DNA from: Acidobacteriota bacterium
GTDB taxonomy: Bacteria > Acidobacteriota > Terriglobia > Bryobacterales > UBA6623
DNA: 44,999 nt
Assembly: GCA_027592785.1 (NCBI GenBank)
Contig: JAQCLD010000002.1
Span: 1-44,999, forward strand
Direction of reading: 5' to 3'
Shown: one piece after another, positions 1 through 44,999 of the stretch
Layout of the letters: every line of letters begins with the position of its first letter
How positions within the stretch are numbered: the stretch's first letter is position 1
The notes under the pieces: generated by a model
Databases searched by the model: none
Seen by the model: only the letters and a program-made list of their open reading frames with translations
What the model was told of the DNA's origin: nothing
Made by a program: the position numbers and the translations under genes

Positions 1-43
1 AGGCGTCAACGAGGAACAGGCGTGGGGCCTGGGAAGTGGACAT
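1..43 (-). CDS. Probable N-terminus of DNA polymerase I-like protein (partial)
   Basis: Only about 14 codons are visible, reading leftward from an ATG at 43-41 and running off the window. The translated start contains RLFLVDA. That resembles the opening strand of the 5'-nuclease domain of bacterial DNA polymerase I, which begins with (L/F)-hydrophobic-(V/I)-D-(A/G). The ATG lies 14 bases beyond the lgt stop on the same strand, so it would be the third gene of an lspA-lgt run. No clear Shine-Dalgarno sequence is visible. Fourteen residues cannot prove the assignment; another protein with a similar first strand is possible. Confidence 0.35.
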   Translation of the reverse strand, partial: MSTSQAPRLFLVDA

Positions 44-57
44 GGGAACGCACTATT

Positions 58-861
58 CTAACCGGCTTGCTCGGCCGGCATGACGGGATGCCGATTCCGG
101 TTGCGGGCCAGGATCGTGATTCCAAGAATGATCAGACCGACGGCGACCCATTGCGTCGCGCTGACCGAATCACTGAGCAGGGGCCTTGCTTGGTCGGCGC
201 GGTAGAACTCAATCACGAAGCGAAACGACGAATAGAGGATCAGGTACCAGCCGATGATTGTCCCGGCGGCGTGGGGTTTGAAGAAACGCCAGAAGAGGAA
301 CAAGGCGATCAGGCCGGTTCCGAAGGACTCGTATAGCTGGGTCGGGTGCAGATGAATATTGAGCGGAACGCCGACGTAATCGTTGGCCAACTGACTGGTG
401 AACATGACGCCCCAGGGCATGTCGGTTGGTTTGCCCCAACAGCAGCCCGCAGCGAAGCAGCCCAGGCGGCCTAGGGCGTGTCCGGCGGCAAGGGATGGAG
501 CGAAGACGTCGGCGGTGAGCAGCCAGTCCATGTGGTTCTTGCGCACGTAGACCACGGTCACGGCCAAGGCTGCAAGAAGCCCGCCGTAAAAGACGCCGCC
601 TGCTTGCAAGGAAGAAAGTGAGAAGAGCCGAGACCAGTCGGCGGCGTAGTAGTCCCACTCGGAGAGGATGTAGAAAACCTTGGCGCCAATGATCGCGGAG
701 AGAGCGATGTAGACGCCGAGATTGGTCACGCGTTCCTGGTCCATGCCGACGCGTCGCGCTAAGCGGCCGGCCAGGTGCAGCCCGAGCAGGAATCCGAGCG
801 CTACGAGCACGCCGTAGGTGGGTAGTGAGAACGGGCCGATCTCGAAAAGACGAGGGAACAT
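58..861 (-). CDS. lgt: Prolipoprotein diacylglyceryl transferase Lgt
   Basis: This 267-residue inner-membrane enzyme transfers a diacylglyceryl group from phosphatidylglycerol to the lipobox cysteine of prolipoproteins, the first step of lipoprotein maturation. The sequence has about seven hydrophobic segments and the Lgt signature region GHALGRLGCFAAGCCWG at residues 127-143, then HPTQLYES at 172-179. The Cys-rich GCF..GCCWGKP version differs from the E. coli GNFINGELWG form, but I recall it from other phyla. The length is normal for the family. It starts 9 bases after the lspA stop, so the two steps of lipoprotein processing are probably cotranscribed. The family assignment is firm. Confidence 0.96.
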   Translation of the reverse strand: MFPRLFEIGPFSLPTYGVLVALGFLLGLHLAGRLARRVGMDQERVTNLGVYIALSAIIGAKVFYILSEWDYYAADWSRLFSLSSLQAGGVFYGGLLAALAVTVVYVRKNHMDWLLTADVFAPSLAAGHALGRLGCFAAGCCWGKPTDMPWGVMFTSQLANDYVGVPLNIHLHPTQLYESFGTGLIALFLFWRFFKPHAAGTIIGWYLILYSSFRFVIEFYRADQARPLLSDSVSATQWVAVGLIILGITILARNRNRHPVMPAEQAG

Positions 862-870
862 GGAATCGCT

Positions 871-1392
871 CTAAGCGGACTGGGCTTCGCGACCGCCCGC
901 GGGATCAGATTTCCAAACTGCATCGAGCAAAAGGACGCCGGCGCCGATGGTGATGCAGCTGTCGGCGACGTTGAAGGCTGGCCAGTGCCATCCGGCGACG
1001 TAGACATCGAGAAAATCGACCACGAATCCGTAGACGGCCCGGTCGTAGAGATTTCCCGCCGCGCCGGCCAATACAAGCGCGAGGCCGACCAACAGGCGCC
1101 TGTCGGACAGGTTTGTGCGCCAAAGAAGTCCGATGATGAAGATGACGGCGGCGGCAGAAAGCCCTGGTAGGATCCACTGGCTGACCAAGGGGCCGGCATT
1201 GTTCAACATGCTGAAGGCCATACCGGTGTTTCTGGTGTGAACCAGGTCGAAGAATCCAGGAATCAGCGGTTTGGACGAGTAGAGAGGTAAGGAGGCCACG
1301 ATCGCCACTTTGGACCAGCGATCGAGGCCGAAAAGGGCGACAGCTGCAGCCAAATAGGGAAGGCGGCGCCCGATTTGTTGCGCAAGAGCCAC
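871..1392 (-). CDS. lspA: Lipoprotein signal peptidase LspA (signal peptidase II)
   Basis: This 173-residue aspartic protease of the inner membrane cleaves the signal peptide of diacylglyceryl-modified prolipoproteins, acting directly after Lgt. Four transmembrane helices are visible. The family motifs are intact: GNLYDR at residues 113-118, VVDF with catalytic Asp126, and the PAFNVADS block with catalytic Asp144. The start codon is GTG (complement of 1390-1392). The C-terminus after the last helix is short and hydrophilic. It is the first gene of a leftward lspA-lgt run; the 164 bases between it and the divergent gene at 1557 should hold both promoters. Confidence 0.96.
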   Translation of the reverse strand: MALAQQIGRRLPYLAAAVALFGLDRWSKVAIVASLPLYSSKPLIPGFFDLVHTRNTGMAFSMLNNAGPLVSQWILPGLSAAAVIFIIGLLWRTNLSDRRLLVGLALVLAGAAGNLYDRAVYGFVVDFLDVYVAGWHWPAFNVADSCITIGAGVLLLDAVWKSDPAGGREAQSA

Positions 1393-1556
1393 TCTGTCGT
1401 CAGTCTAGCGCATTGCCCTTGGGTACGAAATTTGCCTGCCTCAGTGAAACGCCTAGGCCGCGTTGCGGTGTTTTGCCTCAGGGCGCTAATTAGGAAGGTC
1501 CATAGACCGTTCCGAGCCGTAGCCTAGAAAATCGAAAGGCAGACGGAGATCCGCCC

Positions 1557-2279
1557 ATGTCTTTCGACCAATCCACCGACCACGAAACCAAACCAGAAGG
1601 AGAAGGCGACCGCCCTGACGAAATGTCGGGTCGCTGGATTCGCGATCAACTGAAGGACGCTGCCGGCGCCAAACCGCGGCAGTGGCAGAGCGAGGCGGCA
1701 GAAACCGCTCCGCAGCAGTCCGAGCCTGTCGTCGAGGAGCAAGGCTTGAACGACCCGCTGTCAGGGATCGTGGCCAACCTTGCAAGAAGCATTTCGCAGG
1801 CAGTCGCACAGCCGCTGGAGGATTTTGAGCGCCAACGCCGCCAGGAATCCGCGGAAGTCGCGGACAAGGTGAATGAACACGACCACCGCATCACGGCCGC
1901 TTTCGCCGCTCTGCAGTTGGTGGAAGAAGCCAGCCGTCGGCTGAGCGAACGAGTCGACGCCCAAGAGGGGCCGACCAGAGAAACCCGCGAGATCGTCGAT
2001 CGGCTTCAGGGCCGTTCTGAAGAACTGCAATCCGAAATTCGCCGCGAAGCCGAACAGGTCTCTTCATCGCTCGGCAGCCTGCGCAGCGAATTGGAAGGAT
2101 TCGCCCAGCGCCTGTCGCACGTAGAGGGAGTGGCGGAACAGCAGCGCTCCGCTCTGGCTCGCCTGGAGAGCTTGGAACACCGCCGCACCGAGTCGCTCAA
2201 TGAGATGGCCCGTCTGATGGGCACGGTTCAACAGATACTGCAGCCCGTGGATTCGCACCAAGATGGGGGCGGCGAATAG
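1557..2279 (+). CDS. Hypothetical coiled-coil protein
   Basis: I do not recognise this 240-residue protein. The first 70 or so residues are hydrophilic and rich in Asp, Glu, Pro and Gln, hence probably disordered. From about residue 75 to 235 the sequence is rich in Ala, Gln, Glu, Arg and Leu with long heptad-like stretches and almost no Pro or Gly, which predicts a long coiled coil. There is no signal peptide or membrane segment, so it should be cytoplasmic. The ATG follows a good ribosome binding site (ACGGAGAT). It lies 36 bases upstream of the CpaE-like gene on the same strand, so a joint role as partner or scaffold is plausible but inferred. Confidence 0.8.
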   Translation: MSFDQSTDHETKPEGEGDRPDEMSGRWIRDQLKDAAGAKPRQWQSEAAETAPQQSEPVVEEQGLNDPLSGIVANLARSISQAVAQPLEDFERQRRQESAEVADKVNEHDHRITAAFAALQLVEEASRRLSERVDAQEGPTRETREIVDRLQGRSEELQSEIRREAEQVSSSLGSLRSELEGFAQRLSHVEGVAEQQRSALARLESLEHRRTESLNEMARLMGTVQQILQPVDSHQDGGGE

Positions 2280-2315
2280 CTCGCTAGCCGGTCCGCCGCG
2301 CACAGTACATTGCAC

Positions 2316-3470
2316 ATGAATTCGCAGCGCATATTGATAGTCAGCGCCTCGCCGGAAACGGTCGAGCAGCTCAACCAGGCCATTCGGACTGCCAGTCTGG
2401 ATAGCGAGGCGGAAGTCTGGAACGAGTTCCCGTCGGATAGCGAAATGCGTCGTCGGCTGAAGGAATCCCAGAATCCCTATGCTGCCGCAATTTTCGACAT
2501 GTCGCGCGAGAACGAAGCGCTGCGCCTGGTATCCGCGCTGCGGGAAGTCAGCCCGCAAACAGTCGGAATCGTCGTGAACGGAGCGAGGAGGCTCGGTTCG
2601 GTCGTCCGCGCGAAGCAATCCGGGTCCTGGGGCTACCTCACGGAACCCTATGACCTGCGGGCTCTAGCGGAGCGACTGGGTGTGGAGCGGACGATTGCGG
2701 CGGAAAGAACCGATTCGGGCAGTCTTATCGCTTTCATCCCCGCGCAGGGCGGAGCGGGAGCATCGACGGTAGCTTTGAACACAGCGATTGCCATGTCGGA
2801 ACGGCTGCAAGGGCATACGCTGCTGGTGGACTACGACTTTCATTGCGGCGCGATCGCCTTCAACTTGAAACTGGAGCCCCAACACACCCTGGCGGACGCA
2901 CTGCGCTGTGACTATCGCAATTCGGAATGGACCACTACCGCGACTCGTTGGCAACAGCTGGATGTGCTAGTCGGACCTCGCGATCCGAGCGATGTGGGGC
3001 CCAAGGATCTAAAACGTGCGCCGTCCCTGTTCGCGGCGGCCGCGTCTCGCTATCACTGTACGGTCGTCGACCTGCCTGCGCCTTTGCTGCGCTCGTCGGC
3101 CGAGGTGCTGGACTTGGCTGACCAGGCGTACGTGGTTTGCACGCCCGAGATCACGTCGCTGCACTTGGCCAAGCGGCTGATTGAGCGGATTCGCAAGCTG
3201 GGGCGTCCTGGCGAGAAGGTGCGTCTGTTGGTGAATCGAGTTGGATCGTGGGGCGCGCTGGAGACCGAACAGATCCGGCGGGTCGTGGGTTCCGAGGTGG
3301 AGTGGGCGCTGGACAACGACTACGCGGCGGTTCGCCAGGCTGCTTGGAGCGGCGGGCCGATCGCAGCGGGTTCCGCGCTGCGCTCCCAAATCGACCAGTT
3401 AGCGGATCAGCTGATCCGAGAATTCAAGTTGCCCGCGCTGAAAGAGGAAGAGTTATTCGCTTCAGCCTAG
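2316..3470 (+). CDS. CpaE/TadZ-like protein: pseudo-receiver plus MinD/ParA-type ATPase domain
   Basis: This 384-residue protein has a response-regulator-like N-terminal domain (about residues 5-120) and a MinD/ParA/CpaE-type domain (about 130-380). The receiver keeps an Asp in IFDMS. It lacks the acidic pocket (ILIVSAS instead of paired acids), and the usual Lys is Glu in YLTEP, so phosphorylation is unlikely. The P-loop reads AQGGAGAST: the MinD signature Lys is Gln and the Walker Lys is Ala. Walker A' (LLVDYDF) and Walker B (TVVDLPAP) remain. TadZ/CpaE proteins localise type IV/Tad pilus machinery, but no pilus gene is in view. I take the ATG at 2316; a TTG lies 6 bases upstream. Confidence 0.85.
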   Translation: MNSQRILIVSASPETVEQLNQAIRTASLDSEAEVWNEFPSDSEMRRRLKESQNPYAAAIFDMSRENEALRLVSALREVSPQTVGIVVNGARRLGSVVRAKQSGSWGYLTEPYDLRALAERLGVERTIAAERTDSGSLIAFIPAQGGAGASTVALNTAIAMSERLQGHTLLVDYDFHCGAIAFNLKLEPQHTLADALRCDYRNSEWTTTATRWQQLDVLVGPRDPSDVGPKDLKRAPSLFAAAASRYHCTVVDLPAPLLRSSAEVLDLADQAYVVCTPEITSLHLAKRLIERIRKLGRPGEKVRLLVNRVGSWGALETEQIRRVVGSEVEWALDNDYAAVRQAAWSGGPIAAGSALRSQIDQLADQLIREFKLPALKEEELFASA

Positions 3471-3495
3471 ATTTCGCAATCGGTGGGATCAACAC

Positions 3496-3530
3496 AAAGG
3501 GCGAGACGGAGAAACCGCTCGCCCTTTCTT
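3496..3530. terminator. Bidirectional intrinsic terminator
   Basis: A perfect 10-base inverted repeat (AAAGGGCGAG at 3496-3505, CTCGCCCTTT at 3518-3527) encloses a 12-base loop. It is followed by TCTT on the plus strand; T-rich sequence also follows it on the minus strand. It sits between the converging CpaE-like and TonB-like genes and can serve both. Confidence 0.8.
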
Positions 3531-3546
3531 AGTGCTCGTCGGCTGT

Positions 3547-4707
3547 TTAGAGCAGACGGAAATTGACTTCGATCTGCGCGGCGACCTTCACCGGCGCGCC
3601 GGCTTTGCGGCCAGGGACGAATTCCCACTGTTGGACAGCCTGCATGGCTTTTTCGTCCAGGCCCAGGCCGAGACTGCGAACGACGCGGACGTTGTGCGCG
3701 CGGCCATCCGGCCAGACCTCGACAGCCAAGACCACAACGCCGGAGTACTTGGCCTTGCGCGCTTCTTCGGAATATTCAGGCTCGACCTTGCGGGTGAGCC
3801 GCGGCGCCGAGACGCCGCCTCCGACGCGGAATACGCCGTCGCCGATGCCGCCGCCCGAACCGGGACCAACGCCCTTGCCTGATCCGGAGCCGACGCCGCC
3901 GCCGTCTCCCGTGCCGATGCCGCCGCTCCGACCCGAGCCGGCCGAAGGCATGCTAATGCCTTGAAGCGGATCGCCGAAAACGTTCGTATCAAGCTGCGCC
4001 AGCTGCGTGTTGGGGTCGAGGATCACAGTAGGCTCTACGGAAAGAATCGGGTCGGGATTGCGGATCACCGGAGTTGGCGGGGTGATCTGCTCCAGGGCGA
4101 ACCGCGGGAGCTTACCTTGGCTGGGAGGAGTGGGCATGTTCTGGCCGCCGCCGCCGCCGCCGCCCGACTCGTTAGCTGCTTGATTACGAAGCTGTGCCAG
4201 GTACGGCGAAATGTCCACAGGAATGAATAGCGTCACGGAGCCTAGTTTGGCTTCGGGCGCCGTGGGCCGAAATCCAAACACGGCGCCGACGATGAGGACG
4301 TGAATCGCCAAAGACATCCAGGCTGTTTGCTTGCGCCCGTCTTCTCCCCAGATGCTTTTGACCGCGACTGGTTTGGAGGTCAACTCCAGGGGCGGTAGCC
4401 GGCGTTCCGCCTCGGTCGTTAGTTTGTATCGGTTGAGGTTGCTCCACCAGGACTCGCGCAGCGTGCCGCTCTCGATCAGCGTGTAGCTGAGCTCGTCTGG
4501 CCGGGCCGCTCGAAACTCGGGAACAGGCGGCAGAGCCCGCTGTCGTTTGGACTCCCCAAGGCTGTCGCGCAGCGTTTGCCACCAGGGCAGGTAGAGAGAT
4601 TCCGCTAGCAGAGGGCCGAGCTCGGGCAGGGGACGACTGGCTGGTTGTCCAGACGTTGGCTCCGTCGCTGGATTCTCTGTTCTAGGTTCCATGGTGTCGA
4701 CTGCCAT
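3547..4707 (-). CDS. TonB-family energy transducer-like protein
   Basis: This 386-residue protein has a cytoplasmic N-terminal region of about 125 residues, one transmembrane helix at about 129-147, a Gly/Pro-rich periplasmic linker with Gly runs (about 180-300), and a C-terminal TonB domain (about 300-386). The domain contains PEYSEEARKAKYSGVVVL and ends in VNFRLL. TonB proteins pass proton-motive force from ExbB/ExbD to outer-membrane receptors. The long N-terminal cytoplasmic part is unlike classical TonB, whose helix is near residue 20, and resembles larger multi-domain TonB proteins. GGAGG lies 5 bases before the ATG. No exbB/exbD gene is nearby, so the partner complex and substrate are unknown. 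Confidence 0.88.
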   Translation of the reverse strand: MAVDTMEPRTENPATEPTSGQPASRPLPELGPLLAESLYLPWWQTLRDSLGESKRQRALPPVPEFRAARPDELSYTLIESGTLRESWWSNLNRYKLTTEAERRLPPLELTSKPVAVKSIWGEDGRKQTAWMSLAIHVLIVGAVFGFRPTAPEAKLGSVTLFIPVDISPYLAQLRNQAANESGGGGGGGQNMPTPPSQGKLPRFALEQITPPTPVIRNPDPILSVEPTVILDPNTQLAQLDTNVFGDPLQGISMPSAGSGRSGGIGTGDGGGVGSGSGKGVGPGSGGGIGDGVFRVGGGVSAPRLTRKVEPEYSEEARKAKYSGVVVLAVEVWPDGRAHNVRVVRSLGLGLDEKAMQAVQQWEFVPGRKAGAPVKVAAQIEVNFRLL

Positions 4708-4861
4708 CCACGCCTCCGAGCGCTGACCAAGGGGTCAATCTAAAGACGCGACAGAACGGCAACTCGTTTCTCGTCGGAAACAGTTTAAGACCTTTGGTCT
4801 AGCCCTGCTCCGACAACTTCTATGTTACCGGGCTCCGCCTAGGGCGGCAATACGTCTGTCG

Positions 4862-4999
4862 ATGACTTTCGCCTTGGTTCTAGAACAACTTACGCCCGAG
4901 GAGAAGGGCAAGTTACAAGGATCTGCACGAAATCCGGCGGCTCAGCCAATTCTTTCGGCGCTACGGCAGACTTTCCAGGCCTGGAAAGCGTCTAACTAG
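4862..4999 (+). CDS. Candidate small protein (45 aa), unknown
   Basis: The 352-base gap between the TonB-like gene and the transglycosylase contains an ATG-started frame of 46 codons ending in TAG. The predicted peptide begins MTFALVLEQLTPEEKGKL and ends QTFQAWKASN. It alternates hydrophobic and charged residues as a folded helical protein would, and does not look like translated non-coding DNA. No strong Shine-Dalgarno sequence precedes the ATG. It ends 60 bases before the start I favour for the transglycosylase and has the same orientation, so it could be cotranscribed or could be a remnant. I do not recognise a family. Confidence 0.4.
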   Translation: MTFALVLEQLTPEEKGKLQGSARNPAAQPILSALRQTFQAWKASN

Positions 5000-5044
5000 T
5001 ACTGGCACTCTCAATTTGGAGCATTGCCCGGAACCATGCCCTGT

Positions 5045-5050
5045 GATAAT
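5045..5050 (+). promoter_or_regulatory. Possible -10 element upstream of the transglycosylase
   Basis: GATAAT preceded by TGT lies 9 bases upstream of the GTG at 5060. A weak -35 (ATTGCC at 5023-5028, spacer 16) can be proposed. If used, the transcript would begin only a few bases before the start codon. This is seen by eye only. Confidence 0.35.
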
Positions 5051-5059
5051 GTTTTAACG

Positions 5060-5827
5060 GTGAGGTGGATGGCAGTTGCCGGGGTTGTGCTTGCTGGTAT
5101 GCCCTTGGGCGCTGAGCCGGCGATCTCTCGTGAGCCAGTACTATTCGACCGAGTCGAGCAGTACAGCCAGGAGAGGCCCGCAGGTCCGTCCATTGAACGC
5201 GTGTATCGCATTCAGGCCGATGAGGAAACGGGCCGCTTGATTCGTCGAGCGGTGCGCAAGAGTCGGAAGTCTGGATCGATTTCGTCTCGCGAGGTCGTCG
5301 GTACGAGAGAGGTTGTCCAAGGAGGATCGAGGACGAGCACGAAGGTGCGAGGCCTGGATCTGAATTCTCTCGTCCGACGGACCGCGAGTCAGTTAGGTGT
5401 GGAACCGGAGTTGATCGATGCGGTCATCCGGCAAGAAAGCGGCTACGACCCGTACGCGGTATCCCATAAGGGCGCCAAGGGTCTGATGCAGCTGATGCCG
5501 GCGACTGCTAAACGCTTCGGGGTAAAGGACGTTTTCGATCCCGCCGAGAACGTTCAAGGTGGAGTGAAATACCTCCGTCAACTGTTGGATCGCTACGATG
5601 GCGACCGCCGATTGGCCTTAGCGGCGTATAACGCCGGCGAAGGCGCGGTGGACCGTTTCGGCGGAGTCCCTCCTTACCGGGAGACTCAGGATTACGTCGA
5701 TCGGATCGTTGGACCTAGCGAAGCTGACACGGCCGCCGATACAGCAGTAGAACAATCCGTGGAGCTTGTCGTCCAAAGAGTTAGGGCGACGGAGCAAGAC
5801 GGAACGCTGCTGTTTGAAGCGCACTAA
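5060..5827 (+). CDS. Secreted lytic transglycosylase, SLT domain
   Basis: This enzyme cleaves the MurNAc-GlcNAc bond of peptidoglycan with formation of an anhydro ring. The C-terminal half is a canonical Slt/MltE-like domain: RQESGYDP with catalytic Glu126, then AKGLMQLMPATAKRFG and LALAAYNAGEGAV. The N-terminal half has a signal peptide and a basic, Ser-rich linker. I favour GTG 5060, which gives a compact leader (MRWMAVAGVVLAGMPLGA); ATG 5036 would add eight residues and ATG 5069 would remove three. The amidase gene starts 16 bases later, so two peptidoglycan hydrolases of different specificity are probably one operon. Confidence 0.93.
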   Translation: MRWMAVAGVVLAGMPLGAEPAISREPVLFDRVEQYSQERPAGPSIERVYRIQADEETGRLIRRAVRKSRKSGSISSREVVGTREVVQGGSRTSTKVRGLDLNSLVRRTASQLGVEPELIDAVIRQESGYDPYAVSHKGAKGLMQLMPATAKRFGVKDVFDPAENVQGGVKYLRQLLDRYDGDRRLALAAYNAGEGAVDRFGGVPPYRETQDYVDRIVGPSEADTAADTAVEQSVELVVQRVRATEQDGTLLFEAH

Positions 5828-5843
5828 GTTTGAGCTGGAGTCC

Positions 5844-7934
5844 ATGCTCCTTCTACGACGGCTCAGCGGGAGAGTCGCGTCCTTCCTCATTGGATTGACG
5901 CTTTTAGCGGCCCTAGTCGGCTCAACGCTAGAGCTGTACGCAAAAACGCCTAGCGACCTGGCGGAGGAACGTTGGAAGCGCGCTCAGGTGCTGCTCGCCG
6001 ACCTCAATGCCGTGCCCGCACTGGAATTGGGCATGGACCAGTACAAGTTGGTCGCGGACACGTTTAAGTCCGTTCACCGGGCTAGTCCCGCCAGCGGCTA
6101 CTGCGATGATGCTTTGCTGGGCGCAGCCAATATTTACGCCAGGATGGCCTTGCGTTTCGGCAATGATCCGCACAAGAAACGAGCGATAGACGCTTACAAG
6201 TACGTCATCAGCCAGTATCCGCACAGCAAGCGGCTCGGCGAAGCGGCCGAAGCGATCCGCAAGCTGGAGGCCGGTGAGCCGGTGTTCCCGGCGGAAACTG
6301 CACCCGCGGCCGAAGAGGCTGCCGAAGACGCCGCGGTCGAGATTTCTGGGACGGTCGTCGACACCGACGCACCCCTGCCAGTAGAAATTCCTCCGGCAAC
6401 CGCAACAGCGGTGCGCTACGCGCCGTCGTCTGGGTCGTCGCAGACCGTCGCGGTTGGGCAGCGGGTAGAGCTTGCGCCCAGCCGGACGCGAGAGTCTGTC
6501 GCGCTGGTACAGGATTTGCGCTATTGGCGGCATCCAGAGTATTTGCGAATCGTGGTGCAGCTGGACGACTTTGTACCGTTCAAGTACGATGCACTGGCCT
6601 CGCCGCCGCGACTCTACTTCGACCTGTTTTCGGCGAAGTTGACTGGCGATTTGGCGAAGGGCGTTTCGATTGACGTTCCTACAGATCCAGTGGTGTCGGC
6701 GATTCGCTTGGGACAGAATCGCGACTCGAAGGCCCGACTCGTGCTCGATCTTTCCGAAGATGCGGTCTTCGATGTCTCTTGGCTGTCGAATCCGCCGCGA
6801 ATGGTGCTGGAGATTCGCCCCACGAACGGAGCCCTTGCGCCGGCCAATCGTGAGACCGAGCAAATTGCCGCGGTTGCGCCGCCGGTTAATGAGAGAAGTT
6901 TTGAAGATGCTCTGGCCGATGCCAATCGCCTGCAGCAAGCGGCAGCGCGAGAAAAGCCGGCCTCAACTGGATTCTTGCCAGCGGCGCGAGCCGCCGGCTT
7001 GCCTGCGAATGTCCCCGTGCGGACCGCAGCGCAGCCTGCCGATCTTGCCGTCGGCTCAACCGATCCGGCCCCGACGATGGCCAAGGTCTCCCCTCCCTCA
7101 GAGGCTGCGCTGCGGCCGCGCGATCCGGAGCCAGCGAATCTGGCGGCTCCCAAGCCCGCCGACTCGCCGTCGGCTGGATCGCAAGGGCTCATTCGGGCTC
7201 TGGGGCTGAAGATAGGCCGTGTCGTCATCGATGCAGGCCATGGCGGACATGACACGGGAATGATCGGTCCGAACGGACTTCGTGAAAAGGACGTGGTCCT
7301 GGACATCGCCCTCGAACTGGGCCGGCTCATTGAACAAGAGTTGGGCGCCGAGGTAGTCTACACGCGCTCTGACGATACGTATCTCAAGCCAGCGGCACGG
7401 ACGAGGGTGGCCAATAACGCCAAGGCGGATCTGTTTATTTCCGTCCACGCGAACGCTTCATCGGTTCGCAGCGTCCGCGGCATCGAGACTTACTATTTGA
7501 ACCTCACGACGGACGCCTGGGCGATGAAGGTCGCTTCGCGAGAGAACGCCGCTTCAGACCGAACGGTGCACGAGCTAAGGGATCTGCTCGGGAAGATCGC
7601 CCAGCATGATCGCATTGCCGAATCCCGCGAGTTCGCCACGCGCATGCAGGCTGCAGTCTTCAGCGGTCTGACGAAGAACACGTCGGGATTGCGTAATCGG
7701 GGCGTGCGCCAGGCGCCGCTCATTGTTCTGATCGGAGCGCAAATGCCGGCGATTCTGGCTGAAGTGGGCTTCCTGTCGAATCCGACCGACGAGAAGCTAT
7801 TCAAAGACAAAGACTATCGTCGTCAGGTGGCCCAACACTTGTACGACGGTGTGGCCGCCTACATGGCGACCCTCAGCAATCATCAATTGACGATGACCGA
7901 TGCGCCGCGGGCGTCTGCCGCCCGTGACGACTAA
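5844..7934 (+). CDS. N-acetylmuramoyl-L-alanine amidase (TPR-like, AMIN and Amidase_3 domains)
   Basis: This periplasmic zinc amidase cleaves the MurNAc-L-Ala bond and would act in septum splitting or turnover. The order is: signal peptide (MLLLRRLSGRVASFLIGL), helical TPR-like segment (about 40-150), Ala/Pro-rich linker, AMIN domain (about 219-326), second Ala/Pro-rich linker (about 330-450), Amidase_3 catalytic domain (about 458-690). Zinc and catalytic residues are present: His466 in DAGHGG, Glu481 in REKD, His535 in SVHAN, Glu640 in AEVGFLSN. At 696 residues it is larger than E. coli AmiC because of the N-terminal repeats and linkers. The in-frame extension upstream to 5766 overlaps the transglycosylase and lacks a leader, so I reject it. 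Confidence 0.94.
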   Translation: MLLLRRLSGRVASFLIGLTLLAALVGSTLELYAKTPSDLAEERWKRAQVLLADLNAVPALELGMDQYKLVADTFKSVHRASPASGYCDDALLGAANIYARMALRFGNDPHKKRAIDAYKYVISQYPHSKRLGEAAEAIRKLEAGEPVFPAETAPAAEEAAEDAAVEISGTVVDTDAPLPVEIPPATATAVRYAPSSGSSQTVAVGQRVELAPSRTRESVALVQDLRYWRHPEYLRIVVQLDDFVPFKYDALASPPRLYFDLFSAKLTGDLAKGVSIDVPTDPVVSAIRLGQNRDSKARLVLDLSEDAVFDVSWLSNPPRMVLEIRPTNGALAPANRETEQIAAVAPPVNERSFEDALADANRLQQAAAREKPASTGFLPAARAAGLPANVPVRTAAQPADLAVGSTDPAPTMAKVSPPSEAALRPRDPEPANLAAPKPADSPSAGSQGLIRALGLKIGRVVIDAGHGGHDTGMIGPNGLREKDVVLDIALELGRLIEQELGAEVVYTRSDDTYLKPAARTRVANNAKADLFISVHANASSVRSVRGIETYYLNLTTDAWAMKVASRENAASDRTVHELRDLLGKIAQHDRIAESREFATRMQAAVFSGLTKNTSGLRNRGVRQAPLIVLIGAQMPAILAEVGFLSNPTDEKLFKDKDYRRQVAQHLYDGVAAYMATLSNHQLTMTDAPRASAARDD

Positions 7935-8785
7935 GAAACGCTGGCCTGTCCGTCCAATAGCCCGCGCATGTACGAGATGGACGCATCCATGCCGGCTTCC
8001 GGTGCTGCCACATCGATTTCGTACTCAAGGCCTACGACGCCTTTGTAGCGCATCTTCTTGAGAGCCATGAAGATGTCGGCGACAGGGATCTTGCCTTTAC
8101 CCACGATGACCTGGCTGCCGCGGTCGCTGAAGTCGGTCAAATCCTTGATGTGGATATCGTGGAGCCGGTCACCGGCAGCTTCCAACTCTTCGACGACGTC
8201 TGCGCCCGTGCGGCAGGCGTGACCGATGTCGTAACAAAGCCCCATCCTCGGATCCATGTCATTGACGTATTTCAGTACGCTGGCGCCGTTGGGGAAGTGC
8301 TTGTCCTCGGGGCCGTGGTTGTGAATCGCGATCTTGAGATCGAGCTCGCGGGCGTGCTTCTCGACCAGCTTGAGGTTGGTCGTTGTCGGCGCGCAGACAA
8401 CGGTCGGCATACCGGCGTTCTTGGCGTATTCGAGGTGTCGGCGGATGAAGCCCTCGTCTGCCGACTGGAGCGAGACGTTGCCGCCCGAGACAATCTCTAG
8501 TCCGGCCTTCTCGAAGTCGGCACGCGCCGCCTTCAAGTCTTCTTTCGACAAGTAGTACGGCATGTGGAAGCTCTTCACATTCACGTACTTGATGCCCAAT
8601 CGGCGGACGATGCTGATCGCTTGCTCGCGCGAGAACGCCCGCAGGGAGTAAGTGGCGACGGCCAGCCGGATATCCCCCCAATGATGCTCAGTAACTGCAC
8701 TCGCACCGGAGGCGGTAGAAGTTGCGGAGGCGGCGGCCAAAGCGGCGGCTCCAGTAAGGAAGTTACGTCTTGTGTTCGGCGACAT
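7931..8785 (-). CDS. Tat-exported sugar phosphate isomerase/epimerase family protein
   Basis: This 284-residue protein has a twin-arginine-like leader (NTRRNFLTGAAALAAAS) followed by an AP-endonuclease-2/xylose isomerase-like TIM barrel. Metal-binding positions typical of the family are visible: IAIHNHGPEDKH, GLCYDIGHACRTGAD, LHDIHIKD and VGLEYEID. Family members isomerise or epimerise sugars or inositols; the substrate cannot be read from the sequence. The start follows a GAGGA site 9 bases upstream. The gene is tail-to-tail with the amidase gene, sharing CTAA at 7931-7934. Exported members of this superfamily are frequent in Acidobacteriota and Planctomycetota, in my recollection. Confidence 0.88.
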   Translation of the reverse strand: MSPNTRRNFLTGAAALAAASATSTASGASAVTEHHWGDIRLAVATYSLRAFSREQAISIVRRLGIKYVNVKSFHMPYYLSKEDLKAARADFEKAGLEIVSGGNVSLQSADEGFIRRHLEYAKNAGMPTVVCAPTTTNLKLVEKHARELDLKIAIHNHGPEDKHFPNGASVLKYVNDMDPRMGLCYDIGHACRTGADVVEELEAAGDRLHDIHIKDLTDFSDRGSQVIVGKGKIPVADIFMALKKMRYKGVVGLEYEIDVAAPEAGMDASISYMRGLLDGQASVS

Positions 8786-9051
8786 GGCTTGGGTGTCCTC
8801 AGGCTGGTTTCTGCAGCGCCCTTAGTGTACATTCTCAGACGCTAGAGCGGCAGCGGCGACGGCGAATTTTTGACTGGCCGAGGCGATTCGCCGATCGGCT
8901 CATAAAAGATTTCAATCCGTTGAATAGAAAGGTTCTCTTTGGTTTTCGCCGACCAGCATACGACCATAGTCTCCGAAAGTAAGCAGATTTGAGGCGTCCC
9001 TTATCGGCGTCCATCGAGCGAAAACGGAAAGATGACAAAGGAGTCACAAAG

Positions 9052-10347
9052 ATGAACCGCAACGCCCTGACGCGTTTGGCAGTCCTGCTTTTTGCACTGA
9101 CCCCAGTCGCGGCGCAAGCCCAAGAAACTGGTGTGGATAGCGGCGACAACGCCTGGATGCTTGTTTGTTCCGCCCTGGTCCTGATGATGACCGGGCCCGG
9201 ATTGGCGCTGTTTTACGGCGGCCTGGTCCGCAAGAAGAATTTCTTATCGACCATGATGCAGTCATTCGCCTTGATGGGGCTGATGACGGTACTCTGGGCA
9301 GTTTACGGCTACAGTTTGGCCTTCGCGCCGGGCAATGCCTTCATCGGTGGGCTGGACCACTTGTTCCTGGCTGGAGTCGGAACGGAAGCGAACGGCACCA
9401 TTTCGCACTACACATTCATGGTGTTTCAGCTGATGTTTGCGATCATCACCCCGGCGCTGATTTCGGGCGCGTTCGCGGAACGGATGAAGTTTTCGGCCAT
9501 GTTGGTGTTTACGGTCCTTTGGGCGACCGTTGTGTACTTCCCGATGGCGCACATGGTGTGGGCCGCGGACGGTCTAATGTTCGAAGGCGCTTTACCGTGC
9601 CTCGACTTTGCCGGCGGCACGGTTGTACATGCTTCCTCGGGCGTCTCGGCCCTGGTGATCGCCATCATGCTGGGTCGGAGGAAGGGTTATCCTGGCGGCG
9701 AGGCCATGAAACCGCACAATCTAGGATTCGCTTTTATCGGCGCTTGCTTACTTTGGGTGGGTTGGTTCGGCTTCAATGCCGGCAGCGCACTGGCGGCCAA
9801 TGGTCTCGCTGCCGCGGCCTTCGTCAATACGCACTTTGCGGCCGCGTCGGCGCTACTGACTTGGTTGGCTATGGAATGGTTGCGAGACGGTAAGCCCAGC
9901 ATGTTGGGCGGAATTACTGGCGCAGTCGCTGGACTGGTTGCCGTTACGCCCGCATCCGGATTCGTTAATCCGATGGATGCATTGTTGATTGGCGTCGCTG
10001 CCGGCGTCGTCTGCTACTTCGCGGTGGTCGTGGTCAAGGCGAAGTTCGGCTATGACGACTCGCTGGACGCCTTTGGAGTCCACGGCGTCGGCGGCACCTT
10101 GGGGGCGGTCCTGACCGGCTTCTTCGCAAGGGCGGCCGTCAACGGACCGGGGGGACTCCTCGAGGGCAACAGCGAGCAGTTCATCAACAATATTTTGGGC
10201 GTGGCCCTCACCTGGGTCTTTGCCGGAGTCGCGACGTTCATAATTGTGAAGATTGTGGACGCAACGGTCGGCCTACGGGTTGACGAGTCGGAAGAGGACA
10301 AAGGTCTCGACGTTACCCAGCACGGCGAGGAGGCCTATCAGCTTTAG
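9052..10347 (+). CDS. amt: Ammonium transporter Amt
   Basis: This is an inner-membrane ammonium channel of the Amt/MEP/Rh family, 431 residues from ATG 9052. It has a cleavable-looking leader (MNRNALTRLAVLLFALTPVA) and about eleven transmembrane helices. The twin pore histidines lie in NTHFAAA and FGVHGVGG, and the family motif GFNAGSA is present. The upstream in-frame extension to 8989 is hydrophilic and implausible, while AAAGGAG precedes ATG 9052 at good spacing. PII and GlnD follow, the usual setting in which PII blocks the channel when nitrogen is sufficient. I looked for a sigma-54 promoter in the 266-base upstream gap and found none. Confidence 0.96.
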   Translation: MNRNALTRLAVLLFALTPVAAQAQETGVDSGDNAWMLVCSALVLMMTGPGLALFYGGLVRKKNFLSTMMQSFALMGLMTVLWAVYGYSLAFAPGNAFIGGLDHLFLAGVGTEANGTISHYTFMVFQLMFAIITPALISGAFAERMKFSAMLVFTVLWATVVYFPMAHMVWAADGLMFEGALPCLDFAGGTVVHASSGVSALVIAIMLGRRKGYPGGEAMKPHNLGFAFIGACLLWVGWFGFNAGSALAANGLAAAAFVNTHFAAASALLTWLAMEWLRDGKPSMLGGITGAVAGLVAVTPASGFVNPMDALLIGVAAGVVCYFAVVVVKAKFGYDDSLDAFGVHGVGGTLGAVLTGFFARAAVNGPGGLLEGNSEQFINNILGVALTWVFAGVATFIIVKIVDATVGLRVDESEEDKGLDVTQHGEEAYQL

Positions 10348-10388
10348 CGAGGGGACGTCCGTCGTGTGGCGGGCCGACTCTTTCGATT

Positions 10389-10412
10389 GCCGTTTTGTCT
10401 TATTGAAACGGC
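10389..10412 (+). other. Intercistronic stem-loop between amt and glnB
   Basis: GCCGTTT (10389-10395) and AAACGGC (10406-10412) form a perfect 7-bp stem around a 10-base loop. No T-run follows, so it is not an ordinary terminator; it may protect or process the mRNA between amt and glnB. Confidence 0.4.
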
Positions 10413-10453
10413 GAGAGTGGGTCGATGACCCCAAAATGGACTAGGAGCAGGAA

Positions 10454-10792
10454 ATGAAGCGCATCGAAGCGATTATTCAGCCTTTCAAGCTCGACGACGT
10501 TCGAGAAGGTCTCAAGGAAATCGGCGTAGACGGCATGACCATCTACGACGTTCGCGGACACGGCCGCCAGAAAGGCCATAAAGAGGTCTACCGCGGCCAG
10601 GAATACGAAGTCGACTTGCTGCCGAAGGTAAAGCTCGAAATAGTCGTCAGCGACGACCGAGTGGACGCGACCGTGAAAGCGATCAGCGAATCGGCACGCA
10701 CCGGGAAGATCGGAGATGGCAAAGTCTTCATCTTCGCGGTCGAAGCGGCGATTCGCATTCGCAACAGCGATACGGGCGAAGGCGCCCTTTAG
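10454..10792 (+). CDS. glnB: Nitrogen regulatory protein PII
   Basis: This 112-residue trimeric signalling protein senses 2-oxoglutarate, ATP and ADP, and controls Amt and glutamine metabolism. It has the full PII signature: the T-loop GRQKGHKEVYRGQEYEVDLL with uridylylation site Tyr51, then LPKVKLEIVV, and the C-terminal block RTGKIGDGKVFIF. It lies between amt and glnD, the gene for the enzyme that modifies Tyr51. The amt linkage would suit the name GlnK; sequence alone does not separate GlnB from GlnK here. AGGAGCAGGAA precedes the ATG. Confidence 0.97.
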   Translation: MKRIEAIIQPFKLDDVREGLKEIGVDGMTIYDVRGHGRQKGHKEVYRGQEYEVDLLPKVKLEIVVSDDRVDATVKAISESARTGKIGDGKVFIFAVEAAIRIRNSDTGEGAL

Positions 10793-10867
10793 GCCTAGGC
10801 CCCATTTCGTCCTTGCCGGAGCGGCCCTGCTTTTCGCGGCGGGGTCCGCCTCCAGCTAGGTGCTTGA

Positions 10868-13549
10868 ATGACGGCCACTCGGCCTTGGGGCAGGCTAGTT
10901 ACAATCTTGTTAAGCGGCGGCGAGGGCTCCGCTGATCTTTCGATCGTCCCGGCGGAGCGTTTTCCAGAGTACATGCCTGACTTGTCGAATTTGCACGTGC
11001 AAGGCTTGACCCGCCAAAACTCGACTTTCTTCGAAACGGGTGACGGCCTTGCGGCTGTCGCCAGCCGTTCTGAGTTGGTCGACGGGCTGGTGTCCGAGAG
11101 TTTTCGAAAGCGTTTCGGAGAAGCGACCGAAAATTTGGGAGTCTGCTTGCTGGCTGTCGGCGGCTATGGCCGATCGCAGCTGTTTCCGCAATCGGACGTC
11201 GATTTACTTTTCTTGTTCGCCGACGAAGCCGCGGCGAAGGCCGGTCGCGAGGCGCTGGCCGCAGTCGTCACCGAGCTGTGGGATGCGAAGTTAAGGGTTT
11301 CCCAGTCGGTTCGAACTCCGGCGGAGTGCTCCCGATTCGCGCCCGACAATAGCGAACTCCACATCAGTCTTCTGGATGCGCGGTACCTGGCGGGCGACCG
11401 AAACCTCTACCTCGATCTCACCGGGCGCCTCTTGCCCAAGTTTTTCCTGCGCGAACAGAAGAGTCTGATTCGCGCTCTGATCGACACCGCGCAGGACAGG
11501 CACCATGAGTACGGGCAGACGATCTATCATCTGGAACCGAACATAAAAGAGTCTCCGGGCGGCTTGCGGGACTTTCAACTGGCCTGCTGGTTGACGCAAC
11601 TCGGGTCGATGGAGCCGGATCGCGTGCCGCTCAGCGAAGAGAGCCTTCCCGGAGACTTCTCCGCGCAGGCCATGGAAGCGAAGGAGTTTCTGTTCGCGCT
11701 GCGGTGCTATTTGCACTATCTGTCTGGTCGCGACGATAACCGAGTCGATTTTGATCTGCAGGACGCCATTGCTGAGAAGGGGGCCGGCAAGGCATTCGCC
11801 GACAGGGCCCAGGCCTCCGACTGGATGAGGCAGTACTACCGGCACGTGCGCGGAATCAACCGCCTGGCGTTGCGCAGCATTGAGGAGCATGGCACGGCCC
11901 GCAACTCTTTGATGGAGATGCTCAGAAGCGGTCGCTCGAAGCTTTCGAATAGCGATTTTTCAGTGGCCAACGGTCGCGTATTTTTTCGCTATAGCCAGGC
12001 GCTTGAGGTTCGCCCGGAACTCGTCCTGGAGCTGTTCCGATTCGTCGCGCGGCATGGCATTCCGCTGGCCGCACGCACCGAGCGCATCGTCGAGCAGCAC
12101 TTGGACAGCGTACGGCGCTACTTTTGGTCGGGGGTCAAACTTTGGCCGGCATTGGCCGAGATTCTGCGCCAACCCGACGCCTATGAGGCTCTGACGGCAA
12201 TGCGCGAAACGGGCGCGCTCTATGCGTTGCTCCCGGAACTTGAAGCGATCGACTGCCTCGTGATTCGTGACTTTTACAATCGCTATACGGTTGATGAGCA
12301 CACGGTTCTAGCAATTCGCATGCTCAAACGGTTGTCGGGCGCTAAGGACAAGGCGACGGTCCACTTGGCCGAGTTGAGCACGGAGGTTCCGCGAGCGGAG
12401 TTGCTGTGCCTGGCGCTGCTGTTTCACGACGTGGGCAAGGCCGTGTTGCTTGAGGGCCATACCCCCATTAGTTTGGAGAAGGCCGCCAGCGCGATGCAGC
12501 GTATCGGTGTTGACCCTGAAGGCCAGGAGCTCGTCAGCTTCTTGATCGAGCATCACCTGACGATGGCTAATTTCATCACCAAGCGCGATATAGGCGACCC
12601 CGAGACCATCGAGGAGTTCGCCAACATCGTCGGCGCGGTCGAAAACCTTCGGGCGCTCACCTTGATCACCTATGCCGACACCGCGGCGATCAACCGCGGC
12701 GCGATGACCGCCTGGCGGCGGCAGCTGCTGTGGCAGTTCTACATCGCGACTCACAACCGGCTGACCGGGCACGTTGAAGATCGCCGCATTCACGTTGATG
12801 CTGAAGCGCCCGTGCTTGCCAAAGCGCCCGAGGAAGCACGGGCCGGCCTCAAGGACTTTTTGGAAGGCTTTCCCCAGCGCTATTTGCGGACGCACAGCGT
12901 CGATCAAATCCTGGCGCAATACGAACTAGCCAAAGAACTGGACAAGAAAGCGGCTTCGGTCACCATTCAGAAGAAGGATTCCGGTTACGAGATCATGCTG
13001 CTGACCTGGGATCGCCCGTTTTTGTTTGCCACCGTGTGTGCCGTCATGGCTGCCTTCGGACTCAATATCGAGCGAGCCGAAGCCTTCTCAAACGAGCATG
13101 GCATGGTGCTCGATGCGTTCATTGTCACGGTATCCGAACGCCGCGGCGGGGCAGAACTGGACGAGGGCGACCGCAAGCAGATCGTCCGTACCCTGCGGCG
13201 CGCGATATCCGGCAAAGAGGACATCCAAGAGCTACTGGCCCGCCGCGGTCTATCGATCGGCTCCAAGGGCCGCTTGCCGATCGAGCCGGAGGTCACTTAC
13301 GACAACGCGACATCGTCGCGCGCGACCATCTTCCACGTTTCCGCACAGGATAGAACCGGGCTGCTCTACGATTTGAGCAGCACTTTCTCTAAGAACGACT
13401 GTGATATTGAAGTGCTCCTGATTGAGACGCAGGGCCGTCGTGCCATCGACGCTTTTTACGTCGTGGGGCCTCAGGGCAAGCTCTCTGACGCCGCAAGCGA
13501 GGGCCTGATTGAAGAACTTAGGGGCGCTTGCAAGTATAAGGCCGCCTAA
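10868..13549 (+). CDS. glnD: PII uridylyltransferase/uridylyl-removing enzyme GlnD
   Basis: This bifunctional sensor uridylylates PII at low glutamine and removes UMP at high glutamine. Domains in the 893-residue frame are: nucleotidyltransferase with GGYGRSQLFPQSDVDLLFL near residues 98-116, the GlnD block SPGGLRDFQLACWL, an HD hydrolase domain with FHDVGK (His520, Asp521), and two C-terminal ACT domains starting near 707 and 819 that bind glutamine. The length matches E. coli GlnD (890). The start is uncertain. The first 35 residues are low in family character and contain a -10-like TACAAT (10900-10905), so ATG 10973 is a serious alternative. It follows glnB by 75 bases. Confidence 0.95.
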   Translation: MTATRPWGRLVTILLSGGEGSADLSIVPAERFPEYMPDLSNLHVQGLTRQNSTFFETGDGLAAVASRSELVDGLVSESFRKRFGEATENLGVCLLAVGGYGRSQLFPQSDVDLLFLFADEAAAKAGREALAAVVTELWDAKLRVSQSVRTPAECSRFAPDNSELHISLLDARYLAGDRNLYLDLTGRLLPKFFLREQKSLIRALIDTAQDRHHEYGQTIYHLEPNIKESPGGLRDFQLACWLTQLGSMEPDRVPLSEESLPGDFSAQAMEAKEFLFALRCYLHYLSGRDDNRVDFDLQDAIAEKGAGKAFADRAQASDWMRQYYRHVRGINRLALRSIEEHGTARNSLMEMLRSGRSKLSNSDFSVANGRVFFRYSQALEVRPELVLELFRFVARHGIPLAARTERIVEQHLDSVRRYFWSGVKLWPALAEILRQPDAYEALTAMRETGALYALLPELEAIDCLVIRDFYNRYTVDEHTVLAIRMLKRLSGAKDKATVHLAELSTEVPRAELLCLALLFHDVGKAVLLEGHTPISLEKAASAMQRIGVDPEGQELVSFLIEHHLTMANFITKRDIGDPETIEEFANIVGAVENLRALTLITYADTAAINRGAMTAWRRQLLWQFYIATHNRLTGHVEDRRIHVDAEAPVLAKAPEEARAGLKDFLEGFPQRYLRTHSVDQILAQYELAKELDKKAASVTIQKKDSGYEIMLLTWDRPFLFATVCAVMAAFGLNIERAEAFSNEHGMVLDAFIVTVSERRGGAELDEGDRKQIVRTLRRAISGKEDIQELLARRGLSIGSKGRLPIEPEVTYDNATSSRATIFHVSAQDRTGLLYDLSSTFSKNDCDIEVLLIETQGRRAIDAFYVVGPQGKLSDAASEGLIEELRGACKYKAA

Positions 13550-13951
13550 TCTTCGGCAGTTAGGCGTTGCCCTCTCCGCCGGAGCCCGATAACATTGTAG
13601 GGACGCTCGCAGGAGGTTTTGCTGTCGGCGGTAGAATATTCGTTTGCTGGAGTTTCGAACATTCTGTTGAGCTAATGATTTAACCGAACGACAAACTCTT
13701 CGCCGCGGATGCCGGCACTCTAAGTCGGAGTAGGGGTTTGGCCTTCGGGCGCGGGCTTCTGACGTTCGGCCGCATGACTGGCGTAGGCGCCATCGTTTGG
13801 GTAGACAGCTTCGATTTTGAAGATGGTCTTTCGTAGCAGTTCGCCGCACGAAGTCACCAGAGCCGGATCCAGCCGGACCGGCGGGTCTTCTAGCGCCAGC
13901 GGTCTTCATCCGTCTCGAGAGGATGACGTAAAGAATACGAGGCTGCACTAC
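13550..13951. other. Intergenic region between glnD and the PHP gene
   Basis: About 400 bases lie between the glnD stop and the start I favour for the PHP gene. The stretch contains an AGGAGG at 13611-13616 with no convincing frame behind it, a -10-like TAGAAT at 13632-13637, and the end of a plausible minus-strand reading frame (13720-13857). I see no RNA gene or terminator. Confidence 0.5.
13720..13857 (-). CDS. Candidate small or remnant protein on the minus strand
   Basis: A minus-strand frame ends in TAG at 13722-13720 and is open back to a TGA at 13908-13906. From GTG 13857 it encodes about 45 residues, including GELLRKTIFKIEAVYPNDGA and a Pro/Thr-rich tail ending TPTPT. The residue pattern and GC-rich third positions look like real protein, unlike the other frames here. 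It is antisense to the low-complexity N-terminal extension of the PHP frame, which is one reason I start that gene later. No strong ribosome binding site is visible. It may be a short gene, or the 3' end of a gene whose 5' part was lost. Confidence 0.3.
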   Translation of the reverse strand: MTSCGELLRKTIFKIEAVYPNDGAYASHAAERQKPAPEGQTPTPT

Positions 13952-15079
13952 TTGATCCGGGAGCCCCAGGCCCCCGAAGCGTTCAGCTCCGGCGTTTCGC
14001 TGCACAGCCACACGATGTACTCGAGGGAGAGTACGTCTTTTGTCGCGGGGTTTGCCGAGAAGTCACGACTCTTCAACTGGTTAATTAGAGCCCAACTACG
14101 CAAGTATTCCGAGAAGTACGGCGAGCGCCAGTTGACGGACCTCAATGAGCAGACGAAGCGCATGTGGTGGACGTCCCCGATATCTCCGGCCGAGGCGCTA
14201 CGGGTCGAGAAGAAGCAGATCACCGAGCGCTTAAGCTTGCGGCCGTTGGTATCGATTACGGATCACGACTCGATCGAAGCTCCTCTGCAGTTGCAAATGA
14301 TCGCCGACAATGACGAGGCTCCCGTCTCGTTGGAGTGGACGGCGCCGTACCTCGACACTTACTTCCATATTGGAGTCCATAACTTGGACCCGGAGTGGGC
14401 TCAAACGGCAACGGCCGACATGCTGTCACATACCGCGGATCCGAAACCGGGCCGGCTCCGGGAGTTGTTAGAGGAACTTGCCGCCTATCCTGACGTGCTG
14501 CTGGTCTTGAATCATCCGTATTGGGACCAGCCGTGGAATGGCCAAGAACAGCATGATCGCTTGTTGCTCCAGTTCCTCGACGATTTTGAGGGGCTAATCC
14601 ACGCGCTAGAGATCAACGGGCTGCGGACCTGGACGGAGAACCGTAGGGTCGTCGAGCTGGCGCGGTCGAGCGGGATGAAGCTGATCTCGGGCGGCGATCG
14701 CCACGGCCGCGAGCCCAACGCGACTCTGAACCTCACGAATGCCGCCACTTTTGCCGAATTCGTCGACGAGATTCGCGGCGGCGCCGAGAGTCACGTGCTG
14801 GTCATGCCGCACTTCCACGATCCGCTGGTGATGCGGATTATCCAGTCGCTGGTCGAGATCATGAAGGATCATCCGGAGCACGTCCATGGCCGTGTGCACT
14901 GGAGCGACCGGGTCTTCCGCCGCTGCGAGGGCGCCGACGTGAAGACATTTAGCGAATTCTTTGGCGGCAAGGAGCCGGCCATGACGCGACATTTGCTCAA
15001 CGGGGCGCGCTGGCTCAGCGGGCCGAGCATGCGCAAGGCCTGGAAGCGAATAGCGGTGCCCGAAGAGGCTGCTCTGTGA
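13952..15079 (+). CDS. PHP-domain metal-dependent phosphoesterase
   Basis: This is a cytoplasmic PHP-superfamily protein of about 375 residues with a full set of metal-ligand motifs: SLHSHTMYS near the N-terminus, SITDHDSIEAPL, FHIGVHNL, LVLNHPYWDQPW and SGGDRHGREPNA. Family members hydrolyse phosphoesters; the substrate is unknown. The frame is open to ATG 13817, but those first residues are Ser/Gly/Arg-rich and overlap a plausible minus-strand frame. I favour TTG 13952, with GAGG 9 bases upstream, though confidence in the start is low. The stop overlaps the GTG of the glycosyltransferase (GTGA at 15076-15079), which suggests translational coupling and a shared pathway, perhaps phosphoglycolipid or glycoside synthesis. 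Confidence 0.85.
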   Translation: MIREPQAPEAFSSGVSLHSHTMYSRESTSFVAGFAEKSRLFNWLIRAQLRKYSEKYGERQLTDLNEQTKRMWWTSPISPAEALRVEKKQITERLSLRPLVSITDHDSIEAPLQLQMIADNDEAPVSLEWTAPYLDTYFHIGVHNLDPEWAQTATADMLSHTADPKPGRLRELLEELAAYPDVLLVLNHPYWDQPWNGQEQHDRLLLQFLDDFEGLIHALEINGLRTWTENRRVVELARSSGMKLISGGDRHGREPNATLNLTNAATFAEFVDEIRGGAESHVLVMPHFHDPLVMRIIQSLVEIMKDHPEHVHGRVHWSDRVFRRCEGADVKTFSEFFGGKEPAMTRHLLNGARWLSGPSMRKAWKRIAVPEEAAL

Positions 15080-16266
15080 CGGTGGGCCCCCCTCGGGTTG
15101 CCTTCTTTACCGACAGTTTTCACGAGGTTAACGGCGTAGCTCTGACGTCGCGTCAGCTGGAGGCGTTCGCCCGCCGAAGAGAATTCCCATTTCTAAGCGT
15201 CCATGCAGGCCCCAGGACGGAGTTCTCCGACCGGGGTTCGGTACGCACGTTGGAGCTGCATAGGGGGCCGCTGTCGTTCGCTGTCGAACAGGACTTGGAC
15301 GTAGACCCCTTCTTGATGCGCTATCGGTCTCGCGTCAAGCAGGAGCTTGTTCAGTTCAAACCAGACCTGCTGCACATCACGGGGCCCAACGACATTGGTC
15401 TGCTGGGCGCGCTGCTGGCGAAGCAACTGCGTATCCCGATGACCGCGTCATGGCACACGAACGTGCACGAATTCGCCGCGTGGAGACTGGAGCGGCGTTT
15501 GAGCCTGTTGCCCAAAAGCTGGAGCAAGGCCGCGGCGGGCGCCGTCGAAGAAAGCCTGCTCGCGATTTTCACGAAGCTCTATGGCGCGGCGCGGACCTGT
15601 TTCGCGCCGAATCCGGAGTTGATTCAGATGCTGGAGGAACGCACAGGCAAGCCTACCTATGTCATGCGCCGCGGCGTGGAGATCGAGACTTTCAATCCGT
15701 CCAATCGCGACCGATCAGATGACGTATTCGAACTGGGCTATGTGGGCAGGATCAGCGCCGAGAAGAATGTCCGTTTTCTGAAGACGCTGGAGGACGGGCT
15801 CTTCGCCGCTGGACTGACGAACTTTCGAATCGTCGTGGCCGGCCACGGCAATGACCAAGCCTGGCTCGAGACGAATCTGAAGACGGGCGTGTTTCCCGGC
15901 GTGCTCTCCGGCGCGGCGCTATCGCGGGCCTATGCGAACTTTGATCTGTTTACATTTCCGTCGTTCACCGACACCTACGGCAACGTCATCAACGAGGCCA
16001 TGGCGTCGGGCGTGCCCTGCATCGTCACCAAAGGCGGCGGACCGAAGTACCTGATTGAGGACGGTAAAACGGGCATTCAGGCGCGCGACGAAGACCACTT
16101 TATTGCGGCGACCGCCGCGATCGTGGGCGACCCCCAGCGACACGCGGAGATGCGTGTCGCAGCGCGTAGGTTGGCCGAGTCCAATTCGTGGGATCTAGTC
16201 TTCGAACGTCTTTACGAACAGTATCGGGGGACCGCAGACCTGCATCCGATCGCCGCGGGCGCCTAA
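15076..16266 (+). CDS. Glycosyltransferase family 4-like protein
   Basis: This is a GT-B fold retaining glycosyltransferase of 396 residues. The N-terminal domain carries VAFFTDSFHEVNGVALT and HITGPNDIGLLG. The C-terminal nucleotide-sugar domain carries GYVGRISAEKNV, FPSFTDTYGNVINEAMASG and the Glu-containing acceptor loop seen in GT4 enzymes. It resembles the group containing alpha-mannosyltransferases and sulfoquinovosyl or glucosyl diacylglycerol synthases, so a lipid glycosylation role is possible but unproven. The start is GTG, overlapping the PHP stop by 4 bases. Confidence 0.92.
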   Translation: MTVGPPRVAFFTDSFHEVNGVALTSRQLEAFARRREFPFLSVHAGPRTEFSDRGSVRTLELHRGPLSFAVEQDLDVDPFLMRYRSRVKQELVQFKPDLLHITGPNDIGLLGALLAKQLRIPMTASWHTNVHEFAAWRLERRLSLLPKSWSKAAAGAVEESLLAIFTKLYGAARTCFAPNPELIQMLEERTGKPTYVMRRGVEIETFNPSNRDRSDDVFELGYVGRISAEKNVRFLKTLEDGLFAAGLTNFRIVVAGHGNDQAWLETNLKTGVFPGVLSGAALSRAYANFDLFTFPSFTDTYGNVINEAMASGVPCIVTKGGGPKYLIEDGKTGIQARDEDHFIAATAAIVGDPQRHAEMRVAARRLAESNSWDLVFERLYEQYRGTADLHPIAAGA

Positions 16267-16275
16267 AATAGTGCT

Positions 16276-16291
16276 GGCGGCTGGGGCCGCC
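16276..16291 (+). other. GC-rich hairpin upstream of the cyclophilin gene
   Basis: GGCGGC (16276-16281) and GCCGCC (16286-16291) pair around a TGGG loop. A -10-like TAAAAT lies just upstream (16264-16269). No T-run follows, so it is either a weak end signal for the glycosyltransferase mRNA or a 5' stem on the cyclophilin mRNA. Confidence 0.35.
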
Positions 16292-16299
16292 CTGGTCCG

Positions 16300-16860
16300 A
16301 TGATCTCGTTCCGCAAACTGCTCTTACACCTGACCTTATTCGCGCTGGTGCTGCCGGCTTGCTTGGCGCAGAACCCAGTCGTTGTGCTCGAGACGTCCAA
16401 AGGGACGATCGAAATCGAACTGTACGCCGAGGCCGCTCCCAAGACCGTCGAAAACTTTCTGAAGTATGTCGACGACGTCTTTTACGCCGATACGATCTTC
16501 CATCGAGTGATTCGGGGATTCGTCGTTCAGGGCGGCGGACTGACGCCGGAACTCGAAGAAAAGCCGACGATGCAACCCATTCGCATCGAGGTGCAAGGCG
16601 AGTTATTGAACGAGCGGGGAAACGTGGCGATGGCCCGGACTAACGACCGCGACAGCGCTACGTCGCAGTTTTTTATCAACGTCGCCGACAATGCAGAGCT
16701 CGACCACGGGAAGCGGCAATTCGGCTACACGGTGTTCGGCCGTGTCGTCTCGGGCATGGATGTTGTTGATGTGATCGCCGACGTGCAGACCAGTACGCGA
16801 GGCCGCATGAAGGATGTGCCGATCCTGCCTGTTTTCCTCGATCGCGCCTATCGCAAGTAG
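16300..16860 (+). CDS. Secreted cyclophilin-type peptidyl-prolyl cis-trans isomerase
   Basis: This 186-residue protein catalyses proline isomerisation in exported proteins. A signal peptide (KLLLHLTLFALVLPACLA) is followed by one cyclophilin domain with FHRVIRGFVVQGG, SATSQFFINVADN and YTVFGRVVSGMDVVD. These match the PpiA/PpiB group, including the catalytic Arg in FHRVI. The PACLA sequence near the cleavage site could also be read as a weak lipobox, so a lipoprotein is possible. The Lhr helicase gene starts 21 bases later but has its own promoter-like sequence. Confidence 0.94.
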   Translation: MISFRKLLLHLTLFALVLPACLAQNPVVVLETSKGTIEIELYAEAAPKTVENFLKYVDDVFYADTIFHRVIRGFVVQGGGLTPELEEKPTMQPIRIEVQGELLNERGNVAMARTNDRDSATSQFFINVADNAELDHGKRQFGYTVFGRVVSGMDVVDVIADVQTSTRGRMKDVPILPVFLDRAYRK

Positions 16861-16867
16861 CGAGCGC

Positions 16868-16873
16868 TACGAT
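16868..16873 (+). promoter_or_regulatory. Possible -10 element upstream of lhr
   Basis: TACGAT lies 8 bases upstream of the lhr GTG codon, and there is no Shine-Dalgarno sequence in between. Transcription would begin at or next to the start codon. I see no good -35. Confidence 0.3.
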
Positions 16874-16881
16874 AAGCGGTT

Positions 16882-19800
16882 GTGAGTATTTGGTCTGGGT
16901 TCGATCCGCTCATCCAAGAGTGGTTCCTGGAGCGCATCGGTCAACCGACCGACCCGCAGACTCTGGGCTGGCCGCAGATAAGCGGCGGCCAAGATGTGCT
17001 CATCTCCGCGCCCACTGGGTCGGGTAAGACGCTGGCAGCCTTTCTGCACTGTCTCAACGGGCTGGTTCGGCAGGCGCGGACCGGAGATATGCCGGATGCC
17101 GTTCAGGTTGTTTACGTTTCGCCGCTGAAGGCGCTGAGCAACGACATCCAGAAGAATCTGGAGCGCCCGCTGGCTGAGATCCGCGAGCTGGCCGAACGAC
17201 GGGGTGTGGACCTGGCGCCAATTCGCACGGCGCTACGCACTGGCGACACGACGGCATACAAGCGTCAGAAGATGCTCGAGCGGCCTCCGCACATCCTGGT
17301 GACCACGCCGGAGTCGCTGTACATTCTGCTCACGGCCAAACGCAGCCGGGAGATTCTGGGGTCGGCGAGAACGCTGATTGTCGACGAGATCCACGCCGTC
17401 GCAGACGACAAGCGCGGCGCGCATCTGGCGCTCTCCATCGAGCGGCTGCAACGGCTTGTCCAACAGCAGGGCGGGGACCTGCAGCGCATCGGCCTGTCGG
17501 CAACGGTCAGCCCGATCGAAGAGGTTGCCCAGTTCCTTCGCCCAAACATCGGAGCCCGGAGCGTGCAGATCGTCCAGGTCGGACATTCGCGCCCAATGAA
17601 GTTGGCAGTCGAGACGATGGACGACGAACTCGGAGCCGTGGCGAGCCAGGAAATGTGGGGTCAGATCCACGACCGGCTCGCGGAACTGATCCAACAGAAC
17701 AGCACGACGCTGATCTTCGTCAACACTCGCCGTCTTGCCGAGCGGGTTACACACGCGTTGGAAGAGCGTCTGGGCGAATCGTGCGTCGCCGCCCACCATG
17801 GCAGCTTGGCCAAGCAACTACGGCTGGACGCCGAAGAACGTCTCAAGCGCGGCGAGCTGCGCGCCGTCGTCGCCACGGCTTCTCTGGAACTGGGCATCGA
17901 CATCGGCACGGTCGACCTGGTTTGCCAAATCGGTTCGCCTCGCTCGATCGCCGTCGGCCTGCAGCGCGTGGGTCGCTCCGGACACTGGGTCGGCGCGCTG
18001 CCGCATGGCGTCTTCTTCCCGACCACGCGCGACGAACTGATCGAATGCGCTGCCCTGGTGCGGGCAATGCGGCACGGTGACTTGGATCGCCTAGAAATTC
18101 CTGAGGCGCCGCTCGACGTCTTGGCGCAACAGATCGTTGCTGAAGTTGCCGCCTCTGAATCGTGGGGTGAAGAGGAACTTTACGACTGGGTGTGCACGGC
18201 CTACCCCTACCGTGAACTTACGCGAAACGCCTTTGACCAAACTATCGCGATGTTGGCTGACGGCATCAGCACCTCGCGCGGGCGCCGAGGGGCATATCTC
18301 CATCATGACCGCGTGAACGGGGCGCTCAGAGCGCGCCGCGGGGGGCGCTTGGCTGCGATTACGTCCGGCGGAGCAATCCCCGATTCGGCGCAGTACCAAG
18401 TCGTCGCCGAGCCGGAGGGTTCGCTTGTCGGTACGATCGACGAAGACTTCGCCATCGAGTCTTCGGTCGGCGATATATTCTTGCTCGGTACAACTTCCTG
18501 GCGCATTCGTCGCGTCGAACCGGGCCGGGTGCGGGTCGAGGACGCGAAAGGCGCAAGCCCGACTGTGCCCTTCTGGCTGGGCGAAGCTCCGGGCCGCACT
18601 TGGGAACTTTCGCTGAGCATCGGGGCGCTGCGGGAGGAGATCGACGGCCTAGGCGCCACCGCCGCAGGGATGCTCGTCGAAGAGTGTGGACTCTCAGCGG
18701 GCGGCGCGGAGCAAGCGATCGCCTACATCGCCGCAGGCAAGCGCATCCTGGGGGCCATGCCTTCGATCGACACCATCGTGGCCGAGCGATTCTTCGATGA
18801 ATCCGGCGGCATGCAGTTGGTGATTCACGCGCCGTTCGGGGCCCGCGTCAATCGCGCCTGGGGCCTCTCTCTGCGAAAGCGATTCTGCCGTTCGTTCAAT
18901 CTCGAACTTCAAGCTGCGGCAACCGACAACGGCATCAACATTTCGTTGACCGAGCAGCATGCCTTTCCGCTCGATTTTGTTTTTGAGTTCCTGAAGCCGC
19001 AAACGCTCGAATATACCCTGACGCAGGCGCTGCTCGATTCGCCGATGTTCACTGTGCGTTGGCGCCGGAACGTTTCCCGCGCCCTGGCTGTGCTGCGCTT
19101 TTCCGGCGGACGCAAGACGCCGCCGCCGCTGCAGCGCATGCGATCCGAAGACCTGTTAGCTGGCGTCTTTCCTGACCAAGCGGCCTGCGCCGAGAATCTC
19201 ACTGGCGAGATTCGTATCCCGGATCACCCGTTGGTCGCTGAGACGATTCGCGATTGCCTGCATGAGGCGATGGACCTCAATCGCTTGGCGGAGATTGTGC
19301 GCCGCATACAGGACGGCGAGATTCGCACCGTCGCCGTCGAGACGCCCGAGCCGTCGGCTTTTTGCCACGAAATTCTCAACGCCAATCCTTGGGCTTTCCT
19401 CGACGATGCCCCGCTCGAAGAGCGCCGCGCCAGGGCTGTGCAGATGAGGCGATCGCTAGACCCGAGCTCGCTTGGCGCCGACGCGGCTCTCTCGGCGGAA
19501 GCGATAGCGCAAGTCTCTGACGAAATTGCTCCGGTTGTCCGCGATGCCGATGAGCTTCATGACGCCCTGCTCTCGCTTTGCGTGATGCCGCCTTTCGTTG
19601 AGTGGGAAGACTTCTTTGCCGAGCTAGCCGACGCCGGCCGGGCAACTTTGCTGTCGGTCGAGGAGGGCGATTTTTGGGTTCCGGCTGAACGCCTCACGCT
19701 GGTCAGCCGGATTTACGCGGAGGGCCAATACGCGCCCGCCATCACTGCGATCGAACCAAGAGGCCCTCAGCCTGACGGTCTCAGCGCCAGCATCGCGGAG

Positions 19801-21090
19801 GTGCTGCGCGGCTGGCTTGATGCGGCCGGACCGGCCACTGTAGACGACTGGTCAACACGTCTCGCGCTGGAATCGTCGCAAGTCGAAGCCGCGCTGATTG
19901 GCCTTGAGACCGAAGGACAGGCAATGCGCGGACGCTTCTCACCTGAGTTGGAAGAAGGCGAGACGGAGTGGTGTAACCGACGCGTTCTGGCCCGCATACA
20001 CCGGCTGACGCTGAGCAGGCTGCGGCGCGAGATCGAGCCAGTCTCCAGCGCTGATTTCATGCGTTTTCTGCAGCGCTGGCAACGCACCGCTTCGGGTACG
20101 CGACTGCATGGCGCAGACGGATTGCTGCAGGTCATTCAGCAACTAGAGGGCTTTGAGGCTCCGGCTGCCGCGTGGGAGTCGAGTGTGTTCCCCGCGCGTG
20201 TCGCCGACTACAAACCGGAGTATCTCGACCAGCTCTGTTTGGCTGGCGAAGTCATGTGGGGCCGCCTCTCGCCGCACCCGGCGGTCGATCGCGACGAAGG
20301 TGTCGTCTCCAAACGCATCCGCCCGACGCGCGTCGCTCCGCTAAGTTTCTTCTTGCGCGAAAACTCGCGCGAGTTGCTGCATGACCTTTTTGATGGCGAG
20401 TTGACCCTGTCCCATGCGGCCCAGGATGTCCATCAGGCTCTGCAGGCGAATGGCGCATCCTTCTTCGCCGACGTCCAGCAGGCGTCGGGCCGCCTCGCCA
20501 GCGAGGTGGAAGAAGCGCTTTGGGAACTGGCTTCTGCCGGGCTTGTATCCGCCGACGGATTCGACAACCTTCGAGCGCTGATCGATCCGCGCCGCCGCTC
20601 TGGCCAGGCTAGTCGCGGCAAGGTACGCCCGCGACATGCGGTTGGGCGCTGGGCGCTGCTGCCGCGAAACGTAGGCGAGGGGAACGTTGAGTCGGCGGCG
20701 CGGCGTTTGCTTGCGCGTTGGGGAGTGGTGTTCCGCGATCTGCTGAAGCGCGAGTCGAGCGCGCCGCCGTGGCGCAGCCTCTTGCAGGAGTTCCGGCGCT
20801 TGGAATCGCGTGGAGAAGTACGCGGCGGCCGCTTCGTGGCGGCCTACGTCGGCGAGCAATTTGCGCTGCCGGAGGCGGTCGATCTGCTGCGCTCGGTTCG
20901 GCGATCCGCGCCAGACGGTGAAACGCTGACGATCGCGGCATCCGATCCGCTCAACCTGGTCGGCGTCGTGCTCCCCGGGGATCGCATCAGCGCCCTGAGC
21001 GCCGGCCGCATCGTACTCGAAGACGGTCGCCAGGTAGAGTCGCCCGAAGCCGGGGCGTCCTTACAAGCCCCCGGGCGCGCCAGGGAATAA
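16882..21090 (+). CDS. lhr: Long Lhr-type ATP-dependent DNA helicase
   Basis: This is a 1402-residue superfamily 2 helicase. Lhr proteins are 3'-5' translocases linked to DNA repair. The N-terminal part has the Q-like region, Walker A APTGSGKT (residues 43-50), the DEIH box (168-171), SATVSP, and the helicase C domain with ATASLELGIDIG and QRVGRSGH. These are followed by the winged-helix/beta-barrel core of Lhr and the long C-terminal extension typical of the mycobacterial and E. coli long form. The GTG start lacks a ribosome binding site. The gene ends within the 3' end of the convergent exchanger gene (30-base overlap). No nuclease gene is adjacent. Confidence 0.94.
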   Translation: MSIWSGFDPLIQEWFLERIGQPTDPQTLGWPQISGGQDVLISAPTGSGKTLAAFLHCLNGLVRQARTGDMPDAVQVVYVSPLKALSNDIQKNLERPLAEIRELAERRGVDLAPIRTALRTGDTTAYKRQKMLERPPHILVTTPESLYILLTAKRSREILGSARTLIVDEIHAVADDKRGAHLALSIERLQRLVQQQGGDLQRIGLSATVSPIEEVAQFLRPNIGARSVQIVQVGHSRPMKLAVETMDDELGAVASQEMWGQIHDRLAELIQQNSTTLIFVNTRRLAERVTHALEERLGESCVAAHHGSLAKQLRLDAEERLKRGELRAVVATASLELGIDIGTVDLVCQIGSPRSIAVGLQRVGRSGHWVGALPHGVFFPTTRDELIECAALVRAMRHGDLDRLEIPEAPLDVLAQQIVAEVAASESWGEEELYDWVCTAYPYRELTRNAFDQTIAMLADGISTSRGRRGAYLHHDRVNGALRARRGGRLAAITSGGAIPDSAQYQVVAEPEGSLVGTIDEDFAIESSVGDIFLLGTTSWRIRRVEPGRVRVEDAKGASPTVPFWLGEAPGRTWELSLSIGALREEIDGLGATAAGMLVEECGLSAGGAEQAIAYIAAGKRILGAMPSIDTIVAERFFDESGGMQLVIHAPFGARVNRAWGLSLRKRFCRSFNLELQAAATDNGINISLTEQHAFPLDFVFEFLKPQTLEYTLTQALLDSPMFTVRWRRNVSRALAVLRFSGGRKTPPPLQRMRSEDLLAGVFPDQAACAENLTGEIRIPDHPLVAETIRDCLHEAMDLNRLAEIVRRIQDGEIRTVAVETPEPSAFCHEILNANPWAFLDDAPLEERRARAVQMRRSLDPSSLGADAALSAEAIAQVSDEIAPVVRDADELHDALLSLCVMPPFVEWEDFFAELADAGRATLLSVEEGDFWVPAERLTLVSRIYAEGQYAPAITAIEPRGPQPDGLSASIAEVLRGWLDAAGPATVDDWSTRLALESSQVEAALIGLETEGQAMRGRFSPELEEGETEWCNRRVLARIHRLTLSRLRREIEPVSSADFMRFLQRWQRTASGTRLHGADGLLQVIQQLEGFEAPAAAWESSVFPARVADYKPEYLDQLCLAGEVMWGRLSPHPAVDRDEGVVSKRIRPTRVAPLSFFLRENSRELLHDLFDGELTLSHAAQDVHQALQANGASFFADVQQASGRLASEVEEALWELASAGLVSADGFDNLRALIDPRRRSGQASRGKVRPRHAVGRWALLPRNVGEGNVESAARRLLARWGVVFRDLLKRESSAPPWRSLLQEFRRLESRGEVRGGRFVAAYVGEQFALPEAVDLLRSVRRSAPDGETLTIAASDPLNLVGVVLPGDRISALSAGRIVLEDGRQVESPEAGASLQAPGRARE

Positions 21091-22101
21091 GAAACCCACT
21101 GCCAGGTAGAATCCGTAGGCGGTAAGCAGAACCCAGCCGAACGTTCGGCGCATGTGGCTGCCCGAGACGAAGATTCCGACGCGGAAGACCGTGAGGATGA
21201 ACAGCATCATCGGGAAGACGACGCGGAAGAACTGAGGACCTGCGTCAAGTCCCGCCGGCGTTACGGCCGCGGCTGCGCCGGCGACGAACAACACGTTGAG
21301 AATATCCGCGCCGACTATGTTGCCCACGGCCAGTTCGCCGTGGCCCTTGCGTGCCGCCGTCACCGATGTGACCAGCTCGGGCAGGGACGTACCGAAGGCC
21401 ACCAAGGTAGCCGCGATGATGCTCTCGGGGATATTCATCCGCAGAGCCGCTTCGTTGACTGCCGGTATCAGCGCCTGAGCTGACAGTACAACCACAGCCA
21501 CGGCGCCAAAAAGCTTGACCAACGTGAGCCAGATCGGATCATGCGTCTCATGGTGGTGCGGCAGCTCGCCTTCGATCCCATCGGCACGCGCCCAAACCAT
21601 GGACTGGTAAAGATAGGCCGCCAGCATTCCGAGAAAGACGAAACCCACCCACTTCGGAAGGTTCCCGCCTGTGCTCCAGGAGGCCATTGGGTCGGACCAA
21701 TTGAGGCACGCCAGCACCAGTAGAATACCGGAGCCGTACTGAATCCAGCCCTGGCGGTTGACGATCGTGCGGTCGAGCCGTAGCGGCGCGATGAGAGCGG
21801 CAATGCCGAGGATCAGTCCGGTGTCGCAGATAACCGACCCGGCGGCGTTGCCGAGCGCTAGATCGGGCGACCCGTTAATGGCCGCCATCACCGACACGGC
21901 AACTTCCGGAGTGGTCGTGCCGAGGCTGACGACCGTTGCGCCAATCACTGTCTTCGGTATGTTGGACCGCTCCGAGAGATCAACAGCTTCGTCGACGAGC
22001 AGGTCCGCCGCTTTGCCCAAAACGTACAACGAAACCACCAGAACCAACCCGAGCAGGGTCCAATGCAGGTCGGCGTAGAAGGATTCGAGCCATGCTTCCA
22101 T
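21061..22101 (-). CDS. Calcium/sodium antiporter, CaCA family (YrbG-like)
   Basis: This inner-membrane cation exchanger of 346 residues has about ten helices in two inverted halves. Each half carries the alpha-repeat: GTTTPEVAVSVMAAI with ALGNAAGSVICDTG, and GTSLPELVTSVTAARKG with AVGNIVGADILN. These hold the acidic and polar ion-binding residues. The ion preference cannot be told from sequence. The last 30 bases overlap antisense with the end of lhr. TATACT (complement of 22120-22125) lies 18 bases upstream of the ATG, with no Shine-Dalgarno sequence. Confidence 0.93.
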   Translation of the reverse strand: MEAWLESFYADLHWTLLGLVLVVSLYVLGKAADLLVDEAVDLSERSNIPKTVIGATVVSLGTTTPEVAVSVMAAINGSPDLALGNAAGSVICDTGLILGIAALIAPLRLDRTIVNRQGWIQYGSGILLVLACLNWSDPMASWSTGGNLPKWVGFVFLGMLAAYLYQSMVWARADGIEGELPHHHETHDPIWLTLVKLFGAVAVVVLSAQALIPAVNEAALRMNIPESIIAATLVAFGTSLPELVTSVTAARKGHGELAVGNIVGADILNVLFVAGAAAAVTPAGLDAGPQFFRVVFPMMLFILTVFRVGIFVSGSHMRRTFGWVLLTAYGFYLAVGFLFPGAPGGL

Positions 22102-22186
22102 AGGGGCAGTAGAGCTTGGAGTATACCGATTGCCTTAACACCGCCGCTATGGAGGCGCCACTCGGTGGGGGGTGAGGCTAGGTTGC

Positions 22187-23194
22187 TTAACCTGCAGCCT
22201 TTCTTGCGCCGAGGCGCGCGATTCCTTGGGTGATCCCGAACCCGGCAAGGGCCAAAGCGAGGCTTGCACCTACCTGCCAACCCTGCGGCGAATAGCGCTC
22301 CAGCGGATAGTCGTCCGGCTCGATCTGTGCCGCTTCAACCTCGGTGAGTACGCGACCTTTTAACACGTCGCCGGCCCGCGGCGGTACGCCTTGCTGGAAG
22401 GGCCACAACCCGAGCACGGCGCCCAGCAACAAGCCAAGAAGGACGCCTAGCGTCGCCTTCTCGAATCGTCTTAACAGCAGGCGAATCAGATTGCTCACGC
22501 CGACGACGCCCGCAACGACTCCGAGCCCCACCGGGATGAGGACGCCGAAGGCGGCGATCACTAACTCCCATTGCGGGCCGCCCGCGGCCAACATGGCCGT
22601 CTTGGCCTGATCGATTGCCCCGAGGATCGTCAGATACTGACCCAAAATCAGCAGCAGGTAGCCGCCCGAGACTCCTGGCAAGATCATCGCCGAAGCTCCT
22701 GCCAGCCCGGCAACGAACAGCACGACGTAGTTTGGTCCGGCTCCCGGGTCGCTGGCTCCGGGTTGAATTGTGGCCATCAGGGCCATCACGGCGAACCCTG
22801 CGGCGCAGCCGGCCCAGGCTGCCTTGGTTGCCGGTTTAAGCAGTCTCCAAATCAACGGAACGCCGCCTAACGTCAACCCGATAAAGACGCTGTACATCGC
22901 CCAGCGATGGTCAACAACGAGGTTCTTGACTACGCCCGCAAATAGCCCGATAGCTAGTGCGGCCGATCCGACGATCAGCCCCAGCGACAGCAAAGTGCGC
23001 AGGCGGAATCGCAGGGTGGCTACTTCGGCTATGCCGTTGATAAATGCGGGATACACCCCGGCGGAGAGCAGCATGGTTCCGCCTGAGATGCCTGGAACCA
23101 GATTCGCCAAGCCCATCAGCAGCCCGCCAATCACCTTGCGCGGCGCTTGTAGAGGTTCTTCCGTCTCGGCTCCGGGAGCGTTATTTGGAGTCAT
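22187..23194 (-). CDS. DUF368 membrane protein (probable undecaprenyl-phosphate translocase)
   Basis: This 335-residue protein has about eight to ten membrane helices and the DUF368 hallmarks: GLANLVPGISGGTMLLSAGV near the N-terminus and a second PGVSGGYLLLILGQY in the middle, an internal repeat. DUF368 proteins (PopT) have been reported as recyclers of undecaprenyl phosphate across the cytoplasmic membrane, which supports peptidoglycan and polysaccharide synthesis. The role here is inferred from family membership. It reads in the same direction as the exchanger gene but is separated by about 85 bases. Confidence 0.9.
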   Translation of the reverse strand: MTPNNAPGAETEEPLQAPRKVIGGLLMGLANLVPGISGGTMLLSAGVYPAFINGIAEVATLRFRLRTLLSLGLIVGSAALAIGLFAGVVKNLVVDHRWAMYSVFIGLTLGGVPLIWRLLKPATKAAWAGCAAGFAVMALMATIQPGASDPGAGPNYVVLFVAGLAGASAMILPGVSGGYLLLILGQYLTILGAIDQAKTAMLAAGGPQWELVIAAFGVLIPVGLGVVAGVVGVSNLIRLLLRRFEKATLGVLLGLLLGAVLGLWPFQQGVPPRAGDVLKGRVLTEVEAAQIEPDDYPLERYSPQGWQVGASLALALAGFGITQGIARLGARKAAG

Positions 23195-23350
23195 GATTGG
23201 CTGGAATTGGGCAGGTAGCGAGAGATACCCTTCGCCAAGCTTATCAAATCGGCATGGCGGCGTCGCGGGCCTGCCACGCCCTAAGTTGCTCAGGAATAAT
23301 ACCTTAGGCTATTCACAAGACGGATATTCCGGGTGATAATCGGATACGAG

Positions 23351-23791
23351 ATGCCCCAAGATTATTTCCCCGGCGAATCCCCGGATACGACCTGGGCGCC
23401 CCCGACGGATCCCGAACCCGACGCGCCGCCTGCAGAACCGCCGAAGCCGGTAGTTGATACCGCGCCATTGTCCACGGTCGCTCTAGCCGCGGCTGGCGCT
23501 GGCGCATTGAACCTGCTGTTAACCTTCGCCTGCACTGTCGCGTGGATGATGGATGAGCAGATGGGATTGTCGATAATCGGGGCTTCGAGCGGCCTGTGGG
23601 TGCTGCTGGGTATCGCGGCGATCGGGCTCGGCGCTTACATCCAACGCCAACAGAAACTTGCCGCGGTCAAGGGCGGAACCGCCGGGATCATTGCCACAGT
23701 GGCGATCTTGAGCGGCATGTTCATCATGTCGGGCGCTGTCCTGCTCCCGCTGATCTCCGCGATGCGCTCGATCATCGCTCCCAGCGGCTAG
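23351..23791 (+). CDS. Small membrane protein with acidic/proline-rich N-terminus
   Basis: This 146-residue protein begins with about 40 residues rich in Asp, Glu and Pro, followed by three hydrophobic segments (about 43-63, 70-92 and 108-135). The layout resembles DUF4190-type membrane proteins, but I do not recognise a defined family. I chose ATG 23351 over GTG 23333, since a -10-like GATAAT (23335-23340) overlaps the upstream codons. It is tail-to-tail with the DMT-type gene, sharing CTAG at 23788-23791. Confidence 0.75.
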   Translation: MPQDYFPGESPDTTWAPPTDPEPDAPPAEPPKPVVDTAPLSTVALAAAGAGALNLLLTFACTVAWMMDEQMGLSIIGASSGLWVLLGIAAIGLGAYIQRQQKLAAVKGGTAGIIATVAILSGMFIMSGAVLLPLISAMRSIIAPSG

Positions 23792-24339
23792 TTGTTCCGA
23801 TTCGCGGCCGTCTCGGTCTGGTGTGTGGGAGCGGCCTTGGCGCTGCTGGGAGCCGGCGGCGGCTTGTAATACGTAACCAAACATCCTCCGAGCGCGGCCA
23901 GCAGGATTCCCGCGACAAACTGCCAGCGGATTGCCGAGTAACCTCCGGCGGGCGGATGCATGACCATGGCCACGATCGCGTTCACAATCGGAGCGCCAGC
24001 GAAGATGATCGACATGACTGCTGCCGGCGTGCCGCGCGCCCCGAACGCCAATAACACGCAGAAGGCGCCGATCGCGCCGACAACGCCTGCGACGAGCGAC
24101 AGCGCGGCGCCCTTGATCGGAAAATTCCAATCCGAGCCGTTTGCCATCAGGACTACTAGCGGAGCCAGCACCGCCGTGATGAAATAAGCGATCCCCACGA
24201 ACAAGAACGCCTTGTAGCGTCCGTTAACGGGATCGGCCATGCTCAGCTGGCCGCTGTGCAAAAAGATGCCGTATACGCCCCAGCTGGCCACGGTCATCAG
24301 GGCGAAGACTAGCCAACCCATTCCTGCTTGATTGTCCAC
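23788..24339 (-). CDS. DMT/EamA-like membrane protein (half-size)
   Basis: This protein of about 183 residues has four or five transmembrane segments, starting with WLVFALMTVASWGVYGIFLH. It ends in a Pro/Ala/Thr-rich hydrophilic tail. The pattern fits the drug/metabolite transporter superfamily, but full members have ten helices, so this would be a half-size protein acting as a dimer. The GTG at 24339 follows GAGGAG with 6-base spacing, which decides the start. The frame stays open upstream to 24525, but that part overlaps the DUF4159 gene. The substrate is unknown. Confidence 0.75.
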   Translation of the reverse strand: MDNQAGMGWLVFALMTVASWGVYGIFLHSGQLSMADPVNGRYKAFLFVGIAYFITAVLAPLVVLMANGSDWNFPIKGAALSLVAGVVGAIGAFCVLLAFGARGTPAAVMSIIFAGAPIVNAIVAMVMHPPAGGYSAIRWQFVAGILLAALGGCLVTYYKPPPAPSSAKAAPTHQTETAANRNN

Positions 24340-24428
24340 CGGTGACTCCTCAGCGCCGCCTAGGCGACAGACCGCAAGCTTAGCGACTTCCTCGAGACGC
24401 TCGCAAACGTCATTCGTATCCTTGGTCC

Positions 24429-25220
24429 CTAATGCGACATTGCGTAAACGATGTAGTTGATGCCGAAGCGGTAGGCCAGTGCAGTCATCGGCTCGGGGTA
24501 CTCGACCCAGTCGGCGTGTTCCCACGCATCACCGATGTCCATGTTGAAGTTCACGGCGACGAGCAAACGCTGGTTCTCGTCGTAGATACCGCGCCAGATT
24601 GCGGGGTAGGGCATTGCGGCGACGGTCGACCCGTTTGGGCCGCCTCTCAGATGGCGCAAGCCGGGTATCTGTGTGCGCTGATCGAGGTCGTAGAGTGTGT
24701 GCAGCAGCGGATCGGTTTCCGGCAAATCGACGATGGAGAACTCCGGGAGCGTACGCGCCATCGATTCATGGAATACGCTCCAGTCTTCCGGGCCATGGAA
24801 GTCGTCGACGAACAGGAATCCTCCACGCAACAGGTACTCCCTTAGCCGCGCAACTTCTTCGTCGCTCAAGTCCCAGTAGCCGACCTGGGTTGCATAAACC
24901 CACGGGTATTCGAAGATGCGGTCGTCCGTTAGCGGCACATGCCGATTTGTTCCGATGTCGATGCTCGTCAACCGGCGAATGCCCTCAGCGAAATGCTCTT
25001 CGGCTTCGGGCCAGTCCTGCATCCACCACGGCCGTCTGCCGCGGGCCCAACCGACATTGACGTATTCCAGGCGAATGAAGTGGAACTCGGCGTCTGGCGG
25101 CTCCGACGAGAAGTCGCGATAGCCGTATCCCGCCTGCGACAGCGCAACGCCGGCGAACAGCAGCGCTGCAGCGCCCATTCCCAACCCATACGTAACCCAA
25201 GACCGCATGCGAGATTCCAT
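24429..25220 (-). CDS. Exported DUF4159 domain protein
   Basis: This 263-residue protein has an N-terminal signal peptide (WVTYGLGMGAAALLFAGVAL) and then a DUF4159 domain spanning most of the rest. Segments FHFIRLEYVNVGW, WPEAEEHFAEGIRRLT, YPWVYATQVGYWDLS and LREYLLRGGFLFVDDFHG match the glutamine-amidotransferase-like fold of this family. The molecular role of DUF4159 is not established as far as I know. Two in-frame ATGs lie four residues apart (25220 and 25208); either gives a working leader. The half-size DMT gene follows 89 bases downstream. Confidence 0.88.
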   Translation of the reverse strand: MESRMRSWVTYGLGMGAAALLFAGVALSQAGYGYRDFSSEPPDAEFHFIRLEYVNVGWARGRRPWWMQDWPEAEEHFAEGIRRLTSIDIGTNRHVPLTDDRIFEYPWVYATQVGYWDLSDEEVARLREYLLRGGFLFVDDFHGPEDWSVFHESMARTLPEFSIVDLPETDPLLHTLYDLDQRTQIPGLRHLRGGPNGSTVAAMPYPAIWRGIYDENQRLLVAVNFNMDIGDAWEHADWVEYPEPMTALAYRFGINYIVYAMSH

Positions 25221-25272
25221 TCGTCCGGCATGCTTAAGCTACTACATCGGGTCCTGTCCGATGCAGCCGCCG

Positions 25273-25851
25273 TCAAGAATCCAAGCGCGTCAGGATGAGC
25301 GTGATCAGACCGTAGCTCAACCCTACTGTCAGCAGAATGCCGCCGACCAACCGCTCGGCACGATTGACGAACCAAAGGTAGATGCCGCTAGCTCCAAGTA
25401 AGAGCAAACCGAACGAAGTCAGCAGCGAGAATGCCGACCACAAGGTGGCTGTTATAGACTCATGCCAAAATCCGTGAGCTGTGTGCAGCTGCATCAGCGT
25501 TTGGCCAATCTGCCACTGCTTGCTCTTGATCGTCGCCGCACCCGTCACACGTGAGTAACCGACGCTGTGCTCCGTGCCAGGGCGGAACATCCGAAAGGTA
25601 TAGCCGTCGTCCGTCTCGGCTATGCCGAGCACTTCACCCTTGAGCCCGTGGTTGCGAATCAACTCCAGGGCTAGTTCGCGCGGCGTAGCGGCAGCCCCGG
25701 CCGCCACTTGGACGCTACGTTCCGTCTCGGTGACTTCATCCGGAAGCCAAGCTCGGTACATGAAAAAAATGGTGCTGGCCGCGAAGATCATTGCCATGAC
25801 GATGACCGTCAGGGCAATTCCCAGGTGGATGTTGCGCATCAATTGGAACAT
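25273..25851 (-). CDS. PepSY-associated TM protein, second of a pair
   Basis: This 192-residue protein has one N-terminal membrane helix (NIHLGIALTVIVMAMIFA), a periplasmic PepSY-like domain (about 50-125, with PRELALELI and DDGYTFRMFRPG), then LHTAHGFWHES and two or three C-terminal helices. It repeats the architecture of the gene 4 bases upstream, including His residues at the membrane boundary that could bind haem or metal. PepSY-TM proteins are often linked to iron or siderophore reduction. The two genes are almost certainly cotranscribed and probably form a heteromer. Confidence 0.8.
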   Translation of the reverse strand: MFQLMRNIHLGIALTVIVMAMIFAASTIFFMYRAWLPDEVTETERSVQVAAGAAATPRELALELIRNHGLKGEVLGIAETDDGYTFRMFRPGTEHSVGYSRVTGAATIKSKQWQIGQTLMQLHTAHGFWHESITATLWSAFSLLTSFGLLLLGASGIYLWFVNRAERLVGGILLTVGLSYGLITLILTRLDS

Positions 25852-25855
25852 CGAT

Positions 25856-26461
25856 TTACCTCGTCGCCAACCACAAGACGACAGAAAAGCCGAGCGAACT
25901 TGCTGCGATCAGCTGAGCCCAGCGCATTCCGGGGCGCGTATCGAGCCACAGATAGATACCGGAAACAGTCATAAAGAAGAACGCCCAGGCTGCGAATTCG
26001 TTGTAGAAACCCCACAGCCGTGCCGCCCTCGTCGTCGGACCCCGCCGCGAGAAGGCCGTGTGCATCGTCGACAGGAACCCAATGATGCTGTTCTGGCGAA
26101 TCTCCATCCGGGAGATGCCTTGGTCTTCCAGGTACGTCACGTCGCGGCGGCCGCTCGCTGTGAACACGTAAAACGCTAGGTTGCCACTCTCGTCACGCCG
26201 GATGTTGTAGTGGCCGCCGCGTAGCGGAATATAAATGTTGTCAAAGACGTAGCGGGCCAGAGCCTTGTCGTCCAGGTTTGCGGGCGCGGTCAGAGGCGTA
26301 TCCTGAACGGACGAAATGTCCGGCGGCTGGTAGTTTCCGGGGCCAGGTGCGAACGCGCCAGCGACTCCGATTACGCCCCACACAACAAAGGCTGTAAACG
26401 TCAGCAACCCGGCGTACGTGTGCAACTTCTTCATCCATTTGAGGACCGCTCTCTTCGACAT
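25856..26461 (-). CDS. PepSY-associated TM protein, first of a pair
   Basis: This 201-residue protein starts with a basic segment and a helix (KLHTYAGLLTFTAFVVWGVI), a pattern typical of PepSY_TM proteins. A periplasmic domain of about 90 residues follows, then MHTAFSRRG and two or three helices near the C-terminus (FAAWAFFFMTVSGIYLWL). Full-length PepSY_TM reductase-like proteins are usually two to three times longer, so the system here looks split over two half-size genes. Membrane-boundary His residues (KLHTYAG, MHTAF) could be haem ligands; this is inference. Confidence 0.82.
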   Translation of the reverse strand: MSKRAVLKWMKKLHTYAGLLTFTAFVVWGVIGVAGAFAPGPGNYQPPDISSVQDTPLTAPANLDDKALARYVFDNIYIPLRGGHYNIRRDESGNLAFYVFTASGRRDVTYLEDQGISRMEIRQNSIIGFLSTMHTAFSRRGPTTRAARLWGFYNEFAAWAFFFMTVSGIYLWLDTRPGMRWAQLIAASSLGFSVVLWLATR

Positions 26462-26509
26462 ACGTGCAGTCTAGGTTAGAGAACTTGGCGAGAGCGGGCA
26501 ACGTCGAAT

Positions 26510-27496
26510 TCAGTCGACTGGTATCAGGCGGCCTTCTTCCGAGATTTCGAGCCAACCTGGCGCCCAATCCAGCACATTGCCGCTCATGCTTGCTGCATAG
26601 ATATGCCCGTTCACGGCGGCATGCAATCCGTGCCCGGGACTCTCGAGCGACTTCAAAATTTCTCCTGTTTTCGGATCGATCTTCATGATCCGCCCGGAGA
26701 GTCCGCCAAGCGTCTCGTTCTCGATGTGATCGCGTGCCGAGAGAATCCATAGCTGGCCTTGCTTATCGAAGCTGATACCCTGCGTGGCCCCGTGGTGCGT
26801 CCACTGCCTCAAGAACTTCCCATTCGGGTCGAAGACTTGAATGCGATTGTTCGTGCGATCCGCTACGTAGACAGCACCGTCGGGACCGACAGCGATCGAA
26901 TGAGCTGTGTGGAACTCCCCTGTCCCCTTACCGCGTTTACCCCAAGCCAGAATGAACTTGCCGTCCTTCGAGAACTTCACGATCCGTGAGTTGCCGTAGC
27001 CGTCCGCCACATAGAACTCGCCCGCTGGCGTGAAGGCCACGTCCGCGGGACGATTGAAATGCGTCTCGTCTTCCGCGGCGACGCCTTTCTCCCCCAGCGT
27101 CAGCAGCAGCTTGCCCTCGGAGGTGAACTTGAATAGCTGGTGATCGCCGTAATCCGTCACCCAAACGTTGTCGTACGGGTCGACGCGAATGCCGTGGCGA
27201 CGTCCGAACATTCCGCGTCCCCACGAACGCAGGAAATGGCCCGACTCATCGAAGACCAAGATGGGGTCAGCCTCTTCTCCGCGATGGAATACGTAGACGT
27301 TCCCTTTGGAATCGCCGGACACCGCCGATACGCGCCCGAATACCCAGCCCTTCGGCATCGAGCTCGGCTCCAGGCCAAACCGCGCATTCACGCGGTACCT
27401 GAGCAACCCGCCCTCATGCGGATACCAGCCCTGCTGGGCCTCGACGACCAGCTGCCCCGCTAAAACGGCGATCGCTACCGCTAGGAGAGTTCGCAT
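26510..27496 (-). CDS. Secreted NHL-repeat beta-propeller protein
   Basis: This 328-residue protein has a signal peptide (MRTLLAVAIAVLAGQLVV) and about six NHL-type blades. Repeated units include VTDYGDHQLFKFTSEGKLL, VADGYGNSRIVKFSKDGKF and VADRTNNRIQVFDPNGKFL. The family includes the lyase half of peptide-amidating enzymes (PAL) and many non-enzymatic propellers. I do not see enough to claim lyase activity. The frame is open far upstream to 28258, but that part is antisense-like and overlaps the SMP-30 gene. ATG 27496 follows GAGGTG with 5-base spacing and begins the leader. Confidence 0.88.
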   Translation of the reverse strand: MRTLLAVAIAVLAGQLVVEAQQGWYPHEGGLLRYRVNARFGLEPSSMPKGWVFGRVSAVSGDSKGNVYVFHRGEEADPILVFDESGHFLRSWGRGMFGRRHGIRVDPYDNVWVTDYGDHQLFKFTSEGKLLLTLGEKGVAAEDETHFNRPADVAFTPAGEFYVADGYGNSRIVKFSKDGKFILAWGKRGKGTGEFHTAHSIAVGPDGAVYVADRTNNRIQVFDPNGKFLRQWTHHGATQGISFDKQGQLWILSARDHIENETLGGLSGRIMKIDPKTGEILKSLESPGHGLHAAVNGHIYAASMSGNVLDWAPGWLEISEEGRLIPVD

Positions 27497-27540
27497 GTAC
27501 GCACCTCGTGTTTCGGTCGATGAGTCTACCGCAAACCGGA

Positions 27541-28467
27541 TCAGCGAGGTCGCAGCGAAGAGACTCCCGTCACGTCCGCCAAATTGAGTCGATAGACACG
27601 CCCCGGAGTATTGCTGCGGTGGCCTGTGCTGCCGGTGATGTACAACTCGTTGAGGTCGGTGCCGCCGAATACAAGATTGCTGGCGTCGTAGTTGCCCGCG
27701 GGCAGGGTCCTCAACGGACTTCCGTCCGGCGCAAGAACTTTGACCGTCGAAGTGCCCAGATGCGCGACGTAGAGGTTGCCGTTCGTATCGAGCGCCATCC
27801 CATCCGGCTCTGGCTGGTGACCCTCGCGAAACGGCAACTGTGCGAATTCTTCCAACGCGCCCAACTTTCCCTGGCCGTCGACTGCAAACTTCACCACACG
27901 ATTCGGCAGCGTCTCGGCGACAAACAAGGTGCGGCCGTCTTGGCTCAGGACCAATCCGTTGGGCACCCACATCCCGCTGGCGACGAGATGAGTTACTCCG
28001 GACGAATCGACATAGTGCACGGTTCCAATTGGCTTGTCGCGTGAGCCGCCGGGATCGGTGAAATAGAAACCGCCGTGCTGATCGAGCGTCAGGTCGTTCG
28101 GAGCACGTAGCGGCGCACCATCGCATTCGGTGGACGCGGGGCGGATCACTTTGCCCGTTGGATCGAACAATACGATTGCTCGATCGCCCGTCACACAGAG
28201 CAGATGGTTGCCGTCCGGCAAAATCTTGTGTCCGTTGGCGCCCGACGTTGCCGCCCATACCGCGCTCGAACCGTTGGGCGCCACGCGTGTCACAAGGCGC
28301 CCGTGCGTGAAAAAGAAATTGCCTTCGTAGTCGAAGACCGGCCCTTCCGAGAACTCTTCGCTGCGCGCGAATTCGACGGGCGCCTGACTGTCCTGAGCGG
28401 TTCCAGCTAATGCCATGGTCGCCCCGAGACCAACGCCTACAAAACGTCTCCGATTTATGAGCTTCAT
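27541..28467 (-). CDS. SMP-30/gluconolactonase-like protein with export leader
   Basis: This 308-residue six-bladed propeller of the SMP-30/gluconolaconase/LRE family hydrolyses lactones or related esters with a divalent metal. An N-terminal INRRRFVGVGLGATMALAG looks like a Tat leader. Family motifs include SEGPVFDYEGNFFFT, the metal-binding Glu in that segment, APNDLTLDQHGGFYFTDP and PNGLVLSQDGRTLFV. The NHL-propeller gene follows 44 bases downstream on the same strand. No Shine-Dalgarno sequence is present; a TATACT lies 12 bases upstream of the ATG. Confidence 0.9.
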   Translation of the reverse strand: MKLINRRRFVGVGLGATMALAGTAQDSQAPVEFARSEEFSEGPVFDYEGNFFFTHGRLVTRVAPNGSSAVWAATSGANGHKILPDGNHLLCVTGDRAIVLFDPTGKVIRPASTECDGAPLRAPNDLTLDQHGGFYFTDPGGSRDKPIGTVHYVDSSGVTHLVASGMWVPNGLVLSQDGRTLFVAETLPNRVVKFAVDGQGKLGALEEFAQLPFREGHQPEPDGMALDTNGNLYVAHLGTSTVKVLAPDGSPLRTLPAGNYDASNLVFGGTDLNELYITGSTGHRSNTPGRVYRLNLADVTGVSSLRPR

Positions 28468-28479
28468 ATGGCCGAGCCG

Positions 28480-28485
28480 AGTATA
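28480..28485 (-). promoter_or_regulatory. Possible -10 element upstream of the SMP-30 gene
   Basis: TATACT on the minus strand lies 12 bases before the ATG at 28467. It would give a 5' leader of only about five bases and no ribosome binding site. No clear -35 is seen. Confidence 0.35.
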
Positions 28486-28528
28486 GCCGCTCCGGGCTCT
28501 GCTAATCTAGCGGCTCTCCGATCCGCAC

Positions 28529-29872
28529 GTGGACCCCTATCGCCTCACTCCAGATGCTGTCCGAGAGCCCCCAACGGGTTTTCTCGGGGCTCTGCGTTCC
28601 GTCGGCCCAGGCCTCATCCTCGCCGGGGCAATCGTCGGTTCGGGAGAACTTATCGCCACGACGGTATTGGGCGCGGAGAACGGCTATTCGCTGCTGTGGT
28701 TGATCCTGCTGAGCTGTGTGGTCAAGGTTGTTGTCCAAAACCAGATCGGACGCTATGCGATCGCCACCGGCGAGACCGGGCTCGAAGGGCTCAATCGGGT
28801 TCCCGGTCCGCGTCTGGGCGCGTCGTGGCCCGTCTGGTTCTGGCTGCTGATGGTCTCCGCCGTGATGTTCCCCGTCGGCGGAATGCTCGGCGCCGTGGGC
28901 GAAGTTCTGAACGGATTGGCGCCGTCCGTTTCCGTTGCCGCTTGGGTTTGGATCATCGACGCCGTAACGCTCGCGCTGTTGCTAGGCGGTCGCTACGCCA
29001 TCATCGAGAAAACTTCGATGGCGCTTGTCTGCCTGTTCACCGTCGTCACCGTCGGCGCCGCGTGCTTGCTGATAACCGACCCCACCTACTTCTCGTGGAG
29101 CGACATCTTGGCGGGGCTTTCTTTCCAGCGGCCGGACGGCGGTCTCGCCACCGCCGCTGCCGTATTCGGGGCCACCGGAGTCGGCGCCGGCGAACTGATC
29201 ATGTACCCCTACTGGTGCATCGAGAAAGGCTACGCGCGCTACGCGGGACCGCCCGACGGCAGCCCCGCCTGGATTCAACGGGTGCACGGCTGGACGAAGA
29301 TCATGAGCCTTGATGTCGCCGGCGCATTGGTCCTGTATACCCTATCGACGGTAGCTTTTTATCTTTTGGGCGCGGGAGTCCTTTCTAAGTTAGGGACGCC
29401 TCCAGCCGGAGCGAACATGGTGGCGGCGTTATCGAAGATCTATACCGCCACACTGGGTCCTTGGTCGCTGCCCCTGTTTCTGGCCGGCGCCGTGGCTGTC
29501 TTCTATTCGTCGATCTTTTCCGCTACGGCCGCCCACGGCAGAATCCTAGCGGATTTTGCTGTCGTCAACGGGTGGCGGCGCCGCGACGACTACCGCGGCC
29601 GCCTGTTTCTGACACGCGCCGCGATCGTCGCCACGCTGCTCATCCCCACGCTCTGTTTCTTTCTGATCAACGAGCCCGTATTCATGGTGAAAATCGGCGG
29701 AGTCGCGCAGGCACTCATGCTGCCGGTGATCGGATTTTCCACAATCTACCTCGACCGCACGCGCATGCCGCGCACGTTCCGCGCCAACGGCTGGACTCGT
29801 CTCGCGCTGTGGATCTGTAGCGCGGTCATGCTCGTCGCCGCTTCGTACTACGTGATCCGGGCCGTGGTCTAA
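28529..29872 (+). CDS. Nramp-fold divalent cation transporter homologue with altered metal site
   Basis: This is a 447-residue membrane protein with about eleven helices that aligns in pattern with the Nramp family. Canonical Nramp metal transporters carry DPGN in helix 1 and MPH in helix 6. Here helix 1 has GAIVGSGELIATT (GSGE at 37-40) and helix 6 has GATGVGAGELIMYPYW (GAGE at 219-222). The Asp, Asn and Met-His ligands are thus replaced by a repeated G(S/A)GELI motif in each half. The start is GTG 28529 and no ribosome binding site is evident. It is tail-to-tail with the dehydrogenase gene, sharing CTAA. The substrate is open. Confidence 0.87.
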   Translation: MDPYRLTPDAVREPPTGFLGALRSVGPGLILAGAIVGSGELIATTVLGAENGYSLLWLILLSCVVKVVVQNQIGRYAIATGETGLEGLNRVPGPRLGASWPVWFWLLMVSAVMFPVGGMLGAVGEVLNGLAPSVSVAAWVWIIDAVTLALLLGGRYAIIEKTSMALVCLFTVVTVGAACLLITDPTYFSWSDILAGLSFQRPDGGLATAAAVFGATGVGAGELIMYPYWCIEKGYARYAGPPDGSPAWIQRVHGWTKIMSLDVAGALVLYTLSTVAFYLLGAGVLSKLGTPPAGANMVAALSKIYTATLGPWSLPLFLAGAVAVFYSSIFSATAAHGRILADFAVVNGWRRRDDYRGRLFLTRAAIVATLLIPTLCFFLINEPVFMVKIGGVAQALMLPVIGFSTIYLDRTRMPRTFRANGWTRLALWICSAVMLVAASYYVIRAVV

Positions 29873-30948
29873 GACAACGCGCGAAGCTCGCGCCATAGCG
29901 CAAGAGACTCGGCACAGCGAATCAGCCCGGCAACGGTTTCATCGTTCAGCGGGATGCCCTCTTTCGCGTAGCGCCGTGCGGTGGAAGCTTCCAACTCGCC
30001 CGGCGCATAGACCTTGTCGCATCCCGGTGCTAGCCCGCTTTCGCGAATCTGCCGAATCACCTTGTCCACGCGTTGCCCGAACTCGACGACATCCGTAAAG
30101 GCCTCAACACTCATCGCCAGCAAGAACTGCCCATCGCGCCCGGCGAATGCTCCGTCGATCATATTGCCGGAGTCCGTACCATAGCTCGCCCCTGCCAGCG
30201 CGGTGGAAAGGACGCCCATGACCACCGCCAGCCCGACTCCCTTGTAATCGCCAATCGGCCGCAGCAACCCGTCGACTGCTGCCGCGGCGTCCGTAGTTGG
30301 GCTGCCTTGCGCGTCGAATGCCCAGCCTTCGGGCAGATCGAGACCCTTCTGTTGGTAGATGCGAATCTTACCGTGCGAAGACGCGCTGAAGGCCGCATCG
30401 ATGACGATCGGACCTTCCTCCCCCGCAGGTATCGCCACGGCCAACGGGTTGATTCCGACAATCTTGTCCGTGCCGCCCCAAGGCGCCATCGTTGGCAACG
30501 CGTTCGTCGTCGCCAGGCCAATCATGTTTTCTTCGAGCGCCATCATCGCGAAATAGGCCAGCGCTCCGCAGTGATTGCTGCCTCGCACGGCCGCAGCAGC
30601 GATGCCTGTCGTACGCGCCCTTTCGATGGCTCGCTTCATCGCCAACGCCGAGCCGATCTGCCCCATGCTGTTGCCGCCGTCGACGACGATAGCCCCAACG
30701 CGTTCGCTGGTCACCTGCGGTTCTCCCCGCGGGTCCACGCCCCCGGTTTGGAACTTTGCGACGTAGTCGGGAACACGCAGTACGCCGTGCGAGTGGCAGC
30801 CGCGCAAGTCGGCTACCACAAGCGTTTCTGTGAGCAGCGCGGCATCAGACGCCCGCATTGCGCATTCTTCGAAGATCCGTCCAACGAAGTCTTCGAGTTC
30901 TTGTCTTGCGAAGCGTCTTTCGCGCTCCGCTCCCGGGTAGCCAGCCAT
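29869..30948 (-). CDS. Malate/L-lactate dehydrogenase family (Ldh_2) oxidoreductase
   Basis: This is a 359-residue NAD(P)-dependent dehydrogenase of the Ldh_2 fold, whose members act on malate, L-lactate, ureidoglycolate or 2,3-diketo-L-gulonate. Family blocks are visible: DLRGCHSHGVLRVPDY with the conserved HSHG, VRGSNHCGALAYF with the catalytic His, TTNALPTMAPWGG and INPLAVAIP. The substrate cannot be decided. It is divergent from the serine operon, with 265 bases between the two genes that must hold its promoter, and tail-to-tail with the Nramp-like gene. Confidence 0.93.
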   Translation of the reverse strand: MAGYPGAERERRFARQELEDFVGRIFEECAMRASDAALLTETLVVADLRGCHSHGVLRVPDYVAKFQTGGVDPRGEPQVTSERVGAIVVDGGNSMGQIGSALAMKRAIERARTTGIAAAAVRGSNHCGALAYFAMMALEENMIGLATTNALPTMAPWGGTDKIVGINPLAVAIPAGEEGPIVIDAAFSASSHGKIRIYQQKGLDLPEGWAFDAQGSPTTDAAAAVDGLLRPIGDYKGVGLAVVMGVLSTALAGASYGTDSGNMIDGAFAGRDGQFLLAMSVEAFTDVVEFGQRVDKVIRQIRESGLAPGCDKVYAPGELEASTARRYAKEGIPLNDETVAGLIRCAESLALWRELRALS

Positions 30949-31058
30949 GATTAGTAAATTCCCTCGATGCAGGCCGAAATTGTAGCGCGCTGGCGCGATC
31001 TGCCTCCAGCTTTAGCTATGCTGGAATCAGGCGGGTCCTTCAGCGGCCGCCTCTTGCG

Positions 31059-31145
31059 ATGAACACCACTATGCGTCACCTGAGCTCTTGCCGTAGCTGC
31101 TCCAGCTGCGGGGGCGCGCGCTGTTCGTCGTGTTCGTGTTGTTGA
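31059..31145 (+). CDS. Candidate Ser/Cys/Gly-rich leader peptide of the serine operon
   Basis: This is a 28-residue reading frame from ATG 31059 (or ATG 31071) to TGA 31143-31145. The last 20 codons (31083-31142) contain 8 Ser, 7 Cys and 2 Gly, so 17 of 20 are serine-family amino acids; the peptide ends in Cys-Cys before the stop. Ser is written with AGC, TCT, TCC and TCG, and Cys with TGC and TGT, so a simple DNA repeat does not explain the bias. It lies 68 bases before the phosphoserine aminotransferase candidate and serA. Leader peptides rich in a pathway's product are classical sensors of charged tRNA. No Shine-Dalgarno sequence is seen; a -10-like TATGCT lies at 31017-31022. Confidence 0.6.
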   Translation: MNTTMRHLSSCRSCSSCGGARCSSCSCC

Positions 31146-31186
31146 AGCCGGTCGTTCCCGACTTGGTTTCGCTTCCGCCCCCGGCT
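31109..31186 (+). promoter_or_regulatory. Alternative RNA pairings behind the leader peptide (putative attenuator)
   Basis: Three pairings can be drawn. P1: 31109-31116 (CGGGGGCG, inside the leader) with 31176-31183 (CGCCCCCG), 8 bp perfect. P2: 31146-31151 (AGCCGG) with 31181-31186 (CCGGCT), 6 bp. P3: 31144-31154 with 31159-31170, 11 pairs including 2 G-U and one bulge, loop TTCC. P2 excludes both P1 and P3, while P1 and P3 are compatible. A ribosome paused on the Ser/Cys codons would cover the left arm of P1. No U-run follows, so control would be through translation or Rho and not by an intrinsic terminator. Confidence 0.45.
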
Positions 31187-31213
31187 CCCTAAAACATTGA
31201 GGTTCCCGCACTC

Positions 31214-32368
31214 ATGTATGTCCGTAAACTTCGTCTTTTGACCCCCGGCCCGACGCCGCTTCTCCCAGCCGCCGTGCGCGCCATGTCTGCGCCAGACATG
31301 CACCACCGCACCAAGGACTTTGTCGACGTTTACGTGAACGTCATCAAGGACCTGAAGTACCTCTACGGCAGCGACAACCAGGTTGCGCTGTTCGCTTCTT
31401 CCGGCTCGGGAGCCATGGAAGCCTCGGTCTCGAACCTGTTCAGCCCTGGCGAAAAAGTCATCGTCTGCCAGGCCGGTAAGTTCGGCGAGCGGTGGACGAA
31501 ACTCGCCAAGGCTTTCGGCCTCGAAGCCATCGTCATCGAAGAGCCCTACGGTTCAGTCGTTGAGCCCGAGCAAGTCGAGAAGGCGCTCAAAGAGAATCCC
31601 GACGTCAAAGGCGTCTTCGTGCAGGCCAGCGAGACTTCCACCGGAGTTGCGCACGACATCGAAGCCATGGGCAAGATCGTCGCCAAGACTGACGCGCTGT
31701 TCATCATCGACGCCATCACCGGCCTCGGCACCATGCCGCTCGACATCGAAGGCTGGGGCCTCGACGTGGTCATCGGCGGCTCACAGAAGGCCGTCATGAT
31801 TCCTCCGGGGCTTGCTTTCGCCTCCGTCAGCGCCAAGGCCTGGGAAAAAGAGAAGACGGCCAAGAACCGCTACTTCTACTTCAGCCTGAAGGCGCACGCC
31901 GAAGGCGGCCTCGACGGCAACTCGCCGTTCACGCCCGCGACCTCGCTGATGCTTGGCCTGGGTGCGGCGCTTGAATTCATCCGCGAAGTGGGCCGCGAAA
32001 ACCTCATCGAGAACGCTCAACTGCTCGCCAAAGCCAGCCGCGCCGCTGCCGGCGCTCTTGGCCTCGAACTCTTCGCCAAGAAGAACCCAGCCTCCTCGGT
32101 GACGGCCATCCGCTCCCCCGAGGGCATCGATTCGGGCAAGATCGTCAAGGGCTTCCGCGACGATTTCGGGGCCATCATCGCCAACGGACAAGGCACGATG
32201 AAGGGCCAAATCTTTCGCATCGCCCATCTGGGTTATTTCGATTTTCCGGACCTGTTTGGCACCTTTGCGGAATTGGAGTTGATCCTCGCTGGCCTGGGTC
32301 ACGATGTGACCTTCGGAACCGGCGTCGCTGCCGTGCAGAAGGTTTACGCCGAAGCCGCCAAGAAGTAG
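31214..32368 (+). CDS. Class V PLP aminotransferase, probable phosphoserine aminotransferase
   Basis: This is a 384-residue fold-type I aminotransferase of the serine-pyruvate/alanine-glyoxylate group. It has the N-terminal LLTPGPTPL block, FASSGSGAMEA for cofactor binding, FIIDAITGLGTMPLDIEGWG, and the Schiff-base Lys192 in GGSQKAVMIPPG. The serA gene follows at once, and the same pairing occurs in other bacteria and archaea lacking classical SerC. I therefore infer conversion of 3-phosphohydroxypyruvate to phosphoserine; serine-glyoxylate exchange is the main alternative. TGAGG lies 11 bases before the ATG. No serB-like phosphatase is in the window. Confidence 0.9.
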   Translation: MYVRKLRLLTPGPTPLLPAAVRAMSAPDMHHRTKDFVDVYVNVIKDLKYLYGSDNQVALFASSGSGAMEASVSNLFSPGEKVIVCQAGKFGERWTKLAKAFGLEAIVIEEPYGSVVEPEQVEKALKENPDVKGVFVQASETSTGVAHDIEAMGKIVAKTDALFIIDAITGLGTMPLDIEGWGLDVVIGGSQKAVMIPPGLAFASVSAKAWEKEKTAKNRYFYFSLKAHAEGGLDGNSPFTPATSLMLGLGAALEFIREVGRENLIENAQLLAKASRAAAGALGLELFAKKNPASSVTAIRSPEGIDSGKIVKGFRDDFGAIIANGQGTMKGQIFRIAHLGYFDFPDLFGTFAELELILAGLGHDVTFGTGVAAVQKVYAEAAKK

Positions 32369-32389
32369 CCGCCGCAAGAGTTGAAGACC

Positions 32390-33973
32390 ATGAATATCCT
32401 AGTCGCCGACGCCGTTTCTCCCGCCGCGATTGCGGTCCTTCAAGCTGAACCGAGCTTCAACGTCATCGTTTCGAATAAGGACGATTTCCGCAATCACCTA
32501 GCCGACGCTAACGCCATTCTGGTGCGCAGCGCCGTCACCGTCAGCGAAGACGTTCTCGATGCCGCGCCGAACCTCAAGGTCATCGGCCGCGCCGGCGTCG
32601 GCGTCGACAACGTAGACATCCCCGCAGCCACTGCCCGCGGCGTCGTCGTGATGAATACGCCCGGCGGCAACGCCATCGCTGTTGCAGAGCACACTATCGC
32701 CTTCATGCTGTCGCTGGCCCGCTCGATCCCGGCTGCCAGCGCTTCGACGAAGTCGGGCAAGTGGGAGAAGAAGAGGTTCCTCGGCAGCGAACTTTGCGAG
32801 AAGACGCTGGGCATCGTCGGCCTCGGAAACATCGGCATGCAGGTCGCCACGCGTGCGCGTCCTTTCGGCATGAAGATCCTCGCCTACGATCCCTACGTCG
32901 CTAGCGATCTTGCTAAAGACCGCGGCATCGAAATGGTGGAGCTCGACGAACTGTTTGCCTCCGCCGACTATATTTCCCTGCATGTCGCCTTGACCGATCA
33001 AACGCGCGGCATGATTAACAGCGAGTCGATCGCCAAAATGCAGGACGGCGTGCGCATCGTGAACTGCGCCCGCGGTGAACTCGTCAACTCTGCCGACCTG
33101 GAGAAGGCCCTCGCTTCGGGAAAAGTCGCCGGCGCCGCTCTGGACGTCTTCGAGACGGAGCCTCCAGGTGAATCGCCGCTCTTCCAACACGAAAACCTGC
33201 TGGCGACGCCACACATCGGCGGCTCCACCGCTGAGGCGCAGGAGAAAGTCGGCATCCGCATCTCCGAACAGGTCCGCGACTATCTGAAATCCGGCGTCGT
33301 GATGGGTGCGGTCAATATGCCGCCGGTTTCCGCCGCGCAGTACGGCCAACTGGCGCCCTATCTCCGCCTGGCTGAGAACCTCGGTTCCTTTGTGGCGCAA
33401 ATCGCCGACGGCCGCTTGATTCGCATCAAGCTGACCTATTCCGGCGACTTCGGCGAGACCAACTCCGCCTTGATCCGCAACGCTGCTCTAACCGGACTGC
33501 TCAATCGTTTCTTGGAGCAGAAAGCGAACCTGATCAACGCCTCCGGCGTCGCCAAGGATCGCGGCATCGGCGTCAGCGAAACGCGTCGTGGCCGCACGCA
33601 TTTCTCCGATTCGATCACGGTCATGATCGAAACCGAAAAGGGCAAGCGCCAGGCTCAAGGCGCCGTTTTCCCCGATGGTTCTCCGCGCCTCATCAGCATC
33701 GACGGCTTCTACATCGAGGCCCCGCTCAGGGGCGATCTGCTGTTCATGATGAACCACGACGTACCGGGCGTCATCGGACGAATCGGCGAAATCCTAGGCG
33801 GCAGCGGAGTCAATATCGCAGACTTTTCCCTCGGGCGTCTCGAAGAATCAGGCGATGGTCCAGCGACCGCCGTCGCTGTGATTCGCGTCGATCATAGGAT
33901 CCCCGACGACGCGGTCGAGACCCTTGCAGGTTTGGACGCGGTACAGGTCGCCAGGACTGTGCATCTCGGCTAA
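32390..33973 (+). CDS. serA: D-3-phosphoglycerate dehydrogenase SerA
   Basis: This is the first enzyme of the phosphorylated serine pathway, oxidising 3-phosphoglycerate with NAD. It is 527 residues from ATG 32390 and belongs to the long type with a dehydrogenase core, an intervening domain (about 315-445) and a C-terminal ACT domain (about 452-527). Seen motifs are GLGNIGMQVATRARPFGMKI for NAD, catalytic Arg in NCARGELV, Glu in FETEPPGE and His in TPHIGGSTAEAQEKVG. The ACT block NHDVPGVIGRIGEIL is where serine feedback usually binds. A TTG 9 bases upstream is a less likely start. It follows the aminotransferase by 21 bases and would share the leader at 31059. Confidence 0.96.
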   Translation: MNILVADAVSPAAIAVLQAEPSFNVIVSNKDDFRNHLADANAILVRSAVTVSEDVLDAAPNLKVIGRAGVGVDNVDIPAATARGVVVMNTPGGNAIAVAEHTIAFMLSLARSIPAASASTKSGKWEKKRFLGSELCEKTLGIVGLGNIGMQVATRARPFGMKILAYDPYVASDLAKDRGIEMVELDELFASADYISLHVALTDQTRGMINSESIAKMQDGVRIVNCARGELVNSADLEKALASGKVAGAALDVFETEPPGESPLFQHENLLATPHIGGSTAEAQEKVGIRISEQVRDYLKSGVVMGAVNMPPVSAAQYGQLAPYLRLAENLGSFVAQIADGRLIRIKLTYSGDFGETNSALIRNAALTGLLNRFLEQKANLINASGVAKDRGIGVSETRRGRTHFSDSITVMIETEKGKRQAQGAVFPDGSPRLISIDGFYIEAPLRGDLLFMMNHDVPGVIGRIGEILGGSGVNIADFSLGRLEESGDGPATAVAVIRVDHRIPDDAVETLAGLDAVQVARTVHLG

Positions 33974-34746
33974 CGGCTATTCGAAGCAGTCGTCTCGGAG
34001 CTGCGGATATCGATTGAGCCGTTCACGGTCTTGAACGAGAAATTCGCGTCGCCGCCATTGCCCAACTCGCCGTCTAAAGATCGCGAGGGACCGAAGCCGG
34101 CCTTGGTCACTTGCAGTGGGAAATCGGCTTCAATCGATCCGTTAACCGAACCGGCGTGGAACCTTCCCGCCACGCTCGCCGGGAGGTAAACTCGCACCGA
34201 GCCGTTGACGGTCTCAAAAGTGTGTTCGCCGCTCTTAGGCTTGTCCGCATAGCGAATCCTCAATTGGCTGTTCACCGTTTTCGCAGTCACGGGGGCGACG
34301 GCTCCGGAGGCCTCAACTCTGCCATTCACCGAGTGGAGGTCCATCCTGCCGCTGACGCCATCCACCGAAACGGATCCGTTCACCGTGCGGGCATCTAGCT
34401 TCACCGACGCAGGCAGCGTGATCCGATACGACACGGAACCGCTCCGATTCCAACCCTTTGGCAGTTTGGTGTCGACCTCGACCTTTTCCCCGCTGCCGGT
34501 GACCACGACCTGCACGTCTTTCAGAACTGACTCATTTTTGGCTAACTTCGTCGCTAGAATTCGAACTTCATTGCGATTCCAGGTCGCAATCTCAACCTGG
34601 CCGTTCACGTTCGAGATGTCAAACTCGCCGCCTGCATTGAGCGCGACGGTTTGGCTGAATTCCTCTTTGACGTCTGCGTCGCAAGCGGTAGTGAATGTGC
34701 CGAGCATAGCCACGGCGCACAGGACGGTCGAATAAAGGCGGTACAT
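33970..34746 (-). CDS. Secreted DUF4097-type beta-repeat protein
   Basis: This 258-residue protein has a signal peptide (YRLYSTVLCAVAMLGTFTTA) and a repetitive beta-strand body. The unit (T/S)VN(G/S)xxx recurs about seven times: ISNVNGQVEIA, RTVNGSVSVDGV, HSVNGRVEASG, KTVNSQLRI, ETVNGSVRVYLP, GSVNGSIEADF and KTVNGSIDI. This is the DUF4097/adhesin-like right-handed beta-helix pattern found in putative envelope-stress proteins. The ATG at 34746 follows a strong GGAGGAG site, so I reject the longer frame to 34791. It is tail-to-tail with serA (CTAA shared). Confidence 0.88.
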   Translation of the reverse strand: MYRLYSTVLCAVAMLGTFTTACDADVKEEFSQTVALNAGGEFDISNVNGQVEIATWNRNEVRILATKLAKNESVLKDVQVVVTGSGEKVEVDTKLPKGWNRSGSVSYRITLPASVKLDARTVNGSVSVDGVSGRMDLHSVNGRVEASGAVAPVTAKTVNSQLRIRYADKPKSGEHTFETVNGSVRVYLPASVAGRFHAGSVNGSIEADFPLQVTKAGFGPSRSLDGELGNGGDANFSFKTVNGSIDIRSSETTASNSR

Positions 34747-34861
34747 GGGATCTCCTCCAGGTCTCTCAGACTGACTCCAAGTTACGAACACCGTGGCTGA
34801 ATTGTTCCGTTGGACGCCGTTCTAGAAGATCGGATAGGTCGAACAGGACCTACTTTTGCCG

Positions 34862-34867
34862 TATGAT
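34862..34867 (+). promoter_or_regulatory. Possible -10 element placed for a leaderless mRNA
   Basis: TATGAT ends 6 bases before ATG 34874, so a transcript initiated by it would start at the ATG itself. There is no Shine-Dalgarno sequence and no convincing -35. Confidence 0.4.
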
Positions 34868-34873
34868 TTGGCT

Positions 34874-35479
34874 ATGCTTCGCGCATTATCGATTTCCCTC
34901 GTCCTTTGCGGGGTCCTGTCGGCGGCTGATCCCAACCTCTTCTTCCGCGAAGACTGGGCCGACACTGAGCCTGCATTGCCCGTGACCCAAGAGCACGTCG
35001 CGAACCCTGAGTTGGTTCTTGCGCTGCATGGCCCTGGTAAATCGGTCATCAAAAAGAGCTTCCACAAGTGGGTTCCAAACGATCCCCACTACATCTGGTC
35101 GGGGGTCACCAGCGCTCGCTGGGCGGTCAGCCTGAGTAAACCGTCTGCACAAGTGGACTTAACGAAGGGCCGCGTGCGCTGGCGAGCCAAACAGGCTGGC
35201 TTCATGCGATTACGCATCATCGTCGAGACTGCCGACGGTCAGTGGTTTGTCAGCGAAGCCTCCGACGGCCCGGCCAGCGCTTGGCACGTGACCGAGTTCA
35301 TCCTCGCCGATACCAAGTGGCGAGTTCTCGATATCGAGACTGTTATTGAGAAAGCTTGGGGCGTCCCCGATCTCAGCGGCGTCAAGTCTGTCGGCTTCAC
35401 CGACCTCAGTATCGGAGGCGCGTCCTCCTCCAGTAGTCGCCTAGACTGGATCGAGGTTTATGGCAAACCCGTCAAGTAA
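34874..35479 (+). CDS. Hypothetical secreted protein, possible beta-sandwich
   Basis: This 201-residue protein has a short signal peptide (MLRALSISLVLCGVLSAADP). The mature part alternates short hydrophobic strands with polar turns and contains several Trp residues, such as VRWRAKQAGFMRLRIIVE, DTKWRVLDIE and SSRLDWIEVYG. This resembles carbohydrate-binding or laminin-G-like beta sandwiches, but I do not recognise a family. I chose ATG 34874 over TTG 34856, because TTG would put hydrophilic residues before the leader. The stop overlaps the start of the DUF2238 gene by 20 bases, so they are cotranscribed. Confidence 0.78.
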   Translation: MLRALSISLVLCGVLSAADPNLFFREDWADTEPALPVTQEHVANPELVLALHGPGKSVIKKSFHKWVPNDPHYIWSGVTSARWAVSLSKPSAQVDLTKGRVRWRAKQAGFMRLRIIVETADGQWFVSEASDGPASAWHVTEFILADTKWRVLDIETVIEKAWGVPDLSGVKSVGFTDLSIGGASSSSSRLDWIEVYGKPVK

Positions 35480-36131
35480 TTTCAGCTGGGGCGGCCCGCA
35501 GTCGAAACCGCTGACTATCATGCTGGCGGTCGTAGTTGCGGCTACGGCCTGGTCTGCAATTGACCCCTTCGACTACGCCACCTGGTTCTTCGAATCGTTC
35601 ATCGGCGCCGGCGGCATCATCACCCTCGTTTTGCTGCGCAAGCGCTTCCCGATGTCGGCGCTGCTCTTGGCGGTTGCCGCGATCCACTACGTTGTACTCG
35701 CCATGGGCGCCAAGTACACCTACGCCGAGGAGCCCATCTTAAGTTGGCTGCGCGATACGCTTGACCTCTCCCGCAACCACTTCGACCGCGTCGGCCACTT
35801 CATGCAAGGCGTCACGCCCGCACTGGTCATGCGCGAAGTCCTGCAACGCCGCACCCAAATCGGCCGCGGCGTGTGGCTAGGCTTCTGTGCGTTGACGACG
35901 GCGATGGCCTTCAGCGCCCTCTACGAAATCCTCGAATGGCTCTGGGTCGCGGCCTTCTACCCCGACGTCGGTCCCGAATGGCTGGGAATGCAAGGCGACC
36001 CCTTCGACGCTCAGGCCGATATGTTGATGGCTACCCTCGGCGGCTTGCTCTCTACCGTCGTGTTGGCCCGCTGGCACGACCTTTCAATCGATCGTTTACC
36101 CAAAAGGACGATCAAGCGCCCTCAATACTAG
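35460..36131 (+). CDS. DUF2238 (YjdF-type) membrane protein
   Basis: This 223-residue protein has five or six transmembrane helices. Conserved DUF2238 blocks are present: NHFDRVGHFMQGVTPAL, FSALYEILEWLWV and GDPFDAQADMLMATLGG. The acidic and His residues in these blocks suggest a metal or proton site in the membrane, but the function of the family is not known to me. The start overlaps the preceding secreted-protein gene by 20 bases. Confidence 0.9.
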   Translation: MANPSSNFSWGGPQSKPLTIMLAVVVAATAWSAIDPFDYATWFFESFIGAGGIITLVLLRKRFPMSALLLAVAAIHYVVLAMGAKYTYAEEPILSWLRDTLDLSRNHFDRVGHFMQGVTPALVMREVLQRRTQIGRGVWLGFCALTTAMAFSALYEILEWLWVAAFYPDVGPEWLGMQGDPFDAQADMLMATLGGLLSTVVLARWHDLSIDRLPKRTIKRPQY

Positions 36132-36159
36132 CCCCCAACAACGCATTGCGCCGTCGAAA

Positions 36160-36657
36160 TCAGTCTCGCCCGAATACGAGATACCACTCTTCATCGATCT
36201 TCCGGTAGCCGATCCCCAGACCCTCCCGATTCTCAGACATCTCATCGAGGCTCGGATATAGCGGCGCAGAGTTCGTGGGCTGGTAAAGGAACCCTTTGCT
36301 CGAACCGTGGGTGACGAAGCCTTGAAATGTTGAAACCAACCAAACGGTCCCCGGGCCTTGCCCTTCGCTTCTTCGGACGCCTCCCTTAAGCTCGAGTTCG
36401 TCGAACAGCGCCTTATAGTCGTCCCACTGCTCCACGGTTATAACTCCGTCCGGCTGTACGTGGGTGTAATCCACAACGGATGCCCGATTATCTTGCTGAA
36501 ACATCGCGACCAATCGCTCGAAGTCGGCGGCTCGCCTTTCGAGGTGCTGAATAAGCACCTTATCGGAGGCATGATCCCCTTCGATCGAAGAAAGAAGGCC
36601 AATGATTGCCGCTGTTGAGATTGCAAGCGTTCCGAAAATCGTCGCTGGCCGTTTCAT
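36160..36657 (-). CDS. Hypothetical exported protein
   Basis: I do not recognise this 165-residue protein. It begins with a membrane anchor or uncleaved leader (TIFGTLAISTAAIIGLLSS), followed by a helical segment (about 30-60) and an alpha/beta region with several aromatic residues ending YRKIDEEWYLVFGRD. A GAGAGA lies 7 bases before the ATG. AT content is slightly higher than in flanking genes. It converges on the DUF2238 gene with a 28-base gap. Confidence 0.75.
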   Translation of the reverse strand: MKRPATIFGTLAISTAAIIGLLSSIEGDHASDKVLIQHLERRAADFERLVAMFQQDNRASVVDYTHVQPDGVITVEQWDDYKALFDELELKGGVRRSEGQGPGTVWLVSTFQGFVTHGSSKGFLYQPTNSAPLYPSLDEMSENREGLGIGYRKIDEEWYLVFGRD

Positions 36658-36694
36658 TGTCAGTGTCTCTCGAGTCGGTTAGTCCCACCTAGCC

Positions 36695-37978
36695 TCAAAC
36701 GCCTTCCAAACTACCCCCCAACAACCTCAAGAACTCATCCACATCTGACTTGGCGATATTCATCGGAGGGCTGATGCGAATTACGTTGCCGTACAAGCCG
36801 CCCGCGCCGATCAGTAGGCCGTTCCTGCGAGCGTTCTCCAGCAACGCCTTGGTCCGTTTCGGCGCTGGTGTCTTCGACTCGCGATCCTCGACCAATTCCA
36901 GCGCCTGCATCAGTCCCTTGCCGCGCACATCGCCGATCAGTGGGTGACGCTTCTGCAAGTCTTCGAGCCCCGCGCGCAGGTACCCGCCGACCTCTTCGCA
37001 ATTCGCGAGGAGGTTGTGCTCATCGACGTAATCGATCACTGCCTTCGCCGCCGCCGTCGTGACCGGGTTGCCGCCGAAGGTTGACAGCGTCAAATAGCGC
37101 ATCGAGTCGGCCACTTCCGGTCGCGCCGTCGTCGCGCCAATCGGCATGCCGTTGCCCAAGCCCTTGGCGAACGTCATCACGTCCGGCGTCACCCCGTAGT
37201 GCTCCATGCCGAACCACTTGCCGGTCCGGCCCCAGCCCGTCTGCACCTCATCCGCAATGATGATGCCGCCATGCTCGCGAATGATCTTCGCCACGATCTC
37301 GAAATACTCTTTCGGCGGCGTCACAAATCCGCCCACGCCCTGGATCGGCTCAGCGATCAACCCCGCAACCCTACCCGAAGTCGTCGTCTCGATTAGCTCT
37401 TTCATGTCCTGCGCGCAACGCACCTCGCACGACGGATAGGTCAGCCCAAAAGGGCACCGATAGCAATACGCGTTATGCGCATGAACGAACCCGCCCTGCG
37501 CCGGCAGCGGCGTGCGCCAGTTGCTGTTACCGGTCATGCTGCGACCCGCTTCCGTGCGTCCGTGGTAGCTATGGCGCAGCGCCACGATGTCCGAGTGCCC
37601 CGTATGAATCCGCGCCAACGCAATCGCCGTCTCATTCGCCTCTGACCCGCTATTGGTAAAGAACGATTTGGTCAGCAAGCCGCCCGGGCTCACCTCGGCG
37701 ATCTTCCGCGCCAACGCTACCTGCGGCTCGGTCGGATACAGCGTCGACACATGCACTAACTTGTCGACCTGCTCATGAATCGCCTGCGACACTTTCTCGT
37801 TACAGTGACCCACGCTCACCGTGACGATGCCGCCGAAGAAGTCGAGGTATTGCTTGCCGTCCGCGTCCCAGACGTATTGGTCTTTGCCCTTGGCAATTAC
37901 CAACGGGTCATCGAACAAGTGAAAGACAGCCGGGAACAGGAACTCTTTTCCGGCCAGGATGATTTCGTCGCGATTCAC
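36695..37978 (-). CDS. Class III PLP aminotransferase (AGXT2/GABA-transaminase-like)
   Basis: This is a 427-residue fold-type I omega-aminotransferase. Landmarks are DADGKQYLDFFGGIVTVSVG, FTNSGSEANETAIALAR for cofactor phosphate, IIADEVQTGWGRTG with Asp243, and TFAKGLGNGMPIGA with Schiff-base Lys272. A Cys-containing insert YCYRCPFGLTYPSCEVRC (Cys172, 175, 184, 188) lies before the substrate domain. Likely substrates are alanine with glyoxylate, beta-alanine, GABA or ornithine-like amines; sequence does not decide. The start is GTG 37978 with GAGG 6 bases upstream. It is divergent from the cupin gene, and the 84-base gap contains TATTATCAT, usable as a -10 on either strand. Confidence 0.93.
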   Translation of the reverse strand: MNRDEIILAGKEFLFPAVFHLFDDPLVIAKGKDQYVWDADGKQYLDFFGGIVTVSVGHCNEKVSQAIHEQVDKLVHVSTLYPTEPQVALARKIAEVSPGGLLTKSFFTNSGSEANETAIALARIHTGHSDIVALRHSYHGRTEAGRSMTGNSNWRTPLPAQGGFVHAHNAYCYRCPFGLTYPSCEVRCAQDMKELIETTTSGRVAGLIAEPIQGVGGFVTPPKEYFEIVAKIIREHGGIIIADEVQTGWGRTGKWFGMEHYGVTPDVMTFAKGLGNGMPIGATTARPEVADSMRYLTLSTFGGNPVTTAAAKAVIDYVDEHNLLANCEEVGGYLRAGLEDLQKRHPLIGDVRGKGLMQALELVEDRESKTPAPKRTKALLENARRNGLLIGAGGLYGNVIRISPPMNIAKSDVDEFLRLLGGSLEGV

Positions 37979-38062
37979 AGGCGCCTCACGTTCCCTATTA
38001 TCATGGTGTCGAGCCCTGCATTCGTGCTTTGCCGGGCGTTCCTACCGAATGAGGGCCTGGCC

Positions 38063-38482
38063 ATGAATAACCTGAGAAAATCTTTTTTGTTAGCGGGCGT
38101 CGTTCTGGCGGCTGCGGGAGTGATGACCATGTCCGCTCAAGTGAAAGACGGCGTTGTTGGAGAAACCTCCATACGTCCGGCGATGCACCCGTTCGGCGAC
38201 CACCGCATTTTCATGCAGGGTCCTACCGAAATGATGAAGAGCTTCGAGAGCGGCAACGTCTACTTGAAGCGCGGCGAGACTCCCCATCCGCCTCACCGGC
38301 ACATCGATGAAGAGATCATGCTCATCACCCAGGGTACGGGCGAAATCGTCGTCGAAGGCGAAGTCACTAAGGTCAATCCGGGCTCCATGATGTATACCGG
38401 CAGCAACAAAGAGCACGGCATCGTCAATACCGGCGACACCGAGCTGGTTTTTTACTACTTCAAGTGGATCAAGAAGGATTAG
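38063..38482 (+). CDS. Secreted cupin-domain protein
   Basis: This 139-residue protein has a signal peptide (RKSFLLAGVVLAAAGVMTMSA) and a single cupin barrel. Motif 1 is HPPHRHIDEEIMLITQG and motif 2 ends in GSNKEHGIVNTGD, giving three His and one Glu as metal ligands. The reaction is unknown; single-domain exported cupins often bind sugars or small acids. I use ATG 38063 (GAGGG upstream); the frame is open to 37775, but that part is antisense to the aminotransferase. Confidence 0.9.
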   Translation: MNNLRKSFLLAGVVLAAAGVMTMSAQVKDGVVGETSIRPAMHPFGDHRIFMQGPTEMMKSFESGNVYLKRGETPHPPHRHIDEEIMLITQGTGEIVVEGEVTKVNPGSMMYTGSNKEHGIVNTGDTELVFYYFKWIKKD

Positions 38483-38566
38483 GAGTTCAGGCCTTTTCGA
38501 GGTCCGTATTCGGTTGAAACCCCGCTGCCGCGCCTAGGGCTCAGGCCGATACGCTGAGGTGAGGAT

Positions 38567-40084
38567 ATGTTTCCGATGTACCGAGTCATTCTGCTCGCCT
38601 TGTTAGCACTTCAGGCTGCCGCCGGGGCCACCCTCCAGATCACCGCCATTGGTGACGACGGCGAACGGGTTTGGGCGCGCTACGAAGTCGAGGACGTCAA
38701 CGGCAACTACCATCAGGCGCCCGCCGGTATCGTCGACCAAACTTCACGGGCCCGACAGCAGACCGGCGAGCGGTACCTGCAGGGCTTCATCGCCCAGGGC
38801 CCCTTCGAAATGCAATTGCCCGCCGGCGAGTACAAGATCCTCGCCTACCGAGGGCCCGAGTACGAGCCGGTCGAAATGACGGTCACGCTTAGCGAAGAAG
38901 CTCCCACCGCCATCACCATCGAACTCAAGCGCTGGATTCGGATGCTCGATACCGGCTGGTGGTCCGCCGATTTCCACGTCCACCAAGATGTTCCCGATGT
39001 CCAAGAGTGGCTGGAGGCTCAGGACCTCAACCTAGCCGTTGTAATGGGCATGTGGGGCCGCCGCGACTACTGGTTCTCGCGCCCGCTGCCTGGCAATGCA
39101 GTCGAAGTCTACTCGCCTGAAAGACGCATGAGCCTGGCCAACGCGGAAGATTCCCGCAGCGGCGGCGTCTCCTCGATGCATCTACTCCGCGAAAAAATCA
39201 ACATGGAAAATCTGGGCTCCTGGAGCCCCACCGGCGTCGATATCCTCCGTCAAGCCACGGCTCAGCGCTACGTCCCCGCCGGTTTTCCCTGGATCGACAT
39301 GGAGAAGCCCTTCTGGAAGGAAAGCCCGGTCGTCATGGCGCTTGCCACTCCCAACTCCATCGGACTGCTGCACAGCCACTTCCTGAAGTACGGCGTCATG
39401 GACTACGCTGCCTGGGGTCGCCAGGCCGACACGCGTATCTATCCCGGCGTCGACGGCTTCGTCAACTACTCGCTCGACTTGGTCTATCGCTACTGGAATC
39501 TAGGCTTCGACGTTCCGCCCAGCGCGGGCTCCGCCAGCGGCGAACTTCCCAACCCGGTCGGCTACAACCGCCTCTACGTGCACATGAACGAGCCTTTCAC
39601 CATGGAAGGCTTCTACCGCAATCTGCGCCAGGGCCGTAGCTTCGTCACCAACGGCCCGATGCTGTTCTTCGACGCCAACGAAATCAACGGCAACCAGATC
39701 ATGGTCAACCTCGACGTGCAGTCCCGCGGACCACTTGACCGCATTGAGATCATCGCCGACGGCAAAGTCGTCCAAACCTTCGAAGCGCCTGAGGGCCGCA
39801 CGTCGTTCCAAACGGACGTGGCCATCCGTAGCGGCATCCACCGCTGGGTCGCCGCCCGCGCCTTCGAGCAATCCGACGACACCGTGGTGATGGCGCACTC
39901 GCGTCCGATCTTCTTCAACGGCGCCTGGCGACGCACTGCCGACGCGGACTACTTCATCGCCTGGATCGACGATTTGATCAAAGAAACCGAAGAAGAAGAA
40001 AACCGCTTCGCCAACGATGAAGAAAAGCAGGCTGCCCTAGAGACCTATCGCGAAGCCCGCGCCGTCTACGAACGCTTGCGTTGA
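38567..40084 (+). CDS. Exported CehA/McbA-like (PHP-related) metallohydrolase family protein
   Basis: This 505-residue protein has a signal peptide (YRVILLALLALQAAAG). An N-terminal beta-rich domain (about 20-125) is followed by a CehA/McbA-type PHP-like domain beginning WWSADFHVHQDVPDVQEWL. CehA and McbA are carbaryl and amide hydrolases; many relatives of unknown substrate occur in Planctomycetota and Acidobacteriota. The first HxH motif is present and LLHSHFLKYG may supply another ligand. I do not see the full canonical PHP set, so activity is uncertain. The C-terminus is a charged Glu/Lys-rich helix. GAGGTGAGGAT provides a strong ribosome binding site. Confidence 0.85.
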   Translation: MFPMYRVILLALLALQAAAGATLQITAIGDDGERVWARYEVEDVNGNYHQAPAGIVDQTSRARQQTGERYLQGFIAQGPFEMQLPAGEYKILAYRGPEYEPVEMTVTLSEEAPTAITIELKRWIRMLDTGWWSADFHVHQDVPDVQEWLEAQDLNLAVVMGMWGRRDYWFSRPLPGNAVEVYSPERRMSLANAEDSRSGGVSSMHLLREKINMENLGSWSPTGVDILRQATAQRYVPAGFPWIDMEKPFWKESPVVMALATPNSIGLLHSHFLKYGVMDYAAWGRQADTRIYPGVDGFVNYSLDLVYRYWNLGFDVPPSAGSASGELPNPVGYNRLYVHMNEPFTMEGFYRNLRQGRSFVTNGPMLFFDANEINGNQIMVNLDVQSRGPLDRIEIIADGKVVQTFEAPEGRTSFQTDVAIRSGIHRWVAARAFEQSDDTVVMAHSRPIFFNGAWRRTADADYFIAWIDDLIKETEEEENRFANDEEKQAALETYREARAVYERLR

Positions 40085-40110
40085 GCCTGGATTAGGCACC
40101 TCAATGACAG

Positions 40111-40139
40111 CAACAAAAGGCCCGCTCGATGAGCGGGCC
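40111..40139 (-). terminator. Intrinsic terminator of the DinB-like gene
   Basis: GGCCCGCTC (40119-40127) and GAGCGGGCC (40131-40139) form a perfect 9-bp stem with a GAT loop. On the minus strand TTTTGTTG follows, a good terminator for the gene ending at 40166. On the plus strand only a weak TAGTAAGTTT follows the stem, for the gene ending at 40084. Confidence 0.8.
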
Positions 40140-40165
40140 CTAGTAAGTTTCCGTCCGAAGCGCGC

Positions 40166-40684
40166 TTAGCGACCGCTGCGGTCGCTTGAGGGCGGCACGA
40201 GGCCATTCAAGCGGAAGTGTACGGCCATCTGCGCGTACTCGTGCTCGAGGTGGATAGTGTTGCCGTACAGCGTGCCGAGACGCGAACGGGCGCCGCGGCG
40301 GCCTTCAATCATGTCTGTTGCGGTGGCGTCGGTGAGCGCCTTGTTGGCAGCGTCGCATTCGGCGAGACCGGCGCCCAGGGCAGCCACGAGGGCGTCCTTG
40401 CCGGCAGCGGCGTCAGCGCTGGACTGTTTTCCTTCGCCAGTGAGAGCTGAGCACGTGCGCATGGCGGAGCTGGCGGTATGAGCGATCAACTCGCCGAAGC
40501 TCTGGCTCTCGGGAGCGGGCTTGAAGCCGTACTTGTCGGCCGGCATCTTTTCCGCGGCGGCCATGAGGTTGCCGCTGGTGCGTGTCCAGGCTGCCTGGGC
40601 CTCTTGGCTCAAGGGATTTTGCGCTTGCAGGGGGAGTGCGAGGGCAAAAGCCGCCGCGAACAAAAACGTGAAGAAGCGTTGCAT
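40166..40684 (-). CDS. Secreted DinB-family protein
   Basis: This 172-residue protein has a signal peptide (RFFTFLFAAAFALALPLQAQ) and a DinB four-helix bundle. The metal-binding His residues are seen in GELIAHTASSAMR and in NTIHLEHEYAQMAVHF. DinB/YfiT-like proteins include metal-dependent thiol transferases, but exported members have no known role that I can name. GGAGGAAT 5 bases upstream fixes the ATG at 40684; the longer frame to 40741 is rejected. It follows carB by 60 bases in the same orientation. Confidence 0.92.
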   Translation of the reverse strand: MQRFFTFLFAAAFALALPLQAQNPLSQEAQAAWTRTSGNLMAAAEKMPADKYGFKPAPESQSFGELIAHTASSAMRTCSALTGEGKQSSADAAAGKDALVAALGAGLAECDAANKALTDATATDMIEGRRGARSRLGTLYGNTIHLEHEYAQMAVHFRLNGLVPPSSDRSGR

Positions 40685-40744
40685 CGGGATTCCTCCAGGA
40701 GTCGATGCCGGATTATAGGTCTTGGGACGGTATCCCAGCAAGCG

Positions 40745-43972
<3,228 letters not shown>

Positions 43973-43988
43973 CTCGTCCGGGCAGGCG

Positions 43989-44999
43989 TTAGCGTTGGCC
44001 TTCCATCAGCTCGCGAAACTCATCAAACAGGTAAGCCGAATCGTGCGGACCGGGCGCGGCCTCGGGGTGGTACTGCACACAAAACATCGGATCTTTCCGG
44101 CTGCGGAAGCCCTCCAGCGTCTGGTCGTTCAAGTTGATGTGGGTCACCTGCAGATCGGCTGGAAGCGAATCGGGATCGACCGCGAAGCCGTGATTTTGCG
44201 AGGTAATCTCGACTTTGCCGGTCAGTTCGTTGCGCACGGGGTGATTGCAGCCGTGGTGGCCGAACTTGAGCTTGTAGGTCTTGGCCCCGGAGGCCAGGGC
44301 GAGTACTTGGTGGCCCAGGCAAATGCCGAAGACCGGGACCCGGCCAATGACGCCGCCGATGCTCTTGGCTTGCGCTTGGAGCGGCTCCGGATCGCCAGGA
44401 CCGTTGGAGATAAACACGCCGTCGGGTTTGAGCGACAACACTTCTTCCGCTGTTGTGCTTGCCGGGACAACGGTCGTGTGTGCGCCGATGCCGCGCAGCT
44501 TGCGCAGAATGTTGTGCTTGATACCGAAGTCGTAGGCGACGACGTGGAATTTTTGTTCGGCTGTCTCGATGTGTTCGGAAGGAGACGAAGCCGGAACCGG
44601 CTCGGTCCACTGGTAGCGCTTTTTGGTGCTGACGGTGGAAGCCAGATCGAGCCCCTTCATGGTCGGGATCGAGCGGGCTTTCTCTTTCAGGCTGCGCGGA
44701 TCGAGGTCGAGCGACGAAATGACGCCGCGCATGGCGCCTTGGTCACGTAGGTGCCTGACCAGCGCACGGGTGTCGAGGTCGCCGATGATCGGCACGCCGG
44801 CTTGAGCCAAGTATTCGTCCGCCGTTTGCTGTGAACGCCGATTGGAAGCAATCTGCGAGAACTCCCGGACGACCAGGCCTTCCAGGTACGGCTTGAGCGA
44901 TTCGCGATCTTCGTCGTTAACGCCGTAGTTGCCGATTTGCGGGTAGGTGAGAACGACGATCTGCCCGCTGTAAGAAGGGTCGGTGAAGATTTCTTGGTA
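43989..44999 (-). CDS. carA: Carbamoyl-phosphate synthase small subunit CarA (partial, N-terminus missing)
   Basis: The glutaminase subunit that supplies ammonia to CarB. The 337 codons in view start within the N-terminal CPSase_sm_chain domain (visible as [20 protein letters not shown] and [20 protein letters not shown]) and end in the class I amidotransferase domain. The catalytic Cys is in [13 protein letters not shown] and the His-Glu pair in [15 protein letters not shown]. The gene runs off the right edge; about 40 N-terminal residues are outside. It is directly upstream of carB and surely cotranscribed. Confidence 0.96.

Follow-up and report, generated by a model that had tools for sequence, protein, structure and literature searches.

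Between a divergent dehydrogenase gene and an aminotransferase-serA operon of an acidobacterium lies a 28-codon frame rich in serine and cysteine codons, and the question raised by this locus is whether the frame is a leader peptide through which the ribosome senses the supply of charged tRNA and sets the expression of the serine biosynthesis genes behind it. We analysed the frame within a stretch of 44,999 nucleotides (contig JAQCLD010000002.1, positions 1 to 44,999; hereafter the window), together with related upstream regions and further parts of the same genome. In our assessment the frame is a predicted translated Ser/Cys leader peptide that would control the operon by sensing charged Ser- and Cys-tRNA, a reading to which we assign a probability of roughly 0.7. 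Its base in the sequence is the frame itself, the Ser/Cys bias, a matching frame in the nearest relative, and the leader-type frames that stand ahead of cysE and of hisI-hisD-hisC.

A serine- and cysteine-rich frame precedes the aminotransferase-serA operon

The frame, MNTTMRHLSSCRSCSSCGGARCSSCSCC-stop, runs on the plus strand from an ATG to a TGA at positions 31059..31145, encodes 28 amino acids and ends Cys-Cys-stop. Reading it confirmed the composition given in the original prediction, as the Ser/Cys codon tract that makes up its last 20 codons (31083..31142, plus strand) holds 8 Ser, 7 Cys and 2 Gly. The claim that the bias lies at the protein level also holds: both serine codon families are used (AGC three times, TCG three times, TCT and TCC once each), cysteine is written as four TGT and three TGC codons, and the two other frames of the same DNA contain no more than one Ser and one Cys. 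No Shine-Dalgarno sequence was apparent by eye ahead of the leader ATG.

Profile searches identified the neighbouring genes as they had first been described. A malate/lactate-type dehydrogenase gene (Ldh_2, PF02615; 29869-30948) is divergent from the operon, which comprises, on the plus strand, a class V aminotransferase gene (31214..32368; Pfam PF00266, with BhcA as the best NCBIfam match, under its cut-off) and serA, encoding a phosphoglycerate dehydrogenase with an ACT domain (32390..33973; TIGR01327 at 610.6 bits for a cut-off of 454, and Pfam). The aminotransferase gene is preceded by a Shine-Dalgarno-like TTGAGG (31197..31202, plus strand). Its product is probably the phosphoserine aminotransferase of this organism, because it is the sole match of the serC_1 model in the window's genome, a weak one that scores 34.7 bits where the cut-off is 443.6. 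In the nearest relative the same model gives two sub-threshold matches, the better of which is that genome's own copy of this aminotransferase. No serC_1 match above the cut-off was found in either genome, and with the window's genome at 93.7% completeness the missing serC is not certain. Outside the acidobacteria, the best matches of the aminotransferase encoded at 31214-32368 come mostly from Nitrospirota at 45-50% identity (L062-L112, within the best 80 of 224 loci); the enzyme is a candidate alternative phosphoserine aminotransferase.

The composition of the frame stands out from its surroundings. Thirteen Ser and Cys codons among the last 18 of a short frame were reached in 0 of 20,000 dinucleotide shuffles of positions 30954-31225, and seven Cys codons in 1 of 20,000, with 8 Ser+Cys in the runner-up among the window's 745 short frames (10-60 codons, both strands). 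Could the frame nevertheless be a low-complexity, GC-rich stretch that reads Ser/Cys by chance? Runs of TCG and TGT do contribute to the count. In a set of 9,466 short frames from all loci, which took in coding regions, 13 Ser+Cys are found in one further frame, a Ser run in L224, and three other frames combine at least 9 Ser+Cys with at least 4 Cys. The shuffles argue against chance, as do the comparison with relatives and the survey of the same genome given below.

A predicted promoter element, GCTATGCT (31015..31022, plus strand), with a -10 sequence TATGCT at 31017-31022, belongs to a pattern shared within the family. This pattern, G[CA]TAnn[CA]T, picked by eye from the same sequences in which it was counted and without a shuffle control, precedes the operon in 14 of the family's 16 upstream regions, the exceptions being L013 and L014, and in 12 of those 14 it is placed 148-199 nt before the gene. 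A scan for the sigma-70 consensus ahead of the operon returned no site. The element suggests that transcription would start near 31029, upstream of the leader frame and about 30 nt before its ATG.

The frame is kept in the nearest relative

The nearest relative (G005; locus L033, apparently record WGMB01000001.1) has an aminotransferase 80% identical to that of the window. In the same place it carries a 29-codon frame, MSDFPSATSFDTNACWLWRSSSCASSPCC-stop (L033:2856-2945), which contains 8 Ser, 4 Cys and no Gly and ends SSSCASSPCC-stop; its Ser+Cys content was matched in 7 and its Cys content in 29 of 20,000 shuffles. The two leaders are one codon apart in length. In each of two alignments their start codons coincide; the stop codons do so in one and are one codon off in the other. 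The peptides agree in 7 of 29 alignment columns. Both have Cys codons right up to the stop (CSSCSCC-stop in the window, CASSPCC-stop in G005), as in mycobacterial polycysteine attenuators. Since the gene upstream of the operon in G005 reads as a different protein from the window's, the frame stays with the operon. Glycine, which the original prediction had counted among the sensed residues, is not supported as one, since the relative's leader has none.

This comparison also bears on the possibility that the frame encodes a functional small protein, metal-binding or the precursor of a modified peptide, which merely happens to be located before the operon. Such a product could well be Cys-rich and 28 amino acids long, and the Ser/Cys-rich tail is one that we take to resemble the cores of azole peptides. 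However, only the composition and the CC ending are conserved with G005, no NCBIfam or Pfam family was found for the peptide, and a Pfam scan of 10 neighbouring proteins, one of them without a family, revealed no peptide-modifying enzyme, so that we consider this explanation very improbable.

The wider comparison drew on upstream regions from 84 of 191 genomes of the order with a match, plus the best 80 of 224 relative loci. After removal of duplicates it comprised 146 distinct regions, namely 16 from the window's family, 79 from other relatives in the order (for some of which the order label rests on the record title only) and 51 from Nitrospirota and others. Ranked by Ser+Cys content, the window comes first (13 of 18 codons) and G005 second (9 of 18), with all others at 7 or fewer; that the closest relative should be the next most Ser/Cys-rich among 145 other regions speaks against chance. 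The leader frame is absent from 14 of the 16 family regions and from the 130 more distant regions examined, a distribution that speaks for chance, and the Ser/Cys codon bias is kept in one of the 15 other family regions, that of the nearest relative. Among the regions examined, the predicted leader is thus confined to two genera. The original prediction had named homologous upstream regions lacking the frame or its bias as grounds for refutation; half of this came true, because 14 of 16 family regions and 130 distant ones lack the frame, and the nearest relative keeps the Ser/Cys bias.

A search of the window's genome and G005 for a C-x-C-C-stop pattern yielded a sole similar pair (L153 and L158), which we attribute to chance because both lie inside long coding frames, in another frame (by eye an ABC-type permease). 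A separate observation concerns g6, another genus of the family, where 6 of 10 regions (L003, L006, L008, L011, L012 and L015) open a GTG frame after the promoter-like element. By eye, this frame starts within about 6 nt of the element and about 150-185 nt before the aminotransferase, has a common stop after SS in four of the six regions and is not Cys-rich. Some g6 regions also have inverted repeats after the element. As judged by eye, this arrangement is possibly another kind of 5' control.

Companion leader-type frames in the same genome

We surveyed 1.89 Mb of the window's genome (about 42%), with 1640 genes from a simple codon-usage caller, for ATG frames of 7-45 codons directly upstream of genes, and applied to the 676 frames obtained a rule of at least 4 of a residue and at least 20%. 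Two frames pass for Cys, the window's leader and MCIQFCCACSKPTP before cysE, and one passes for His, MLLNAHHGLHHALS before hisI-hisD-hisC. When the same rule was extended to eleven further residues, no frame passed for Trp, Phe, Tyr, Ile, Lys, Asn or Met; five frames passed for Thr, two for Asp and one each for Gln and Glu, counted regardless of the downstream gene. The survey was not fully blind for cysE, since some stretches had been chosen for Cys/Ser genes or earlier matches, and the cysE leader was known beforehand; the His match came unasked.

By single-residue binomial p across 13,520 tests (676 frames by 20 residues), the window's leader ranks first for Cys (p = 1.4e-5, the lowest of all), the His frame fourth and the cysE frame about ninth. 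None of these values survives correction for all 13,520 tests, which leaves room for chance. Against it, the same genome holds a Cys-rich frame before cysE and a His-rich frame before a his operon, and with the shuffles and the rank of the nearest relative also in view we judge a chance origin of the serA frame to be quite unlikely.

The cysE frame lies on the minus strand at L319:3793-3837 (contig C81), 86 nt before a cysE identified by TIGR01172. By eye it has a promoter-like site TTGACT-17-TAGCAT, and a hairpin is predicted around its stop codon, with 5 of 1000 shuffles folding as well. Its Cys tract, TGCGCCT, is complementary to the cysE ribosome site AGGCGCA, a duplex also found in 133 of 2000 shuffles. 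In simulations the cysE Shine-Dalgarno region is 0.08 unpaired when the RNA is free, 0.25-0.48 with a ribosome on codons 6-10 and 0.30 with a ribosome at the stop codon. Behind the His-rich frame (L324:7312-7356, contig C145), identified in the survey, come CCCGC...GCGGG and a run of six T, which together make a textbook intrinsic terminator.

Across 42 of 43 PALP, cysS, SHMT and Cys/Met-PLP loci of the two genomes (the weak PALP match L224 was excluded), no leader frame with at least 9 Ser+Cys or at least 4 Cys was found, the two serA leaders excepted, by a score that favoured long Ser-rich frames; L218 and L253 reach 8 Ser+Cys, mostly Ser. A screen of six cysE, serS and rho loci missed the cysE leader of the window's genome, which was found by reading the region. 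The frame that precedes cysE in G005, MAFACGDSSCKQTSGCCLGKAHPSGLC, was discarded on visual inspection, as it overlaps the start of a divergent gene and lies above a likely promoter. Finally, a Cys-rich frame, MKIATIALLLMSALGVVGYAADAACCDGTQCCTGTSCCRR, was noted before another gene in L350 (minus strand, about 12036-12158 on the reverse complement); it has a signal-peptide-like start and resembles a small secreted protein rather than a leader.

Taken together, these frames raise the prospect of an acidobacterial ribosome-directed regulon, in which the serA operon would be gated by a Ser/Cys leader and cysE by a Cys leader, with a classical His leader alongside. This broader proposal is tentative, and we rate its odds at somewhat under even. 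Were it true, one leader would read a pathway product (Ser) plus the amino acid made from it (Cys), with cysE as the first committed step to cysteine, and a single acidobacterium would offer three concrete, testable amino-acid leaders.

RNA structure downstream of the leader

We then considered how a ribosome on the leader might influence the operon. A hairpin whose 5' arm starts from the leader stop codon is predicted at 31143..31171 (plus strand; 12 pairs, a 4-nt loop and one bulge), with 21 of 1000 shuffles folding equally well. Its G005 counterpart (L033:2938-2967) covers the Cys-Cys-stop, and here 0 of 1000 shuffles fold equally well. Beyond the stop hairpin, two-sequence RNA alignments produced no convincing shared fold.

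These structures bring up an alternative in which the frame is incidental to a conserved non-coding element, of RNA or DNA, made of TCG/TGT-rich repeats and hairpins, the RNA being read by a protein or ligand. The stop-codon hairpin predicted in both genomes is compatible with such an element, as is the 5' region of G005, which as a whole folds unusually well (z -3.46, 1 of 200 shuffles). The 5' region of the window, on the other hand, folds no better than shuffles (z -0.72), and no Rfam family matched positions 30900-31400 up to E=1, the serC RNA element, T-box and glycine riboswitch included. A bias that appears in a single reading frame, draws on the two Ser codon families alike and matches the pathway also speaks against a non-coding element, as do a start, an ending and a length, to within one codon, that are kept between genera. 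We therefore regard this alternative as unlikely and retain the translated Ser/Cys leader as the preferred reading.

As for the output, no intrinsic terminator was found between leader and aminotransferase, where the longest T run is 3; the one terminator-like match of the terminator scan falls inside the leader frame, with none downstream. The RNA after the leader is C-rich and G-poor (31146..31213, plus strand; 27 C, 15 G), a possible Rho entry region, and has a parallel in G005 (22 C versus 9 G), and Rho is encoded in both genomes. The stretch in the window is unspecific, however, because the C excess runs on into the gene start. Release of the Shine-Dalgarno was not seen at the serA operon in simulated stalls: in the window the Shine-Dalgarno region of the gene is 0.20-0.26 unpaired with the ribosome at every codon, compared with 0.21 when free, and in G005 it becomes less accessible at codons 22-26. 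A duplex between the tract and the ribosome site was equalled by 207 of 2000 shuffles for the window and 330 of 2000 for G005. The sensing half of the proposal is better supported than the output half, whether by Rho, hairpin or translation coupling, which is the weak part.

A proposed mechanism of Ser/Cys-dependent control

On the basis of these predictions, we can sketch how the Ser/Cys leader might work. Transcription would begin from the conserved element near 31020 and the leader frame would be translated. If charged Ser- or Cys-tRNA were scarce, the ribosome would pause in the Ser/Cys tract, and a ribosome on the last codons would prevent the stop-codon hairpin from closing and shield the first part of the C-rich RNA. 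With both tRNAs plentiful, the ribosome would come off on reaching the stop codon, letting the hairpin form and leaving the C-rich RNA bare; the transcript would then be terminated early, Rho being the most likely agent. A shortage of serine or cysteine would in this way lead to more serine production. The original prediction of a ribosome-based sensor of serine-family tRNA charging is partly supported, without its glycine part, and in its favour are the leader-type frame, the Ser/Cys bias in G005, the promoter-like element and the frames before cysE and the his operon.

Comparison with known systems

A short frame rich in codons for pathway amino acids upstream of a biosynthetic operon is one feature of leader-peptide attenuators in the broad sense, and the serA operon has such a frame. 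Mycobacterial polycysteine leaders are typically leaderless, whereas the ATG of the window's leader would lie about 30 nt inside the predicted transcript. In the mycobacterial attenuators, whose mechanism was reportedly addressed by Canestrari et al. in 2020, a ribosome sitting on the Cys tract makes the gene's ribosome site accessible; stall simulations for the window and G005 showed no such effect. The thr and ilv attenuators of E. coli read several amino acids in one leader (Thr/Ile and Ile/Val/Leu, respectively) and have intrinsic terminators. The window's leader would resemble them in reading more than one amino acid and differs from them in having no intrinsic terminator; the U-run terminator of the classical trp/his type is absent at the serA operon and present behind the his leader of the same genome.

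RNA-level control of serine synthesis is known in other forms. A T-box reads uncharged tRNA directly. The serine T-box of Paenibacillus polymyxa, as presented in the available part of PMC8002221, is similar to the present case in acting on serine synthesis at the RNA level; the window's region has no Rfam match. The serC RNA element of alpha-proteobacteria (RF00517) has two hairpins, the second of which is believed to mask the ribosome site, and precedes serC-serA, with no leader peptide described in the accessible portion of PMC1273637. It likewise places RNA control at a transaminase-serA operon; the differences are the leader peptide proposed here and the lack of an Rfam match.

Closer in kind are the polycysteine leader frames that, according to the accessible text of PMC1262725, precede cys operons of mycobacteria and P. 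acnes and cbs of B. longum. These actinobacterial Cys leaders are without evident terminators, and Rho has been suggested (same part of PMC1262725). In common with them, the window's leader has Cys codons near the stop, stands before an amino-acid operon and lacks an evident terminator; unlike them, it would also read Ser, precedes a serine-synthesis operon and belongs to an acidobacterium. The uORFC-8-2 before cysS of Rhodobacterales contains two tandem Cys codons and a stem that includes them, as far as described in the available part of PMC8632094. It shares with the leader described here a short upstream frame with tandem Cys codons and a stem with Cys codons. It differs in having a U-run terminator at its end and a tRNA synthetase gene behind it (same source).

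Going by the accessible part of PMC2965389, a survey of 2010 had a function for almost none of its predicted acidobacterial attenuators. Among the literature matches listed, with subscription papers mostly outside their coverage, no leader peptide for serA is described, in line with the initial statement that no serA leader of a Ser/Gly/Cys type was known; the same matches list none for cysE, the gene content of the 'cys operons' of PMC1262725 aside. Leader-peptide attenuation as such is already known. New here would be the predicted Ser/Cys leader at serA, since no such leader is among the matches listed, while Cys leaders are known from elsewhere.
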